Positions 1 to 64,000 of a DNA stretch of 64,000 nucleotides are shown one piece after another (the stretch's first letter is position 1; the number at the start of each line of letters is the position of its first letter). Where the stretch lies: the NCBI RefSeq assembly GCF_900114765.1, contig NZ_FOUD01000003.1:62001-126000 (forward strand), written 5' to 3'. This DNA is from Halopseudomonas pachastrellae (GTDB lineage Bacteria > Pseudomonadota > Gammaproteobacteria > Pseudomonadales > Pseudomonadaceae). The notes under the pieces are model-generated. The model did no database searches and was not told the origin of the DNA. It was given only the letters and a program-made list of their open reading frames with translations. Position numbers and translations under genes: made by a program.

Positions 1-2171
1 GCGTAGTGGGCCAGCACTTTGGCATCCAGCATCTTCTGCGCGGCTTTGACCTTTTTGCTGGCTTCGGCCTCGCGCTGGATCAGTTCCAAGCATTGCTCCA
101 GTGCCTGGCGTTCTTCGTCGGCGTCACGCTCGTGCTTGATGGCCTTGAGGCGCGCCTTGACGCTGGCAGCAGTGAGCTTGCCCTTGTCGGTCTTGCCTTC
201 AGCCAGTGGGCCATCTTCACCGCCCTGCTCCTCGTCCAGCTCTTCCAGCTCGCGGCTGATGGCATCACGTTTGGCTTCCAGCTCGGTGATGGCGGCGGCT
301 TCGGCGGCGTAGTAGCGGCGCACAATCAATTCGGGCGGCAGCAGATCGGTATTGGGGTCGCCCTGGCTAGAGCCGCTGGCAATTAGCGGCTTCCATCCAT
401 CGATCACCAGTTGGTAGACATCATCCTGCAAGGTGGCATACCAATAGTCCTGAAGGTGCTGGTAGACGTCGTAGGCATTCAGCAGCGGCGCGGCCTCGAA
501 GCGGTGCAGCAAGTCTTCAGCCAGTTGCTTGAGCAGCGCCTTGGGCTGGTCGCCAATGGCGATGCCGGTTAGGTTCGGGCGGTGTTCGTCACGCCAGGCC
601 TCGAACAAACCCGCCACAGTATGGCGGAAGGCGTCGAACTCGGGATGGCCGAAGATGGTTGGCTTGATCTCGCTAATGGAGACCCTCAGGCTGAGGTATC
701 CAGGGCGCAGTGGCTCGAACAGCGCGCCGCGCAGGTTCGGCATTACCCCCCAGTAGGCCTGAAGGGCGTCGATATCTCGCTCGGGAATGCCGCCATGCAG
801 GTGGGCTTCAATGTCCTGAAGATCCTCAGCTTCGCTGGTGTCGATATAGCGCGGGATATTCAGGTTGAAGTCGTTGGCCTCGATCTCGGCCATGGGCACC
901 AGTCGTGCGAATTTCTCCACTTCAAGCTGCTGGGTGAAGGTATCGACGATCTTGTGGATGTCTTGTTCACGCAGGCGGTTTTTGTTGCCGTCCTTGATAA
1001 AGCCCTTGCTGGCATCGATCAGGAACAGGCCCTTGCGCCCGGCACTGCCTTCCTTGTCCAGCACGATGATGCAGGCAGGAATTCCGGTGCCGTAGAACAG
1101 GTTGGCTGGCAGGCCGATGATGCCCTGGATGTAACCCTGCTGGAGGATGCGCTTGCGGATTGCGGCCTCGGCACCGCCCCGGAAAAGTACACCGTGGGGC
1201 AGAATCACCGCCGCCTTGCCGGTGCTCTTCAGCGAGGTGAGCATGTGCAAGAGGAAGGCATAGTCGCCGTTCTTCTCGGGCGGAATTCCGTAGCTGAAAC
1301 GGTTGTACTCATCCTCCGCCGGGTTGAAGCCATTGCTCCAAGCCTTGGTGGAGAACGGAGGGTTGGCGACGATAAAGTCGAACAGCTTGAGGTAGCCCAG
1401 CCGGTCTTTGAAATGGGGTGCGGACAGGGTGTTGTCCTTCCAGATCTCCGCCGTAGGGCAGTCGTGCAGGATCATGTTCATCTTGGCTAGGGCGCTGGTC
1501 GCGTTGTCCATTTCCTGCCCGTAGATGGCCAGATCCAGCCCTGTGGCGCTCTTTGCTTCGTCGTGGGCCTTGAGCAGCAGCGATCCTGAACCGCAGGTCG
1601 GGTCATAGATGCTCTGCTTGCTGTCGGTAGCGCCTGCCAGGCCGATGACCTGGGCAATGATCCGCGACACTTCTGCGGGGGTGTAGAACTGCCCCTTGCT
1701 CTTACCGGACTCAGTGGCGAAGTGGCGCATCAGGTATTCGTAGGCATCGCCAAGGATGTCGTCGCCCTGGGCACGGTTGCCTTTGAAGTTGAGTGCCGGG
1801 GTGTTGAAGATGCTGACCAGGTTGGACAGACGGTCTACCATCTCCTTGCCCTTACCGAGTTTCTCCTGGTCGTTGAAGTCGGCTACGTCGATGACGCCGG
1901 TGAGGTTGTTCGCCTCGGCTAGACGGGAGATGATCTGGTTGATCTTGTCGCCGATCTCCTTGTCGCCCTTGAGCGCCACCATGTCAGCAAAGCTGCCGCC
2001 GGGGGGTACTTCGATCAGGGAATGGGGGTTGCCGGCGTACTTATCCGAAACGTACTTCACGAACAGCAGCACCAGAACGTAGTCCTTGTACTGCGAGGCA
2101 TCCATCCCGCCACGCAGCTCGTCGCAGGATTTCCAGAGGGAGGAATAGAGTTCGGATTTTTTTATGGCCAT
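1..2171 (-). CDS. hsdM: Type I restriction-modification methylase subunit HsdM (3' end beyond window)
   Basis: N6-adenine DNA methyltransferase subunit of a type I restriction-modification system. The reading frame is open from the ATG at 2171 to the window edge (723 codons), so the C-terminus is missing. The N-terminal helical domain (about residues 1-160) leads into the SAM-binding motif I, D-P-T-C-G-S-G at 190-196. The catalytic N-P-P-F motif is at 270-273. Both are intact, so this subunit should be active. The C-terminal part is charged and rich in Glu and Lys, typical of the helical tail that contacts HsdS. It lies 57 bp downstream of the degenerate methylase-HsdS fusion on the same strand and is presumably co-transcribed with it. 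An hsdR gene would be expected further left, outside the window. Confidence 0.9.
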   Translation of the reverse strand, partial: MAIKKSELYSSLWKSCDELRGGMDASQYKDYVLVLLFVKYVSDKYAGNPHSLIEVPPGGSFADMVALKGDKEIGDKINQIISRLAEANNLTGVIDVADFNDQEKLGKGKEMVDRLSNLVSIFNTPALNFKGNRAQGDDILGDAYEYLMRHFATESGKSKGQFYTPAEVSRIIAQVIGLAGATDSKQSIYDPTCGSGSLLLKAHDEAKSATGLDLAIYGQEMDNATSALAKMNMILHDCPTAEIWKDNTLSAPHFKDRLGYLKLFDFIVANPPFSTKAWSNGFNPAEDEYNRFSYGIPPEKNGDYAFLLHMLTSLKSTGKAAVILPHGVLFRGGAEAAIRKRILQQGYIQGIIGLPANLFYGTGIPACIIVLDKEGSAGRKGLFLIDASKGFIKDGNKNRLREQDIHKIVDTFTQQLEVEKFARLVPMAEIEANDFNLNIPRYIDTSEAEDLQDIEAHLHGGIPERDIDALQAYWGVMPNLRGALFEPLRPGYLSLRVSISEIKPTIFGHPEFDAFRHTVAGLFEAWRDEHRPNLTGIAIGDQPKALLKQLAEDLLHRFEAAPLLNAYDVYQHLQDYWYATLQDDVYQLVIDGWKPLIASGSSQGDPNTDLLPPELIVRRYYAAEAAAITELEAKRDAISRELEELDEEQGGEDGPLAEGKTDKGKLTAASVKARLKAIKHERDADEERQALEQCLELIQREAEASKKVKAAQKMLDAKVLAHY

Positions 2172-2227
2172 GTGTTTCTTAGTGTCCTTTACGTATGCCG
2201 CTAGTTTAGTGAGGTTTGATTCGGCTT

Positions 2228-3991
2228 TTAAAGCGGCCAGAATGCTTTGGTGAGCTCTGCTTGTTGAAAGCGCAAGCTCTCAATTTCCGCTTCGATGCGG
2301 GCCTCGTTATCGAATGCCTGAACCATGGCGTGCATGGTCTGCAAAGGAGGCACTGGAATATCAATGTTCTTAAGGGTCGAAAGCTGAATGGAGGGGATGC
2401 TTGCCCCCACTGCTGCTTGACTCAGCAGGCCCTGTCCAACGGCGGATCGCAGGAATATCAGCAGCGCTTTGGGAGGGTATTGATCGGGGAATCTGCTGCG
2501 CAAGACCACTAATGATTGCCCTGCGATCCAGCGGTTCTGGCCAGGCGGCGGGACGTCGCTAGCTATGCCTGCCTTGCCTACGACACCTTTGAAAGTCATT
2601 AGAATGTCGTCAGGCTTGATGAAGTAACTGTCTGCCTTGGGCGATTGCAGGTCGAACAACGCTTCTTTGCTGGCACTGCGGATATAGCCGAACGATGGAA
2701 TGTCTTGGGCCAGTACCTCGTTGACCTCTGCACCCTCTGAGGCAGTGTTGTGTTGCCTGGGACGAAGGATTTCAAAGAAGTCCCCCAGCTTGCGCAGTGG
2801 GTAGCGCTTCAGGGCGTTGCTAAGCTTCTGTGCAGACTCATCCTGGACGTAGCGACTCGCCTCAAGGCTGTAGTCGCTTGCTTCAATCTCTTTAGCCGCC
2901 ACATTCCTGGCAAATGGGGAGGCATCTTCGCTCGCTACTAGTTGAAGCAGTGCATCGATGTCCTTCAGATCCACACGCCGTTTGCCAGATGTCTCCTTGA
3001 ACGCTTCATGGTTGGCATTTACAAAACGGATCGACTGGCTGCGACTCTTGCCGTCCAAGACCAGGATACTTACAGGGATTGATGTACCGCTGCACAGCCC
3101 ACCTGGTAGCGCGATCACTGCGCGGACATGGCCAAGACTGACCAGATCTTCGCGCAGCTGCCGCTCGACCCCCTTTCCGAATAGCACAGAGCCTTGAACT
3201 GTCATAACAACTAGGCCTTGTGTTTGGGCGAGCAGGTGACGGATTTGCAGCACGTTGCCGACCTGGGTCTTTTCGGTGAAACGCTCCCAAAGATCGTCAT
3301 TGCAGATTTCGTTTGGGTACTTCACGCCCATCGGCGGGAAGCACATGGCCGTATCGAACTGAACCAGTTTGCCTTGTTTGATAGCTCTTGGAGACTTCAC
3401 CGGGTCGGTTACATGCAGCTCCCAGTTCGTCCCCCCCACCAGGTTGAGCATCTGAGCGCAGGTATGTGGCACTTGCGACTCAACCCAGAGGTTTGCTCCG
3501 GTGCGAGCAACGCGGGCAGCCAATTGGCCAGAGGTTTCCCATGGTATGTAGATTTTTTGGGTTTGGTCGACATGGGCAAGAGACACCATCAGCTCACAAA
3601 GGCTAGGTGAGTAGCTGACGGACTCACCGCGCGACTCGATACTCCAATGCGCTGCGTCGTCTAGCAGCAGCGTGTCGATTAAGCCTTGAGTGCCTAGCAA
3701 GCGGATTTTCTGGATTAAAGCAGAAAGGTCGCTGGCCCCGTGAAGCCCTTGCCATGCACCTTCATCTAAGAATGGGTGGCGAGTGTATTGCTGTGCGCTC
3801 CGGAGAGCCTCCAGCTGTGCTGAGGTGCTCTGCTCGCACAGCGCCTCGAAATGCAGATGTTCTGGTAGAACCAGCTCTTTGGAGAGCTTCCACCAACACA
3901 GCAGTTGTAGGACTAGGGACAGAGCATTGGAGGGGGCTGCGCCAGTTCCTCGAATGGTGTCGAGCAGTTGCCAGAGGACTTTATCGTTCAT
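2228..3991 (-). CDS. Degenerate N6-methylase domain fused to a half HsdS specificity subunit
   Basis: A 587-residue protein of two parts. Residues about 1-370 follow the HsdM/N-6 DNA methylase fold, but both catalytic motifs are altered. The motif I position reads I-Y-I-P-W-E-T-S-G (147-155) with no G-x-G, and the N-P-P-F position reads C-F-P-P-M (217-221). Residues about 398-587 look like one target-recognition domain plus the C-terminal helix of HsdS, ending in the E-I-E-S-L-R-x-x-Q-A-E-L-x-K-A-F region typical of S subunits. Normal HsdS proteins carry two such domains. I infer that the methylase half is a structural, non-catalytic partner for the intact HsdM encoded next and that the fusion supplies specificity. 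It follows the DUF4258 gene by 32 bp and is probably co-transcribed with it. Confidence 0.75.
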   Translation of the reverse strand: MNDKVLWQLLDTIRGTGAAPSNALSLVLQLLCWWKLSKELVLPEHLHFEALCEQSTSAQLEALRSAQQYTRHPFLDEGAWQGLHGASDLSALIQKIRLLGTQGLIDTLLLDDAAHWSIESRGESVSYSPSLCELMVSLAHVDQTQKIYIPWETSGQLAARVARTGANLWVESQVPHTCAQMLNLVGGTNWELHVTDPVKSPRAIKQGKLVQFDTAMCFPPMGVKYPNEICNDDLWERFTEKTQVGNVLQIRHLLAQTQGLVVMTVQGSVLFGKGVERQLREDLVSLGHVRAVIALPGGLCSGTSIPVSILVLDGKSRSQSIRFVNANHEAFKETSGKRRVDLKDIDALLQLVASEDASPFARNVAAKEIEASDYSLEASRYVQDESAQKLSNALKRYPLRKLGDFFEILRPRQHNTASEGAEVNEVLAQDIPSFGYIRSASKEALFDLQSPKADSYFIKPDDILMTFKGVVGKAGIASDVPPPGQNRWIAGQSLVVLRSRFPDQYPPKALLIFLRSAVGQGLLSQAAVGASIPSIQLSTLKNIDIPVPPLQTMHAMVQAFDNEARIEAEIESLRFQQAELTKAFWPL

Positions 3992-4023
3992 GGTTTTTCC
4001 GTGTTGTCCGAGGGCGTATTCGT

Positions 4024-4278
4024 TCAGTGACGCTGGGAGCAGTTGTAGGTTGTGATCAGAGCATCACCGTCGGCGACTACTACCACTCCACCTTTATCGC
4101 TAATTTTCATCAGCAAACGGCGCTCGTTATCCAGAGCCGCTATGCGCTGTTTCGCTTCCTTCTTGCCGAACACGACTTTGTCCTTCTCCTGAGAGCCATG
4201 TGCCAGAACGTATTCGACCATATCGAGTGAGATCCCGCGCTGGGATTGGCGTGCCTTGCAGTGATGTGTGGTGTGCAT
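4024..4278 (-). CDS. DUF4258 domain protein (RelE-like fold candidate)
   Basis: A small basic protein of 84 residues from the ATG at 4278, which has GGAG nine bases upstream. An ATG at 4293 lacks such a site. The N-terminal S-x-R-G-I-S pattern and the central strand-rich part match my recollection of DUF4258 proteins, some of which resemble RelE/BrnT-type toxins. It heads the leftward cluster DUF4258, pseudo-methylase-HsdS fusion, hsdM. No partner antitoxin gene is visible on either side. Its role is unknown: it may be a toxin-like guard or an accessory factor of the restriction system. Confidence 0.6.
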   Translation of the reverse strand: MHTTHHCKARQSQRGISLDMVEYVLAHGSQEKDKVVFGKKEAKQRIAALDNERRLLMKISDKGGVVVVADGDALITTYNCSQRH

Positions 4279-4492
4279 GGCGTTCTGCTCCATGGAGTGA
4301 TGAACATGGGGCTACATTAGGCGAAAGCTTTTCATGCGTCAAGTAAGTAATTAATGCTTAAAATACGCATGAGCTCTGTTTTTGGTTGGGTCGACTGCTT
4401 GAGGCGCTTGCAGGCCGGGTGCATGCGCAGCTCCGTTAACAGCTACTCAGAATTTGACTACTCCAGGAACGCCATCTATAACAATTTCCTAG

Positions 4493-4509
4493 CCTAATCT
4501 CGGATTAGG
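4493..4509. promoter_or_regulatory. Short inverted repeat before a hypothetical gene
   Basis: A perfect 7-bp inverted repeat, CCTAATC and GATTAGG around a 3-base loop, lies 29 bp before the start at 4538. It could be an operator or a weak hairpin. There is no other support. Confidence 0.3.
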
Positions 4510-4537
4510 CAAAAACTCTAGCTAATGGAGCATGACG

Positions 4538-4939
4538 ATGGATGAACTGAACAAGTTGGGAGAGCTGCTGTACGGCCCTGGAGAAGCAATGCAGGGAACG
4601 GAAATGAGCGTCGAAGACGCGATTGAGTTTGTGCAGGAGCGATATCCCTCGCGACCTTTTTGCTTAGTGCGGGATTGGATATGGATCGACCTGGAGCTAC
4701 CAGACAGGTTGATTCAGGAGGTGCAGAATGATCAACAACAGCCGGTTCTGCTTTATGCACACAATGTCGTACATGACTATGCTGAGCGTTTTCCAGCACC
4801 AGGAAGCTATGTTCGCACGACTCTGCTTGTGTCATTTTCGGAGGGGTTTATCTTTCAGACGCGTAACACTGTGTATGTGTTGCTTGGAACCGGTAAGCGC
4901 AAGCGAGCCAAGCCTGAGGTGTTGAGGGGGCTGTTTTGA
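4538..4939 (+). CDS. Hypothetical protein, possibly DUF6957 type
   Basis: An acidic soluble protein of 133 residues. The ATG at 4538 is preferred over 4532 because GGAG sits seven bases before it. The sequence contains L-V-R-D-W-I-W-I-D-L-E, R-F-P-A-P-G-S-Y-V-R-T-T and a C-terminal basic patch G-K-R-K-R-A-K. The overall pattern resembles small Pseudomonas proteins that I recall as DUF6957, but this could not be checked. There is no signal peptide or membrane segment. It stands alone, divergent from the DUF4258 gene, within island cargo. No function can be assigned. Confidence 0.55.
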   Translation: MDELNKLGELLYGPGEAMQGTEMSVEDAIEFVQERYPSRPFCLVRDWIWIDLELPDRLIQEVQNDQQQPVLLYAHNVVHDYAERFPAPGSYVRTTLLVSFSEGFIFQTRNTVYVLLGTGKRKRAKPEVLRGLF

Positions 4940-5024
4940 TACAGGGAGGTGCTTTCACGAAAGTGCTTTTCTGCACCCAGTGCATTTTTATGCTGGTATC
5001 TCCAACCAATGAAGGAGCTATACC

Positions 5025-5168
5025 ATGAGCAATCGCAACCATCACGCAAACCAATCCAACCCGAACAACCCTGCGCACCAAGCAGCGCGGGACAACCGGA
5101 GTAACCAACTCAACCCGAATAACCCCGCCTATCGCAGCAGCCGTCAAGGCGGAAAACAAGGACGTTGA
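5025..5168 (+). CDS. Small repeat protein (47 residues, N-P-N-N-P-A repeat)
   Basis: A very small gene with a good ribosome-binding site (GAAGGAG, eight bases before the ATG). The product is hydrophilic and consists of two similar halves. Each contains N-Q-x-N-P-N-N-P-A followed by a basic stretch (halves at about residues 9-25 and 27-42). It is rich in Asn, Arg, Gln and Pro, lacks hydrophobic segments, and is probably disordered or nucleic-acid binding. A short GC-rich hairpin follows at about 5178-5202. The family is not one I can name. The internal duplication and strong start signal argue that it is real. Confidence 0.55.
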   Translation: MSNRNHHANQSNPNNPAHQAARDNRSNQLNPNNPAYRSSRQGGKQGR

Positions 5169-5217
5169 TACGCTAGTGTGGCTGGGGCTACGCACCCCGG
5201 CCACTAAGGAGATTTGA

Positions 5218-6180
5218 ATGGCCAGAAAAGCTCTGCCTGATGGCGTGATTGGGACGCTGCAGCGTCTGTTCGGGCATGACGATGACAGGAGCTTGCTTAC
5301 TAAGCTGGCCGGCACGCTTCCCCTTAAACGCCATGTTCTCGAGCCTGGATCCAACGTTTCTAAGCGCTCCATGCACTGTGACAACCTGATCAAGAACATG
5401 CTTGCGCTAGACACCGTTTTTAACAGCCAGGAGTTTGTCTGCAAGCTTGCGAATGGAGAGGCCAAGCCAGCTGAGATCAGTGAAAAAATTCAGGCGGCCA
5501 AGGCGAGATTAGAGAAAAAGATGCAAGCCTATGCCTATTGGGTAGACCGCATTGACTCGCTGGAAGAAGTCCTTACAAGCGCCACTGGCTTCGAAGAGTT
5601 TGCTTTGGAGGATCGTCTAAGCATAGACGTTCGAGGTCGTTCGCTTGATACCGGAAGCCCCTACGCCTTGAGGGCTGTCCGCTTGCTAGAGCAGGTGGAG
5701 GAGCGTGGCCGCAATTCGTTGCTGAATGCCGATCAGCTAAACGAAAAGGCATGGGCGCTCTACCGTTTGGGTGTGCATGAGCAGGCCGTTGAGCTAGTTC
5801 AGCAAGCCGTTGAGATAGAACCTGCGCACGCTGAGGCTTGGCTTTTACAAGCTCTACATAGTCTCACGCAGAAGCGCTCTGCGCAGAGAGAGAGGGCGCT
5901 ATACGAGTTTGAGAAAGAGCAAGCAGAACCGCTATCAGGTCATGAGTATTGGGCCGATGAAATGCGTGATGCGGCTGAAGATCGTATGGGGGCAGCGCTA
6001 GAACGGCACCGTCATGTTGTCTTTCATGCACTAAAAAACTGGCCGATGACACAAGATAGTGGCACCAAGCGATATCGGTATCGCGATCAGTACGAGGAGG
6101 TTCGGGCTTCTTGTATTGACTGGCTGTTTGCACTGACCGCGCCGAATACGCGCTGTTTATCCACAGTGCCTGACTGGATG
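5218..6180 (+). pseudogene. 5' half of a TPR-type gene split by the IS21/chromate element
   Basis: The 5' 321 codons of a gene whose 3' part is at 11559-12581. The start at 5218 has AAGGAG eight bases upstream. A charged coiled-coil-like segment lies at about residues 85-105. A TPR-like helical pair lies at about 173-206 (N-E-K-A-W-A-L-Y-R-L-G, then A-V-E-I-E-P-A-H-A-E-A-W). The IS21-family element begins right after the codon ATG at 6178-6180. The bases GGATG (6176-6180) recur at the other junction. Removing the element and one GGATG copy gives a single 661-residue frame. As it stands, translation would run six codons into the IS end and stop near 6201. The function of the intact protein is unknown. 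Confidence 0.8.
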
Positions 6181-6299
6181 TGTGGGCGCTTGCGGTTCTG
6201 ACACTTTATTCCAGTGGATCTGATCCGCTCGCGCTGGAGGTTCTGATCCACCCATTCCAGTGATTGTGATCCATCATGCTGATGATTCTGACCCACCCC
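6181..6299 (-). repeat. IS21 terminal inverted repeat, left copy
   Basis: Inverted match to 11435-11553. It contains repeated motifs of the type TCAnAATCACTGGAAT (reverse strand), which are expected to be IstA binding sites. The outermost 18 bases differ between the two ends except for the terminal TGTG, but the inner 100 bases align closely. Confidence 0.8.
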
Positions 6300-6345
6300 T
6301 CAAGCGCTAAACTATCCACTCCCCCTTTCTCGTAGGTCGCCGCAA

Positions 6346-6600
6346 TTGATTGAAGAAGGCAGCCAGAATATTTATACCGATCTCGGCTGCGCCGATGCTG
6401 ACGCAATGCAACGCAAAGCCAAGCTCGTCGTGCGTATCGGTGATGCTATTTCTGCCAGGGCTCTGGGACTGGATCAGGCGTCGGTAGTGACGGGCACTGA
6501 GGTATATTGCCTGGAGGCCTGGCTAAAGGGGAATTTCAGACATGCCGATGAGGCCGTACTGCATGCCTGCTTACGCCACCTTGATATGCATCCTCACTGA
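6346..6600 (+). CDS. XRE-type antitoxin-like protein, possibly a remnant
   Basis: 84 codons from a TTG start. The opening pattern N-I-Y-T-D-L-G followed by A-x-x-x-x-x-K-A-x-L-V-x-R-I-G-D-A-I matches the N-terminus of HigA/XRE-like antitoxins, which precedes a helix-turn-helix. Here that region (about residues 38-75) is poorly conserved. There is no toxin gene beside it and no clear ribosome-binding site. It lies between the IS21 end and istB, so it may be a passenger or leftover inside the element. It could also be non-functional. Confidence 0.4.
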   Translation: MIEEGSQNIYTDLGCADADAMQRKAKLVVRIGDAISARALGLDQASVVTGTEVYCLEAWLKGNFRHADEAVLHACLRHLDMHPH

Positions 6601-6627
6601 CTCGGTGTTTTTCGCGTGCGCGAAAAT

Positions 6628-6655
6628 AACGAAGAGGGCATCGCCCCCTTCGTTG
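6628..6655. terminator. Hairpin between istB and the XRE-like remnant
   Basis: AACGAAG pairs with CTTCGTT around a GC-rich inner stem. It lies at the 3' ends of istB (minus strand) and the XRE-like frame (plus strand) and could stop transcription from either. The T-run is weak. Confidence 0.45.
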
Positions 6656-6662
6656 TTGATCA

Positions 6663-7397
6663 TCACGCCTTGGCAGCCTGCTTACGCAAGGACTCGCCTT
6701 TGAGCCCGATACGGTGCGAGCGGTGGACGATGCGATCCAGGATGGCCTCGGCCAGCGTGGCGTCGTTGAACATGCTGTGCCAGTGCTCCGTGGGGAACTG
6801 GCTGGTGATGATCAGCGAGCCGGTCTGCATGCGCTGATCGACAATATCCAGCAAGGTATACCCCACCGTGGGCTCCACCGGAGCCAGCCCGAAGTCATCG
6901 AGGATCAACAAGTGGACTTTGCTCAAGGCCGTTCGGTACTTGGGCAGGGAGCCGTCGCCAATGGCGATTTGCATCTCTTCATAGAGTTTTGAGGCGCTTT
7001 TGTAGATCACCGAGTAGCCCTGTCGGCACGCCTGGCTGCCAAATGCGCAGGCGAGCCAACTCTTGCCTGTGCCGGTGGCTCCGGTCAGCAGCAGGTTCTG
7101 TTGCTGACCAATCCAGGAGCATCCTGTCAGACCTGCGATCACTTGCTTATCCAGACCGCGACTGCTGCGGTAATCCACATCCTCCAGGTGCGCGGCATAG
7201 CGCAGCTTCGCCTGCTTCAGTAGGCGAGACAGCTTGCGGTTCTCGCGTTCGCTGAGTTCACGATCCACCATCAGGCCCAAGCGGTCATCAAAAGGCAATT
7301 CCTGCATGCGTGGTTGTTCAAGCTGGTCGCGGTAGGCCTTGGCCATACCGGACAGTTGCAGTTGCTGGAGCTTGCTTTGGGTCTGCTGGTTCAGCAT
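6663..7397 (-). CDS. istB: IS21 helper ATPase IstB
   Basis: AAA+ ATPase (244 residues, normal length) that helps IstA in strand transfer and target choice. Walker A reads G-A-T-G-T-G-K-S and Walker B reads L-L-I-L-D-D-F-G. The N-terminal segment (S-K-L-Q-Q-L-Q-L-S-G-M-A) is typical of the IstB N-terminal domain. It overlaps the istA 3' end by 7 bp, the usual translationally coupled IS21 layout. The gene appears intact, unlike istA. Confidence 0.93.
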   Translation of the reverse strand: MLNQQTQSKLQQLQLSGMAKAYRDQLEQPRMQELPFDDRLGLMVDRELSERENRKLSRLLKQAKLRYAAHLEDVDYRSSRGLDKQVIAGLTGCSWIGQQQNLLLTGATGTGKSWLACAFGSQACRQGYSVIYKSASKLYEEMQIAIGDGSLPKYRTALSKVHLLILDDFGLAPVEPTVGYTLLDIVDQRMQTGSLIITSQFPTEHWHSMFNDATLAEAILDRIVHRSHRIGLKGESLRKQAAKA

Positions 7398-8652
7398 GTC
7401 GAATGATCCTTTTCATCGGCAAAGTAATGGGCACCGCGCAGGTTTTCGTGAGCGGCTGTCGAGCTGGGTAGGGATTTCAGGCCAGGACGTTTGTCGGGCA
7501 GCTCGCGCAAGATGGATTGCAGGCTTTTCAGGGCGAAGGTCTTGATGGTCAGCGCATAGGCACAGGCCTCCTCCAGTCGTGCATCGCCATGTATACGGGC
7601 TTCCTTGCGCAAGGCGTTGGCGGCCTTATGTCCATTGGCCACATCGGTTCGCTCGGTCAGGTGATAGTGCAGATGGCGCAGTAGTGCAGGCCCGACCCGC
7701 TCACCCCAGGCGAGCAATGCGGCGGGCTCACTGTCAGCGTAATACTGGTGGTTCGGCGGCCTGTGCTCCGGCTGCACGCTGATGCCGGAAACATACTGCC
7801 GGGCATGACTGCTGACGCGCAGATGATTGTGAAAGACCTCCACGATCTCGCCCGTAGCGCGTACATCCACTTGCTGCTGTATCAATCGGCTCGGCACGGA
7901 ATAGTGGTGGTTGTCGTACTCCACCAGGTAGTCGCTGCGCACTCGCACCTTGAAGCGCCAATCGGCATGCTCGTAGGCGTGGATCGGCAGCGGCTGGAGC
8001 GCGGGCTGCTCCACCTCGACGAATAGGCTATGCCGACTGCTGCCAGGCTGGCGTTTGAACGGGCGTTGATTGAATGCCGGCAGCAACTCCAGGATGGCCT
8101 GATTGAGTTCTGCCAAGCTGAAGAAACGGCGGTGGCGTAGGGCTGCCAGCAGCCAGCGTTGAACCAGCTTCACCCCGGCCTCCACTTTGCCTTTGTCTTT
8201 GGGTCTACGCGGGCGGGCCGGCAGGATAATGGCCTGGTAATGGTGGGCCAGTTGCTGATAGATCAGGTTGAGCTGGACTTCATCCTTGCCGTGCTTGATC
8301 ACCGCTGCCTTGAGGTTGTCGGGAACCAGTAGGCGGGGCACCCCCGCGAAGAAGTTGAAGGCCTGCACGTGGCAGTGCATCCAGTCTTCAATCCGCTGAC
8401 TCCACACGGCACAGGCGAAGGTGTAGCTGGAGTAGCCCAGCACGCCGACAAAGATTTGTGCCAGACGAGGTTCCGATTGGCCGTCCAGATAGATCGGCAT
8501 GGTCTTGCCGGAGAAGTCCAAGAACAGCTTGTCGCCAGGTTGATGCAGCTGACGCATTGCCAATGGTTGCTGCTGCACAAAGCTGCGATAGCTGGCCGTG
8601 AACTGTGAATAGGCGATGCCGTCTGGCTCGGTAGTCCGCCACTCACGCCATA
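7391..8652 (-). pseudogene. istA: IS21 transposase istA, 5' truncated
   Basis: The 3' part of an IS21 transposase, about 420 codons compared with roughly 500 in the family. The catalytic core is present: first Asp in L-F-L-D-F-S-G, second Asp in L-V-P-D-N-L-K, and Glu in K-G-K-V-E-A-G-V. The N-terminal helix-turn-helix that recognises the IS ends is missing. Homology begins near P-V-W-R-E-W-R-T-T-E-P-D-G at about 8652, where the sequence switches from a ChrB-like reading frame. The frame stays open upstream to an ATG at 8761, but that stretch is an out-of-frame reading of the rhodanese and ChrB remnants. The encoded product is probably inactive alone. Confidence 0.85.
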
Positions 8653-8691
8653 CCGGTCGATCTTCGGGCGTTCGCGGGTGATCCACTTCAT
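8653..8691 (-). pseudogene. 5' stub of a second ChrB-like (C-terminal domain type) gene
   Basis: After a good ribosome-binding site (GGAGG) a frame starts M-K-W-I-T-R-E-R-P-K-I-D-R. To my knowledge this is the N-terminus of stand-alone ChrB C-terminal-domain proteins in chromate operons. After 13 codons the match is lost at the junction with istA. This marks the breakpoint where the chromate operon was joined to the IS21 sequence. Confidence 0.65.
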
Positions 8692-8705
8692 GCAGCACCT
8701 CCTGC

Positions 8706-9031
8706 CTATCGGGATAGGCTCCGGGTGGGCTGGCGAGCGCTGTGCCAGCCAGAAAAACCATCGATCAAGTAGCGCGCATCCAGACCCATGGCCTCCAGTG
8801 TGGCGGCGTGCCCTGGCTGATTTCATGCCCCTTGGCGCAATAGAGAATCACTGGCCTGTCCCGTGGAACCTGATCCTTCCAGGTGAATACTTCCTCGGGA
8901 TCGCGCCAGTGTGCACCGGGGATTTCTGTGGCATCGGCAAGTCGCACGCTGGTGCGACGCACATCCAACAGAGTGAACATCCGATCTGCTGCCTGCCATT
9001 CCGCCAGTTCGCATATCGAGATTCGGCTCAT
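8706..9031 (-). pseudogene. Rhodanese-like protein of the chromate operon, frameshifted
   Basis: A single rhodanese domain. It reads normally through L-D-V-R-R and the active-site loop C-A-K-G-H-E-I-S-Q-G. Near 8806 the frame changes and translation stops at 8765. Reading on in the next frame restores T-L-E-A-M-G-L-D-A-R-Y-L-I-D-G-F-S-G-W-H and a stop at 8706, the expected end of a rhodanese of about 108 residues. One base therefore seems to have been lost. The loop cysteine is kept. It follows chrA by 10 bp, and such proteins often accompany chrBA operons. A sequencing error is possible but cannot be judged here. Confidence 0.75.
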
Positions 9032-9041
9032 TTCCCACCTC

Positions 9042-10406
9042 TCAGTTTTGCAGCAGGTGCACAGCCAGACCTACCAGCGCACAGGCCGCCAGCACCTGGA
9101 TGACGCCGCGCTTGAAGCGGAACAAAGCGATGGCCGCTGCCAACGCGATCAGCGCCGATGGCCAATCGAAATGACCGTTGAAGCCTTGCGGCCAGAGCAC
9201 GTGGTAACCGAAGAACAGTGCCAGGTTGAGGATCACCCCGACCACGGCGGCGGTGATGGCCGTCAGCGGTGCGGTGAACTTAAGTTCGTTGTGAGTCGAC
9301 TCCACCAACGGGCCGCCTGCGAGAATGAAAAGGAAGGACGGTAAGAAGGTGAACCAAGTGACCAGGCTGGCCGCCACGGCTCCAGCCAGGAAGGCCTGAT
9401 CGGCACCGAATACCTGTTGCACATACCCACCGACGAAACCGACAAAGGCCACCACCATGATCAGCGGCCCCGGCGTGGTCTCGCCCAAGGCCAAGCCATC
9501 GATCATCTGCGTCGGGCTCAGCCAGCCGTAGTGGCCGACTGCACCTTGGTAGACATAGGGCAGCACTGCATAGGCACCGCCAAAGGTCAGCAACGCGGCC
9601 TTGGTGAAGAACCAGCCCATCTGGGTCAACGTGCCTTCCCAACCGAACAGGGCGGTCAACAAGCCCATGGGCAAGGCCCACAGTGCCGCACCAATGACGG
9701 CCAGCACGAGCAGGCGCGGCCAGCGAAAGCGCGCATGTTCCGGTGTCGGGGTGTCGTCATCGATCAGCGCAGAGCCGAAGGATTGCTTGGCCGCACCGTG
9801 GCCGCCACCGACACTGAATTTCTGCGGGGCAAATCGCCCGCCGAAATAGCCGATCACGGCGGCACCCAACACGATCAGCGGGAACGGTAGGTTCAACGCG
9901 AAAATGGCGACGAAGGAGGCGGCGGCAATCGCCCACAACCAGTTGTTCTTCAATGCACGGGAGCCGATGCGGTGGGCGGCCTGCACCACGATGGCGGTCA
10001 CTGCGGGTTTGATCCCGTAGAACAACCCAGCCACCACCGGCACTTCGCCGAAGGCGATATAGACCCACGACAGCGCGATCAGGATGAATAGCGAGGGCAG
10101 TACGAACACTACCCCGGCAATCACCCCGCCCCAGGTACGGTGCATCAGCCAGCCGATATAGGTGGCCAACTGCTGTGCCTCCGGGCCGGGCAACAGCATG
10201 CAGTAGTTCAGGGCATGCAGAAAACGCCGTTCGGAGATCCAGCGCCGGCGCTCTACCAGCTCCTGGTGCATGATCGAAATCTGCCCGGCCGGGCCACCGA
10301 AACTGATGAAGCCAAGCTTCAGCCAGAAAGCGAAGGCCTGCCAGAAGCTGACCGGCTGCGGTGCGTGCGTCAGTGTTTCCGCGTTCTGCGCGGCTGTTTG
10401 CGTCAC
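9042..10406 (-). CDS. chrA: Chromate efflux transporter ChrA
   Basis: Inner-membrane transporter of the CHR family that exports chromate. At 454 residues it is the long form with two homologous halves. The first half has the signature F-G-G-P-A-G-Q-I near residue 36 and the P-G-P-E-A-Q-Q motif. The second half has T-F-G-G-A-Y-A-V-L-P near residue 270 and P-G-P. Multiple hydrophobic helices run throughout. Its start overlaps the chrB stop by 4 bp, so the two are translationally coupled, with chrB first. It lies within the IS21 element, so resistance would move with it. Confidence 0.93.
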   Translation of the reverse strand: MTQTAAQNAETLTHAPQPVSFWQAFAFWLKLGFISFGGPAGQISIMHQELVERRRWISERRFLHALNYCMLLPGPEAQQLATYIGWLMHRTWGGVIAGVVFVLPSLFILIALSWVYIAFGEVPVVAGLFYGIKPAVTAIVVQAAHRIGSRALKNNWLWAIAAASFVAIFALNLPFPLIVLGAAVIGYFGGRFAPQKFSVGGGHGAAKQSFGSALIDDDTPTPEHARFRWPRLLVLAVIGAALWALPMGLLTALFGWEGTLTQMGWFFTKAALLTFGGAYAVLPYVYQGAVGHYGWLSPTQMIDGLALGETTPGPLIMVVAFVGFVGGYVQQVFGADQAFLAGAVAASLVTWFTFLPSFLFILAGGPLVESTHNELKFTAPLTAITAAVVGVILNLALFFGYHVLWPQGFNGHFDWPSALIALAAAIALFRFKRGVIQVLAACALVGLAVHLLQN

Positions 10407-11341
10407 GTCGAGGGTACTCCTTTGTCGAAACTGGCCAGCAATCCGTCAAAAATGGCGGAAGCGGCGGTCAGCAATTGATCGTCTTGAGTCAGGGTTTCGC
10501 GCAGTCCGGCTAGCACGCTCTCGATACCGGCGGCCTCGGGCGGCTGCACGCCGCCCACGTCGAGGTAATGCACAAGTAAACCCAGCCGTGCGATAGCGGG
10601 CTGCTCCAGGCCGAAGCTTGCCGCCAACACCTCGAAGGTGACGCGACTGCCGACATGACTGAAGGTCGCGCCGTCGAAGTCGAAACCCAGCGCATCGGCC
10701 GGACAATCCCCGGGACTGGCCAGCCACAGAATCCTGGCCTGTGGGTCGATAAAACGGCGGATTAGCCAGGCACTGGCCAAGCGATCCACCCATGGCCGCT
10801 GGCGGGTCGCCCAGGTGCGCTCCTGGTAGTCGGATGAATGCAGCCGCGCGATGACACCGGCCATGGCGTGCGGCTCATCCGGGGACAGGGCCCGGGCGCA
10901 GGCTAGCTCCAGCTCCTGCAAGGCTTTATCCGTTTGCTGTTGTGCCTCATCAGGGAAAAAGTCGATTTCGACCAGGCTGGCGAAAGCTTTGCGGAGCTTG
11001 CGTACCTGCTTGAGCGTGTCCTGCACGGTATCGGCAGTCAGCACATTCCGCACTTGTACGACTTCACCCAGCACGGCCGCATAGTCTTCGCCGCGATCAA
11101 ACAGGTCGGTAAAGTTCGCTCCCTCAGGCTCTTCGACGCGCAGCACATGGGCTGCCCCACCAGCGTCCCGTACATCTGAGGCCAAACCATCCAGGGTGGC
11201 GCGACAGTCCTCGCGCTCAGGCATCAGATAGACACCATCACGCAGCACTGCCGCCCCGGAGGCTTTCAGCGAGCGCCAAGCCCGTTGCCGAGCAGTAGCA
11301 TTCTCGGTGGGCAAGGAAAGGATGAGTGCTAGCAGCTTCAT
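10403..11341 (-). CDS. chrB: Chromate-responsive regulator ChrB
   Basis: 312-residue ChrB, the first gene of the chromate operon. The N-terminal part begins with L-S-L-P-T-E-N-A-T-A-R-Q-R, the usual ChrB opening with a winged-helix-like domain. The C-terminal part carries R-Q-R-P-W-V-D-R-L-A-S-A-W-L-I-R-R-F-I-D, characteristic of the ChrB C-terminal domain. Known ChrB proteins control chrA expression in response to chromate. A long palindrome ends two bases before the start codon, leaving no room for a Shine-Dalgarno site, so the mRNA may be leaderless. It lies 94 bp from the inner edge of the IS21 end. Confidence 0.9.
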   Translation of the reverse strand: MKLLALILSLPTENATARQRAWRSLKASGAAVLRDGVYLMPEREDCRATLDGLASDVRDAGGAAHVLRVEEPEGANFTDLFDRGEDYAAVLGEVVQVRNVLTADTVQDTLKQVRKLRKAFASLVEIDFFPDEAQQQTDKALQELELACARALSPDEPHAMAGVIARLHSSDYQERTWATRQRPWVDRLASAWLIRRFIDPQARILWLASPGDCPADALGFDFDGATFSHVGSRVTFEVLAASFGLEQPAIARLGLLVHYLDVGGVQPPEAAGIESVLAGLRETLTQDDQLLTAASAIFDGLLASFDKGVPST

Positions 11342-11343
11342 AT

Positions 11344-11379
11344 TGTAGAGATATATTCATTTATGAATGAGTCTCTACA
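11344..11379 (-). promoter_or_regulatory. Palindromic operator upstream of chrB
   Basis: A 36-bp imperfect palindrome with outer arms TGTAGAG and CTCTACA and inner arms ATTCAT and ATGAAT. It abuts the chrB start codon. It is the likely binding site for ChrB itself and overlaps an AT-rich promoter region. The regulatory role is inferred from position and symmetry. Confidence 0.6.
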
Positions 11380-11434
11380 TATTAATCTGAGACGAAAGAG
11401 ACCGCAAGCGTTTGCGGCGCACCTACCGGCTTTC

Positions 11435-11553
11435 GGGGCGGGTCAGAATCATCAGCGGTGTGGATCACAACCACTGGAATGGGTGGGATAGAACCTCCAG
11501 CATGGACGGGTCACAATCGCTGGAACTGGGTGTCAGCATCACTGGAATACACA
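11435..11553 (+). repeat. IS21 terminal inverted repeat, right copy
   Basis: Inverted match to 6181-6299. It shares GGGTCAGAATCATCAGC, ATCACAAnCACTGGAAT and GAACCTCCAGC with the left end. It ends in CACA followed by the target duplicate GGATG. Confidence 0.8.
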
Positions 11554-11558
11554 GGATG

Positions 11559-12581
11559 CGGGCAAACGAAGACTCAGGCAGGTCGCCCATACCATCATGG
11601 CGAGACGATTCTGAGGTGCACTACGTTAGATGGATGGGAGAGCGAGGCAGCCCATCGGGCCTATCGGATCTGGAGATCGAAGTAGCGAAAGCCATTGCTG
11701 CAGAGTGGGATGCAGTAGCCCATAAACATCCGTTCTCCCCGGAAATCTATTTTTACTCCATGGGAAATTGGCTCTCGCCTTCACGAGACTACCAGCTGTT
11801 GAAATTGCTGCATGTTTGCTCTGTGCTGAAGCTGCAGGGCTACGGGGCAATGCGCGAGCACGTTCTCCGGTGTATTAGTGAGTCTATTTCAGATGAACGC
11901 CCGTCAACCATGATCCATCAGCCGTGGCTGCTTCAGGCTCTAATACTTCATGGTTCTGCGGATGGGGTTGCCAGCCTGGAGCAACTGCTCATCTCCATGA
12001 CGCAAAAGGTTGTAGATAAAGAAAAGGCGCACTTGGTCTGGCTGAAAGCAAACGTATTCAGGAAGCTCTATCACCTTGCATTTGCTAAAGCAGATTTTAC
12101 GTGCTGCCTACGTGTCGCACGCGATGGGCATAGACTGGTAGACGATGTTAGCGGCGCGGCGCCTAACGAAGTCGGATTAGGTGAGATGCAGAGTAACCTG
12201 CTGACTTGTAAGCACTGGAAGTATTTGGAGCTCAGAGCCGCAATAGAGATTGCTAGTGAGTCGGATTCTGCACGCCAGTCGCTGTTGTCCGTCGAGGCCC
12301 CCGCGACCTACTTTTCCGACGAACACGATTACTGCATCCGAGAGGTAATTGACTTCGATTTTGGGGACGAATGCTACGTGACGCCATACGGTCACTCGAT
12401 TATCAAGGGTGGGGATTGGATGAAGACGCTATCGGCTATTCTCGAGGCTGAAGGAGGATTTTCGAGCCAACAGGAGATTGAGGTCGCGCAACGGATAATT
12501 GCGGAGCTGGTGCCCCTAATGGAAGACCTCTCTGATCAAGAAAACGCCTTTGCAGCGTGGTCTTTGTCTGATTTCGAATAA
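11559..12581 (+). pseudogene. 3' half of the TPR-type gene split by the IS21/chromate element
   Basis: The 3' 340 codons plus stop of the gene beginning at 5218. The frame is open right from the GGATG duplicate, and the codon after ATG (11556-11558) joins in phase with the left half. The sequence is soluble, helical and acidic, with no motif I can name. Regions rich in Leu and Ala (for example residues encoded near 11930-12110) look like helical repeats. It ends at 12581, tail to tail with the hypothetical gene at 12616-13686. It has no start signal of its own and is probably not expressed. Confidence 0.8.
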
Positions 12582-12615
12582 TCGGGCAGTGCCGGGCGTT
12601 GCCGTGCTCGTAGGC

Positions 12616-13686
12616 TCAAATTGAAAAGTCGTGAGCGATCCGAAATTTTTTGTCCCAAGCAGTGGCAGTACCTTCGTTAACGCGGTTTTGAATTTGCTCG
12701 ATGATGAGGTCGTCAAAAGCACGTGCTTTCTTCAGAGACGGTTTCACAGGGCTAAACCGAAGCGGTAAAGGCAGTTGGTACGACCCGCCAGATCGCTTTG
12801 ACTTCAGCTTCGGAGATAGGTGTTCTTTGGTAACCCGCCCCTGCCCTTGGACGATTCTGTTATATACCTCTAAATATTCACGCTCAAACAATGTGTGGAG
12901 CCGCAGCCCTGCTGAATCTTTGGCCAAGTAGCCAAGGTACAGCCAGTCTTGTCCGAAAACACAGGCCTGATCCTGAACTGCTATCTCTGCCAAGAGTGCC
13001 ATTACCTCGGAGAGCGCCGGGAGAATGATCCATACTTTGGCCTCAATCGCGTCCGCACGGCGGGCTTTTGCGAGGTCGTATAAATCCATAGCCATCCTGA
13101 GAGGGTCTTTGGATTGACCAGCTCGTTTGCATAGAATCTGGGCATAGACCTTGCGGCCTTTGTCTAAGATCACATATCTGGGGGCTTCGTAAAGCGCTGG
13201 GTTCTGGAGTGGGAGGACGACTCCATCGTGGATGCCAAACATGTCTGAGGGATTGGAAAGCAAGCACCTATCGAGATCACCGTAAAAGCTTAGAGCCTCA
13301 CGGCGGTTCTGAGCTCTGGCAATCTGCAGAGGCGAAGCGCTAGGGTTTTCTTGGCGAAGCGATTCGAGAGTTTTTGTTAAATCAGCAATCGATACGGTGT
13401 TGCTGAGAGCTTTTTCGGCTAACGAACTCGCGACGTCTGGCGATATGCGTGAAATCTTCTCAAGCGTCTCGAAGTGCACATAGCTGCAGCGTACTTGCGC
13501 TGCTGTGGCGTTTGGCAACGTCCTTCTGAGAAACCTCCCTGCCGCGACCATCCTGCCGAGTAGCTTGGGCTTCACTCCAAGCTCTGCGCCAATGCTCGTT
13601 GTGGTGGAGTCGGAACCCCGCGCGCTAAAAAGCTGTTCTGCTTTGAGGTACGTGCTGAACCAGGATGTGCTTATCGGGCGTGCCAT
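12616..13686 (-). CDS. Hypothetical protein with N-terminal helix-turn-helix, divergent from tnsA
   Basis: 356 residues. A helix-turn-helix-like stretch at about 29-52 (T-S-I-G-A-E-L-G-V-K-P-K-L-L-G-R-M) suggests DNA binding, and the first 120 residues weakly recall ParB-type proteins. The middle has a strand-rich domain (Y-V-I-L-D-K-G-R-K-V-Y-A-Q-I-L) and the C-terminus is basic. I cannot name the family. It is divergent from the tnsABC-tniQ operon with about 108 bp between the starts, so it may regulate transposition or assist the element in another way. It could also be unrelated cargo. Confidence 0.6.
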   Translation of the reverse strand: MARPISTSWFSTYLKAEQLFSARGSDSTTTSIGAELGVKPKLLGRMVAAGRFLRRTLPNATAAQVRCSYVHFETLEKISRISPDVASSLAEKALSNTVSIADLTKTLESLRQENPSASPLQIARAQNRREALSFYGDLDRCLLSNPSDMFGIHDGVVLPLQNPALYEAPRYVILDKGRKVYAQILCKRAGQSKDPLRMAMDLYDLAKARRADAIEAKVWIILPALSEVMALLAEIAVQDQACVFGQDWLYLGYLAKDSAGLRLHTLFEREYLEVYNRIVQGQGRVTKEHLSPKLKSKRSGGSYQLPLPLRFSPVKPSLKKARAFDDLIIEQIQNRVNEGTATAWDKKFRIAHDFSI

Positions 13687-13794
13687 AACTGAACCGTCGA
13701 GATGTTTAGAGTGATGCTACACTGTGAAAGCTTGACAGCGCACTAGTGATTTCCACTAATAACATAGCTGATTCTTGGAAATGGTGTCGTGGTT

Positions 13795-14490
13795 ATGAAA
13801 ACAGACAAACACAGCCCGATTTTTGCCCGAAATGTGGCGCGGCGAACCAGGAGAGCCGGTCGCGCGTATGTGATGTGCTCGCCTTTAAACGGCTCAACAG
13901 ACGTGCGTTTTGAGTCGCGTCTGGAGCTGGCAGTCGCTCAGCTATTGGAGCTCGATCCACGAGTGAATGGGTACCGAGCTCAGCCCTACACGCTCTCCTT
14001 TGAGATGGAGCTGGATGGCGTTGTGAAGCGTCGATTGTATACACCTGACTTCGAGCTAGAGGTTGGTGGAATAACGGTCGTGATTGAGGTCAAGCCACAA
14101 CGTTGGGTTGATGAGCATGCTGCGCTTTTTGCTAGGGCTCAGAGCGAGCTTTTGAAGTCAGGGAAGCGTTTCCTCGTTGTCACCGAGCAGAGCTTTACAG
14201 GCCACGTGCAACGCAATGTTGAGGTACTTCTGGGGTTTTATACCCAAGCAAGGGCGTGCTTGCAGGACTGGGCTGCACCGCTGCTGCTGAAAGGTGCTGA
14301 TGAGCTAAGCGGACACGTGTCTCGTGTCACTCACTGCGACCTGCCAAGCAACTATGTTGCCGCTGCAGGTGTGTTGCTGGGCATCTTGCGATTTGACATG
14401 ACCAATGACCTGTTCGAAACCATGGACTTTGATGTCTGGCCGACGCAAGGAGCCCTGTGCGGCTTCGAGGTGCTCTCCTATGAACAATGA
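13795..14490 (+). CDS. tnsA: Tn7-like transposase endonuclease subunit TnsA
   Basis: Restriction-like nuclease that cuts the 5' strands at the transposon ends, allowing cut-and-paste transposition together with TnsB. The core reads F-E-S-R-L-E-L-A, then Y-T-P-D-F-E-L-E-V, then V-I-E-V-K-P. Counting from the ATG at 13795, the key residues are Glu40 or Glu44, Asp85, Glu98 and Lys100, the expected E...D...E-x-K set. A GTG at 13789 is an alternative start. The C-terminal part (about residues 130-231) should contact TnsC. The 3' end overlaps tnsB by 11 bp. Confidence 0.9.
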   Translation: MKTDKHSPIFARNVARRTRRAGRAYVMCSPLNGSTDVRFESRLELAVAQLLELDPRVNGYRAQPYTLSFEMELDGVVKRRLYTPDFELEVGGITVVIEVKPQRWVDEHAALFARAQSELLKSGKRFLVVTEQSFTGHVQRNVEVLLGFYTQARACLQDWAAPLLLKGADELSGHVSRVTHCDLPSNYVAAAGVLLGILRFDMTNDLFETMDFDVWPTQGALCGFEVLSYEQ

Positions 14491-16387
14491 GCTGAAGGTC
14501 GGTACCACTCTGTCGTGGGAAGAAGTCACTTACCGGATTAGTGCTATCAAATTGGATCTGGGTGACATCCGATTAGAGGCAAAAGGCGGGCTCGAGAAAA
14601 CGCTGGATCGGCACGACTTTTTTAACAAGATTGCCTCAGGTGAAATTCAGATAGATGGATATAGACCAGTCGCTATCGAGCGGCAGTGGTCTGATCGAGA
14701 GCGCGCAGAGGCCGATATCCGTCAGGAGCTGGTGACCTATTTCAATGGCTTGCCTCGTGACAAGCCGTGGCCAGAAAAAGAGGTGTTGCTACAACGTTTT
14801 TGCGAGGCGCGTGGGCACCGATGCCCGAGCAGGAGAACGTTAAATGGCTACGTCGCTCGTTATGCGCAGCAAGGGTTTGCTGGACTAGTACCCTCGTTTA
14901 GTAGGCGTGGTGGTAGCGGTTGGAGCTCAAAGGTTGAAGCTAAAGAAGCTGCACGCGAAGCGCTGACAGAGCTTTATATGCGTGATGACAAGATCAACCT
15001 AACTCAGGCCTCGTACGCGGTTGCTGATCAACTCAAGGAGAAAGGCATCACTGATGGTAGTCGCTGCATAGGCAGAAGCACGGTGCGACGGGTGTTGCTC
15101 TCGATGCCGAAAGACCTGGTAAAGGGAGCCCGTTTAGACTCGCGGACATACAATTTGTGGAGCCGCCAAGCAGTCAAGAGCTATGAGGTAAAGCAACCTT
15201 TTGAGCGTATGGAAATCGATGCAAAAACGCTGGATTTGTATTACCTAGATGCGGAGGGAAACCGATGCACTGGCGCGACGCTTTACGCGATGGTTTGTGC
15301 ACGTACCTCTTATCCTGTCGCGATTTATGTGACGCCAGGCAAGCCGAGCGAATACGGATTGCTCCAACTGCTGCAGTTTTTCTTCAGGCCAAAAGGCGAA
15401 GATTTTAAACAAGAGTTCGGCATTAAGACGGAATGGGTTCCTCCCTGTGCCGTGCGCACGATTGTGCTTGATAACGCCACTGAAAACGCGTCGGATTTGG
15501 CGCTGAACGTGGTACGTCAGCTTGGCATTCAGATTGAGTATGCGCGTATAGCCAGAGGCGATGACAAACCGCATGTTGAGTCGTTTTTTGGCGCATTGGA
15601 TAAGCGCCTCATCAACCTGATGCCGGGCGCGACGCGCAGCCAGGACGCCAGAGTTGCTAACCGGCATAGTAAAGCTGAGTCAGAGGCCCGCTATACCATT
15701 GAGGACATTTATCGGTACGTCGTGCAGTACGTTGCCGACACTTATATTCATGAGCCTCGAGTGAAGCAGGGGTTTCTGTACGGTGAGCCAATGTCGATCA
15801 AAGCGGCCATGGACAGGTCGCTTGCTGCGTTCATGCCGCCTCCGCCGCCTGCCAAAGACTTGCTAGAACGGTTGGCTCTAGTACCGGGCGGCGTGCAACG
15901 GAAAGTCCAACACTACGGTATCGATTTCAAAGGCTTTCAGTTCCACAGCCATGACTTGGCGGTTCTGCTGAGAGAGCGAAGCATCAGCGAGCTGTGTATT
16001 TTGCATAACCCCGAGGATTGCCGAGAAGTCTTTGCCGTTGATCCGGACGATAAGACGTTGATCAGATTAAAAAATAAAACCGTGAACATGCCCGCCATAT
16101 CGTTCGACGAGGCGGCTCGCTTGAAAGCGTCCTACAGCAGGCCCGTCGTCGATATGACCGGCCACGATTACCAAGCGGCGTACGCGAAGATGAGAGCCGC
16201 GTTTGCCTCTGATAGCCGAAAGCGTTCAATCGCAGCCAATAACCGCGCGCAGCGTCGGAAAGAAAAGGACTCGCGCCATGCTGAGCTAGCAGGGCGGGTT
16301 AGGCCAGCGAGAGTGGATGCGCTAGTTGAGGGCTTTGATGATGATGTCCCGATCAAGCCCTCCCCGCGACGGGGGAAAAAGACATGA
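14480..16387 (+). CDS. tnsB: Tn7-like DDE transposase TnsB
   Basis: Catalytic transposase (635 residues) that binds the repeats at the element ends and joins 3' ends to the target. The ATG at 14480 was chosen because it gives the usual N-terminus and a short overlap with tnsA; upstream in-frame ATGs lie inside tnsA. N-terminal helix-turn-helix domains (about residues 60-200) precede an rve integrase core with Asp247 (E-I-D-A-K), Asp331 (V-L-D-N-A-T) and Glu367 (H-V-E-S-F-F). The last pair is 35 residues apart, as in D,D-35-E enzymes. A basic C-terminal tail is expected to bind TnsC. Confidence 0.92.
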   Translation: MNNELKVGTTLSWEEVTYRISAIKLDLGDIRLEAKGGLEKTLDRHDFFNKIASGEIQIDGYRPVAIERQWSDRERAEADIRQELVTYFNGLPRDKPWPEKEVLLQRFCEARGHRCPSRRTLNGYVARYAQQGFAGLVPSFSRRGGSGWSSKVEAKEAAREALTELYMRDDKINLTQASYAVADQLKEKGITDGSRCIGRSTVRRVLLSMPKDLVKGARLDSRTYNLWSRQAVKSYEVKQPFERMEIDAKTLDLYYLDAEGNRCTGATLYAMVCARTSYPVAIYVTPGKPSEYGLLQLLQFFFRPKGEDFKQEFGIKTEWVPPCAVRTIVLDNATENASDLALNVVRQLGIQIEYARIARGDDKPHVESFFGALDKRLINLMPGATRSQDARVANRHSKAESEARYTIEDIYRYVVQYVADTYIHEPRVKQGFLYGEPMSIKAAMDRSLAAFMPPPPPAKDLLERLALVPGGVQRKVQHYGIDFKGFQFHSHDLAVLLRERSISELCILHNPEDCREVFAVDPDDKTLIRLKNKTVNMPAISFDEAARLKASYSRPVVDMTGHDYQAAYAKMRAAFASDSRKRSIAANNRAQRRKEKDSRHAELAGRVRPARVDALVEGFDDDVPIKPSPRRGKKT

Positions 16388-17319
16388 CGGGCATCGATAA
16401 ACTAGACATCGAGCATGCTCGGTTTGTTGAAGCTCGGGACGCACTTCACGAAGCGCTGCTGCAATCGCAAGCGGGCAGCCCCTGGATCGTGTCTGTTTGT
16501 GGGCCGTCGCGGGTCGGGAAAACCCGAGTTATTGATTCGTGTGTTGAAGTCTATGGTGAGTGTGGAGGGCTCTCGGGGAAAGAGATTCTGCGAGTCGTTA
16601 GTCCAAAATATTTGACTGGGAGAGCACTCCCTGACGCGTGTTTGGAGAGCCTTGGCCTCAGAGCGGCTTTCTATAAAAATCAACTCCAAGCGACTCAGGC
16701 ACTGGTTAAAGCCCTAGCCAGGGCTGAAACGAAGTTGATCATCTTCGACGAAACGCAGCACATGATTGAGCGAAGTGGGAGCACTTCAGTCAGGGCTGCG
16801 GGGGATTTTTTGAAGACGCTTTTCGACGAGGCACGTACAAGCATTGCTTTGGTTGGCCTCCCTGAGCTGCTACGGCTATTCGATGTCAACGAGCAGCTGC
16901 GGAACCGAGCCAGGACGCCACTCCGCTACTACCCATACAGCTATCAAGGTAAGGAGTACGTTGAGTTCCGTAGGGCCTTGGCCGGGGCGATGAGCTATTT
17001 CCTCGACATGGGCTGGGACACGTATGAGGTTGATGATCCGTGCTTTGCAAAGCGCATGTATGTGGCTTCTGCAGGCAGGTTTGGCATGGTTATCAAGATT
17101 CTTGCAGAGGTTGAACGTACCTGTTCCACAACCAAGAAGGCAACGCAGAAGCATTTTGCAAAGGCGTTCGCAGATACAGCTGGATTCGACCGACAACCTG
17201 GCAATCCATTTTCTGCAGTGGAGCCTATATCGGTTGAGCAGTTGGCCAAGGTCTACTCCTCAGTAATGCATGAAGCCGGACTGGCCGTGGGAGGTGCGAG
17301 CTTTGCTGATTTTGCCTAA
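16384..17319 (+). CDS. tnsC: Tn7-like AAA+ regulator TnsC
   Basis: ATP-dependent matchmaker between target selector and transposase. Walker A is G40-P-S-R-V-G-K46-T47. Walker B is L-I-I-F-D122-E123-T-Q-H. At 311 residues it is a shorter, TniB-like member rather than the long TnsC of Tn7 itself. Its ATG overlaps the tnsB stop (ATGA), and tniQ begins 50 bp before its end. These overlaps indicate one tightly coupled operon. Confidence 0.9.
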   Translation: MTGIDKLDIEHARFVEARDALHEALLQSQAGSPWIVSVCGPSRVGKTRVIDSCVEVYGECGGLSGKEILRVVSPKYLTGRALPDACLESLGLRAAFYKNQLQATQALVKALARAETKLIIFDETQHMIERSGSTSVRAAGDFLKTLFDEARTSIALVGLPELLRLFDVNEQLRNRARTPLRYYPYSYQGKEYVEFRRALAGAMSYFLDMGWDTYEVDDPCFAKRMYVASAGRFGMVIKILAEVERTCSTTKKATQKHFAKAFADTAGFDRQPGNPFSAVEPISVEQLAKVYSSVMHEAGLAVGGASFADFA

Positions 17320-19114
17320 ACAAAACTACTCGGATGAGAGCTTGCTGGGTTATCTGGCTAGGGCCGCAGATGAGAATTATTTGGCCAGTGTCGGAGCGTT
17401 GTTAGCTCCCGTAAAACTTCGAGTAAAAGGGCACTACTCGTCCGAAGAACTCCTAGAGATGAGTCAGGGCCTAGGTCTGTCGTTGGAGCACTTACAACAG
17501 TTGGCCAAGCCTGGCTGCGTTGAGAGCACCGGGGCTGATTGGAGTCGCCTTCGCAAACAGACAGTAGCGGTATGCCCTCATTGCCTAAACGAAGAGCCCT
17601 ACGTACGGAAACTTTGGCACCATGAGCTCGTGACGGCGTGTCCTGTGCATTCATCGCTGCTGGTGCACTGCTGTCCTGAGTGCGACCAGCCGATACCTAT
17701 CGGAAGCGCCGGCATGATGGTCTGTCGTTGTGGCTTTGACTATAGGACGGCTGAGGTTCGCGATGCGGGTAAAGGGGATCTAGCTGTAGCAACCTTGCTT
17801 CAGGCGAATGACGAAAAAAGAAAACAGCTTCTTGGCCTTGATGCGGGCAAAAGCGTCTTGGCTGACTTTGACGGTTTTTTGATTTATCTGGGGCTTCTAG
17901 ATTCTGGGATTGTGCAGAGACGTAACGCTTCGATTAGCTTCGCGATGGCACAACAGCTGAATGCCGCTGCTTACCCGTTTATTAGCGACCTTGTGGGGCA
18001 TTTTGAAAAATTTGTCACTAGGAGAGTTGAGCAGGCAAATCAGCAGCAGACTACCCGCTTCATCAGCGCGTTGGGGGCTTGGTACAAACAGCTTGCCGTT
18101 CAGTTTGGGGGAGATGCTTACGCCCCGTTTCGAAAGGTCGCCTACCGAGTCGTGGTGCTAAATGCGCAAGCACCAATTAATCGAAAGTTAAAGCAGATAT
18201 CCGCTGAACTGTGGGGTTTGAAGTCTGTGTATACCGTGGCCGAAGCGGCCCGCGTGCTGAACTCATGTACAGATCGCATCGTGCCTTTTGTGAAAAGTGG
18301 GTTACTGGAAGGACGCGTCGTATCTGGAGGAGCAAACGAGTTTTGTATTGTAAGCCGCGTGCAGGTTGAGCAAGAGCGGCATGCAGCTCAAGCGTTCACA
18401 GACGGCAAGGCAATCATGTCGTTGCTAGGGATATCACGGCGTGTTCTTGATCGGTTGATAGAGGCTGGCGTTATTCGTCAACTGAGCCGCGATGATAGAC
18501 CTCTTTTTGCCAAAGGCGGCTATCGGATTGACGAGGTGAAGAGGTCGGTGGCCCTGGCGCTGGAAACTAACGAGCCCGCACCACCTGATGCAGAAATGTT
18601 GAGTCTAGAGGACATCAATGAGCGGCGTTACTTAAAAAAACAGGTGATAGAGCTGTATCAGCTGATCTTCCGTGGAGATCTGAAACCTGCTGCTTTGGTG
18701 ACGGGCGAGCCTGGATTGCAGGCTTATCGTTTCAACAAAGCGCAGTTGGACGCCTTAGCAAAGGTCTCTCCCAGACAATTTGAGTTTTCCATTGCTGACC
18801 TTACTCGCTTGACGCCGTGGAAGCATGAAACCATCAACTCCTGGATCAAGCATGGGCACCTGAAGTGTCAGAAGCACAATGGTGGGGGTAGGCAGAGCGT
18901 ATCCGTCTCTTTGTCTGATCTAATCGAATTTCTGTCGACGCATGTGGTGGTGGCCGACGCAGCCAGGCGGAAAGGTACGAAAAGCGTGTGGCTCTCGAAG
19001 TCACTAGCTGCGCGACAGGTATCGGCTATCTCTGTGCACCAAACAGCGGGCGGAGCCCAGAGGGGAGTGCTGTTCTGCACTGATGCATTGATTGATCAAG
19101 CGCTAGGTGACTAG
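17270..19114 (+). CDS. tniQ: TniQ/TnsD-type target-site selector
   Basis: 614 residues. The N-terminal TniQ domain (E-S-L-L-G-Y-L-A-R-A near residue 22) contains a zinc-binding block at about 100-160 (C-P-H-C, then A-C-P-V-H, then C-C-P-E-C, then C-R-C-G). The long C-terminal part has at least three segments resembling MerR/excisionase helix-turn-helix motifs (near A-E-A-A-R-V-L-N, I-S-R-R-V-L-D-R-L-I and T-R-L-T-P-W-K-H-E-T). Size and DNA-binding tail fit a TnsD-like protein that recognises a fixed chromosomal attachment site. The site is not identified, but the right junction lies beside a pilT/U-family gene. Confidence 0.9.
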   Translation: MKPDWPWEVRALLILPKQNYSDESLLGYLARAADENYLASVGALLAPVKLRVKGHYSSEELLEMSQGLGLSLEHLQQLAKPGCVESTGADWSRLRKQTVAVCPHCLNEEPYVRKLWHHELVTACPVHSSLLVHCCPECDQPIPIGSAGMMVCRCGFDYRTAEVRDAGKGDLAVATLLQANDEKRKQLLGLDAGKSVLADFDGFLIYLGLLDSGIVQRRNASISFAMAQQLNAAAYPFISDLVGHFEKFVTRRVEQANQQQTTRFISALGAWYKQLAVQFGGDAYAPFRKVAYRVVVLNAQAPINRKLKQISAELWGLKSVYTVAEAARVLNSCTDRIVPFVKSGLLEGRVVSGGANEFCIVSRVQVEQERHAAQAFTDGKAIMSLLGISRRVLDRLIEAGVIRQLSRDDRPLFAKGGYRIDEVKRSVALALETNEPAPPDAEMLSLEDINERRYLKKQVIELYQLIFRGDLKPAALVTGEPGLQAYRFNKAQLDALAKVSPRQFEFSIADLTRLTPWKHETINSWIKHGHLKCQKHNGGGRQSVSVSLSDLIEFLSTHVVVADAARRKGTKSVWLSKSLAARQVSAISVHQTAGGAQRGVLFCTDALIDQALGD

Positions 19115-19337
19115 GATGCCATCAAATTTGAAGTGCGGGCGGAATAGCTGAATTTGGACTGTCGACTTTATGGCTGCGGTCTTGGTAGCATTAGCCGAGG
19201 CGCCCGCCTAACTTGCACACGAGTTAAAAAAGGCTGATTTACCCTCCTTCGTGTATTTGAAACCTTCTAAGGCCTGGTTGTATGGGGCTTAAACGTGTGC
19301 CATCTGCTCCGTTCGGTCAGGCATCGAGGATGGTTTC

Positions 19338-20420
19338 ATGTCTATTAAAGAAATTGCTTACGCCGCAAAGCAGCAGCTTGAACTAGAGACGCTGCAATCG
19401 TTCAGCCACAGCCATGTTCACGAGCTCTTAGCTGCTTGTTTCGGTTATAAGTCCAAAGCAGCGTTGCATTCTAGTTGCGTATTCGTGGTGATGTCCGAGC
19501 CGATGACGATATCTACGGAACACGCTCTGGTACTGAGGCGTCGCTTAGTAGAGCTTGGTTACAAGAGTGTCGATGAAAGAGCGGGGGCCGCTCTGCTGCA
19601 GATAGTTGAGATGCATAGGCTTGGGGTGATTGAGGTCGACGCTATTCTATCTGTGTTTGATCCGCTTCGGGACGAGGATACGGAATGGGAGGCTGAGAGC
19701 TGGGATGCTGAAGACTTGAGTGACGACAGCAACCAAGCATGGGCTGCTGGTGAGCATGGTCTAGATCTTAGCTCAATGGGGTTGCTGATCTCTGAGCTAG
19801 AAGATGTGGCAAGAAAGAATCACCTGAAAGCGCACCAAGCACTCGTCTTTATCTATAGAAGCATGATGCATGAAGTCGGGAGTGGTTCGGAGCACTGGTA
19901 TTCTGCGCTTCTGCAGGGAGCTAGCCTGACTGGTGTTCAACTCGAATGGGCACATGCATACGGGCAAAGTCAGCTTTTTGCTGAGCGAGAGGCGTATCAC
20001 TTGCAAGAGGCGGCGCGCCTTGGCTGTTCGCACTGCCGCTTGGAGCTTGTCCATGCCGCTGCGTTGGAAGCGGAAGAAAAAATGGATTTTGAGGGCGCCA
20101 AGCGTTGTTATTTGGACGCCGCAACCTTGGGTGATACACAGGCTATGCGTGTTTTAATTCATAACTATGACTCAGAAAATGTCTTTCAGAACTGGGTTTG
20201 GATTCACCTTTCTCGCCTACTGGGCGACGATTTACGGCAGAGCTCACTAAGAGCCTATCACGACGGCGGGCTGTACCATGGACAGGAATATGATGACGAC
20301 CAAGGTGGCCCTCTTTATGTGGCGGGAGATGAGGGGGTCGAGCTTCCTGACATGAGTGCGGACAAGCAGCTAGAGGCTAGTCGCATTGCTGAAGAGATGT
20401 TTAAGAAGCTTGTGTCGTAA
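19338..20420 (+). CDS. Hypothetical cargo protein with Sel1/TPR-like repeats
   Basis: 360 residues, acidic and soluble. The N-terminus has the H-S-H-V-H-E-L-L-A-A-C-F-G-Y-K-S motif, seen at the start of many uncharacterised mobile-element proteins. Residues about 190-290 contain Sel1-like helical repeats (A-Y-H-L-Q-E-A-A-R-L-G-C, then A-K-R-C-Y-L-D-A-A-T-L-G-D-T-Q-A). It starts 223 bp after tniQ and ends at a strong bidirectional hairpin. Function unknown; Sel1 repeats suggest protein-protein contacts. Confidence 0.65.
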   Translation: MSIKEIAYAAKQQLELETLQSFSHSHVHELLAACFGYKSKAALHSSCVFVVMSEPMTISTEHALVLRRRLVELGYKSVDERAGAALLQIVEMHRLGVIEVDAILSVFDPLRDEDTEWEAESWDAEDLSDDSNQAWAAGEHGLDLSSMGLLISELEDVARKNHLKAHQALVFIYRSMMHEVGSGSEHWYSALLQGASLTGVQLEWAHAYGQSQLFAEREAYHLQEAARLGCSHCRLELVHAAALEAEEKMDFEGAKRCYLDAATLGDTQAMRVLIHNYDSENVFQNWVWIHLSRLLGDDLRQSSLRAYHDGGLYHGQEYDDDQGGPLYVAGDEGVELPDMSADKQLEASRIAEEMFKKLVS

Positions 20421-20423
20421 CCC

Positions 20424-20467
20424 AGAATGAATAGCCCCGGCAGGTGATGGCCGGGGCGATTCATTCT
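20424..20467. terminator. Long bidirectional hairpin
   Basis: AGAATGAAT pairs with ATTCATTCT and GCCCCGGC with GCCGGGGC across one mismatch. It lies between two convergent cargo genes (ending at 20420 and 20506) and would terminate both. Confidence 0.75.
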
Positions 20468-20505
20468 AGCACTCAGCCTACCAGGGCTTATAAACGGATG
20501 GTTAG

Positions 20506-21432
20506 TTAGGGGCCGATGTACTTGCCTCTTAGGGTCATGCGATCAAAGCTGTAAACATGGGCATGAGGGCTTTCAATACATCGCCCGACCAGTGGTAATG
20601 TGTGATCTGGCTTGCCCTGCCTTAGCTCAATATTGCTGCCGCATAGGGGGCAGTCAGCACTGAATCTGACCAAGCGTGTCCAGCGAGAGCGCTCATGTCG
20701 GAACATTTCTATCTCGCAACTATCTTCGAAAATTGCTGTTACGCCAAGAGGTGCTTTGACGACACAGTCATCAATCACTTTGAACCATGGCGCCAGCGAT
20801 TGCCTCCAAATAAACAGGAAGCCAATTACCGCGATTAACAGGTGAAGCAGACTTCCCATGTTTATCGATTCGTCACGTAATACAAGGCTCAGAATGACTA
20901 GGCTGAGCATCGCAATCCAAGTGAGGCTTGCCAGCATGATCGAGGTTAGAAATGCCGTGCCAACGACGCTACGATTTTTAATCTCCCCTTTCTTGAAGAA
21001 AAAACGTGCCGTTATAGATGGCTTAATCGAGCCTGGGGCGGATCTCCGGTAAGTGACTTCATCAGGTTGTACTTCTCTACCAGACTGGTTCTCGGCTTCT
21101 TCTGGTGCGAGCTCAAGCCAATAGAGACTGACATTGCCTCTTCCACCTCCCGGAGAGTACCCAAATCTAAGGCGCCTCGCCTCTGAGGTTTGGGTTAGAT
21201 TCAGTGCTCTTTGCAAGACAGAGATGCTAGGCATCCACTTCTGAGGATCCATCTCCCGCTCGGCGGCGGTACCACAGCAATGCAGTAGGGTCGCCGCCTC
21301 AAAAGTTAGCTTTTCATAGACATCGTCACGCTGGAGGCATTCGTCAACTATGTACGAGATGATCTCGTAGGATCGTCCCCGCGTAGGTTTGGCCTCTAGG
21401 TTCGATTTCAGCTGCTGCAGGGCATCGATCAT
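20506..21432 (-). CDS. Hypothetical membrane protein with C-terminal Cys pair
   Basis: 308 residues. The N-terminal 150 are soluble. Two hydrophobic helices follow at about 160-185 and 195-215. The C-terminal domain (about 220-308) contains D-C-P-L-C-G-S-N-I and G-R-C, which may bind a metal. It ends with H-A-H-V-Y-S-F-D-R-M-T-L-R-G-K. I do not recognise the family. It is divergent from the CoiA-like gene (126 bp between starts) within the right-hand cargo of the island. The two could form a pair, but nothing in the sequence proves this. Confidence 0.6.
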   Translation of the reverse strand: MIDALQQLKSNLEAKPTRGRSYEIISYIVDECLQRDDVYEKLTFEAATLLHCCGTAAEREMDPQKWMPSISVLQRALNLTQTSEARRLRFGYSPGGGRGNVSLYWLELAPEEAENQSGREVQPDEVTYRRSAPGSIKPSITARFFFKKGEIKNRSVVGTAFLTSIMLASLTWIAMLSLVILSLVLRDESINMGSLLHLLIAVIGFLFIWRQSLAPWFKVIDDCVVKAPLGVTAIFEDSCEIEMFRHERSRWTRLVRFSADCPLCGSNIELRQGKPDHTLPLVGRCIESPHAHVYSFDRMTLRGKYIGP

Positions 21433-21558
21433 GCATTTCCCTATGCTTTTGATTAATAAGAATATTTAACCACAAAAACCGGAAGATGCGGGTTAGTGGA
21501 GGTTTTTTCCATTTGAGATTTTCAGTCTTGGGGCTTCTTAACTCCAGAGGGAATTCTC

Positions 21559-22422
21559 ATGAGCATGACCATAGCTGAAGACTTTCAAGGGCATGTGGTT
21601 ACGGTCGGCGAAGTAGTAAGCGGCTTGGGGTGTAACTGCCGATGCCTCGAGTGTGGCGAGACGCTCATCGCGCGCAAGGGTCGACAGAGAACGCACCATT
21701 TCTCACACGCATCGTCCAAAAGAGCATGTCGAATCAGTCTAGAAAGCTTTGTGCATAAATACGCCAAGCAGCTAGTGAAGGAAAGTCTAGGTCTGCAATT
21801 GCCAGTGATGCCGGGCCACCATTCTGAGGCGGCTGATAGCAGTGCTTGGTGGGATTTCGTGTCTGTTGAAGAAGAGGTTTGGATGGGCGACTTCAGGCCT
21901 GATCTGGTAGCGGAGCTGCCTGATGGGCCGCTAGCTGTGGAGTTTGCTTATACGTCTTTTGTGGATGACGAAAAGCAAAGCAAGATCACAAAAAGGGGGC
22001 TGCGCGCGATCGAGGTGAACCTCAGTGGGTTAGTTGTAGCGCCGACCATTGACGGCCTGATAGAGCTCAGGCGGGTGATATTGCATGATCCGTCTTTGAA
22101 GGTCTGGCTTCATCCGCGTGAGGAGTTAGTGGCAGAGGATGAGGGTAACGACGAAGTGATCGAGAGCGACGTGAACTGCACTGCAGTATTGCCTCTTGCA
22201 GTGCGCTATACGATTCAGGGCTTGTGGGTAGACGTTCGAGTTCTGCCGTTTGGTGAAATTGTTGTTCGTTCGGTTTCATATAGTCCGGTCGTCGTCGACC
22301 TTCTCAGACAGCTAGCGAGACGTTATGGCGGCAGTTATATAAAAAAATATAGAAACTGGCGATTTGCTAGCTGGACACACGCATTGCTTCTGAATGAGCT
22401 GGAAGCGTTAGCTGGCGGTTAA
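21559..22422 (+). CDS. CoiA-like protein with zinc finger and nuclease-type domain
   Basis: 287 residues. The N-terminus matches CoiA-type proteins: C25-N-C27-R-C29-L-E-C32-G-E-T-L-I-A-R-K-G-R, then H-H-F-S-H and C57. The middle has F-R-P-D115-L-V-A-E-L followed by L-A-V-E128-F-A, the Asp and Glu of a PD-(D/E)xK-like nuclease, though the usual Gln/Lys after Glu is Ala. The C-terminal 90 residues are unassigned. CoiA acts in competence; relatives in islands are uncharacterised and could act in DNA uptake, repair or defence. It is the last cargo gene before the transposon end. Confidence 0.65.
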   Translation: MSMTIAEDFQGHVVTVGEVVSGLGCNCRCLECGETLIARKGRQRTHHFSHASSKRACRISLESFVHKYAKQLVKESLGLQLPVMPGHHSEAADSSAWWDFVSVEEEVWMGDFRPDLVAELPDGPLAVEFAYTSFVDDEKQSKITKRGLRAIEVNLSGLVVAPTIDGLIELRRVILHDPSLKVWLHPREELVAEDEGNDEVIESDVNCTAVLPLAVRYTIQGLWVDVRVLPFGEIVVRSVSYSPVVVDLLRQLARRYGGSYIKKYRNWRFASWTHALLLNELEALAGG

Positions 22423-22584
22423 GCTCTCCCAAACAGCTCTCATGAGGCTTGGGTCGAAAGTATGAACTTATGAAGTTGTATATGCGGAAGCCATACGGTG
22501 GTGTTAATTCGTATAAATTGACAAGTCGTCAATTTTTCTGATAGATTTTTACCATCTAGCTTCTGGCCAAGTTGTGTGGTTTGT

Positions 22585-22710
22585 TAACTTTTTCCGATGT
22601 TGGGTCTTTGCAGATTAACTTTGGCCGGTAGTGAAAATAACTTTTCTCGTTCTGTCGTGTATAACTGATGTTTCGGATACGTCAATGACGAGTAACTTTG
22701 AACGCCTACA
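22585..22710 (+). repeat. Right end of the Tn7-like element with TnsB-type repeats
   Basis: Five repeats beginning TAAC occur at 22585, 22616, 22638, 22662 and 22693. Four of them read TAACTTT with CG three bases later. Read inward from 22710 on the minus strand, the end is TGTAGGCGTTCAAAG, close to the Tn7 terminus as I recall it (TGTGGGCGGACAAAA). No gene overlaps. The following five bases, TCTGC, would be the target duplicate, but the other end is not in view for comparison. Confidence 0.7.
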
Positions 22711-22727
22711 TCTGCCCAGGCCTGGAC

Positions 22728-22769
22728 AACAAAAACCCCTTTAACTGTATGGTTAAAGGGGTTTTTGTT
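22728..22769. terminator. Strong intrinsic terminator at the island-chromosome boundary
   Basis: An 18-bp stem, AACAAAAACCCCTTTAAC with its complement, around TGTATG. It lies 82 bp beyond the 3' end of the pilT/U-family gene (minus strand) and just outside the transposon end. It can terminate in both directions. Confidence 0.85.
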
Positions 22770-22850
22770 TGGCTGCCGGGAGACCGGACGTCAGGTAAGG
22801 GACTTAATTGTTAATGCGGGTGTCCTTACCCCAGATAGCCCGGCTACCTC

Positions 22851-24038
22851 TCAACGAAAATCGTCGGTCAGGTCGGACTCAGAAAAGCCACCGCCGGAGG
22901 ATTTGAAGGACAGCTCCGTTTCCTGCTGCGCTGCGTTGTCGGCTTTTTGCTGCGGCATGGTCAGCGGCGACTCGCTGCGCGTATCGCTGAACTTGGCCTT
23001 GAGCTTCAAATCGGTTGGCGAATCAGCGTACCGCAGGGCCATATCCAGGGTGATGCTGCCCTTGCCCACCAGCTCATACAGGTGCTGATCAAAGCTCTGC
23101 AGGCCCGGCTCCTGGCCCCGGTTCATTGAATCCTTGATCTCGTGTAGCTCGTCGCGGGCGATCAGGTTGCGGATGTAGGGCGTGCGCAGCAATACCTCGA
23201 CCGCAGCCACTCGCTTTTGCTCCACCGCAGGTACCAGGCGCTGGGCGATGATGCCGGCCAGGTTCATCGAGATGTCGCCCAAGGTCTGCTTACGCTCCCC
23301 TTCCGGGAACAGGTTGACGATGCGCTCAATCGCCTGGACGCTGTTGGTCGCGTGCAAGGTAGCGACGACCAGATGGCCGGTTTCGCTGTAGTGCAGGGCG
23401 TGCTGCATGGTGGCCTTGTCGCGGATCTCACCGATCATGATCACGTCCGGCGACTCGCGCAGCACGTTGCGCAGGGCGTGAGCAAAGCTCTGGGTATCCA
23501 GGCCGACTTCACGCTGATCGACGATGGATTTCTTGTGCTTGTGCAGAAACTCGATCGGGTCTTCGATACAAACGATATGGCCGGCGCGGTTGGTGTTGCG
23601 GTAGTCGAGCATGGCCGCCAGTGTGGTCGACTTGCCGGAGCCGGTGGCGCCTACCACCAGAATCAGCCCGCGATCCTTGAGTGCGAGCTTTTCCAGCTGG
23701 ACTGGCAGGCCCAGTTCGGCAAAGGCGGGGATCTTATGGCTGATATGGCGCACGACCATACCCACTTCGCCGCGCTGGTAGTACACGTTGATGCGGAAGC
23801 GACCACAATTGGGCAGCCCGACCGCCAGGTTCATCTCCTGCTCGCGCTCAAACTCCTCGATCTGCTTTTCGGTCATAACCTGCCAGGCGAGTTCTTTTAC
23901 CGCGCCGGAGGCCAGGGGCTGATTGCCGAAGGCAAAGAAGTCGCCCTCGCGCTTTAGCGTGACGGGGGCGCCGACGCTGAAAAACAAGTCTGATCCTTCC
24001 TTCTCGACCAGGGCTTTGAGATAGCGATTAATATCCAT
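22851..24038 (-). CDS. PilT/PilU-family type IV pilus retraction ATPase
   Basis: 395 residues of the PilT/PilU ATPase family, which powers pilus retraction at the inner membrane. An N-terminal PAS-like domain (1-105) precedes the ATPase core with Walker A G-A-T-G-S-G-K-S (about 130-137), an Asp box near I-C-I-E-D-P-I-E-F, Walker B V-I-M-I-G-E-I-R-D, and a His box H-A-T-N-S. The C-terminal tail of about 50 residues is polar and disordered, more like PilU than PilT. It is not next to the yggS/proC cluster where pilT-pilU usually lie, so it may be an additional paralogue. First conserved chromosomal gene after the island. Confidence 0.85.
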   Translation of the reverse strand: MDINRYLKALVEKEGSDLFFSVGAPVTLKREGDFFAFGNQPLASGAVKELAWQVMTEKQIEEFEREQEMNLAVGLPNCGRFRINVYYQRGEVGMVVRHISHKIPAFAELGLPVQLEKLALKDRGLILVVGATGSGKSTTLAAMLDYRNTNRAGHIVCIEDPIEFLHKHKKSIVDQREVGLDTQSFAHALRNVLRESPDVIMIGEIRDKATMQHALHYSETGHLVVATLHATNSVQAIERIVNLFPEGERKQTLGDISMNLAGIIAQRLVPAVEQKRVAAVEVLLRTPYIRNLIARDELHEIKDSMNRGQEPGLQSFDQHLYELVGKGSITLDMALRYADSPTDLKLKAKFSDTRSESPLTMPQQKADNAAQQETELSFKSSGGGFSESDLTDDFR

Positions 24039-24098
24039 ATCAAGACACCGAGCAGACAGTTGTTGTGGGGCGAACCCTCATTATGGACCAGACCGCGC

Positions 24099-24833
24099 TC
24101 AGGCGTCGCGCAGGCTCTGTAACTGCGCGTTGATCCAGCTTTCGGCCTGCTTGTTAGCGGCGACAATGGAGCGCGGATCAGCGCCGGCCGGGTAGATCGC
24201 CGGGCCAATCATGACCTTGATGGTGCCGGGCTTCTTGCCCCAGCCGTGACGCGGCCAGTATTCGCCGGCATTGTGCGCAACGGGGATGATGGGGGCATTG
24301 TTGGCGCAGGCCAGTGCCGCGCCACCACGGGAGAATTTGACCGTCTCACCGGGGGCAATGCGCGTACCCTCGGGGAAGACCAGAATCCACATGCCGTCCT
24401 TCAGGCGTTCACCACCGGTGCGGGTGAGTTGTTGCAGCGAGTCGCGCGCTTTGCTGCGGTCGATGGCGATGGGCTTGGCCAGCGCAAAGGCCCAGCCAAA
24501 GAAGGGCACCAGCAGCAGCTCGCGCTTGATCAGCTGGGTCTGCGGTCGAAACAGCCGCGGCAGGAAAAAGGTTTCCCATGTGCTCTGGTGGTTGGCCAGA
24601 ATCACACCGGGCTGATTCGGAATGTTCTCCCGGCCGATGACCTCGTAGTTGATGCCGACAATGTGCTTGGTCAGCCACACGGCGACGCGTGTCCACCACT
24701 CGATGATCACCTTGACCCGCCAGCGAACATTGAGAAACAGCGCAACCGGAATGATCAGGACGCACCAGATCGCGGCGCTGGTCGACAGCAGCAGGTAGAA
24801 CAGCGCGATGCGCAGGGACATCAACAGGGCCAT
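24099..24833 (-). CDS. plsC: 1-acyl-sn-glycerol-3-phosphate acyltransferase
   Basis: Membrane enzyme that acylates lysophosphatidate to phosphatidate. 244 residues with an N-terminal membrane helix (about 5-30). The acyltransferase block I is N-H-Q-S-T-W-E-T; a typical enzyme has H-x-x-x-x-D, and Glu replaces Asp here. Block III is F-P-E-G-T-R and block IV is V-P-I-I-P-V-A-H type. It lies 3 bp downstream of gmhB and should be co-transcribed with it. The Asp-to-Glu change at the catalytic pair occurs in some family members, so activity is still likely. Confidence 0.88.
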   Translation of the reverse strand: MALLMSLRIALFYLLLSTSAAIWCVLIIPVALFLNVRWRVKVIIEWWTRVAVWLTKHIVGINYEVIGRENIPNQPGVILANHQSTWETFFLPRLFRPQTQLIKRELLLVPFFGWAFALAKPIAIDRSKARDSLQQLTRTGGERLKDGMWILVFPEGTRIAPGETVKFSRGGAALACANNAPIIPVAHNAGEYWPRHGWGKKPGTIKVMIGPAIYPAGADPRSIVAANKQAESWINAQLQSLRDA

Positions 24834-24836
24834 GGC

Positions 24837-25370
24837 TCAGGGTTCCAAAAGGTGATCGACAACGGCGGACAGGTCATCAAAGACCCGGGTGCCGGTGGGC
24901 AGCGTCTTGTGCTCGCTGCGAGCGCCCTTGCCGGTGCGTACCAGATAGGGTGTACAACCGACGGCGCAGCCGGCTTCGAGGTCACGCGGACTGTCGCCCA
25001 CGGTGGGCACGCCCTGCAGTGGCTGGTTAAAGTGCTCGGCTATCTGAATGAACAGGCCCGGCAGCGGCTTGCGGCAGTCGCAGCCGGCCTCCGGGGCATG
25101 CGGACAGTAGCGGATCAGATCCACCTGACCACCCTGCTCCGCCACCAGTTGGCAGAGGCGCTCGTGCATGCTCTGCAGAGTGGCTTCGCTGTAATAGCCG
25201 CGGCCGATGCCGGACTGGTTGGTCGCCACGGCGACCGTCCAGCCCGCCTTGCTCAGCCGCGCAATGGCAGCAATCGAGCCGGGCAGCGGAATCCATTCCT
25301 CAAGCGATTTGATGTAAGCGTCGGAGTCGTAATTAATAACCCCGTCGCGGTCGAGAATAATCAGCTTCAT
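24837..25370 (-). CDS. gmhB: D,D-heptose 1,7-bisphosphate phosphatase GmhB
   Basis: Cytoplasmic HAD phosphatase that makes D-glycero-D-manno-heptose 1-phosphate for the lipopolysaccharide core. The catalytic motif is L-D-R-D-G-V-I-N at residues 6-13, motif II is A-T-N-Q-S-G-I, and the Cys/His zinc loop is C-P-H-A-P-E-A-G-C-D-C-R-K-P. The late acid motif is G-D-S-P-R-D. The start at 25370 (M-K-L-I-I-L-D-R-D-G) gives the family N-terminus; an in-frame ATG 15 bases upstream falls in a repeat. 177 residues, normal length. Confidence 0.92.
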   Translation of the reverse strand: MKLIILDRDGVINYDSDAYIKSLEEWIPLPGSIAAIARLSKAGWTVAVATNQSGIGRGYYSEATLQSMHERLCQLVAEQGGQVDLIRYCPHAPEAGCDCRKPLPGLFIQIAEHFNQPLQGVPTVGDSPRDLEAGCAVGCTPYLVRTGKGARSEHKTLPTGTRVFDDLSAVVDHLLEP

Positions 25371-25374
25371 AGCG

Positions 25375-25445
25375 GCAAGCTCCAAGCGGCAAGCTACAAG
25401 TCAACGCGGACGGCTTGCCGCTTACAGCTTGTAGCTTGCGGCTGC
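25375..25445. repeat. AGCTTGC-type intergenic inverted repeat
   Basis: GCGGCAAGCTACAAG (and a degenerate second copy) pairs with CTTGTAGCTTGCGGC, filling the glyS-gmhB gap. The same word family recurs at 54831-54976. It may act as a terminator-like hairpin or a dispersed palindromic repeat. Confidence 0.6.
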
Positions 25446-25447
25446 TT

Positions 25448-27502
25448 TTAACCCAGCAACGAAATATCCGCTACACCGAGGAACAGGCCGCGCAGGCGCG
25501 CCAGCAGCGCGTAGCGGTTGGCTTTTACGGCGGGGTCGTCGGCGTTGACCAGTACCTGCTCGAAGAAGGCGTCAACCGGCTCGCGCAGGGCGGCCAGACG
25601 CTCCAGAGTGGGTTGGTACTGGCGCTGGGCTGCCAGCGGCGCTACGCCCTGCTCTGCGGCCGCTACGGCGCTGGCCAGGGCCTGCTCGGCGCTTTCTTGC
25701 AGCAGCGCGCTGTTGATCTCGGTTGCGACCACACCTTCCGCCTTGGACAGGATATTGGACACCCGCTTGTTGGCGGCGGCCAGCGTCTCTGCCTCGGGCA
25801 GGCGACGGAACGCTTGCACGGCCTGTACGCGCTGATCAAAGTCCAGCGGCGAGGTCGGGCTGACGGCGCGGACCGACTGGTACACGGCAACGTCGATGCC
25901 TTCGTCTTCGTAGCGCGCGCGCAGCCGGTCGAAGATAAAGTCCTGCACCTGGGCGACCAGACCATCGGCCTTCACGCGGCTGCCGTACTGCTCGACAGCG
26001 GCTTGCAGCGCGGTGTTCAGGTCCAGTTCCAGCTGCTTCTCGATCAGAATCCGCAGTACGCCAAGGGCGGCGCGTCGCAGGGCGTACGGGTCCTTGGAGC
26101 CGGTGGGCAGCATGCCGATACCGAAGATACCGACCAGCGTGTCGATCTTGTCGGCCAGCGCAACGGCGGCGCCGGTCAGCGTGCTCGGCAGTTCGGCACC
26201 AGCACCGCGCGGCATGTACTGCTCGTTCAGCGCCAGGGCCACGTCGTCAGCTTCGCCGTCGTGCTTGGCGTAGTAGTAACCGGCGATGCCCTGCAGCTCC
26301 GGGAACTCGCCGACCATTTCGGTCGCCAGGTCGCACTTGGACAGCAGGCCTGCGCGAGCGGCGCGCTCGGCGTCGCCGCCGATCTTCGCAGCGATCACGC
26401 CGGCCAGACTGGATACGCGCTGGGCTTTCTCAAACACGCTGCCCAGGTCAGCCTGGAACACCACATTGGCCAGGCGCTCGTTACGGGTTTCCAGCGGCTG
26501 CTTCTTGTCCTGCTTGAAGAAGAACTCGGCGTCGGTCAGGCGTGGGCGAACGACTTTCTCGTTGCCCTCGACGATCTGCGCCGGGTCCTTGCTTTCCAGG
26601 TTGGAGACGGTGATAAAGCGCGGCAGCAGTCTGCCATTGGCATCCAGCAGGCAGAAGTACTTCTGGTTGTCCTGCATGGTCGAGATCAGGGCTTCCTGCG
26701 GTACTTCGAGGAAACGCTCCTCGAAGCTGCAGACCAGCGGTACCGGCCACTCGACCAGTGCGGTCACTTCGTCCAGCAGGTCGGCCGGGACAATAGCCGT
26801 ACCCTGCTGCTCTGCTGCCAGCGCGTCGACGCGGGTCTTGATGATTTCGCGGCGCTCGGCAAAGTCCGCAATCACGTGGGCGCTGCGCAGGGTCTCGGCG
26901 TAGCTGGCAGGACTGGCGATGGTGACCTGATCCGGGTGATGGAAGCGGTGACCGCGGGACAGGTTGCCGGCCTGCTGGGAGAGAATCTCGCAGGGCACGA
27001 CCTGATCACCCAGCAGCATCACCAGCCATTGGGTCGGACGCACGAATTCGGTCTTGCGGGCACCCCAGCGCATGCGCTTGGGAATCGGCAGTGCGGCCAG
27101 TGCGGCATCGACGATGCCGGGCAGCAGGTCGGTCGCGGGCTGACCCGGAATGTTCTGCACAAAGCGCAGTTTCGGGCCGCTCTGGTCGATCTCGGCCAGG
27201 CTCACGCCGCACTTGCGGGCAAAGCCTTCGGCGGCCTTGGTCGGGTTGCCGTCGGCGTCGAATGCGGCCTGCAGTGGCGGGCCATCCAGCTGGGTGGTGC
27301 GGTCAGGCTGCTGGGTTGCCAGCGCCTCGACCAGCACAGCCAGACGGCGCGGTGCGGCGTAGTAACGGGCCTTGGCGTAGCCCAGACCAGCGTCTTTCAG
27401 GCCGCTCTCAACCCCGGCCAGAAAGGCCTCAGCCAGTTTCTTCAGGGCCTTGGGAGGCAGCTCTTCGGTGCCCAGTTCAACGAGAAAATCCTGCGCCTGC
27501 AT
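25448..27502 (-). CDS. glyS: Glycine--tRNA ligase beta subunit
   Basis: 684-residue beta subunit of the alpha2-beta2 glycyl-tRNA synthetase. It begins [18 protein letters not shown], the conserved opening. The HD-type core and the C-terminal DALR anticodon-binding domain are present. The ATG overlaps the glyQ stop codon (TAATG), so the subunits are translationally coupled. Length and composition are normal for Pseudomonas. Confidence 0.97.
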
Positions 27503-28458
27503 TATTCGGCCTCCTTCAGCTTGGCCAGTACTTCGTCACGCAATTCGGGGGTGGCCATCGGGAAGCCGAGGCGGGCGCGGGCCAGCAGGTAGCTCTGGGC
27601 AATCGCGCGGGACAGGGTGCGAACACGGAGAATGTAACGCTGACGCTCGGTTACCGAGATGGCGCGGCGGGCGTCCAGCAGGTTGAAGGTGTGCGATGCC
27701 TTGATGACCATCTCGTAGGCTGGCAGCGGCAGCTCCAGTTCCATCAGACGGTTGGCTTCACCTTCGTAGAAGTCGAACAGTTCGAACAGCTTGTCGACGT
27801 TGGCGTGCTCGAAGTTGTAGGTCGACTGCTCCACCTCGTTCTGGTGGAACACGTCGCCGTAGCTGACCTTGCCGAACGGGCCGTCGGAGTAGACCAGGTC
27901 GTAGACCGAGTCGACGCCCTGCAGGTACATCGCCAGACGCTCCAGACCGTAGGTGATCTCACCGGTGACCGGATAGCACTCGACGCCACCAACCTGCTGG
28001 AAGTAGGTGAACTGGGTGACTTCCATGCCGTTGAGCCAAACTTCCCAGCCCAGACCCCAGGCGCCCAGGGTCGGCGATTCCCAGTTGTCTTCAACAAAGC
28101 GAATGTCGTGCACCAGCGGGTCGATACCGATGTGGCGCAGCGAATCCAGGTACAGCTCCTGGATGTTGTCCGGGTTCGGCTTGAGTACTACCTGAAACTG
28201 GTAGTAATGCTGCAGGCGGTTCGGGTTTTCGCCGTAGCGGCCGTCCGCCGGGCGGCGGCTGGGCTGTACGTAGGCGGCGTTCCAGGTTTCCGGGCCAATG
28301 GCGCGCAGGAAGGTAGCAGTGTGGAAGGTGCCGGCACCCATTTCCATGTCGTAGGGCTGCAAAACCACACAACCCCGCTCTGCCCAGTAGCTTTGCAGGG
28401 CAAGGATCAGTCCTTGAAAGGTGTGGACGGCTGGATTGGTCTGAGTCACGTGTTTCAC
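27502..28458 (-). CDS. glyQ: Glycine--tRNA ligase alpha subunit
   Basis: 318-residue catalytic subunit that activates glycine. Conserved parts include [18 protein letters not shown] near the N-terminus, [20 protein letters not shown][11 protein letters not shown] and W-E-V-W-L-N-G-M-E. First gene of the leftward glyQ-glyS(-gmhB-plsC) series. The upstream 127 bp to the threonine dehydratase gene hold its promoter; no clear feature was seen there. Confidence 0.97.
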
Positions 28459-28585
28459 CAGGTCGGGCTGTGAAATTGAGAAAGCCCGAAGTATACAGTC
28501 AGAACGCCTGTGACATACAGGAAAGCGGCGGATTTACTGGTCTGCGCCGCTGCACAGGGCGTACCTGGTCAATGCGTGCGCGTGC

Positions 28586-29668
28586 TCAGGGATTCTCCCT
28601 GCCCGCCCGTTCGATGACCTGTCCGAGCCGGTCGAAATCGATGTTGGCGCCGGAGTTGATGGCAATCAGGGTCTTGTCGCAGATGCCCTCGCGGCGCACA
28701 TACTCGCGCAGCCCGGCGACGGCCAGGGCGCCAGAGGGCTCGGTGATGGAGCGGGTAGCGTTATAGATATCGCGCACGGCGGTGCAGATGTCGTCGTTGC
28801 CGACGGTGACCACAGCATCCACGTAGTGACGACAGAACTCGAAATTGAGTTTGCCGATCTGCGCCACCGCTACACCATCGGCAAAGCCCCCGACTTCGGG
28901 CAGCACCACGCGGCTGTTGGCTGCCAGTGCCGCCTGCAGGCAGGCGGACTCCTTCGACTCAACGCCGATCACCTTCACCTCCGGGCGCAGGTACTTGATG
29001 TAGGCCGCGACCCCGGCGATCAGCCCGCCACCTCCGACCGGCACAAATACCGCGTGCAGTGCGCCCTGGTGCTGACGCAGCAGTTCAACCGCGACGGTAC
29101 CCTGTCCGGCGATCACGTCTGGGTCGTCAAAGGGGGGCACGAAGGTATAGCCGTGCCGGTCGGCCAACTGCAGCGCGTGCGCCAGCGCCTCGGGAAAGCT
29201 AGCCCCGTGTAGCAACGCGGTGGCACCGCGGGCGCAGACGCCTTCTACCTTGAGCCGGGGCGTGGTGGTGGGCATGACGATCAAGGCGCGAACGCCGAGC
29301 TTTTGAGCGGCCAGCGCCAGGCCCTGGGCGTGGTTGCCGGCCGAGGCGGTGATCACCCCACGCGCCCGCTCGCTCGGTGACAGGCGGGCTACGCGGGTGT
29401 ACGCGCCGCGGATCTTGAATGAATAAACCGGCTGCAGGTCTTCGCGTTTGAGCAGCACCTGATTGCCCAGTTGAGCCGAGAGACGCTGTGCCGGTTGCAG
29501 CGGGGTTTCGATGGCGACGTCGTAAACCGGTGCCGACAGGATGCTGGCAACCTGCTGTTTCAGTCGGGCTTGTCGGTCGGCGGGGCAATAAGCCGAGGTG
29601 TCGCGCTCGGATGGCTGGTTGCCGTCTGCGCCTTGGGCGCTGTCGAGAGTGGATGCTGCGGTGGTCAT
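28586..29668 (-). CDS. ilvA: Threonine dehydratase, short form without ACT regulatory domains
   Basis: PLP enzyme that deaminates threonine to 2-oxobutanoate, the first step of isoleucine synthesis. The catalytic half matches biosynthetic IlvA: the PLP lysine in Y-S-F-K-I-R-G-A-Y, S-A-G-N-H-A-Q-G, the glycine loop V-P-V-G-G-G-G-L-I, and S-G-A-N-I-D-F. At 360 residues it lacks the roughly 150-residue C-terminal ACT-like regulatory region of typical IlvA, and no remnant is visible downstream. It should therefore escape isoleucine inhibition. Expression appears controlled by a leader peptide and attenuator just upstream. A second, full-length ilvA may exist elsewhere. Confidence 0.82.
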   Translation of the reverse strand: MTTAASTLDSAQGADGNQPSERDTSAYCPADRQARLKQQVASILSAPVYDVAIETPLQPAQRLSAQLGNQVLLKREDLQPVYSFKIRGAYTRVARLSPSERARGVITASAGNHAQGLALAAQKLGVRALIVMPTTTPRLKVEGVCARGATALLHGASFPEALAHALQLADRHGYTFVPPFDDPDVIAGQGTVAVELLRQHQGALHAVFVPVGGGGLIAGVAAYIKYLRPEVKVIGVESKESACLQAALAANSRVVLPEVGGFADGVAVAQIGKLNFEFCRHYVDAVVTVGNDDICTAVRDIYNATRSITEPSGALAVAGLREYVRREGICDKTLIAINSGANIDFDRLGQVIERAGRENP

Positions 29669-29706
29669 ACTGTCTCCTGATGCCTTTTTTGCCTCGGAGA
29701 CAGAAC

Positions 29707-29733
29707 AAAAAACCCGCCTCAGAGGCGGGTTTG
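29707..29733 (-). terminator. Attenuator hairpin before the threonine dehydratase gene
   Basis: On the minus strand ACCCGCC and GGCGGGT form a stem followed by a run of six T. It lies 13 bases after the leader-peptide stop and 38 bases before the ilvA start, the usual position of a transcriptional attenuator. Confidence 0.75.
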
Positions 29734-29746
29734 GGTGCGCACGATG

Positions 29747-29812
29747 CTAGCCCGCCGTTATGGGAATGGCGGTAATAATCATTCGAGTGGTCAGTGCGCG
29801 TGTGCTGTTCAT
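29747..29812 (-). CDS. Ile/Thr-rich leader peptide of the ilvA attenuator
   Basis: A 21-residue frame, M-N-S-T-R-A-L-T-T-R-M-I-I-T-A-I-P-I-T-A-G. Four Ile and five Thr codons fall in 21, with a cluster I-I-T-A-I-P-I-T just before the stop. A terminator hairpin follows. The design is that of ilv leader peptides, where stalling at scarce isoleucyl- or threonyl-tRNA lets transcription continue. No strong Shine-Dalgarno site was seen, which is a weakness. Assignment is from composition and position. Confidence 0.6.
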   Translation of the reverse strand: MNSTRALTTRMIITAIPITAG

Positions 29813-29851
29813 GCCGTCGAATCTAGCGGCTGTGCTGGTGACGGTCAACCA

Positions 29852-30865
29852 CTATTCTTTTGGCGCCCTGGGGTCGAGCAGGTCTTCGCTGGCCCGCGTG
29901 CGCTGGTCTGCCGCAATCTGTTCATCCAGATCGGCCTGAACGCGGGTGTCTATTGCGCTGGTTGGCGTCTCACCCTTGGGCGCCTTTGGCGCTGCGTTGG
30001 CTGGGCTGGCAGCGGCGCTGCGCTCGCTAAGCTGAACCCGATAGATGGGCTCGGGCATGTCCATCTCGGCGGCTTCCAGAGCGAGTTTGACCAGCCGGAT
30101 ACCCTCACTCTTGACGCTGGCAAAGTCGTGACTGCGCTGGTCTACCCAGGCTTGATAGCGGATCTGTACGTTGGAGTCACCCAGCGCGGTAATGTAGGCG
30201 CGCGGTGGTGGCGTGTCCTGTACGCCGTCCAGGGTACGGAGTACATCGACGCCAATCTGCTGGGCTCTTACCAGATCCTCGCTGACACCAATGCCGACAT
30301 CGAAGTCAAAGCGGCGACTGGGGTTGCGGGTGTAGTTGAGCATGACGCTGCTGAACACCAGGGCGTTGGGGAGACGCAGGTGGTTACCGTCGAGGGTCAT
30401 GAGGATGGTTGCCCGCGAGGTCAGCGCGACAACAATGCCTTCATTGCCGTCAATGGTCACATGGTCCTTGGGCGAAAAAGGCTGGCGCAGGCTCATCAGA
30501 ATGCCAGCGAGATAGTTTTCCATGGTGCTCTTGAAGGCGAACCCGAGCGCCACCCCCAGCACCCCGGCGGTGCCGAGCACGGCGCCTACGAGGGCCGTCG
30601 CGTCCATGATCTCCAGGGCAATCAGGACGCCGATCAGGCTGACCACCCAGCGCACGGTAGTACGTGTGAGTTCACGCAGGAAAGGATTGCGCTGGGCGAC
30701 CAGGTCGAGCAGTTGGCGGCGCGCCAGCCAGCTGCCGATAAGCCAGAACACGGCAATCACGGCGAGCGCGAGCACAAGCAGCGGCAGCGCCGCGATCAGG
30801 CTGTAGCACTCCTCCAGCAGGCGTTGCAGCACGGCGTCCATGTTGAATGTCAGGCTGTCTGGCAT
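29852..30865 (-). CDS. Small-conductance mechanosensitive channel, MscS family
   Basis: 337 residues. Three membrane helices lie in the first 130, including the pore-lining third helix with A-G-V-L-G-V-A-L-G-F-A-F-K. The cytoplasmic MscS beta domain follows (D-H-V-T-I-D-G-N-E-G-I-V-V and L-R-L-P-N-A-L-V-F). The C-terminal 50 residues are Ala/Pro-rich and disordered. It would release solutes on hypo-osmotic shock. It starts 34 bp after the FKBP stop on the same strand, possibly in one transcript. Confidence 0.9.
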   Translation of the reverse strand: MPDSLTFNMDAVLQRLLEECYSLIAALPLLVLALAVIAVFWLIGSWLARRQLLDLVAQRNPFLRELTRTTVRWVVSLIGVLIALEIMDATALVGAVLGTAGVLGVALGFAFKSTMENYLAGILMSLRQPFSPKDHVTIDGNEGIVVALTSRATILMTLDGNHLRLPNALVFSSVMLNYTRNPSRRFDFDVGIGVSEDLVRAQQIGVDVLRTLDGVQDTPPPRAYITALGDSNVQIRYQAWVDQRSHDFASVKSEGIRLVKLALEAAEMDMPEPIYRVQLSERSAAASPANAAPKAPKGETPTSAIDTRVQADLDEQIAADQRTRASEDLLDPRAPKE

Positions 30866-30899
30866 GATCCCTTCCTCTGCGGTGTATGGCCAGCGCTGA

Positions 30900-31241
30900 T
30901 CAGTCGTCGCGGGTCAGCACTTCCAGCAACTCGATCCCGAAACGCAGGTTGCTGCCAGGTTTGATGTGCTCGCCGACGCTTCGTTCACCGTAGGCCAGTT
31001 CTGCCGGCACAAACAGCTGACGGCGGCCGCCAACGCGCATGCCCATCAGGCCCTGATCCCAGCCCTTGATGACCCGGCCGGTGCCGATCACGCACTGGAA
31101 CGGGCGACCGCGCTGGTGGGAAGAATCAAACACGGTGCCGTCTTCCAGGGTGCCGGTGTAATGGGTGGTGATCAGCGCGCCTTTGACGCACTCCTTGCCC
31201 TCGCCCAGGGTCAGGTCGGTAATTTGTAGCTGGTCGCTCAT
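30900..31241 (-). CDS. FKBP-type peptidyl-prolyl isomerase
   Basis: 113-residue stand-alone FKBP domain: A-L-I-T-T-H-Y-T-G-T-L-E-D-G-T-V-F-D-S-S, V-I-K-G-W-D-Q-G-L, and A-Y-G-E-R at the active-site rim. The start at 31241 (M-S-D-Q-L-Q-I) has GGAGAC upstream; a longer frame would overlap the divergent tag gene. There is no signal peptide, so it is cytoplasmic. It assists protein folding by proline isomerisation. Confidence 0.9.
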   Translation of the reverse strand: MSDQLQITDLTLGEGKECVKGALITTHYTGTLEDGTVFDSSHQRGRPFQCVIGTGRVIKGWDQGLMGMRVGGRRQLFVPAELAYGERSVGEHIKPGSNLRFGIELLEVLTRDD

Positions 31242-31311
31242 GTCGGTCTCCTTGGGCGGATGTAAGATGCATAGCAGCGGGCGAGTATAACCTTCAGATC
31301 GGAGCAACGGC

Positions 31312-31890
31312 ATGAACCAGATGGACCCGGTACGCTGCGCATGGTGCAGTGATGATCCCTTGTATCAGCGTTACCACGATGAAGAGTGGGGCGTGCCCTG
31401 TCGCGACGCCGACAGCCTGTTCGAGATGCTGATGCTGGAGGGCTTTCAGGCGGGCTTGTCGTGGATTACCGTGCTGCGCAAGCGTGAGCACTACCGTCAG
31501 GTGTACCGGGGCTTTGATATTGCCTTTATGGCCAATCAGAGCGATGAGGAGCTGCAGGCGCTGTTGCAGGATGCGGGCATCATTCGCAACCGGCTCAAGG
31601 TGTATGGCGCGCGGCGTAACGCCCGTGCCTGGCAGCGCCTGTGCGCCGAGCATGATCCGGTCGAATGGCTCTGGCAGTTTGTTGGCGGGCAGCCGTTGAT
31701 TCGTCATGCCGCCACCCTGGGCGAGATTCCGGCGCAGACGGCAGAGGCCAAGGCCATGAGTAGGGCGCTGCAAAAGGCGGACTTTACCTTTGTCGGGCCA
31801 ACCATTTGCTACGCCTTCATGCAGGCCACCGGCATGGCGATGGATCACACCACCGACTGCCATTGTTACCCGGCCCTGGCTGGCGGCTGA
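31312..31890 (+). CDS. tag: DNA-3-methyladenine glycosylase I
   Basis: Base-excision repair enzyme that removes 3-methyladenine. 192 residues. It has the TagI zinc ligands (R-C-A-W-C near the start, C-H-C-Y near the end), W-G-V-P near residue 25, and E-G-F-Q-A-G-L-S-W-I-T-V-L with the catalytic Glu. The gene diverges from the FKBP gene across 70 bp and precedes lpxL. Confidence 0.95.
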   Translation: MNQMDPVRCAWCSDDPLYQRYHDEEWGVPCRDADSLFEMLMLEGFQAGLSWITVLRKREHYRQVYRGFDIAFMANQSDEELQALLQDAGIIRNRLKVYGARRNARAWQRLCAEHDPVEWLWQFVGGQPLIRHAATLGEIPAQTAEAKAMSRALQKADFTFVGPTICYAFMQATGMAMDHTTDCHCYPALAGG

Positions 31891-31958
31891 TCCGGGTTCT
31901 CGCCCTGCCCGTCCGGGCGGCTTACAATGGCTGCTGATTTCTTGTTCGGAGCATTACC

Positions 31959-32846
31959 GTGGAGCGGTTGAAAGGCGCCATCATCGTTGGATTTCTCAAG
32001 CTGTTTTCCATGCTGCCTTTCAGCGTGGCGCAGCGCCTCGGTGCGCTGGTTGGCTGGTTGATGTGGAAGCTGCCCAACCGTTCACGTGACGTGGTGCGGA
32101 TCAATCTCAGTCACTGCATGCCGGAGCTGACCGAGGCCGAGCTGAACGATCTGGTGCGCCGCACCCTGCTCGATACCGGCCGCAGCTTTGCCGAGAGCGC
32201 CTGTGCCTGGATGTGGTCGCCGCAAAAGACGGTTGGCCTGATCAAGGAAGTAGAAGGTGAAGAGGTGCTGGCCAAGGCGCTTGAGGCCGGCAAGGGCGTG
32301 GTCGGCATCACCAGCCACCTGGGCAACTGGGAGGTGCTGAATCACTGGTATTGCCTGCGCGCCAAGCCGATCATCTTCTATCGTCCGCCCAAGCAAAAAG
32401 CGGTGGACGAGCTGCTGCAACGCCAGCGCACCCAGCTGGGCAACAAGGTGGCTGCGTCCACCCGCGAGGGCATTATCAGCGTGATGCGCGAAGTGCGCCG
32501 TGGCGGTGCGGTCGGTATTCCAGCCGACCCGGAGCCGGCGCTCAAGAGCGGCCTGTTTGTGCCCTTCTTTGCCACCCAGGCGCTGACCAGCAAGTTTGTA
32601 CCCAACCTGCTCAAGGGTGGGCAGGCCCAGGCTATCTTCTTTCATTGCGTGCGGCTGCCGGACAACAGCGGCTTCAAGGTGATCCTGGAGGCGGCGCCCG
32701 AGGCGCTGTACAGCGAGGACGAATACGAGGCAGTGGCTTGCATGAGCTCGGTGATCGAGAGCTACGTGCGGCGTTGGCCGAGCCAGTACATGTGGAGCAT
32801 GAAGCGCTTCAAGAAGCGGCCTGAGGGCGAGAAGCGCTGGTATTAA
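31959..32846 (+). CDS. lpxL: Lipid A biosynthesis (lauroyl) acyltransferase, HtrB/LpxL family
   Basis: Inner-membrane enzyme that adds a secondary acyl chain to lipid A. 295 residues from a GTG start. An N-terminal membrane anchor (about 5-25) is followed by the acyltransferase motif S-H-L-G-N-W-E and the later G-I-P-A-D-P-E and F-F-A-T-Q-A-L-T segments. The exact acyl chain used cannot be told from sequence. The gene symbol is by family and by position next to tag. Confidence 0.85.
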   Translation: MERLKGAIIVGFLKLFSMLPFSVAQRLGALVGWLMWKLPNRSRDVVRINLSHCMPELTEAELNDLVRRTLLDTGRSFAESACAWMWSPQKTVGLIKEVEGEEVLAKALEAGKGVVGITSHLGNWEVLNHWYCLRAKPIIFYRPPKQKAVDELLQRQRTQLGNKVAASTREGIISVMREVRRGGAVGIPADPEPALKSGLFVPFFATQALTSKFVPNLLKGGQAQAIFFHCVRLPDNSGFKVILEAAPEALYSEDEYEAVACMSSVIESYVRRWPSQYMWSMKRFKKRPEGEKRWY

Positions 32847-32943
32847 AGTTGTGAAGCCGAGCTGTGGTAGTGTTCGCAGACCGGCGGCAAGAAAGCGCTC
32901 AGACTTGGGGCTCTGAGTGCACAGACAAGGTGGGGGGAACGGA

Positions 32944-33213
32944 TTGGCCAACCAACGACAGCATCCGCGCACGCCGATGAAGGCACAGATCAAGATTGCG
33001 CATCCGAGTTTTGGCGAAGTGATCGGCCACACCCGTGACCTGTCCGACGGTGGCGTTTTTGTCGAGCACCCCACCCTGGGTACCTTGCAGGTCGGTGACG
33101 AGGTCACCGGTCAGGTACAAGGCATGCCGTTTGAGGCGCCCGTTTTGCGCATGGTGGTGCAGCGGGTGATTCCCGGCGACGGTGCCGGTCTGGCGTTTCT
33201 CGGCGAAGCCTGA
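32944..33213 (+). CDS. PilZ domain protein
   Basis: 89-residue protein with a single PilZ-like domain: R-Q-H-P-R-T near the start, then D-L-S-D-G-G-V-F-V. The latter is the (D/N)xSxxG part of the cyclic-di-GMP binding signature. A TTG start at 32944 is chosen because AGGTGGGGGGAACGGA lies just before it and the product begins at the domain; a GTG at 32917 is the alternative. Likely a c-di-GMP receptor or a PilZ-like adaptor. Confidence 0.8.
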   Translation: MANQRQHPRTPMKAQIKIAHPSFGEVIGHTRDLSDGGVFVEHPTLGTLQVGDEVTGQVQGMPFEAPVLRMVVQRVIPGDGAGLAFLGEA

Positions 33214-33238
33214 GCGCCCCGCAGGGCGCATACAGTGA

Positions 33239-34687
33239 TTAGCGCCGCCAGAACATCGGTGACAGCAGCACCAGCAGGGTAAACACCTCAAGACGGCCTA
33301 GCAGCATGGCAAAGCTGAGTACCCATTTAACCCCCGCATCCAGATTGCCGTAGTGCACGGCCACCTCGCCCAGACCCGGGCCGAGGTTGTTGATGCAGGC
33401 GGTCAGCGCCGAAAAGGCGGTGACAAAGTCCAGCCCGGTGCCCAGCAGAATCAAAAACAGCATCGCGAAGGTAAACACGTAGACCGCGCAGAAGCCCCAG
33501 ACGGTCTCGACTACCCGGTCCGGTACCGGGCTGTTGCCCAGCTTGACTGGAAACACCCCGCGTGGATGCAACAAGCGCTTGATCTCCCGCTCGCCCTGCT
33601 TGTACAGCAGCAGCACGCGAATCACCTTCATGCCGCCGCCAGTCGAGCCGGCGCAGGCGCCGATGAAGCTGGCATACAGCAGCAGATAGGGCAGCAGGGT
33701 CGGCCAGGTTGAAAAGTCGGTGACGCCGAAACCGGTGGTGGTGGCGATGGAGACGGTCTCGAAGGCGGCATAGCGCACCGAGGTCCAGACGTCGTGATGC
33801 TGGTAGTGCACCAGCACCGCAAAGCAGATGATGAACAGCGCCAGAATCACCAGCACGTAGGCGCGGCACTCCGGGTCTTGCCAGTAGTTTTTCAGCGAGC
33901 GAAAGCGCCAGGCCAGAAAGTGCAGCGCAAAGTTGATGCCCGATATCAGCATGAACAGGATGCAGATCGCCTCAATCAGCGGACTGTTGTAGTAGCCGAT
34001 ACTGGCGTCGTGGGTCGAGAAGCCGCCAATGGCAACGGTGGAGAAGCTGTGGCCGATAGCGTTGAACAGATCCATGCCGGCGGCCCAGTAGGCCAGCGCG
34101 CAGGCGACGGTCAGGCCGGCGTAGATGTACCAGAGCACCTTGGCGGTTTCGGCGATACGTGGGGTGAGCTTATTTTCCTTCAGCGGGCCCGGCATCTCGG
34201 CGCGGTACAGCTGCATGCCGCCCACGCCCAGCATCGGCAGAATGGCTACCGCCAGTACGATGATCCCCATGCCGCCAAACCACTGCAGCTGCTGGCGGTA
34301 ATACAGCAGCGCGCGTGGCAGGGTATCCAGCCCGGTGATCACCGTGGCGCCGGTGGTGGTCAGCCCGGAAAAGGACTCGAACACCGCGTCGGCCACGCTC
34401 AGGTCAGGCATCTCCAGCAGCCACAGCGGCACGGCACCGAACAGACCGAGAACCAGCCAGAACAGGACGGTAATCAGGTAGCCGTCGCGGGTGCGCAGCT
34501 CCGCCCGTTGGCCGCGCACCGGCAGCCAGATGCAGGCGCCGGCGATCATGGTGATGACAAAGGCGCTGAGGAAGGCGTTCATCGCCTCCTCGTGGTAGAA
34601 CAGGCCTACCGCTGCGGCCGGCAGCATGCTGGTGGAAAAAAGCATCAGCAAGATGCCGATGATGCGCTGTATCTGCGGATACTGCAT
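33239..34687 (-). CDS. trkH: Trk potassium uptake system membrane subunit
   Basis: 482-residue transmembrane channel subunit of the Trk potassium transporter. It has repeated membrane-pore-membrane units with selectivity-filter regions such as S-G-L-T-T-T-G-A-T-V, S-T-V-A-I-G-G-F-S-T-H, T-T-T-G-F-G-V-T-D and N-L-G-P-G-L-G. It follows trkA by 11 bp on the same strand and works with it. Confidence 0.95.
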   Translation of the reverse strand: MQYPQIQRIIGILLMLFSTSMLPAAAVGLFYHEEAMNAFLSAFVITMIAGACIWLPVRGQRAELRTRDGYLITVLFWLVLGLFGAVPLWLLEMPDLSVADAVFESFSGLTTTGATVITGLDTLPRALLYYRQQLQWFGGMGIIVLAVAILPMLGVGGMQLYRAEMPGPLKENKLTPRIAETAKVLWYIYAGLTVACALAYWAAGMDLFNAIGHSFSTVAIGGFSTHDASIGYYNSPLIEAICILFMLISGINFALHFLAWRFRSLKNYWQDPECRAYVLVILALFIICFAVLVHYQHHDVWTSVRYAAFETVSIATTTGFGVTDFSTWPTLLPYLLLYASFIGACAGSTGGGMKVIRVLLLYKQGEREIKRLLHPRGVFPVKLGNSPVPDRVVETVWGFCAVYVFTFAMLFLILLGTGLDFVTAFSALTACINNLGPGLGEVAVHYGNLDAGVKWVLSFAMLLGRLEVFTLLVLLSPMFWRR

Positions 34688-34698
34688 TCCGGGGCGCC

Positions 34699-36072
34699 TT
34701 AGAGAAAGGTCAGTCCGACCTGGAACAGACGCTCCACATCGCGAACATGTTTTTTGTCGATGACGAAGAGGATGACGTGGTCATCCGATTCGATCACGGT
34801 GGAATCGTGGGCAATCAGTACCTCGTCATCACGCACGATGGCGCCGATGGTGGTGCCCGGCGGCAGATCAATCTGGCCGACCGACTTGCCGACCACCTTG
34901 GACGAGCGCCCGTCGCCGTGGGCCACTACCTCGATGGCCTCGGCGGCGCCACGGCGCAGGGAGTAGACGTTGACGATATCGCCACGGCGCACGTGGGTCA
35001 GCAGGGTGCCGATGGTGGCCTGCGACGGGGAAATCGCGATATCGATCTCGCCGCCCTGCACCAGATCGACGTAGGCCGGGTTGTTGATCAGCGTCATCAC
35101 CTTGCGCGCGCCAAGACGCTTGGCCAGCATCGAGGACATGATGTTGGCTTCGTCGTCGTTGGTCACGGCGCAGAAAATGTCGACGTCCTCGATATTCTCC
35201 TCGATCAGCAGTTCGCGATCCGAGGCGCTGCCGTGCAGCACCACCGAGCGGTCGAGGTTTTTGGACAGGTAGTCGGCGCGGGCCTTGCTGGCCTCGATGA
35301 TCTTGACCTGGTAGCGGCTCTCGATGGCCTCGGCCAGACGCTCGCCGATATTGCCGCCGCCGGCGATGACCACGCGCTTGTGGGTCTTCTCGACGCGGCG
35401 CAGCTCGCTCATCACCGCACGAATGTCGCGGGTCGCGGCGATGAAGAACACCTCGTCATCGGCTTCGATGATGGTGTCACCCTTGGGAATGATCGGCCGG
35501 TCCTTGCGGAAAATGGCCGCCACCCGGGTATCGACGCCCGGCATGTGCTGGCGCAGAAAGCGCAGCTCCTGACCCACCAGTGGGCCGCCGTAATAGGCGC
35601 GTACCGCCACCAGCTGGGCCTTGCCCTCGGCAAAGTCCAGCACCTGCAGGGCGCCGGGGTTCTCGATCAGGCGTTTGACGTAATTGGTGACCACCTGCTC
35701 GGGGCTGATCAGCACGTCGATCGGCACCGCCTCGTTGTGGAACAGGCCGCCGCGGGTGAGATAGGCCGACTCGCGCACGCGAGCGATCTTGGTCGGGGTG
35801 CGGAACAGGGTGTAGGCCACCTGGCAGGCGATCATGTTGGTTTCGTCGCTGCTGGTGACAGCGATCAGCATGTCGGCATCGTCGGCACCGGCCTGGCGCA
35901 GAATGGTCGGGAAGGACCCTTTGCCCTGAACGGTACGAATATCCAGCCGGTCGCCCAGCTCGCGCAGGCGCACGCTGTCGGTGTCGATCACGGTGATGTC
36001 GTTGGCTTCGCTGGCCAGCTGCGCTGCCAGGCTGCCGCCGACCTGACCGGCACCGAGAATGATGATCTTCAT
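34699..36072 (-). CDS. trkA: Trk system NAD-binding regulatory subunit
   Basis: 457-residue cytoplasmic protein with two RCK repeats. Each begins with a Rossmann motif: G-A-G-Q-V-G-G-S-L at residue 7 and G-G-G-N-I-G-E-R-L near 239. Each is followed by a TrkA-C domain. It gates TrkH in response to NAD(H) or nucleotides. The start overlaps the rsmB stop by 4 bp, so rsmB-trkA-trkH form one operon. Confidence 0.96.
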
Positions 36073-37403
36073 GCCGCAGACTCCCTGTTCTTCTGTTGCG
36101 GGCTGGCACTGAGCTTGATCAGGCGGGCCAGGTAAAAACCATCATGCCCGTCTGCCTGCGGCAGCAATTGGCGACCACAGGGCTGAACGATACCGTAGTC
36201 ACCATTAATATCCAGCGCGCGGGCGCCGGGCTGGCGGGCAAGAAAGGCCTCGATCACCTCGGTATTTTCCTGCGGCAGCACCGAGCAGGTGGCATATACC
36301 AGTACCCCGCCTACCTCCAGCGTAGGCCATAGGGCATCCAGCAGCTCGCCCTGCAGTACCGCCAGGGCTGCGATATCGGCGGCCTTGCGGGTCAGTTTGA
36401 TATCCGGATGGCGGCGAATCACGCCGGTGGCCGAGCAAGGCGCATCCAGCAGAATACGCTGGAAGGGCGTGCCATCCCACCAGTGGGCGACATCACGGCC
36501 GTCGGCGGCGACCAGACGGGCGTCGAGTTGCAGGCGCTTGAGGTTCTCCTCAACCCGCTTGAGCCGCGCCGGCTCCAGATCCAGGCCAACCACCTCGGTC
36601 AGATCCGGCTGCTGCTCCAGAATCTGGCAGGTCTTGCCGCCCGGCGCGCAGCAGGCATCCAGCACGCGCAGGCCGGGTTTGAGATCGAGCAGCGGCGCTG
36701 CCAGCTGGGCGGCTTCATCCTGCACGCTGACCAGACCGTCGGCAAACCCGGGCAGCAGCTGGACGTCGCACGGGCTGGCCAGCTGAATGCCGACCGGGCT
36801 GAAGGGGCAGGCGGTAGCCGTGATGTCGGCATCTGCCAGTTGCTGCAGGTAGGCATCACGGCTCAGGCGGCGCTGATTGACCCGCAGGGTCATCGGCGGA
36901 TGCAGGTTGTTGCAGCTGGTGATGGCGCCTAGCTGCTCGGGCCAGGCGCGCTGCAGGCGTTTGTACAGCCAGCCGGGGTGAGCGCATTGCTGAGATGGGG
37001 ACTGGTCGACCACGGCCAGCAACGCCTCGCTGTCACGCTGCACGCGGCGCAATACCGCGTTGAGCAGGCCCTTGGCCCAGGCCTTGTCGAGGCTGACGGC
37101 GGCGTTGACGGTTTCGCCGATGGCGGCGTGCGCCGGCACGCGCAGGTACAGCAGCTGGTACAGACCGACCAGCAGCAACGCGTGCAGATCCTGGTCGCCC
37201 GGCTTCATGGGCTTGTTGAGCAGCTCGCGGGCCAGCGCTTCGAGCCGGTTGTACCAGCGCGCTGTGCCAAAGGCCAGTTCCTGCACCAGCGCCTGATCGC
37301 GCGGGGCGACGTTTTTCAGTTGCGCCGGCAGGCTGCCGCCGAGTGAGGCCTTGCCAGCCAGCACGGCAGCCAGGGCGCGGGCCGCCGCCGCGCGCGGATT
37401 CAC
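36069..37403 (-). CDS. rsmB: 16S rRNA (cytosine-967-C5) methyltransferase
   Basis: 444 residues. The N-terminal NusB-like domain (1-140) is followed by the Fmu methyltransferase core with [11 protein letters not shown] and the catalytic pair in [10 protein letters not shown]. It modifies C967 of 16S rRNA. The start overlaps fmt by 4 bp. Confidence 0.95.
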
Positions 37404-38353
37404 TGGCCGTTGCCCAGCAGCAGGCCGGGCGCAAACTGCTCGCGGCGGGCGTTGTAGAGATCGACAAAGGCCAGTGGCTTGCCGCCAGGCAGTTGCAGGC
37501 GGGTCAGGCGCAGCGCGCCCTCACCGCAGGCGACCAGCAGGCCATCGCGTTCACAGGCCAATACCTGGCCGGGTGCGCCCTGCCCTTCGGCGGGCACCGC
37601 GCTCCAGACCTTGAGCGGCTTGCCGTCCAACTGGGCGTGGGCCAGGGGCCAGGGATTGAAAGCACGGATCAGGCAGTCCAACTCGCGCGCCGGGCGCTGC
37701 CAGTCGATTGCCGAGACCTGCTTGTTCAGTTTGTGCGCGTAGGTCGCCAGCGCATCGTCCTGCACCTCGCCCTGCAGGGTGCCGGCAGCCAGGCCGTTGA
37801 TGGCCTGCAGCACGGCTGGCGGGCCCAGCTCGGCCAAGCGGTCATGCAGACTGCCGCCGGTGTCTTCGCTGCTGATGGGCGTGCTGACCTTCAGCAGCAT
37901 GGGGCCGGTGTCCAGCCCGGCTTCCATCTGCATGACGGTAACGCCGGTTTCGCTGTCGCCCGCCTCGATGGCTCGCTGGATGGGCGCTGCGCCGCGCCAG
38001 CGCGGCAGCAGGGAGGCGTGGCTGTTTATACAGCCCAGGCGCGGGATGTCCAGCACCGCCTGCGGCAGGATCAGCCCGTAGGCCACCACCACCAGCAGGT
38101 CCGGCTTTAGGGCCGCCAGCGCATCCTGGTCTTCTGCGGCGCGCAGGCGCTCTGGCTGCATCACCGGCAGATCATGGGCCAGCGCCAGTTGCTTGACCGC
38201 GCTCATGGCCAGCTTCTGGCCGCGGCCGGCAGGCCGGTCGGGCTGGGTGTAGACGGCCACGATGTTGAGTTTGGCGTCAATCAGCGCCTGCAGGTGGGCG
38301 GCGGCAAACTCGGGCGTACCGGCAAAGACGATGCGTAGATCGGATGCGTTCAT
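37400..38353 (-). CDS. fmt: Methionyl-tRNA formyltransferase
   Basis: 317 residues from the ATG at 38353 ([16 protein letters not shown]). It transfers a formyl group to initiator methionyl-tRNA. The catalytic motif is [17 protein letters not shown] with the conserved Asn/His and a later Asp. A C-terminal OB-like tRNA-binding domain is present. It pairs with def just upstream, but a terminator hairpin lies between them. Confidence 0.95.
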
Positions 38354-38369
38354 TGAAATCCGTAAAGAA

Positions 38370-38391
38370 AAGGCTTGCCGAAGCAAGCCTT
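38370..38391 (-). terminator. Terminator between def and fmt
   Basis: AAGGCTTGC-TTCG-GCAAGCCTT on the minus strand, followed by TTCTTT. It lies after the def stop and 17 bases before the fmt start. Partial read-through would set the ratio of def to fmt-rsmB-trkAH transcripts. Confidence 0.75.
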
Positions 38392-38407
38392 GATACCCGG
38401 TGACAGA

Positions 38408-38920
38408 TCAGGCTTGGGCCTGGCTGCGGTGGATTTTCTCCAGCTTCTTGCGAATGCGGTCACGCTTGAGGTTGGACAGGTAATCCACGAAAAGCTTACC
38501 GTTGAGGTGATCACACTCGTGCTGGATGCAGACTGCCAGCAGGCCGTCGTAGACTTCGTCGAAGGCGTTGCCGTCGCGGTCCAGTGCCTTGACGCGGACA
38601 CGCTCCGGGCGCTCGACGTTCTCGTAGAAGCCGGGTACCGAGAGGCAGCCTTCCTGCATCTGCTCCACATCCTCGGTCAGCGGCTCCAGTTCGGGGTTGA
38701 TGAACACCCGTGGTTCGGACTTGTCCTCGGAGATGTCGATCACGACGACACGCTCATGGACGTTGACCTGGGTCGCCGCCAGCCCGATGCCGGGGGCGTC
38801 GTACATGGTCTCGAACATGTCGTCGACAAGTTGCTGGATTCGCGTATCCACTGCTGCCACCGGCTTGGCGATGGTACGCAGCCGTGGGTCGGGAAACTCC
38901 AGTATGTTCAATATCGCCAT
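38408..38920 (-). CDS. def: Peptide deformylase
   Basis: 170-residue metal enzyme that removes the N-formyl group from new proteins. All three motifs are present: [16 protein letters not shown] and Q-H-E-C-D-H-L-N-G. It is divergent from the LysM gene, with promoters in the 140-bp gap. Confidence 0.97.
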
Positions 38921-39060
38921 GGGGTTTGTACCGCTTTGTCTGGAACAAATCTAAATTGTGCTGCTAAGATGATGAGCAGCTTGGAAATAAAGCGGGTCTA
39001 GCGTGTGGGAGCACGTCGCCAGGCCTGGATGCTGGCCTCTATAATAAAGGGATTCGTGTC

Positions 39061-40086
39061 ATGAGGAAAACACTACTCGGCCTCGTGTTGCTCGCGGCGA
39101 GCGTATGGGTGCAGGCGCAAGAGCCTGTTTTCAAGGAAGATCATCCGGATACTTACACGGTGGTCAAGGGTGATACCCTGTGGGATATCTCAGGGCGCTT
39201 TCTTCGTCTGCCCTGGAAGTGGCCGGAAATCTGGCACGCCAACCCGCAGATATCCAACCCCCATCTTATCTACCCCGGTGATGTGATCTCCCTGGTCTAC
39301 ATCGACGGTCAGCCTCGTCTGATGGTCAACCGCGGTAACGGCGGCACCATCAAGCTGTCGCCGCAGGCGCGCGTGAAGCCGATTGCTGAAGCCATTCCGA
39401 CCATCCCGCTGGAGGCGATCAACTCCTTCCTGCGTGCTGGCCGTATCATCGAAGATGAAGCCATCATCAACAACGCACCTTACGTCATCGGCGGTGAAGC
39501 CGAGAGCGTGGTGCTGGGTGCCGGCAACAAGGTTTACGCCCGCGGTAACTTCTCCGACAACGTACCGGCCTACGAGTTCTATCGTCGCGGCAAGACCTAC
39601 GTGAACCCGGAAACCGGCGAGCTTCTGGGTATCCACCTGCAGGAAATCGGTAATGGTAACGTTGCCGCCGTTGAGGGTGACATTGCTACCCTGAACGTCA
39701 CCCGCAGCCGCCAGGAAGTCCTGGTTGATGACCGCCTGCTGGAATCCGAAGAGCGCGCCGTGGCGTCCACCTTCTTCCCCAGCGAGCCGAGCCAGCAGAT
39801 CGACGGCCTGATCATGGACGTGCCGAACGGCGTCACCCAGATCGGTCAGTACGATGTGGTGCTGATCGACAAGGGCGAGCGCGACGGTCTGACCGTTGGC
39901 AACGTGCTGGCGATCTACAAGACCGGTGAAGTGGTACGTGACCGCGTCATGAACGAGCGCGTGCAGCTGCCTGCCGAGCGCGCCGGTCTGCTGATGGTGT
40001 TCCGCGCCTACGACAAGATGAGCTACGGCATTGTGCTGCAAGCCAGCCGCCAGATGGCAATTCTTGATCAGGTTCGCAACCCCTGA
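39061..40086 (+). CDS. Secreted LysM-domain protein
   Basis: 341 residues. A signal peptide of about 20 residues ends in V-Q-A-Q-E. A single LysM domain at about 30-82 (Y-T-V-V-K-G-D-T-L-W-D-I-S, then W-P-E-I-W, then I-Y-P-G-D-V-I) suggests peptidoglycan binding in the periplasm. The rest is strand-rich and unassigned. The position before dprA is conserved in Pseudomonas. Confidence 0.88.
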   Translation: MRKTLLGLVLLAASVWVQAQEPVFKEDHPDTYTVVKGDTLWDISGRFLRLPWKWPEIWHANPQISNPHLIYPGDVISLVYIDGQPRLMVNRGNGGTIKLSPQARVKPIAEAIPTIPLEAINSFLRAGRIIEDEAIINNAPYVIGGEAESVVLGAGNKVYARGNFSDNVPAYEFYRRGKTYVNPETGELLGIHLQEIGNGNVAAVEGDIATLNVTRSRQEVLVDDRLLESEERAVASTFFPSEPSQQIDGLIMDVPNGVTQIGQYDVVLIDKGERDGLTVGNVLAIYKTGEVVRDRVMNERVQLPAERAGLLMVFRAYDKMSYGIVLQASRQMAILDQVRNP

Positions 40087-40103
40087 GCTAAAACGCAGTA
40101 ACC

Positions 40104-40123
40104 AGGCCGCCTTCGGGCGGCCT
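40104..40123 (+). terminator. Terminator after the LysM gene
   Basis: AGGCCGCC-TTCG-GGCGGCCT hairpin followed by TGTTGTTT, 18 bases after the stop codon. Confidence 0.8.
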
Positions 40124-40166
40124 TGTTGTTTAAGCTCTGTCGTTTCCTTCTGATCAGGGACGACCC

Positions 40167-41279
40167 ATGCCCCACGACCTGTCCGCCGAGCGGCAGGCCT
40201 GGTTGGCGCTGATGCTGCTAGACGGCGTTGGCCCCCGTTTTTTCCAGCGCTTGCGCTCCTTCGCCTTATCCCCCACCGACTTTCTGATTGCTCGCCCCGA
40301 GACGCTGGCGCCACTGCAAATGACCGCATCGACCCTCGCCGACCTGCGCCGCTGGCAGCGGGGGGATGCCGAGCTGCACCAGCGTCTGCAGATGGCGCTG
40401 CAGTGGCAGAGCCATGAGGGCCGCCAGTTGCTGTTTCTGGATGACGCCGAGTATCCGCCGTTGCTGGCGGCCATCAGCGACCCGCCGCCGGTGCTCTTTG
40501 TGCGCGGCAACGCAAGCGCCCTGCACGACCCGCAAATCGCCATGGTCGGCACGCGTCACCCCAGCCCGCTGGGTGCAGAAACAGCCCGGCGCTTTGCCCG
40601 CAGCTTTACCGCCAGCGGGCTCACGGTGACCAGCGGCATGGCCATGGGCGTTGATGGCGCCTGTCATCAGGGCGCGCTGGACGCCGCCGGGCAAACGGTG
40701 GCGGTCTGGGGTACCGGGTTGGATAATTGCTATCCGCGCCGCCACCGTAAACTGGCTGAAGCGATTGTGGATAGCGGTGGTGCTCTGGTGTCCGAGCTGT
40801 GGCCGGATGCCGGCCCGCACCCGGCGCAGTTCCCGCGCCGTAACCGCATCATCAGTGGCCTGAGTCTGGGCACGCTGGTGGTCGAGGCCAGCCTTAACAG
40901 CGGCTCGTTGATTACTGCCCGGCTGGCGCTGGAGCACAACCGCGAAGTGTTCGCCATGCCCGGCTCGATTCATAACGTGCAGGCCCGTGGCTGCCATCTC
41001 CTGCTGCGCGAGGGGGCGTGTCTGGTCGAGCAGGTGCAGGACGTACTGGATGCCCTGCGGCTGCCGCTGACGGCGGCGCTGGAGGAGCCAGAAGCCAGCG
41101 CACAGAGCGCCCCGGATACCCCGCTCTGGCGCTGGCTGGGCACTGATCCGGTCAGTCCTGATTGGCTGGCGCAGCAGTCTGGCCTGGGCGTGCCCGAGGT
41201 GCTGCAGCAACTGCTTGATCTGGAGCTGGACGGTCGGGTGCTGGCCGCGCCCGCCGGTTATTGTCGCCGTCAGCCTTGA
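40167..41279 (+). CDS. dprA: DNA processing protein DprA
   Basis: 370-residue Rossmann-type protein that loads RecA on incoming single-stranded DNA. The N-terminal helical domain is followed by the core with M-V-G-T-R-H-P-S-P-L-G, S-G-M-A-M-G-V-D-G-A-C-H and F-P-R-R-N-R-I-I-S-G-L-S, and a C-terminal winged-helix (DML1-like) region. Length is normal. Confidence 0.94.
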   Translation: MPHDLSAERQAWLALMLLDGVGPRFFQRLRSFALSPTDFLIARPETLAPLQMTASTLADLRRWQRGDAELHQRLQMALQWQSHEGRQLLFLDDAEYPPLLAAISDPPPVLFVRGNASALHDPQIAMVGTRHPSPLGAETARRFARSFTASGLTVTSGMAMGVDGACHQGALDAAGQTVAVWGTGLDNCYPRRHRKLAEAIVDSGGALVSELWPDAGPHPAQFPRRNRIISGLSLGTLVVEASLNSGSLITARLALEHNREVFAMPGSIHNVQARGCHLLLREGACLVEQVQDVLDALRLPLTAALEEPEASAQSAPDTPLWRWLGTDPVSPDWLAQQSGLGVPEVLQQLLDLELDGRVLAAPAGYCRRQP

Positions 41280-41333
41280 GCGCCGGGCCATGCTCGGCTA
41301 CTGTCGCAGGCAATCAATCGAGGTGGAGTTCAC

Positions 41334-41891
41334 ATGCTGGCAAACTGGCGCATTACCCGTCTGAACCGCTTGCTGCAGGCAGGTGGTGTGATTGCCTATC
41401 CGACCGAAGGTGTCTGGGGGCTGGGCTGTAATCCGTGGAATGGCTCGGCGGTAGAGCGCTTGCTCGACCTCAAGCAGCGCCCGGTGCACAAGGGGCTGAT
41501 TCTGATTGCTGGCGAGATCGAGCAGTTTGATTTTCTGCTCTGGGACTTGCCTGATGCCCAACTGGCCAAGCTGCGCCTCTCCTGGCCTGGCCCGAACACC
41601 TGGCTGGTGCCGCATCAGGGCCGCCTGCCCGAATGGATTACCGGTGCCCACGACACTGTCGCGCTGCGGGTGACCACCCATCCCGTTGTCCGTCAGTTGT
41701 GTGCGGCAGCCGGGCCGCTGGTATCGACCTCGGCCAACCCGGCTGGTCGTCCGTCGGCGCGTTCCCGGCTGCGGGTCGAGCAGTATTTTCACGGTGAACT
41801 GGATGCCATTGTGCCTGGTGCGTTGGGTGGCGCGCGTAATCCCAGTATCATTCGCGATCTGCAAACCGACCAAGTCATACGCGGCGCCTGA
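41334..41891 (+). CDS. tsaC: Threonylcarbamoyl-AMP synthase
   Basis: 185-residue YrdC-domain enzyme that makes threonylcarbamoyl-AMP for the t6A37 tRNA modification. Motifs are [22 protein letters not shown] and S-T-S-A-N-P-A-G. It lies between dprA and hemF, as in other Pseudomonas. The usual qor gene between tsaC and hemF is absent. Confidence 0.94.
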
Positions 41892-42847
<956 letters not shown>

Positions 42848-42848
<1 letters not shown>

Positions 42849-43660
42849 TGGACCGTTACGCCGTTGTCGGCAACCCGATTGAGCACAGCAAGTCGCCGCT
42901 GATCCATGCCATGTTCGCCGAGCAGACCGGTCAGCAGCTGGAGTACGGCAAGCTGCTGGCGCCGCTCGACAACTTCATCGGCAGCGTGCGCGACTTTCTG
43001 CGCGAAGGCCGAGGTGTCAATGTCACCGTACCGTTCAAGGAGCAAGCCTGGGCGCTGGTGGATGAACACACCCCGGCGGCCGAGCGCGCCGGCGCGGTCA
43101 ACACCATCATGCGCCGTGAAGATGGCAGCCTGCTCGGTGACAACACCGACGGTAAGGGCCTAGTGCGCGACATCCAGGTCAACGCCGGGCGGTCGCTGAA
43201 AGGTTTGAGTGTGCTGCTGGTCGGTGCCGGCGGTGCCGCTCGCGGGGTAATTCAGCCGCTGCTGGCGGCAGGTCCGCAGCATCTGTGCGTGATCAACCGC
43301 ACGGTCAGCAAGGCAGAAGAGCTGGCGGCGCTGTTTGTCGATCAGGGGCCGATTGCCGCCGCGGGTCTGCAATGGCTGGTAGAGCCGGTCGATCTGATCA
43401 TCAATGCGACGTCAGCGAGTCTGGCCGGTGAATTGCCGCCTATTCCGGACAGCCTGATCAAGCCCGGCCACACCTGGTGCTACGACATGATGTACGGCGC
43501 TGAAGAAACGCCGTTCAACCGTTGGGCCAGCGAGCGCGGCGCGGCGCGCTGCATCGATGGCTTCGGCATGCTGGTGGAGCAGGCCGCCGAAGCCTTTGCC
43601 CTGTGGCGCGGCGTCCGTCCGGACACCGCGCCGGTACTGGCCGCGTTGCGTCAGGCCTGA
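42848..43660 (+). CDS. aroE: Shikimate dehydrogenase (NADP+)
   Basis: 270 residues. Catalyses reduction of 3-dehydroshikimate. The shikimate site is [12 protein letters not shown], with N-V-T-V-P-F-K-E and D-N-T-D-G-K-G-L. The NADP loop is G-A-G-G-A-A-R-G-V and the basic N-R-T-V-S-K-A follows. It is co-transcribed with hemF and overlaps the convergent trpA by 10 bp. Confidence 0.96.
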
Positions 43661-44442
43661 CGCGGCATCGCAGCGGCCAGCTCGGCAGTCAGCTCGAGCG
43701 CCGCTGCCACGCCGCCCTGCTGCAGCGCCTCAATCAGCGCTGACCCCACCACTACCCCATCGGCGACCTGTGCCAGCGGCGCGGCTTGCTCGGCCCGGCG
43801 TACGCCGAAACCAACGCAGATCGGCACTGTGCTCTGCGCGCGAATGCCGTCCAGTGCCTGCGCCACGGCGGTGTGATCCGCTGCACCCACCCCGGTTACG
43901 CCGTTGTGTGACACGTAGTAGAGAAAGCCGCTGGCGCGATCCAGCACCTTGGGCAGGCGCTGGGCGTCGGTGGTGGGTGTCGCCAGGCGGATCATCTGCA
44001 CGCCGTAGTCGCGGGCCATCGGCCCCAGTTCGTTGTCGTGCTCCGGCGGCAAATCAACCACCAGTAGCGCGTCGACACCGGCTGCAGCTGCATCACGCAC
44101 AAAGGCTTCGCCACCATAGCGGTGAATCGGGTTGTAGTAGCCCATCAGCACCAGCGGCGTGCTCTGGTCCTGCGCGCGGAAGGCGCGCACCAACTCCAGC
44201 GTGCGCTGCTGGTTTTGTCCGCCTTGCAGGGCGCGCAGGGCGGCAGCCTGAATGGTCGGGCCGTCGGCGGTCGGGTCACTGAACGGCATGCCCAGTTCGA
44301 TGATGTCGGCGCCTGCGGCAGGCAGCCCTTTCAGAAGTTCCAGACTGGTGTCGAAGTCCGGGTCACCGGCGCAGATATAGGTCACCAGCGCGGCGCGGTT
44401 GTCGCGGGCGCAGTCGGCAAAGCGTTGTTCGAGACGGCTCAT
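43651..44442 (-). CDS. trpA: Tryptophan synthase alpha chain
   Basis: 263 residues. Cleaves indole-3-glycerol phosphate to indole. Catalytic residues lie in [14 protein letters not shown] and L-L-V-V-D-L-P-P-E. Glycine loops G-F-G-V-R and D-G-V-V-V-G-S-A are present. It follows trpB, but a 143-bp repeat element separates the two genes, which are normally close together. Confidence 0.96.
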
Positions 44443-44463
44443 TGTGCTTCCTCCATCAAACCC

Positions 44464-44606
44464 GGCAGGCTATGAGAAACTATCTGCGTTGCACCTGCTG
44501 CGTTAAAAACAGGCTCAAAATGCTCATTTATCAGGCATAAACTGCGCTTTTTCGCCTGTTTTTGCCTTGCATGTCCTGCCTCGAATACGTTTCTCACAAG
44601 CCTGCC
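44464..44606 (-). repeat. Palindromic-ended 143-bp repeat (MITE-like), copy A
   Basis: Fills the trpB-trpA gap. Its ends are GGCAGGC...GCCTGCC with an inner TGAGAAAC/GTTTCTCA pair. On the minus strand the core contains AAGGCAAAAACAGGCGAA and GAGCCTGTTTTTAACGCAGC, both also present in the copy at 61290-61433. The right edge overlaps the end of trpB and encodes its last residues and stop codon. Confidence 0.85.
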
Positions 44607-45793
44607 TCCAGAATCGTCGGCATATCCTTGTCACCACGGCCAGACAGGCAGACCACCATCAGGTGATCTTTTGGCAGCGTCGGTGCGCGGCGGGCGACTT
44701 CGGCCAGCGCGTGTGAGGTTTCCAGCGCCGGGATGATGCCTTCGGTGCGGCAGCAGTTGTGGAAGGCGTCCAGCGCCTGCTGGTCGGTTACCGCAACGTA
44801 TTCGACGCGGCCCTGCTCGTGCAGCCAGGCGTGTTCGGGGCCAATGCCGGGGTAGTCCAGACCGGCGGAGATCGAGTGGGCGTCGGCGATCTGACCGTCA
44901 CCGTCTTGCAGCAGGTAGGTGCGGTTGCCGTGCAGCACGCCGGGCGTGCCGCCCTTCAGGCTGGCGGCGTGCTTGCCGGTGTCGATGCCGTGACCGGCCG
45001 CTTCCACGCCGACCATCTGCACCTCGGGGTAATCGAGGAACGGGTGGAACAGGCCCATGGCGTTGGAGCCACCGCCGATACAGGCGACCAGGCTGTCGGG
45101 CAGACGGCCTTCGCGTTCCAGCATCTGCTGGTGCGCCTCGCGGCCGATGATCGCCTGAAAGTCGCGTACCAGCGTCGGGTAGGGGTGCGGACCGGCCACG
45201 GTGCCGATCATGTAGAAGGTGTTGTCGACGTTGGTTACCCAGTCGCGCAGCGCCTCGTTCATGGCGTCTTTCAGGGTGCCGGTGCCGGAGGTGACAGGCA
45301 CGATCTCGGCGCCCAGCAGGCGCATGCGGGCGACGTTGTCGCGCTGACGGTGAATGTCGGTCGCGCCCATGTAGACCACGCATTGCAGGCCGAAGCGCGC
45401 GCACACGGTAGCTGTGGCCACGCCGTGCATGCCGGCACCGGTCTCGGCGATGATCCGCTGCTTGCCCATGCGGCGGGCCAGCAGAGCCTGACCGATGCAG
45501 TTGTTGATCTTGTGCGCGCCGGTGTGATTCAACTCTTCGCGCTTGAAGAAGATCTTCGCGCCGCCGTACTGCTCGGTCAGCCGCTCGGCGAAATACAGCG
45601 GGCTGGGGCGGCCGACGAACTCGGCGTTGAACTGATCCAGCTCGGCGATGAACGTGGGCTCGGCACGGGCCTCGTTGTAGGCCTGTTCCAGCTGCAGCAC
45701 CAGCGGCATCAGCGACTCGGCCACAAAGCGGCCGCCAAACTGGCCGAACTGACCGAGCGCGTCGGCCTCACGGCGATAATTTTGATCGGGCAT
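44594..45793 (-). CDS. trpB: Tryptophan synthase beta chain
   Basis: PLP enzyme joining indole and serine. 399 residues from the ATG at 45793 (M-P-D-Q-N-Y-R-R), which has AGGAGG upstream. The PLP lysine lies in H-T-G-A-H-K-I-N-N, the phosphate loop is [10 protein letters not shown], and S-G-R-G-D-K-D near the end is intact. The last residues (about E-A-G-L) and the TGA lie in the edge of the inserted repeat, so the natural C-terminus may have been slightly altered. Confidence 0.96.
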
Positions 45794-45890
45794 GGCATAC
45801 CTCCTGAAGAATGCAGGCAGGTTAGGGCAGACAGCGTGCGGAAAAAATCGATAAGATGGCCGCAACCTGTGAGAAAAAGTGACAAGTTAA

Positions 45891-46787
45891 ATGGCCCGAC
45901 ATCTCCCCTCATTGAATGCCTTGCGTGCCTTTGAAGCCGCCGCCCGGCTGGAAAGCGTGAGTCAGGCGGCGAGTGAGCTGCACGTCACCCACGGCGCGGT
46001 CAGTCGGCAGATTCGTCAGCTTGAGGACGAACTGGGCGTCGCGTTGTTCAGCAAGGCCGGGCGTGGCATCAGCCTGACTCCGGCTGGCCGTCAGCTGCGC
46101 GATGCCTGCCGCGATGCCTTTGGCGGCCTGCGCGAGGCGTGCTCCGCGCTGCGGCAAAATCAGCAGCAAGCGCCCTTTCTACTTGCCTGCCCCGGCAGCC
46201 TGCTGGCGCGCTGGTTTATCCCACGACTGGACCGCCTGAACGCCGAGTTGCCGGAGCTGAACCTGCACCTGTCTGCCTCTGAAGGCGAACTGGACCCGCG
46301 CCGCCCCGGCGTCAGCGCCACCCTGCTCTATGCCGCGCCACCGTGGCCGGCCGACATGCGGGTGTATCCATTACGCCAGGAGCGCATCGGCCCGGTACTC
46401 AGCCCGCGCTACGCCGGAGCCGCCCGGCTGCTGAACCAACCCGCCGAGATACTGTTGGGAGAAGCCCTGCTGCACACTCGCTCGCGCCCCGGTGCCTGGA
46501 CCGACTGGGCCGATCTGCAGGGCTTGGACGCTAGCCAGTTGCGCGCCGGTCAGGGCTTTGAACATCTGTACTACCTGCTGGAAGCGGCGCTCTCCGGTCT
46601 TGGCGTGGCCATCGCGCCGCAGTTGTTGGTCGCCGACGACATCGCCGCTGGCCGCCTGCTTGCGCCCTGGGGCTTTGTCGAGACTCGCCACCAGCTCGGT
46701 CTCTGGGTGCCTGAGCGCCAGCCGCAGGGCCCGGCGCAGCAATTGGCCGATTGGCTCGGCAACGGCCTGCAGCAGGCCGACGCATGA
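45891..46787 (+). CDS. trpI: LysR-type activator of trpBA
   Basis: 298-residue LysR regulator with N-terminal helix-turn-helix ([24 protein letters not shown]). It is divergent from trpB with a 97-bp gap that should hold its binding sites. By analogy with Pseudomonas TrpI it activates trpBA when indole-3-glycerol phosphate accumulates. The stop overlaps the next gene by 4 bp. Confidence 0.9.
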
Positions 46788-47824
46788 AGCGCCTCGCGAT
46801 TCTTGGTCTTGGCGCCTGCCTGCTTTGGCTGTCGGGCTGCAGCTCGGTCGGCTACCTGTATCAGAGCTGGCAGGGCCAGCGCGCGTTGATGGCGCGTGCC
46901 GAACCTATCGAGCAGGTGATTGCCGACCCGCAGACCGATCCGCAGCTGGCCGAACGCCTGCGCACCGCCAGCCAGATTCGCCAGTATGCGGTAGCGGCGC
47001 TGGCGCTGCCGGATAACACCACCTACACCCGCTACGCCGCGTTGCCCGGCGCCTATCCGTTGTGGAATCTGTTCGTCACCGACGAGCTGTCACTGCAAGC
47101 TGTGCCGCACTGCTACCCGTTCTTCGGCTGCATCGCCTACAAGGGCTACTTCGACAAGACCCGCGCCGAGCAGGCCGCCGCGGACTGGCATGAGCGTGGC
47201 AAGGATGTTTATGTCGCCGGCATCCCCGCCTACTCCACCCTCGGCTGGTATGACGACCCGCTGTTCAGCTCCATGCTGCACTGGAGCGACGACTATCTGG
47301 CCGAGATGCTGTTTCACGAGCTGGCGCACCAGCGGTTTTATGCGAAGGACGACACCGCCTTCAACGAGTCCTACGCCAGCTTCGTCGGCCAGCAGGGCCA
47401 GCGTGAATGGCTCAAGAGTGCGGGGCGCGCAGCCCACGATCCGGCCGGGCGCGAGCGAGAGCGGGCGTTTGTTGAGCTGGTACTGGCGGCGCGCAGCGAG
47501 TTGGAGACGCTCTATCAGAGCGATCAGTCAGACGCCGCCAAGCGCCCCCGCAAGGCCGCGATCCTCGCCCAGCTGCGCAGCGACTACGCCAGCCTGCGTG
47601 ACAGCGAATGGGGCGGCGACAAACGCTTTGATCACTGGTTTGCCGCAGACCTGAACAATGCTCGCCTGTTGCCGTTCGGCCTTTACGACCAGTGGGTTCC
47701 GGCGTTTGAGTGTCTTTATCAGCGCAGCAATGGCTGGGCTGACTTTCACCAGCGGGTGGAGGCATTAGGCGCGTTGGCGCCCGAGGCGCGCACCGCCGCG
47801 CTAGGGCAGCAGTGCGGCGAGTAG
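46784..47824 (+). CDS. Putative aminopeptidase lipoprotein
   Basis: 346 residues. The lipobox L-S-G-C near residue 19 indicates a lipid-anchored envelope protein. A zinc-metallopeptidase-like motif F-H-E-L-A-H-Q lies near residue 180, followed by E-S-Y-A-S-F-V-G. This matches a family annotated as predicted aminopeptidases. It starts inside the trpI stop codon (ATGA), so it is probably co-expressed. The substrate is unknown. Confidence 0.8.
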
Positions 47825-47831
47825 CAGCGCA

Positions 47832-48728
47832 TCACAGCTGCTGACAGAAACGCGCCATCGCCTGCGCCAGCTCGCGCAACGCCGGGTTCAGGCGTTGGCG
47901 ATGAATCAGCAACAGGTGCACGGGCGCCAGTTCGCCCGGCAGCTCCGGCAACAGTTGCACCAGCTCGCCCGAGGCGAGTTCGCGGGATACATCCAGATAA
48001 GACTTGTACGCCACGCCCAGCCCGCGCAGCGCCCACAGCCGCACCACATCGCCGTCGTCGCTGATGCGCGTACCACGCACCTTGATCTGAGGCTCGCCCG
48101 GCAGGTCGAAGCGCCAACGGTCGTGCACCGCGTCGCCCAGTCGATAGAGCAGACAGGCGTGCTGTTGCAGCTCGGTCAGCGAGCCGGGTTTGCCGTGACG
48201 GGCCAGATAATCCGGTGAGGCGACCAATACCCGGCGGTTGTCCGGGGCCAGCGGCAGGGCGATAAAGCGCGAGTCTTCCGGCTGACCATAGCGCACCGCC
48301 AGATCAATCGGCTGCTGGTACAGATCCGCCACCCGGTCACTCACCTGCATCTCCAGCCGCACCGCCGGGCGCTCGGCCAGATAGTCCTCCAACCAGTCGA
48401 GCAGATGGCTGCGCGCCAGGTTGGATGGCAGGGTCAGGCGCAGGGTGCCGGTCAGCGCGTGGGCGTCGGCGTCCAGCGCCTGTTCGGCGTCACGCAGGTG
48501 CTGCCAGGCTTGGCGGGCGTCGGGCAAAAAGCGCTCACCCGCTTCGCTCAGGCGCAGGCGGCGGGTGGTGCGCTCGAACAGCCGCACGCCCAGCTGCGCT
48601 TCCAGCCGCTTGATTGCCGCACTGGCAACCGCCGGCGCCACGTCCAGCTGGCGCGCCGCGGCAGAAAAGCTGCCGGCGTCTACCGTAGTGAGGAACAGCG
48701 CCAAGTCGTCGAGTCGTTGGATTTTCAT
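47832..48728 (-). CDS. LysR-family transcriptional regulator
   Basis: 298 residues from the ATG at 48728 (M-K-I-Q-R-L-D-D-L-A-L-F). The helix-turn-helix G-S-F-S-A-A-A-R-Q-L-D-V-A-P-A-V-A-S-A-A-I-K-R-L-E is clear and a LysR substrate domain follows. It is divergent from an oxidoreductase gene with 98 bp between starts, the classic layout for a LysR regulator and its target. The effector is unknown. Confidence 0.88.
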   Translation of the reverse strand: MKIQRLDDLALFLTTVDAGSFSAAARQLDVAPAVASAAIKRLEAQLGVRLFERTTRRLRLSEAGERFLPDARQAWQHLRDAEQALDADAHALTGTLRLTLPSNLARSHLLDWLEDYLAERPAVRLEMQVSDRVADLYQQPIDLAVRYGQPEDSRFIALPLAPDNRRVLVASPDYLARHGKPGSLTELQQHACLLYRLGDAVHDRWRFDLPGEPQIKVRGTRISDDGDVVRLWALRGLGVAYKSYLDVSRELASGELVQLLPELPGELAPVHLLLIHRQRLNPALRELAQAMARFCQQL

Positions 48729-48826
48729 CGTAATCAATAAAGTGATTTGCTTTTGCGCATCTTTTTCTTCGCATCCGCGCAAGTCAAGCTGTACGCAACT
48801 GACCGAACAGCCCCGGAGGCACCCGA

Positions 48827-49837
48827 ATGAAAGCGATTGGATACTTTGAAGCTGGCGCGTTGGACCGCGCCGATGCCCTGATTGACCTGGAACTGCCCAT
48901 GCCCGCCCCCGGCCCGCAGGACTTGCTGGTCAAGGTTGCCGCCGTGTCGGTTAACCCGGTTGACACCAAGATTCGTTCGCGCCGCTCTGCCACTGGCGAT
49001 ACCCCGGAAGTCATCGGCTGGGACGCAGTCGGTGAAGTAGTCAGCTGCGGCGCGTCCGTATCCGGTTTTGCCGCTGGCGATCGGGTCTACTACGCCGGTG
49101 CGCTGGAGCGGCCCGGCAGCAACGCCGAGTATCAACTGGTCGACGCCCGCATCGCTGCCCACGCGCCGCTGTCGCTGTCCGCCGCAGAAGCCGCTGCGCT
49201 GCCGTTGACCGCAATCACCGCCTGGGAGCTGCTGTTTGATCGCCTGGGTGTGAGTGAGGGCGGCGGTGAGGGCCAGACCCTGCTGGTGGTTGGCGCCGCT
49301 GGTGGCGTCGGCTCGATTCTGGTCCAGCTCGCCCGCCAGTTGACCAAACTCACCGTGGTCGGCACCGCCGCCCGCGCCGAGAGCGTCAAGTGGGTGCAGG
49401 GCCTGGGTGCACATCACCTCATCGACCACAGCCAGCCGTTGCTGCCGCAGTTGCAGGCGCTGGGTATCAAGGAGGTCGAACTGATCGCCTCGTTGACCCA
49501 CACCGATCAGCACTACCCGCAATACGGCGACTGCATCGCCCCGCAGGGCCGCCTCGGCGTGATCGATGACTTCGGCCCGCTCGACATGAGCGTGCTCAAG
49601 CGCAAGTGCGCGTCTTTCCATTGGGAGTTCATGTTTACCCGCAGCATGTTCGAAACCGCCGACATGGCCGAGCAGGGTAAGTTGCTGCAACGGGTCGCCG
49701 AACTGGTCGATGCCGGCACCCTGCGCAGCACCCTGGGTGAGCACTACGGCGCGATCAACGCGGCCAATCTCAAGCGTGCGCATGCGTTGCTGGAGAGTGG
49801 CAAGGCGCGGGGGAAATTGGTGTTGGAGGGGTTTTGA
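48827..49837 (+). CDS. Zinc-type alcohol dehydrogenase-like (quinone oxidoreductase family) protein
   Basis: 336 residues of the medium-chain dehydrogenase superfamily. GroES-like N-terminal domain with V-N-P-V-D-T-K-I and G-W-D-A-V-G-E-V; NAD(P)-binding loop V-G-A-A-G-G-V-G-S. Zinc ligands of true alcohol dehydrogenases are lacking, so it is probably a NADPH-dependent quinone or enone reductase. Likely regulated by the divergent LysR gene. Confidence 0.88.
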   Translation: MKAIGYFEAGALDRADALIDLELPMPAPGPQDLLVKVAAVSVNPVDTKIRSRRSATGDTPEVIGWDAVGEVVSCGASVSGFAAGDRVYYAGALERPGSNAEYQLVDARIAAHAPLSLSAAEAAALPLTAITAWELLFDRLGVSEGGGEGQTLLVVGAAGGVGSILVQLARQLTKLTVVGTAARAESVKWVQGLGAHHLIDHSQPLLPQLQALGIKEVELIASLTHTDQHYPQYGDCIAPQGRLGVIDDFGPLDMSVLKRKCASFHWEFMFTRSMFETADMAEQGKLLQRVAELVDAGTLRSTLGEHYGAINAANLKRAHALLESGKARGKLVLEGF

Positions 49838-49962
49838 GCGCCTGTGCGCCTGCTATCCAGACTGGCGTTATGCACTAGGCATGCCCCCCCCACACGTCAT
49901 CCTCGCGTAGGCGAGGTTCCATGCGGCTCAGCGGTCACTTCGGCGCTGTCTGATCATCCGCT

Positions 49963-50177
49963 TTTCGCCTTCACGGCGAGCCAAAGGGGGCCGCTTGCCC
50001 GGCCCCCCTTGGCGATCCCCCCGGGCACCCGACTACGCGGCCCTTCGGGTTCGCTGCGTTGCTCTATTTATCGGGGAGTCATAAAACTCGTCGCTGCGCT
50101 CCTCAGACATCCTATGACTCTTTTTCCCGATAAATCTGCGCTACTCGCCCGCGTAAACGGGGATTGGGTCCGTGCAT
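49963..50177 (+). repeat. 215-bp structured direct repeat, copy 1
   Basis: Same length and order as 51538-51752. It contains a series of hairpins: TCGCC/GGCGA, a long CCAA-G-rich/C-rich-TTGG arm, CCC-TTC-GGG, and a central variable stem ATTTATCGGG/CCCGATAAAT with inner AGTCAT/ATGACT. The rest is nearly identical between copies. It sits in the gap after the oxidoreductase gene. No protein-coding frame looks convincing. Confidence 0.8.
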
Positions 50178-50342
50178 GCTTCACGTCGGACTGACTCGCC
50201 TCTCCACGGCATGCCGTGGCCGTGGGGCCTGTGACGTTCTGCGCAGACCATCCCTCCCAGGTTGCCCGCGCACCATCACGGTGCTAGTCTCACCAAACCG
50301 TCAAACGGCAACCTTTCGTTTTTACCTGTCCAGAGTGACCGC

Positions 50343-50492
50343 ATGTCCACTGCCCAGACCACCGCTGTTGTAAACCGCCCCGCGCTTGCCGGTGTGGTTG
50401 CGCGTGTGCAGGCTGCCGTGGCCTGCCTGCCGGTCACCCCTCCTGGCGTAGCCATCGTGGCTGCAGTGGCTTCACCGCCACCGGCGCACTGA
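50343..50492 (+). CDS. Small ORF / possible leader peptide before the EamA transporter
   Basis: 49 residues, Ala/Val-rich, with P-V-T-P-P-G in the middle and S-P-P-P-A-H at the end. Proline runs such as these can slow ribosomes. It stops 81 bp before the transporter start, with an RBS-covering hairpin in between. No clear ribosome-binding site of its own was seen. It may be a regulatory upstream ORF or a chance frame. Confidence 0.4.
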   Translation: MSTAQTTAVVNRPALAGVVARVQAAVACLPVTPPGVAIVAAVASPPPAH

Positions 50493-50550
50493 TCTCACTA
50501 CCCCTTTTCTGATTTCTGTTCTCCCTGACTGGCGTGATGCCGTGGGGCGA

Positions 50551-50568
50551 ACCTGTGTCCTGACAGGT
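50551..50568 (+). promoter_or_regulatory. Hairpin covering the EamA gene ribosome-binding site
   Basis: ACCTGT pairs with ACAGGT around a 6-base loop. The second arm includes most of the AGGTGA ribosome-binding site for the ATG at 50574, so translation may be limited unless the hairpin opens. Confidence 0.45.
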
Positions 50569-50573
50569 GACAT

Positions 50574-51428
50574 ATGTTTATTCAACGTTTGAACTGGGCC
50601 GCCATTGGCCCGACTGCGCTGTTCGTGCTGCTCTGGAGCGCCGGCGCGATCTTCTCCAAATGGGGGCTGGAACACGCCTCCGCCTTTGCCTTTCTGCTGC
50701 TGCGCTTTGTACTCGCCTGCGCCGCCCTCGGGTTGCTGGCGCTCACCCGGCGCCGCTGGTTGCCGGCGCGCGGTACCCGCAAGCAAGTAGCGCTGGTCGG
50801 GGTGCTGCTGACCGGCGGCTACACCATCTTCTACCTGCTCTCGCTGGACGCCGGGCTCACGCCCGGGGTGCTGGCAACGGTGCTGGGCGTGCAGCCGATC
50901 CTTACCCTGATGCTGGTCGAACGCCGCGCCAACCTGTTGCGGGTATTGGGTTTGCTGCTGGCGCTCGGAGGCCTGACGCTGGTGGTGCTCGACAGCTTGC
51001 TGGCGGCGCGTTTTTCGCTGCTGGGCATCGCCCTGTCGCTGGCGGCTTTGCTGTGCATCACCCTGGGTTCTATCTTCCAGAAGGGGATTCAACAATCACC
51101 CATGGACGTACTACCGCTGCAATACGCCATCGGCCTGCTGATGTGCGCGGTGGTTGCGCCCTTTCAGCCGTTTGAGGTGGAGTGGAGCGTCGGTTTTATC
51201 GTGCCGCTGTTGTACATGGGCGTATTGATCTCGGTCGGCGCGACCCTGTTGCTGTACCGGCTGATCCGCATGGGCAATCTGGTCAACGTCACTAGCCTGT
51301 TCTACTTGATGCCCGGCTGCACCGCGCTGCTGGATTTCCTGTTCCTGGGGAATCGCATGGCGGCGTTGAGTCTGTTGGGGATGGGGGCGATTGTGGTGGG
51401 GTTGGTGTTGGTGTTCAGGCGGAAGTGA
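50574..51428 (+). CDS. EamA/DMT-superfamily transporter
   Basis: 284 residues, ten hydrophobic helices in two EamA repeats. It opens with A-L-F-V-L-L-W-S-A-G-A-I-F-S-K-W-G-L and has the second-repeat G-S-I-F-Q-K-G region. Members export amino acids or other metabolites; the substrate is not evident. The gene and its small upstream ORF lie exactly between the two 215-bp repeats. Confidence 0.88.
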   Translation: MFIQRLNWAAIGPTALFVLLWSAGAIFSKWGLEHASAFAFLLLRFVLACAALGLLALTRRRWLPARGTRKQVALVGVLLTGGYTIFYLLSLDAGLTPGVLATVLGVQPILTLMLVERRANLLRVLGLLLALGGLTLVVLDSLLAARFSLLGIALSLAALLCITLGSIFQKGIQQSPMDVLPLQYAIGLLMCAVVAPFQPFEVEWSVGFIVPLLYMGVLISVGATLLLYRLIRMGNLVNVTSLFYLMPGCTALLDFLFLGNRMAALSLLGMGAIVVGLVLVFRRK

Positions 51429-51537
51429 CGTTTCAGCACAGCTGACACATCGCTTCCGTAGGGGCATGGCATGCCGTGCCCGTGCTGTCGGCAACCCCGT
51501 GCTGCAGTTAGAAATCTGCATTGCTCTTTAACCCGTC

Positions 51538-51752
51538 TTTCGCCTTCACGGCGAGCCAAGGGGGGCCGCTTGCCCGGCCCCCCTTGGCGATCCCCCCGGG
51601 CACCCGACTACGCGGCCCTTCGGGTTCGCTGCGTTGCTCGGTCTGGCGGGGAGCCGTAAAACTCGGCGCTTCGCGCCTCAAACATCCTACGGCTCTTTTT
51701 CCCGCCAGCCCTGCGCTACTCGCCCGCGTAAACGGGGATTGGGCCCGTGCAT
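51538..51752 (+). repeat. 215-bp structured direct repeat, copy 2
   Basis: Copy of 49963-50177 in the same orientation. The central stem differs in sequence but keeps pairing: CTGGCGGG/CCCGCCAG with inner AGCCGT/ACGGCT. The stretch from 51753 to 52042 holds no gene that I can support; it contains ATTAATCTGACCCCGTTTCT, a phrase resembling REP-associated sequences. Confidence 0.8.
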
Positions 51753-52042
51753 TCTGCTTTTCATATGTAACTCTTATAACTGATAGCTCTTTGCAAGCCC
51801 TAAATACCGACAGTGGACCAAGGTTGGCAGCGAAAAAAAGAAATTGGAAAGCTGGGGCAGTTGAACATTAACGTCGCAAATATTAATCTGACCCCGTTTC
51901 TTATAACTCGATCCATGTTTTCGGTAACTTATAGGGCTCTAGATAGGGTCTAGTTTGTGCGCAAATAATTTGGTTCGGATGAAAATTAATTGCGCAGAAA
52001 TTTTCAGCCGTCCCGGCTTATTTCCGAAAAAATTTTACTGAA

Positions 52043-52815
52043 CTAATTATCTTCATCGCTTCTGGGTGGAGCCCATCCTGCGGCATAAAGTATGGATCTT
52101 TCGTTAATCAACTTGTTGCTTGTTTTTTCGTCGACTAAAACCTCATTTCGACTTACTCTATGGGGTTTGTAGCCACTCTTAAGGCCCATGCCAATTCTTG
52201 GTGTGTCACGATAGGGGTTTTCCAGCTTATCCACATTTAATTGCTCGATAAGGCGAGTCATTCGCTCCTTTTCTGTCTCGACTCTGAATCGCTTTTTTTT
52301 AATGGTTTCAAAGGGGCGTGTCTTTGGCTTCAAAAAAGGATAAATTTCGCGGACCTTATTGCAGTCTCGCTTGATGGCTCGTTCAATTGTTTTGTTTCTA
52401 GCGAATCCAGACTTCAACGAGTTGTGTATTTTTATGCTTTCGATCAAAAAACAAAGTCTGTTTAAGTGATCTAAACTCTCAGCCTCGCTATCTTTAAACT
52501 TTCTAAAACTTGCCCATGCTTTGCGCAACTTTCCGGCGCGCCAATTGCAGGTGTCAATATATGATTTTTTCTCAGTTCGCTTAAGCTCTTAGATTTTTTT
52601 ATGGTAAGTACATGTAGGCGAGGGTCAATCTCTTCAATAATATCTTGGTTTCGAAATCTGGCCAGATAGTTTAGAAATTGAGCCAGCTCATACAGTCTGT
52701 CGTTGCCCTCAGCTCGCACAAGTCCGGCATAATAGCTTTCTTCGCCCGGAGCTAAGGGCGGAATGTTTATATCTCTGCAGAACTCTTTGCTATCGTCTGG
52801 AATTGCTGTTTTCAT
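52043..52815 (-). pseudogene. Hypothetical gene with a frameshift at an A6 run
   Basis: Two overlapping frames (52815-52471, then 52528-52043 in the -1 frame) read better as one protein of about 257 residues. In the first frame the sequence after S-E-L-R-K turns improbable, while the -1 frame at the same point continues K-S-Y-I-D-T-C-N-W-R-A-G-K-L-R-K-A-W. The switch lies at six A on the minus strand (52565-52570, heptamer A-AAA-AAT). The product is basic and helical with no recognised domain. The region is AT-rich compared with neighbours, suggesting transfer. It may be a pseudogene, a programmed frameshift or a base error. Confidence 0.55.
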
Positions 52816-53122
52816 GTGGAATTTCCATTTTTCAAATTCTAGCTAACTAGACGTTCAGCATTTCAAACTAAGCTATTCGACGAGCGTAGATATAGTTTAT
52901 AGCAGTTGCCACATTATCAACGTTACCAGATTATCGACTGCATTGGCTTCCGGCACGCTCGTGTTCTCAATTTGCGAGCAGACGTAGACTGTTATTTCAT
53001 CATGCCGACGCCTAGCGCCTAGTGAGCGCGGCAATGAAGGTATGCCGCTACGAGGGATGCGATAGATAGTTGCGGCTGCCGATGGTAGTAATACTTGCCC
53101 CCAACGCATTCCATAGTGATAG

Positions 53123-53171
53123 CTTCCCGCTTCCCGCTTCCCGCTTCCCGCTTCCCGCTTCCCGCTTCCCG
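53123..53171. repeat. Seven tandem copies of CTTCCCG
   Basis: A perfect 7 x 7-bp tandem array followed by the variant CTTGACG, ending about 30 bp before the liu operator. Copy number is likely variable through slippage. The rest of the 52816-53199 gap holds nothing else I can identify. Confidence 0.85.
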
Positions 53172-53199
53172 CTTGACGCACCAGCGTTCACTGGCTTAC

Positions 53200-53217
53200 C
53201 TTTACGTTAACGTAAAG
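53200..53217 (+). promoter_or_regulatory. LiuR operator palindrome
   Basis: A perfect 18-bp palindrome, CTTTACGTTAACGTAAAG, 20 bp before the liuR start. MerR-type regulators of the liu operon bind TTTACGTTnACGTAAA-type sites, so autoregulation of the whole operon is likely. Confidence 0.75.
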
Positions 53218-53236
53218 CAGCCATCAAAGACGCTCC

Positions 53237-53614
53237 ATGACCCAGACCTACAGCATTTCCGACCTCGCCCGTGAGCTGGATATCACCACGCGGGCGATTC
53301 GTTTTTATGAGGAGCAGAACATGCTCAGCCCCGAGCGTCGTGGGCAGGAGCGGGTTTATAGTCCTCGGGACAAGGTGATTCTCAAGCTGATTCTGCGTGG
53401 TAAGCGCATTGGGTTTTCGCTGGCGGAGTGTCGGGAGCTGATTGAGCTGTACGACCCGGGCCACGGCAATCGTAAGCAGCTGGAAACCTTCCTGGACAAG
53501 ATCACCCAGCGCCGTGCGCAGCTGGCGCAGCAGTTGCTGGATATCGAGCAGATGCAGATCGAGCTGGATACCGCGGAGGAGCGCTGTCGAACGGCGCTGG
53601 AACAGACCCGCTAG
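53237..53614 (+). CDS. liuR: MerR-family regulator of the leucine/isovalerate operon
   Basis: 125 residues. N-terminal MerR helix-turn-helix with S-I-S-D-L-A-R-E-L-D-I-T-T-R-A-I-R-F-Y-E-E and the wing R-V-Y-S-P-R-D; the C-terminal half is a dimerisation coiled coil. It is first in a rightward operon with liuA-E and directly follows its predicted operator. It represses the operon in relatives. Confidence 0.9.
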   Translation: MTQTYSISDLARELDITTRAIRFYEEQNMLSPERRGQERVYSPRDKVILKLILRGKRIGFSLAECRELIELYDPGHGNRKQLETFLDKITQRRAQLAQQLLDIEQMQIELDTAEERCRTALEQTR

Positions 53615-53665
53615 CCGTCCGCTCTCCCTTTTAAAGCCTAAATAAAAACAAATACAGGTGACCCC

Positions 53666-54829
53666 ATGCATTACCCATCGCTGAACTTCGGTCTTGGCGA
53701 GACCATCGACATGCTGCGCGAGCAGACCCGCAATCTGGTTGATGGCGAGCTGGCAACCCGTGCCGCCGAGATCGACCGGGAGAATCAGTTTCCGCAGGAT
53801 ATGTGGCGGCGCTTTGGTGACATGGGGCTGCTGGGTATTACCGTGCCTGAGGAGTACGGCGGCTCGGGGCTGGGGTATCTGGCGCATGTGGTGGCGATGG
53901 AGGAGATCAGCCGTGGGTCGGCGTCGGTGGGTTTGTCCTACGGGGCGCACTCGAATCTGTGCGTGAACCAGATCAACCGCAATGGCACGCCAGAGCAGAA
54001 GGCGAAGTACCTGCCCAGGTTGATCAGCGGTGAGCACATCGGGGCGCTGGCGATGAGCGAGCCGAACGCTGGTTCCGATGTGGTCAGCATGAAGTTGAGG
54101 GCTGAGCGCCGGGGCGATCACTTCGTGCTCAATGGCAGCAAGATGTGGATCACTAACGGCCCGGACGCGCACGTTTACGTCATCTACGCCAAGACCGAAC
54201 CGGAGCTTGGCCCTCACGGCATCACCGCTTTTATCGTCGAGCGCGACTGGGCTGGCTTCTCCCGTAGCCCCAAGTTGGACAAGCTGGGCATGCGCGGCTC
54301 GAACACCTGTGAGCTGGTGTTCAACAACGTCGAGGTGCCGGTGGAGAACATCCTTGGTCAGTACAACGGCGGCGTGAAGGTGCTGATGAGCGGGCTGGAT
54401 TACGAGCGCGTGGTGCTCTCCGGTGGCCCGACCGGGATCATGCAGAGCTGCATGGACGTGGTGGTGCCCTATATCCACGACCGCCAGCAGTTTGGCCAGA
54501 GCATCGGCGAGTTTCAGCTGATTCAGGGCAAGGTCGCCGACATGTACACCCAGCTGAACGCCAGCCGCGCCTATCTCTACACAGTGGCGCAGGCCTGCGA
54601 CCGTGGCGAGACCACCCGCAAGGACGCCGCCGGGGTAATTCTCTACACCGCCGAGCGCGCGACGCAGATGGCGCTGGACGCGATCCAGATTCTCGGCGGC
54701 AACGGTTACATCAACGATTACCCCACCGGTCGCCTGCTGCGCGACGCCAAGCTGTACGAGATTGGGGCGGGCACCAGCGAGATTCGGCGGATGTTGATTG
54801 GACGGGAGCTTTTTAATGAAACGCGGTGA
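53666..54829 (+). CDS. liuA: Isovaleryl-CoA dehydrogenase
   Basis: 387-residue FAD-dependent acyl-CoA dehydrogenase that oxidises isovaleryl-CoA to 3-methylcrotonyl-CoA. Signatures are [20 protein letters not shown] and the C-terminal [12 protein letters not shown]. The Glu in G-L-D-Y-E-R-V-V is the likely catalytic base of isovaleryl-CoA dehydrogenases. Confidence 0.95.
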
Positions 54830-54830
54830 G

Positions 54831-54976
54831 GCAGCTGCAAGCTACAAGCGGCAAGCCAACCCCGGCCACTCCACGGTTTTTACCGGACGAGAGTCCAACG
54901 CTTATCGTGGCTCCGTGCCCTTAACTCCCAGACAGCTCAGTGCAGCTTGCGGCTTATAGCTTGCAGCTTGCAGCTG
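54831..54976. repeat. AGCTTGC-type repeats flanking the liuA-liuB gap
   Basis: GCAAGCTACAAGCGGCAAGC after liuA pairs with GCTTGCGGCTTATAGCTTGC before liuB. It is the same word family as in 25375-25445. The resulting stem could modulate expression downstream of liuA. Confidence 0.6.
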
Positions 54977-54993
54977 GCCAGGGAGCGTGCGCA

Positions 54994-56601
54994 ATGACCC
55001 TGCTAACAACCCAAATCAACCCAACCTCCACCGAGTTTCAGGCCAACACAACGGCCATGCGCTCCCTGGTCAGCGACCTGCAGCGGCTGCTCGCAGCCGT
55101 TGCCGAGGGCGGTGGCGATGCGGCCAATGCGCGACATCTGGCGCGTGGCAAACTGCTGCCGCGCCAGCGCGTGGATGCCCTGCTCGACCCCGGCTCAGCC
55201 TTTCTGGAGATCGGTCAACTGGCCGCCCATGAGGTCTATGGCGAGTCGGTGCCGGCCGCCGGGGTGATCGCCGGTATCGGTCGGATCGAGGGCGTTGAGT
55301 GCATGATCATAGCCAATGACGCCACGGTGAAGGGTGGTTCCTACTATCCGCTGAGCGTGAAGAAGCACCTGCGGGCGCAAACCATCGCCCGTGAGAACCG
55401 CCTACCCTGCGTCTATCTGGTTGATTCGGGCGGCGCCAACCTGCCGCGTCAGGACGAGGTGTTCCCGGACCGCGAGCACTTCGGGCGGATCTTCTTTAAT
55501 CAGGCCAATATGAGCGCCGCGGGCATTCCGCAGATCGCCGTGGTGATGGGCTCGTGCACCGCCGGTGGCGCCTATGTGCCGGCGATGGCCGACGAAACCA
55601 TCATGGTGCGCGAGCAGGCGACCATCTTCCTCGCCGGGCCGCCGTTGGTGAAGGCCGCGACTGGCGAGGTGGTCAGCGCCGAGGCGCTGGGCGGCGCCGA
55701 TGTACACTGCCGCACCTCCGGGGTGGCCGATCATTACGCCGAGAACGACGAGCACGCGCTGGCTCTGGCCCGCCGCTGCATCGCCAATCTGAACTGGCAC
55801 AAGCAGGGCGAGCTGAACCGGCGCGCCGCGCTGCCGCCACGCTATCCGGTGGAGGAGCTGTACGGGGTGATTCCGGCTGACAGCAAGCAGCCGTTCGACG
55901 TGCGCGAGGTGATTGCGCGGCTGGTCGACGACAGCGCGTTCGATGAGTTCAAGGCGCTGTTCGGCACCACGCTGGTCTGCGGGTTTGCGCACCTGCACGG
56001 CTACCCGGTGGCGATTCTGGCCAACAACGGCATCCTGTTTTCCGAGGCCGCGCAGAAGGGCGCGAACTTTATCGAGCTGGCCTGCCAGCGCGGCATTCCG
56101 CTGCTGTTCCTGCAGAACATCACCGGCTTTATGGTCGGCAAAAAATACGAGGAAGGCGGCATCGCCAAGCACGGCGCCAAGCTGGTAACCGCTGTGGCCT
56201 GTGCCCGGGTGCCCAAGTTCACGGTGATCATCGGCGGCAGTTTTGGCGCCGGTAACTACGGCATGTGCGGCCGCGCCTATGACCCGCGCTTTCTCTGGAT
56301 GTGGCCGAACGCGCGCATCTCGGTGATGGGCGCCGAACAGGCCGCGGGCGTGCTGGTGCAGGTCAAGCAGGAGCAGGCCGAGCGCAGTGGCGAGCAGTTC
56401 AGCGCCGAGCAGGCCGAGGCCTTGCGCCGTCCGATCCTCGATCAGTACGAACGTCAGGGCCACCCCTATTACGCCAGCGCCCGCCTGTGGGACGACGGCG
56501 TGATCGACCCGGCGCAGACCCGTGATGTACTCGGGTTGGCGATTTCCGCCGCACTCAACGCACCGATCGAAGCGACCCGCTTCGGCGTGTTCCGCATGTA
56601 G
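54994..56601 (+). CDS. liuB: 3-methylcrotonyl-CoA carboxylase carboxyltransferase (beta) subunit
   Basis: 535 residues from the ATG at 54994. An upstream in-frame start lies in a repeat and is rejected. Carboxyltransferase domains contain [27 protein letters not shown] and [15 protein letters not shown]. It transfers carboxyl from biotin on LiuD to 3-methylcrotonyl-CoA. Confidence 0.95.
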
Positions 56602-56617
56602 CCTGCGGGCAAGCGAG

Positions 56618-57427
56618 ATGACGACCATGAGTCAGTACCACACCCTGGAACTGGAATTTTCCGCGCAGGGCATCGCCACCCTTTGGCTGGCACGCCCTGA
56701 CAAGAACAACGCCTTCAACGCCGAGATGATCCGCGAGCTGCTGGATGCGCTGGATGCGGTGGCGGCTAACCCGGCGGTGCGCTTTATGTTGCTGCGCGGC
56801 CGCGGCAAGCACTTTTCCGCCGGTGCCGATCTGGCCTGGATGCGCGACTGCGCGGCGCTGGATTACAACGCCAATCTGGATGACGCCCGCGAGCTGGCGC
56901 AGCTGATGGCGTCGCTGGCGCAGCTCAAGGTGCCGACGCTGGCGGTGGTACAGGGCGCGGCCTTTGGCGGCGCGCTCGGGCTGATCAGTTGCTGCGACAT
57001 GGCGATTGGCGCCGAGGATGCGCTATTCAGCCTGTCTGAGGTGCGCATCGGCCTGCTGCCGGCGGTGATCAGCCCCTATGTCACCCAGGCCATCGGCGCT
57101 CGCGCTACCCGCCGCTACGCGCTGACCGCCGAACGCTTTGACGGCCTGCGCGCCCGCGAACTGGGGCTGCTCGCCGAGTGCTATCCGGCGGCTGAGTTGG
57201 ACGCGGCGCTGGCGCAGTGGGTCGGCAACCTGCTGCAGAACGGCCCGCAGGCGATGATGGCCACCAAGGCGCTGTTGCAGGAGGTCGGGCTGGGTGAAAT
57301 GAGCACCCCGCTGCGCCGCTACACCGAGGCCGCGATTGCCCGGGTGCGGATCAGCCCCGAAGGTCAGGAGGGCCTGTCGGCCTTTCTGGAAAAACGCCAA
57401 CCCGACTGGTGCGCGAGCCATGATTGA
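56618..57427 (+). CDS. liuC: 3-methylglutaconyl-CoA hydratase
   Basis: 269-residue crotonase-family enzyme. Oxyanion-hole segments are K-H-F-S-A-G-A-D-L-A-W-M and G-A-A-F-G-G-A-L-G-L, and F-S-L-S-E-V-R-I-G-L-L-P follows. It hydrates 3-methylglutaconyl-CoA to HMG-CoA. The ATG at 56618 or 56627 is possible. It overlaps liuD by 8 bp. Confidence 0.93.
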   Translation: MTTMSQYHTLELEFSAQGIATLWLARPDKNNAFNAEMIRELLDALDAVAANPAVRFMLLRGRGKHFSAGADLAWMRDCAALDYNANLDDARELAQLMASLAQLKVPTLAVVQGAAFGGALGLISCCDMAIGAEDALFSLSEVRIGLLPAVISPYVTQAIGARATRRYALTAERFDGLRARELGLLAECYPAAELDAALAQWVGNLLQNGPQAMMATKALLQEVGLGEMSTPLRRYTEAAIARVRISPEGQEGLSAFLEKRQPDWCASHD

Positions 57428-59357
57428 TTCCCTGCTGATTGCCAACCGCGGCGAAATTGCCTGCCGCATCATGCGCACCGCGCGCGAACTGGGTATCGCC
57501 ACTGTGGCGGTACACAGCGATACCGACCGCGACGCCCTGCACGTGCGCTGCGCCGATCAGGCGGTCAACCTGGGTGGCGCGCGGCCGAGCGAGAGTTATC
57601 TGCGGGTTGAGGCGATTATCGCCGCGGCCAAGGCCACCGGTGCCCAGGCGATTCACCCCGGTTACGGCTTTCTCTCCGAGAACGCCGATTTCGCCCGCGC
57701 GGTTGATGCCGCCGGGTTGATCTTCGTCGGCCCGCCCGCCAGCGCAATTGACGCCATGGGCAGCAAGTCGGCGGCCAAGGCGCTGATGGAAACCGCCGGC
57801 GTGCCGCTGGTGCCGGGCTATCACGGCGCCGATCAGGCGCTGGAGACCTTCCGCGTCGAAGCCGCCAAGATCGGTTACCCGGTGCTGCTCAAGGCTGCAG
57901 CCGGTGGCGGTGGCAAGGGTATGAAAGTGGTCGAGAGCGAGGCGCAGCTGGCCGAGGCGCTGTCCTCTGCCCAGCGTGAGGCACAGGCTGCTTTTGGTGA
58001 TGCGCGCATGCTGGTGGAGAAATACGTGCTGCAGCCGCGCCATGTCGAGATTCAGGTGTTTGCCGACCAGCACGGCAACGGGGTGTATCTGGCCGAGCGT
58101 GACTGCTCGATCCAGCGCCGGCACCAGAAGGTGGTGGAAGAAGCGCCGGCGCCCGGCCTGTCGCCGGAATTGCGCCGGGCCATGGGCGAGGCGGCGGTAA
58201 CCGCCGCGCGGGCCATCGGCTACGTTGGCGCCGGTACCGTGGAGTTTCTGCTCGACGCCCGTGGTGACTTCTTCTTCATGGAGATGAATACCCGTCTGCA
58301 GGTCGAGCACCCGGTCACCGAGCTGATTACCGGGCAGGATCTGGTCGCCTGGCAGCTGCGCGTGGCCGCAGGGCAGCCGCTGCCGCTGACGCAGGAGCAG
58401 ATCGTGCTGCGCGGTCACGCGATTGAAGTGCGGCTCTACGCCGAAGACCCGGAGCAGGACTTTCTGCCCGCCAGTGGCGAGCTGGCGCTGTACTTTGAGC
58501 CGGCGGGGGGCGTTGGGCGGCGGGTCGACAGCGGGGTGGTCGAGGGTGACCGCATCTCGCCGTTCTACGATCCGATGCTGAGCAAGCTGATTGCCTGGGG
58601 TGAAGACCGGGAAACCGCCCGCCGCCGCTTGCTGGCGATGCTGGCCGAGCAGCAGCTGGGCGGAGTGCACAGCAACCTCGCCTTCCTGCGCCGGGTGCTG
58701 GCGCATCCGGCCTTTGCTGCCGCCGAGCTGGACACTGGTTTTATCGCCCGTCATACCGACGTCCTGTTGCCTGCACCGGCCCCGCTGCCCGACGCCTTCT
58801 GGGCGCTGGCGGCCCGTGCCTGGTTGCTGACGGCACCCTCTGCTGCGCGGGCTGATGACCCGCACAGCCCTTGGGCCGCTTCCTCCGGGTTGCGCCTCGG
58901 ACTGGCCGGCGAGCAGCGCCTGCATCTGCGCTGTGGCGAGGCCGAGGCGCGCGCCCTGCCCGCTACCGGTGTCAGCCTGTTGGGTGATCAGTTGCTGGTC
59001 GATGGCCGTCGCCACGTCGTGCAGCGGCGCGGTCAGTGGCTGTTTGTCGAGTGGGACGGGCAGCTGCAGCGGGTCACGCAGGTAGACCCGGTCAGCGAGG
59101 TAGAGGCCCGGCAACACGGCCACGGCGGGCTGACAGCACCGATGAACGGCAGCGTGGTGCGGGTGCTGGTCGAGCCGGGTCAGCAGGTGGCTGCCGGCGA
59201 GTTGCTGGTGGTGGTCGAGGCAATGAAAATGGAGCACAGTATTCGCGCTGCCGAGGCCGGAGAGGTCACGGCCGTTCACTGCGCCGAGGGTGATCTGGTT
59301 GACGAAGGCCGGGTGCTGGTGGCGCTGCAACCGCTCGCTGAGGAGGCAACGGCATGA
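57420..59357 (+). CDS. liuD: 3-methylcrotonyl-CoA carboxylase biotin carboxylase/carrier (alpha) subunit
   Basis: 645 residues. Biotin carboxylase domain with I-A-N-R-G-E-I-A-C-R-I at the start, the ATP-grasp glycine loop A-A-G-G-G-G-K-G-M and E-M-N-T-R-L-Q-V-E-H. The C-terminal biotin carrier domain has V-E-A-M-K-M-E-H with the biotinylated Lys. It loads CO2 on biotin for LiuB. Confidence 0.96.
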   Translation: MIDSLLIANRGEIACRIMRTARELGIATVAVHSDTDRDALHVRCADQAVNLGGARPSESYLRVEAIIAAAKATGAQAIHPGYGFLSENADFARAVDAAGLIFVGPPASAIDAMGSKSAAKALMETAGVPLVPGYHGADQALETFRVEAAKIGYPVLLKAAAGGGGKGMKVVESEAQLAEALSSAQREAQAAFGDARMLVEKYVLQPRHVEIQVFADQHGNGVYLAERDCSIQRRHQKVVEEAPAPGLSPELRRAMGEAAVTAARAIGYVGAGTVEFLLDARGDFFFMEMNTRLQVEHPVTELITGQDLVAWQLRVAAGQPLPLTQEQIVLRGHAIEVRLYAEDPEQDFLPASGELALYFEPAGGVGRRVDSGVVEGDRISPFYDPMLSKLIAWGEDRETARRRLLAMLAEQQLGGVHSNLAFLRRVLAHPAFAAAELDTGFIARHTDVLLPAPAPLPDAFWALAARAWLLTAPSAARADDPHSPWAASSGLRLGLAGEQRLHLRCGEAEARALPATGVSLLGDQLLVDGRRHVVQRRGQWLFVEWDGQLQRVTQVDPVSEVEARQHGHGGLTAPMNGSVVRVLVEPGQQVAAGELLVVVEAMKMEHSIRAAEAGEVTAVHCAEGDLVDEGRVLVALQPLAEEATA

Positions 59358-60258
59358 GCATGCCGCAACAGGTGCGACTGGTCGAAGTGGGCCCGCGCGA
59401 TGGCCTGCAAAATGAAAAACAGCCGATCAGCGTTGCCGACAAGGTGCGTCTGGTCGATGACCTGAGCGCCGCCGGGCTGCGTTATATCGAAGTCGGCAGC
59501 TTCGTCTCGCCCAAGTGGGTGCCGCAGATGGCCGGCTCGGCTGAAGTATTTGCTGCGATCCAGCAACAGCCCGGCGTGACCTACGCGGCGCTGGCGCCGA
59601 ACCTCAAGGGGTTTGAAGGGGCGCTGGAAGCCGGTGTGAAGGAAGTGGCGGTGTTTGCCGCGGCCAGCGAGGGGTTTTCCCAGAAGAACATCAACTGCTC
59701 GATTGCCGAGAGTCTGCAACGCTTTGAACCGATCATGGCGGCGGCCAGGGAGCACGGCGTGCGGGTGCGCGGTTATATCTCCTGCGTGCTCGGTTGTCCG
59801 ATTGATGGTGACGTGGCGCCGGAGCAGGTGGCGGCGATTGCCCGCGAGCTGCTCGACAGCGGCTGCTACGAGGTGTCGCTGGGCGACACCATCGGCGTCG
59901 GCACTGCGGGTGATACCCGGCGGCTGATCGAGGTGGTTGGCCGCGATATCGACCGCAGCTTGCTGGCCGGGCATTTTCACGATACCTACGGGCAGGCGCT
60001 GGCGAACATTCACGCCAGCCTGCTGGAAGGCGTGGCGGTGTTCGACAGCTCGGTCGCCGGGCTGGGCGGTTGCCCGTATGCCAAGGGCGCGACCGGCAAC
60101 GTCGCCAGCGAAGACGTGCTCTACCTGCTCAACGGGCTGGGGATCGAGACGGGCGTCGATATGGCCGCGCTGGTGCAGGCCGGGCAGCACATCTGCAACG
60201 TGCTGGGCAAAACCAACGGCTCGCGCGTGGCGCGGGCCTTGCTGGCGCGGGAGCAGGC

Positions 60259-60262
<4 letters not shown>
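59354..60262 (+). CDS. liuE: Hydroxymethylglutaryl-CoA lyase
   Basis: 302-residue HMGL-like TIM barrel that splits HMG-CoA into acetoacetate and acetyl-CoA. The N-terminal V-G-P-R-D-G-L-Q-N-E, the metal-site H-F-H-D-T-Y-G-Q and the C-terminal G-L-G-G-C-P-Y-A-K-G with the catalytic Cys are present. It overlaps liuD and the next gene by 4 bp each. Confidence 0.96.
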
Positions 60263-62355
<2,093 letters not shown>

Positions 62356-62396
62356 CCGGGCAAGTCGGGTTTCTGCTTGGCCTGCCCGGTGGTGGC

Positions 62397-63347
62397 TTAG
62401 CTCGGTTCTACCCGGTGCTCGTAAGTCGCGTTCAGGCGGGCGGCGAGGTATTCGGCGCAGGTAATGGGCTCGTACTTCGGCGCTTCACTCGGTACCACGT
62501 CGCGCGGGTCGACGATGGAGTCGGGGTTCACTTCCAGGAAGAAGGCGATGGAGTAGCGTTCCTGCTCCGGCGGGCGCACGCGGTGCGGGGTAGAGACGTA
62601 GGTGTCGTTGCTCCAGCGCATCAGGCAGTCGCCGATGTTGCAGACAAAGGCGCCTTCTACATGCGGTGCGTCGATCCATTGGCCCTGACGGGTCAGCACC
62701 TGCAGGCCGGCAACCTTGTCGGTGGCCAGCAGGGTGACGTTGCCGTAGTCGGTGTGGGCGCCGGCGCCGCCGTCTTCGCGGTCGATCTGACCGGCGCTGG
62801 CGGGGTAGCGCAGCATGCGCAGGGTGGCGATGGGGCTGTCCAAGTGGCTGACGAAGAAGTCTTCCGGCAGACCCAGATCAATCGCAAACCCCTTGTGGAT
62901 CAGCCGACCGAGGTTCAAGCAGCCGTCGAAGTAGCCGAGCATGGCCTCGCGCCAGCCGTCGATTGGCGGCCAGAAGTTCACGCCGCGGAAGGGCTTGCCG
63001 GCCAGTACGTCCGGGTGATCGGCCGGGAAATCGGTGCCGATGTTAAAGGCTTCCTTCATGTCGGCGCCCGCTTCCGGGTTGAGCTTTTCATCGGCCATGG
63101 CGACGTAGCCGCGGTTGTGCGGCGACTTCTTGATCGACATGTCCTGCTTGGTTTCCAGCGGCAGTTCGAACACGCGTTTGGCGTTGGCGAACGCGCCGGC
63201 CATGACTTCGGCCGGGATGCCGTGATCGACGGCGTAGAAGAAGCCGATTTCACGGCAGGCAACGCCTAGCTGGCGGGCGGTTTCGGCGCGGACGGCCGGG
63301 TCTTCGCTGTTCAGGCCAGCGACGGAGATAAGGGGCAGAGATTGCAT
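62397..63347 (-). CDS. 2-oxoglutarate/Fe(II)-dependent oxygenase, isopenicillin N synthase-like
   Basis: 316 residues from the ATG at 63347 (M-Q-S-L-P-L-I-S-V). The N-terminal DIOX_N region has G-F-F-Y-A-V-D-H-G-I-P. The iron ligands are H-T-D (in G-A-H-T-D-Y-G-N-V-T) and the later His in S-T-P-H-R-V; R in Y-S-I-A-F-F follows for 2-oxoglutarate. It lies downstream of an amidohydrolase gene on the same strand, hinting at purine or nitrogen-heterocycle breakdown, but the substrate is unknown. Confidence 0.85.
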   Translation of the reverse strand: MQSLPLISVAGLNSEDPAVRAETARQLGVACREIGFFYAVDHGIPAEVMAGAFANAKRVFELPLETKQDMSIKKSPHNRGYVAMADEKLNPEAGADMKEAFNIGTDFPADHPDVLAGKPFRGVNFWPPIDGWREAMLGYFDGCLNLGRLIHKGFAIDLGLPEDFFVSHLDSPIATLRMLRYPASAGQIDREDGGAGAHTDYGNVTLLATDKVAGLQVLTRQGQWIDAPHVEGAFVCNIGDCLMRWSNDTYVSTPHRVRPPEQERYSIAFFLEVNPDSIVDPRDVVPSEAPKYEPITCAEYLAARLNATYEHRVEPS

Positions 63348-63379
63348 GGTTTGGCTCCTGACTGCGGGCGGGCAGTCGT

Positions 63380-64000
63380 TTAGATCATCGAGGTACGCAG
63401 GTGCGCGATATCGCGACACTGCTGAAAGAGTGCGAGGCCCTGCTGCTGGGCTTCACTGATAACCGTTTGTTCACTCACCTGGGTGGCGCGGCCATTGGCG
63501 ATCAGCTGGCGGCCATCAACCCAGACCGCGGCCACGTTGCGGGCGTCGGCGGCGAAGACCAGATTCCACAACAAATTGCCGCCCGCTGCATTGATCTCGG
63601 TCGGCGTCAGGTTGGGTTGCGCCAGATCGAGCAGCAGCAGATCGGCCTGCTTGCCGACTTCCAGTGAGCCGGTGCGCTCACCGAGGCCCAAGGCGCGGGC
63701 GCCGTTGATGGTGGCCATGCGCAGAATCTGATCGGCGGGCAGCACGGTGGCATCCAGCCTGGTGGCCTTCTGGATCAGCGAGGCGAATTTCATTTCTTCG
63801 AACAGGCTGAGGCTGTTGTTGCAGACCGGGCCGTCGGTGCCGATGCCGACGGTGATGCCGGCGGCGAGCATTTCCGGTACGCGGGCCACGCCGCTGGCGA
63901 GCTTGGCGTTGCTGATCGGGCAGTGGGCGATACTGGTGCCGGTGTCGGCGACGCGCTTGATTTCGTCGTCGGTCAGCCAGACGCAGTGGGCGATCAGGGT
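63380..64000 (-). CDS. TRZ/ATZ-family amidohydrolase (5' end beyond window)
   Basis: The C-terminal 206 codons of a metal-dependent deaminase/hydrolase. Visible signatures include L-I-A-H-C-V-W-L, T-G-T-S-I-A-H-C-P-I-S-N-A-K-L, and G-T-D-G-P-V-C-N-N with the metal-binding Asp, then G-S-L-E-V-G-K-Q-A-D-L. This is the pattern of 8-oxoguanine and related deaminases. It precedes the oxygenase gene by 32 bp and is probably in the same transcript. The start and N-terminal H-x-H motif are outside the window. Confidence 0.85.
   Translation of the reverse strand, partial: TLIAHCVWLTDDEIKRVADTGTSIAHCPISNAKLASGVARVPEMLAAGITVGIGTDGPVCNNSLSLFEEMKFASLIQKATRLDATVLPADQILRMATINGARALGLGERTGSLEVGKQADLLLLDLAQPNLTPTEINAAGGNLLWNLVFAADARNVAAVWVDGRQLIANGRATQVSEQTVISEAQQQGLALFQQCRDIAHLRTSMI

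Follow-up and report, generated by a model that had tools for sequence, protein, structure and literature searches.

Two similar palindromic units lie on either side of a transporter gene in the window, a stretch of 64,000 nucleotides from Halopseudomonas pachastrellae. An earlier note, made from the letters of this DNA, had observed that the base changes between the two units are matched across their central stem, and had taken this covariation to mean that the fold is under selection, in RNA or in single-stranded DNA. The locus thus raises the question of what kind of element these units are, which nucleic acid folds, and what their covariation signifies.

The repeat pair flanking the transporter gene was confirmed, with the sequence as quoted in the earlier note. 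A repeat search returned one pair of 223 nt (49958-50180 and 51533-51755), 90% identical and 1575 nt apart. The units themselves, W1 (49955-50182) and W2 (51530-51757), are direct copies on the same strand, each a single unit. Their central stems differ by six pairs changed on both sides (W1/W2): four in the lower stem (A-T/G-C, T-A/C-G, A-T/G-C and T-A/G-C) and two in the upper stem (T-A/C-G and A-T/G-C). The statement that each change is matched was slightly too strong, as three positions changed on one side only: alignment position 43/140 is T-A in W1 and T.C in W2, position 41/142 is T.C in W1 and G-C in W2, and the tip pair 95/107 is T.C in W1 versus G-C in W2. RNA folding was better than that of shuffled sequence (z -2.78 for one copy and -4.13 for the other), and DNA folding of W1 and W2 also surpassed shuffles. 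Open frames of 116 aa run through both units, and no Pfam model matched them. At W1 and W2, Rfam yielded nothing at gathering level, and relaxing the cutoff to E = 5 brought no match either; ten other, distant loci of the element were also without a match at gathering level. Elsewhere in the window, Rfam matched the Pseudomonas sRNA P9 (RF00624; 29709-29782, minus strand), and a reverse frame at 52897-53181 (minus strand) opens with SGKREAG-like tandem units, which suggests a short tandem DNA repeat.

The order of the locus is alcohol dehydrogenase, W1, a small ORF, the EamA gene and W2. The earlier note had suggested that the direct repeats form a unit bracketing EamA as cargo. A composite mobile unit or integron-like cassette of this kind would account for the bracketing itself, for the sequence upstream of EamA, which differs in genomes G008 and G023, and for the second, broken EamA gene of G001. 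However, both sites are occupied in four other genomes (G010, G011, G017 and G018; G010 has two elements at the first site), and G006 and G013 carry the genes of the locus but no element, the distance between the genes being 383 rather than 720 bp as measured from BLAST ends. In G002, the W1 site is an assembly gap. Moreover, copies elsewhere adjoin unrelated genes. W1 and W2 are therefore separate old insertions rather than parts of a cassette, and we consider the composite unit very improbable. No gene recurred as a neighbour of the element, apart from those at orthologous loci and reading frames within the element itself. The orientation bias of the upstream gene was weak (same/opposite: 21/14 in the source genome, G000, 19/9 in G001 and 12/8 in G008), and no clear replication-strand bias was seen in hand counts of leading:lagging copies (16:8 and 14:15). 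The small ORF upstream of EamA (50343-50492, plus strand) comprises 49 codons, is Pro/Ala-rich and could encode a leader peptide. It is nearly identical in G001, G008, G011 and G023, and a different small Pro/Ala-rich ORF occupies the same place in the element-free G006.

Many further copies of the element were found, as the earlier note had anticipated. BLAST returned 46 matches in the source genome, a number that counts some copies in several pieces, and a covariance model returned 38, W1 and W2 among them. Ten of the 37 genomes of the genus, the source included, carry the family; the others had no match at E 0.001. One of the ten, G035, has two copies and is probably contaminated, since the contig that carries them (L318, at G035:C7) is identical over 18,320 bp to sequence of G018 (L319), a genome assigned to a different species. 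The remaining nine genomes contain 13-38 copies each. Under strict filters that lose weak matches, the family was present in one of 19 genera and 10 of 198 genomes sampled from the Pseudomonadaceae, all in the source genus, and in 29 of 272 genera and 34 of 369 genomes sampled from the Gammaproteobacteria (source included). A word-pattern scan of named genomes returned 87 stretches; because the pattern was built from words of few relatives, these say nothing on frequency. Among the 80 listed, about 60 were from Stenotrophomonas (with [Pseudomonas] hibiscicola) and 13 from Silvimonas, the rest being from Methylophaga, Luteimonas, Arenicellales and Desulfosarcina. The element also occurs in Betaproteobacteria such as Variovorax. 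Such a patchy distribution across genus, family and class suggests that the element entered the genus horizontally and then multiplied there. A search of plasmids and phages with the window copy gave no match. A Stenotrophomonas copy matched no phage and seven plasmid records, six of them over about 42-54 nt of hairpin B only. Within the paper collection searched, the words of the element led to no paper describing the family, which is widespread and apparently unnamed.

The element folds as a junction, composed of an outer helix P1, a hairpin P2 and a large hairpin P3 that stands between two CTGCGNTNCTCG-like boxes (Table 1). Across genera, the anatomy runs from end hairpin A through hairpin B, P2, the left box TGCGNTNCTC and P3 to the right box TGCGNTNCTCG; P3 has a bulge on its 3' arm and an apex word like GAACTCGCTNCGCTCARACA. 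The two boxes are direct repeats of each other; parsing of a copy required both, such that their presence among parsed copies is not a result. Hairpin B is GC-rich in the source genome and AT-rich, like ACTTTCTTTG..CAAAGAAAGT, in many copies from other genera; its word was also found in Caballeronia and Ilyobacter records that have no recognisable core. Single units predominate in the source genome. Inverted pairs, with their 3' ends facing, occur in many genomes, including G017, Stenotrophomonas and Variovorax. In two G017 pairs, the motif of end hairpin A is present at both outer ends, and one half has the GC-rich hairpin B and the other the AT-rich one, which ties the two versions together. 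In the source genome, L361 (G000:C36:63383) is a shortened paired form whose two sides differ in hairpin B, one version being AT-rich and the other GC-rich.

Table 1. Positions of the parts of W1 and W2, and of the gene between them, in the window
Feature	Position	Strand	Basis
W1 end hairpin A (TTTCGCC..GGCGAG)	49961..49980	+	sequence
W1 hairpin B, GC-rich version	49980..50013	+	sequence, cross-genus comparison
W1 P1 5' strand CCCGACTACGCGG	50028..50040	+	pairing within vs between genomes; DNA fold
W1 P2 hairpin, apex C-TTC-G	50041..50049	+	
W1 left box CTGCGTTGCTC	50054..50064	+	
W1 P3, central variable hairpin; 5-nt bulge on 3' arm	50066..50135	+	
W1 P3 apex C-TGC-G; bottom strand C-GCA-G (GNA triloop)	50094..50098	-	
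W1 right box CTGCGCTACTCG	50136..50147	+	
W1 P1 3' strand CCGCGTAAACGGG	50149..50161	+	pairing within vs between genomes; DNA fold
W2 end hairpin A	51536..51555	+	sequence
W2 hairpin B, perfect 14-bp arms	51555..51588	+	repeat search
W2 P1 5' strand	51603..51615	+	
W2 P2 hairpin	51616..51624	+	
W2 left box CTGCGTTGCTC	51629..51639	+	
W2 P3, stem allele differing from W1	51641..51710	+	
W2 right box CTGCGCTACTCG	51711..51722	+	
W2 P1 3' strand	51724..51736	+	
EamA-type transporter gene (name from the earlier note), outside the element, between W1 and W2	50574..51428	+	

To evaluate the fold, we applied a hand-written structure to 34 copies from the source genome. Overall, 93.2% of 1258 cells paired. 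Cells changed on both sides numbered 136, versus 51 in shuffles, and dropped to 3-12 when the partner was slid by one to three columns; the 34 copies are related, so the 136 cells do not represent 136 events. The 5' hairpin as first written (columns 11-35) hardly varies, and a better, competing pairing is P1, a helix between the stretch on the 5' side of P2 and the 3' end of the element. The 133 rows of the alignment correspond to 119 copies once duplicates and unparsed rows are left out. Among 62 copies from outside the genus, 25 of which came from a word-pattern search that presupposes the P3 apex and the right box, complementarity of the P3 arms was 24.0 within a copy and 11.0 between genomes (p 8e-38), and that of the P1 strands was 10.8 and 8.7, respectively (p 6e-6). 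DNA folding of W1 gave the same junction on both strands. Overall, pairing far exceeds that of mismatched controls and the shape of the element is conserved across distant genomes, which bears out the description of a multi-hairpin palindromic element with a conserved fold.

We also compared copies at orthologous positions in G008, a complete genome, and in G000 and G001, which are drafts in which assembly errors are possible. Both flanks were shared by 30 pairs, of which 27 were parsed and three were not. In these 27 pairs, the flanks were 90.2% identical and P3 84.9%, versus 81.9% for P3 in random pairs between these genomes (p 0.06); 11 of the 27 still had a P3 identity of at least 89%. The words adjoining P3 were 97.7% and 100% identical in orthologous pairs and 96.7% and 99.6% identical in random pairs. 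Being equally alike in both, these words have been homogenised, and homogenisation by itself can account for their likeness. In examples from orthologous loci, drawn from a set in which 4 of 19 pairs were unparsed, both arms, the upper and lower stem and the tip had been replaced together. Among 92 distinct copies, the lower stem and the tip assort freely (p 0.11), and the upper stem shows partial linkage to each of them. Within the genus, covariation thus reflects in large part the movement of ready-made stems. Because stems are exchanged whole between copies, the matched changes between W1 and W2 do not by themselves show selection. What stands of the earlier interpretation is the conserved shape and its pairing; what does not is the argument from W1 and W2. 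Gene conversion, which the earlier note had named as an explanation that would count against it, applies in part, as both P3 arms are often exchanged together at orthologous loci. A 14-nt insert, GTGGCCGGCGAGGT, was also observed at the base of the left arm of P3 in some copies (L014, L030, L033, L036 and L037), and others (L010, L018 and L035) carry its reverse complement, in full or for the most part, higher in that arm.

The mismatches and apices of the hairpins were used to compare the two strands. In the P3 arms of the 119 copies, 1997 cells were Watson-Crick pairs and the isolated mismatches comprised 10 G.T, 45 A.C and 93 others. Counted over distinct P3 arm pairs, A.C and G.T mismatches numbered 24 and 5 in the genus, and 20 and 5 elsewhere. 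An A.C mismatch on the top strand corresponds to a G.T wobble on its complement, which leaves the bottom strand the less disturbed of the two. According to RNAfold, the G-U share was 1.4% outside the genus and 3.5% within it for the top strand, 7.3% and 10.1%, respectively, for the bottom strand, and 13.6% in 12 tRNAs. The apex of P3 was C-TNC-G in 78 of 94 copies obtained without selection for it, the 25 pattern-found copies being left out because their pattern imposes the apex. These comprised 53 of 57 copies in the genus, 17 of 27 model-found copies outside it (the other 10 having a different apex pattern) and 8 of 10 neighbouring units outside; shuffled tips had C-TNC-G in 7-11%. All four bases were seen at N. 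On the bottom strand, the apex reads C-GNA-G, mostly GCGNAGC (41 + 16 + 8 of 78). P2 has C-TNCG-G in 79 of 119 copies. UNCG is a classic RNA tetraloop, and P2 alone decides nothing, as its bottom strand is C-GNA-G yet its top strand is a UNCG tetraloop. GNA loops closed by G-C pairs are described as extraordinarily stable DNA mini-hairpins (PMC4686876), and extrusion of the promoter hairpins of phage N4 is described as depending on this closing pair and these loop bases (PMC4496689). Together, the rarity of top-strand wobble and the GNA-type apex of P3 point to a DNA hairpin of the bottom strand rather than to an RNA. The alternative of RNA or single-stranded DNA posed by the earlier note is thus narrowed in favour of DNA on the opposite strand, albeit not beyond doubt.

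Comparison of orthologous sites also revealed turnover of the element. The sites of W1 and W2 are filled or empty within the genus, and a Stenotrophomonas locus present in 60 of 61 genomes proved variable in the 30 that were read. In 14 of these, both units were present, and in every case one had stem type A and the other type B; the order was A-B in nine and B-A in five, with three of each among complete genomes. Seven had one unit and nine had none: L328, L343 and L347 retained the outer hairpin only, L340 was partial, L352 had another nested palindrome and four had nothing. The end motif is present at both ends of paired forms of the element, and neither a target-site duplication nor a clean empty site was resolved.

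The source genome further contains a separate palindromic repeat of ~268 nt, with 13 copies over 70% of its length (L031, L032, L033, L036, L037 and L353-L360), ends like AGGGAAGCACTGATTAATTC and two inner hairpins. It lies inside hairpin B of five copies of the element, in both orientations; three orthologous copies of the element from other genomes lack it. Pairs of the 268-nt repeat in opposite orientation are 90-96% identical when one is inverted, versus 63-65% otherwise. We considered the five resulting giant-hairpin copies as site-specific insertions and rejected this, as the repeat has its own ends and other sites. The nested copies share sequence that free ones lack, and the nested repeat and the element may therefore have spread as one composite.

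How W1 and W2 came to be as they are is best explained, tentatively and at little less than an even chance, as copies of non-autonomous palindromic insertions that work as folded DNA and between which exchange is ongoing. The bottom strand would extrude or fold as a DNA hairpin, stabilised by its C-GNA-G apices, and a trans-acting enzyme would recognise the boxes together with the apex and the bulge on one arm, rather than the letters of the stem. If so, the stem would be free to be any pairing sequence. The element would have entered the genus horizontally, multiplied, and now be mostly inherited in place, with copies trading P3 hairpins by gene conversion between paralogues or by a dedicated exchange, and pairs flipping in place. 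Ranked next is the rather unlikely reading that the copies are old, inert insertions with no present function or enzyme, in which arm-to-arm template switching perfects the stems and gene conversion homogenises the words. Dispersed or long inverted repeats can exchange stems and invert in place unaided, the words are as alike in random as in orthologous pairs, and the sites of W1 and W2 are old. However, the boxes, the bulge on one arm and, less strictly, the C-TNC-G apex with its free middle base recur across genera, whereas neutral palindromes would be expected to lose them. The restriction of the family to a single sampled genus of the Pseudomonadaceae, with 13-38 copies per genome there, also speaks against this reading. 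A multicopy family of structured non-coding RNA, the fold being that of the transcript, is unlikely. It would fit the covariation across copies, the C(UNCG)G of P2 and a bottom-strand G-U share not far below that of tRNAs, but top-strand wobble is nearly absent, the usual P3 apex GCTNCGC, which on the bottom strand is GCGNAGC, gives no closed UNCG tetraloop on the top strand, Rfam has no match and the gene context is inconsistent.

Two further readings concern the machinery. The P3 DNA hairpin might itself be the exchangeable unit of a class of hairpin-cassette elements, recognised by its GNA apex, bulge and CTGCGNTNCTCG boxes, with a dedicated recombinase acting on extruded single strands to swap stems of any pairing sequence between fixed chromosomal docking sites; we regard this as unlikely. 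Also unlikely is mobilisation as a REPIN-like element by a Y1 (HUH) transposase from the RAYT/TnpA_REP group. Inverted pairs do occur, the bottom strand has GTAG 5' of P3 in all 57 copies of the genus, and in Stenotrophomonas the ends sometimes lie directly beside REP-like hairpins; a strict pattern counts 6 of 36 such cases, and inspection by eye gives more, with many orthologous loci among them. In E. coli REPs, TnpA_REP is described as needing GTAG and a bulge, with a non-specific structural role for the upper stem (PMC8266576). By contrast, GTAG is present in only 2 of 62 copies outside the genus (2 of 37 once the 25 copies whose search pattern rules out GTAG are set aside), and REPs, at 20-40 bp, are far shorter than the units. 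A search with PF01797 first seemed to show one RAYT subtype only in element-bearing genomes. A protein search overturned this, finding RAYT homologues, many at 40-52% identity, also in most element-free genomes. The RAYT copy of the source genome carries a stop, and 11 regions around RAYT genes contained no element better than E 0.9. This lead failed, and no mobilising enzyme was found for the folded-DNA insertions that we favour.

The family provides a natural case in which strong covariation arises at least partly from the exchange of cassettes and speaks for a structure in DNA and not in RNA, which is a caution for the covariation-based discovery of structured RNAs. The element is widespread yet has no match in Rfam 15. 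If the bottom-strand GNA reading is true, stable DNA hairpins may be poised for extrusion at many sites in the chromosome.

Several known systems resemble the element in part. Integron attC sites are bottom-strand folded DNA with variable paired stems, conserved boxes and bulges; the element has such stems, boxes and bulges and probably also folds as bottom-strand DNA. However, it lies in no visible cassette array, its neighbours are mutually unrelated, and attC boxes differ from its own. Like REP, BIME and REPIN sequences with their TnpA_REP, it consists of dispersed, non-coding intergenic palindromes, partly in inverted pairs, that follow a single-stranded DNA hairpin logic, but it is a multi-hairpin unit of ~215 nt with a junction, GTAG is not retained outside the genus and the link to RAYT is unsupported. 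MITEs such as ERIC/RU and NEMIS are likewise small, non-autonomous repeats, and the paired form of the element has inverted end motifs; unlike them, the element has conserved internal words and an apex, and neither a transposase sharing its ends nor target duplication was found. The BRE of Betaproteobacteria, compared here by description only (PMC3110155), is about 90 bp, GC-rich, mostly intergenic and variable in copy number; P3 with its boxes also measures ~90 bp, whereas BRE is often tandem. The R178, R200, R6 and R26 families of P. fluorescens, also compared by description only (PMC2718517), are Pseudomonas intergenic repeats in a similar size range, whereas the model of the element finds nothing in the 18 other genera sampled from the Pseudomonadaceae. 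Finally, the promoter hairpins of phage N4 are much smaller and serve a phage polymerase, but they are DNA hairpins, extruded by supercoiling and described as requiring a C-G closing pair and G..A loop bases (PMC4496689).
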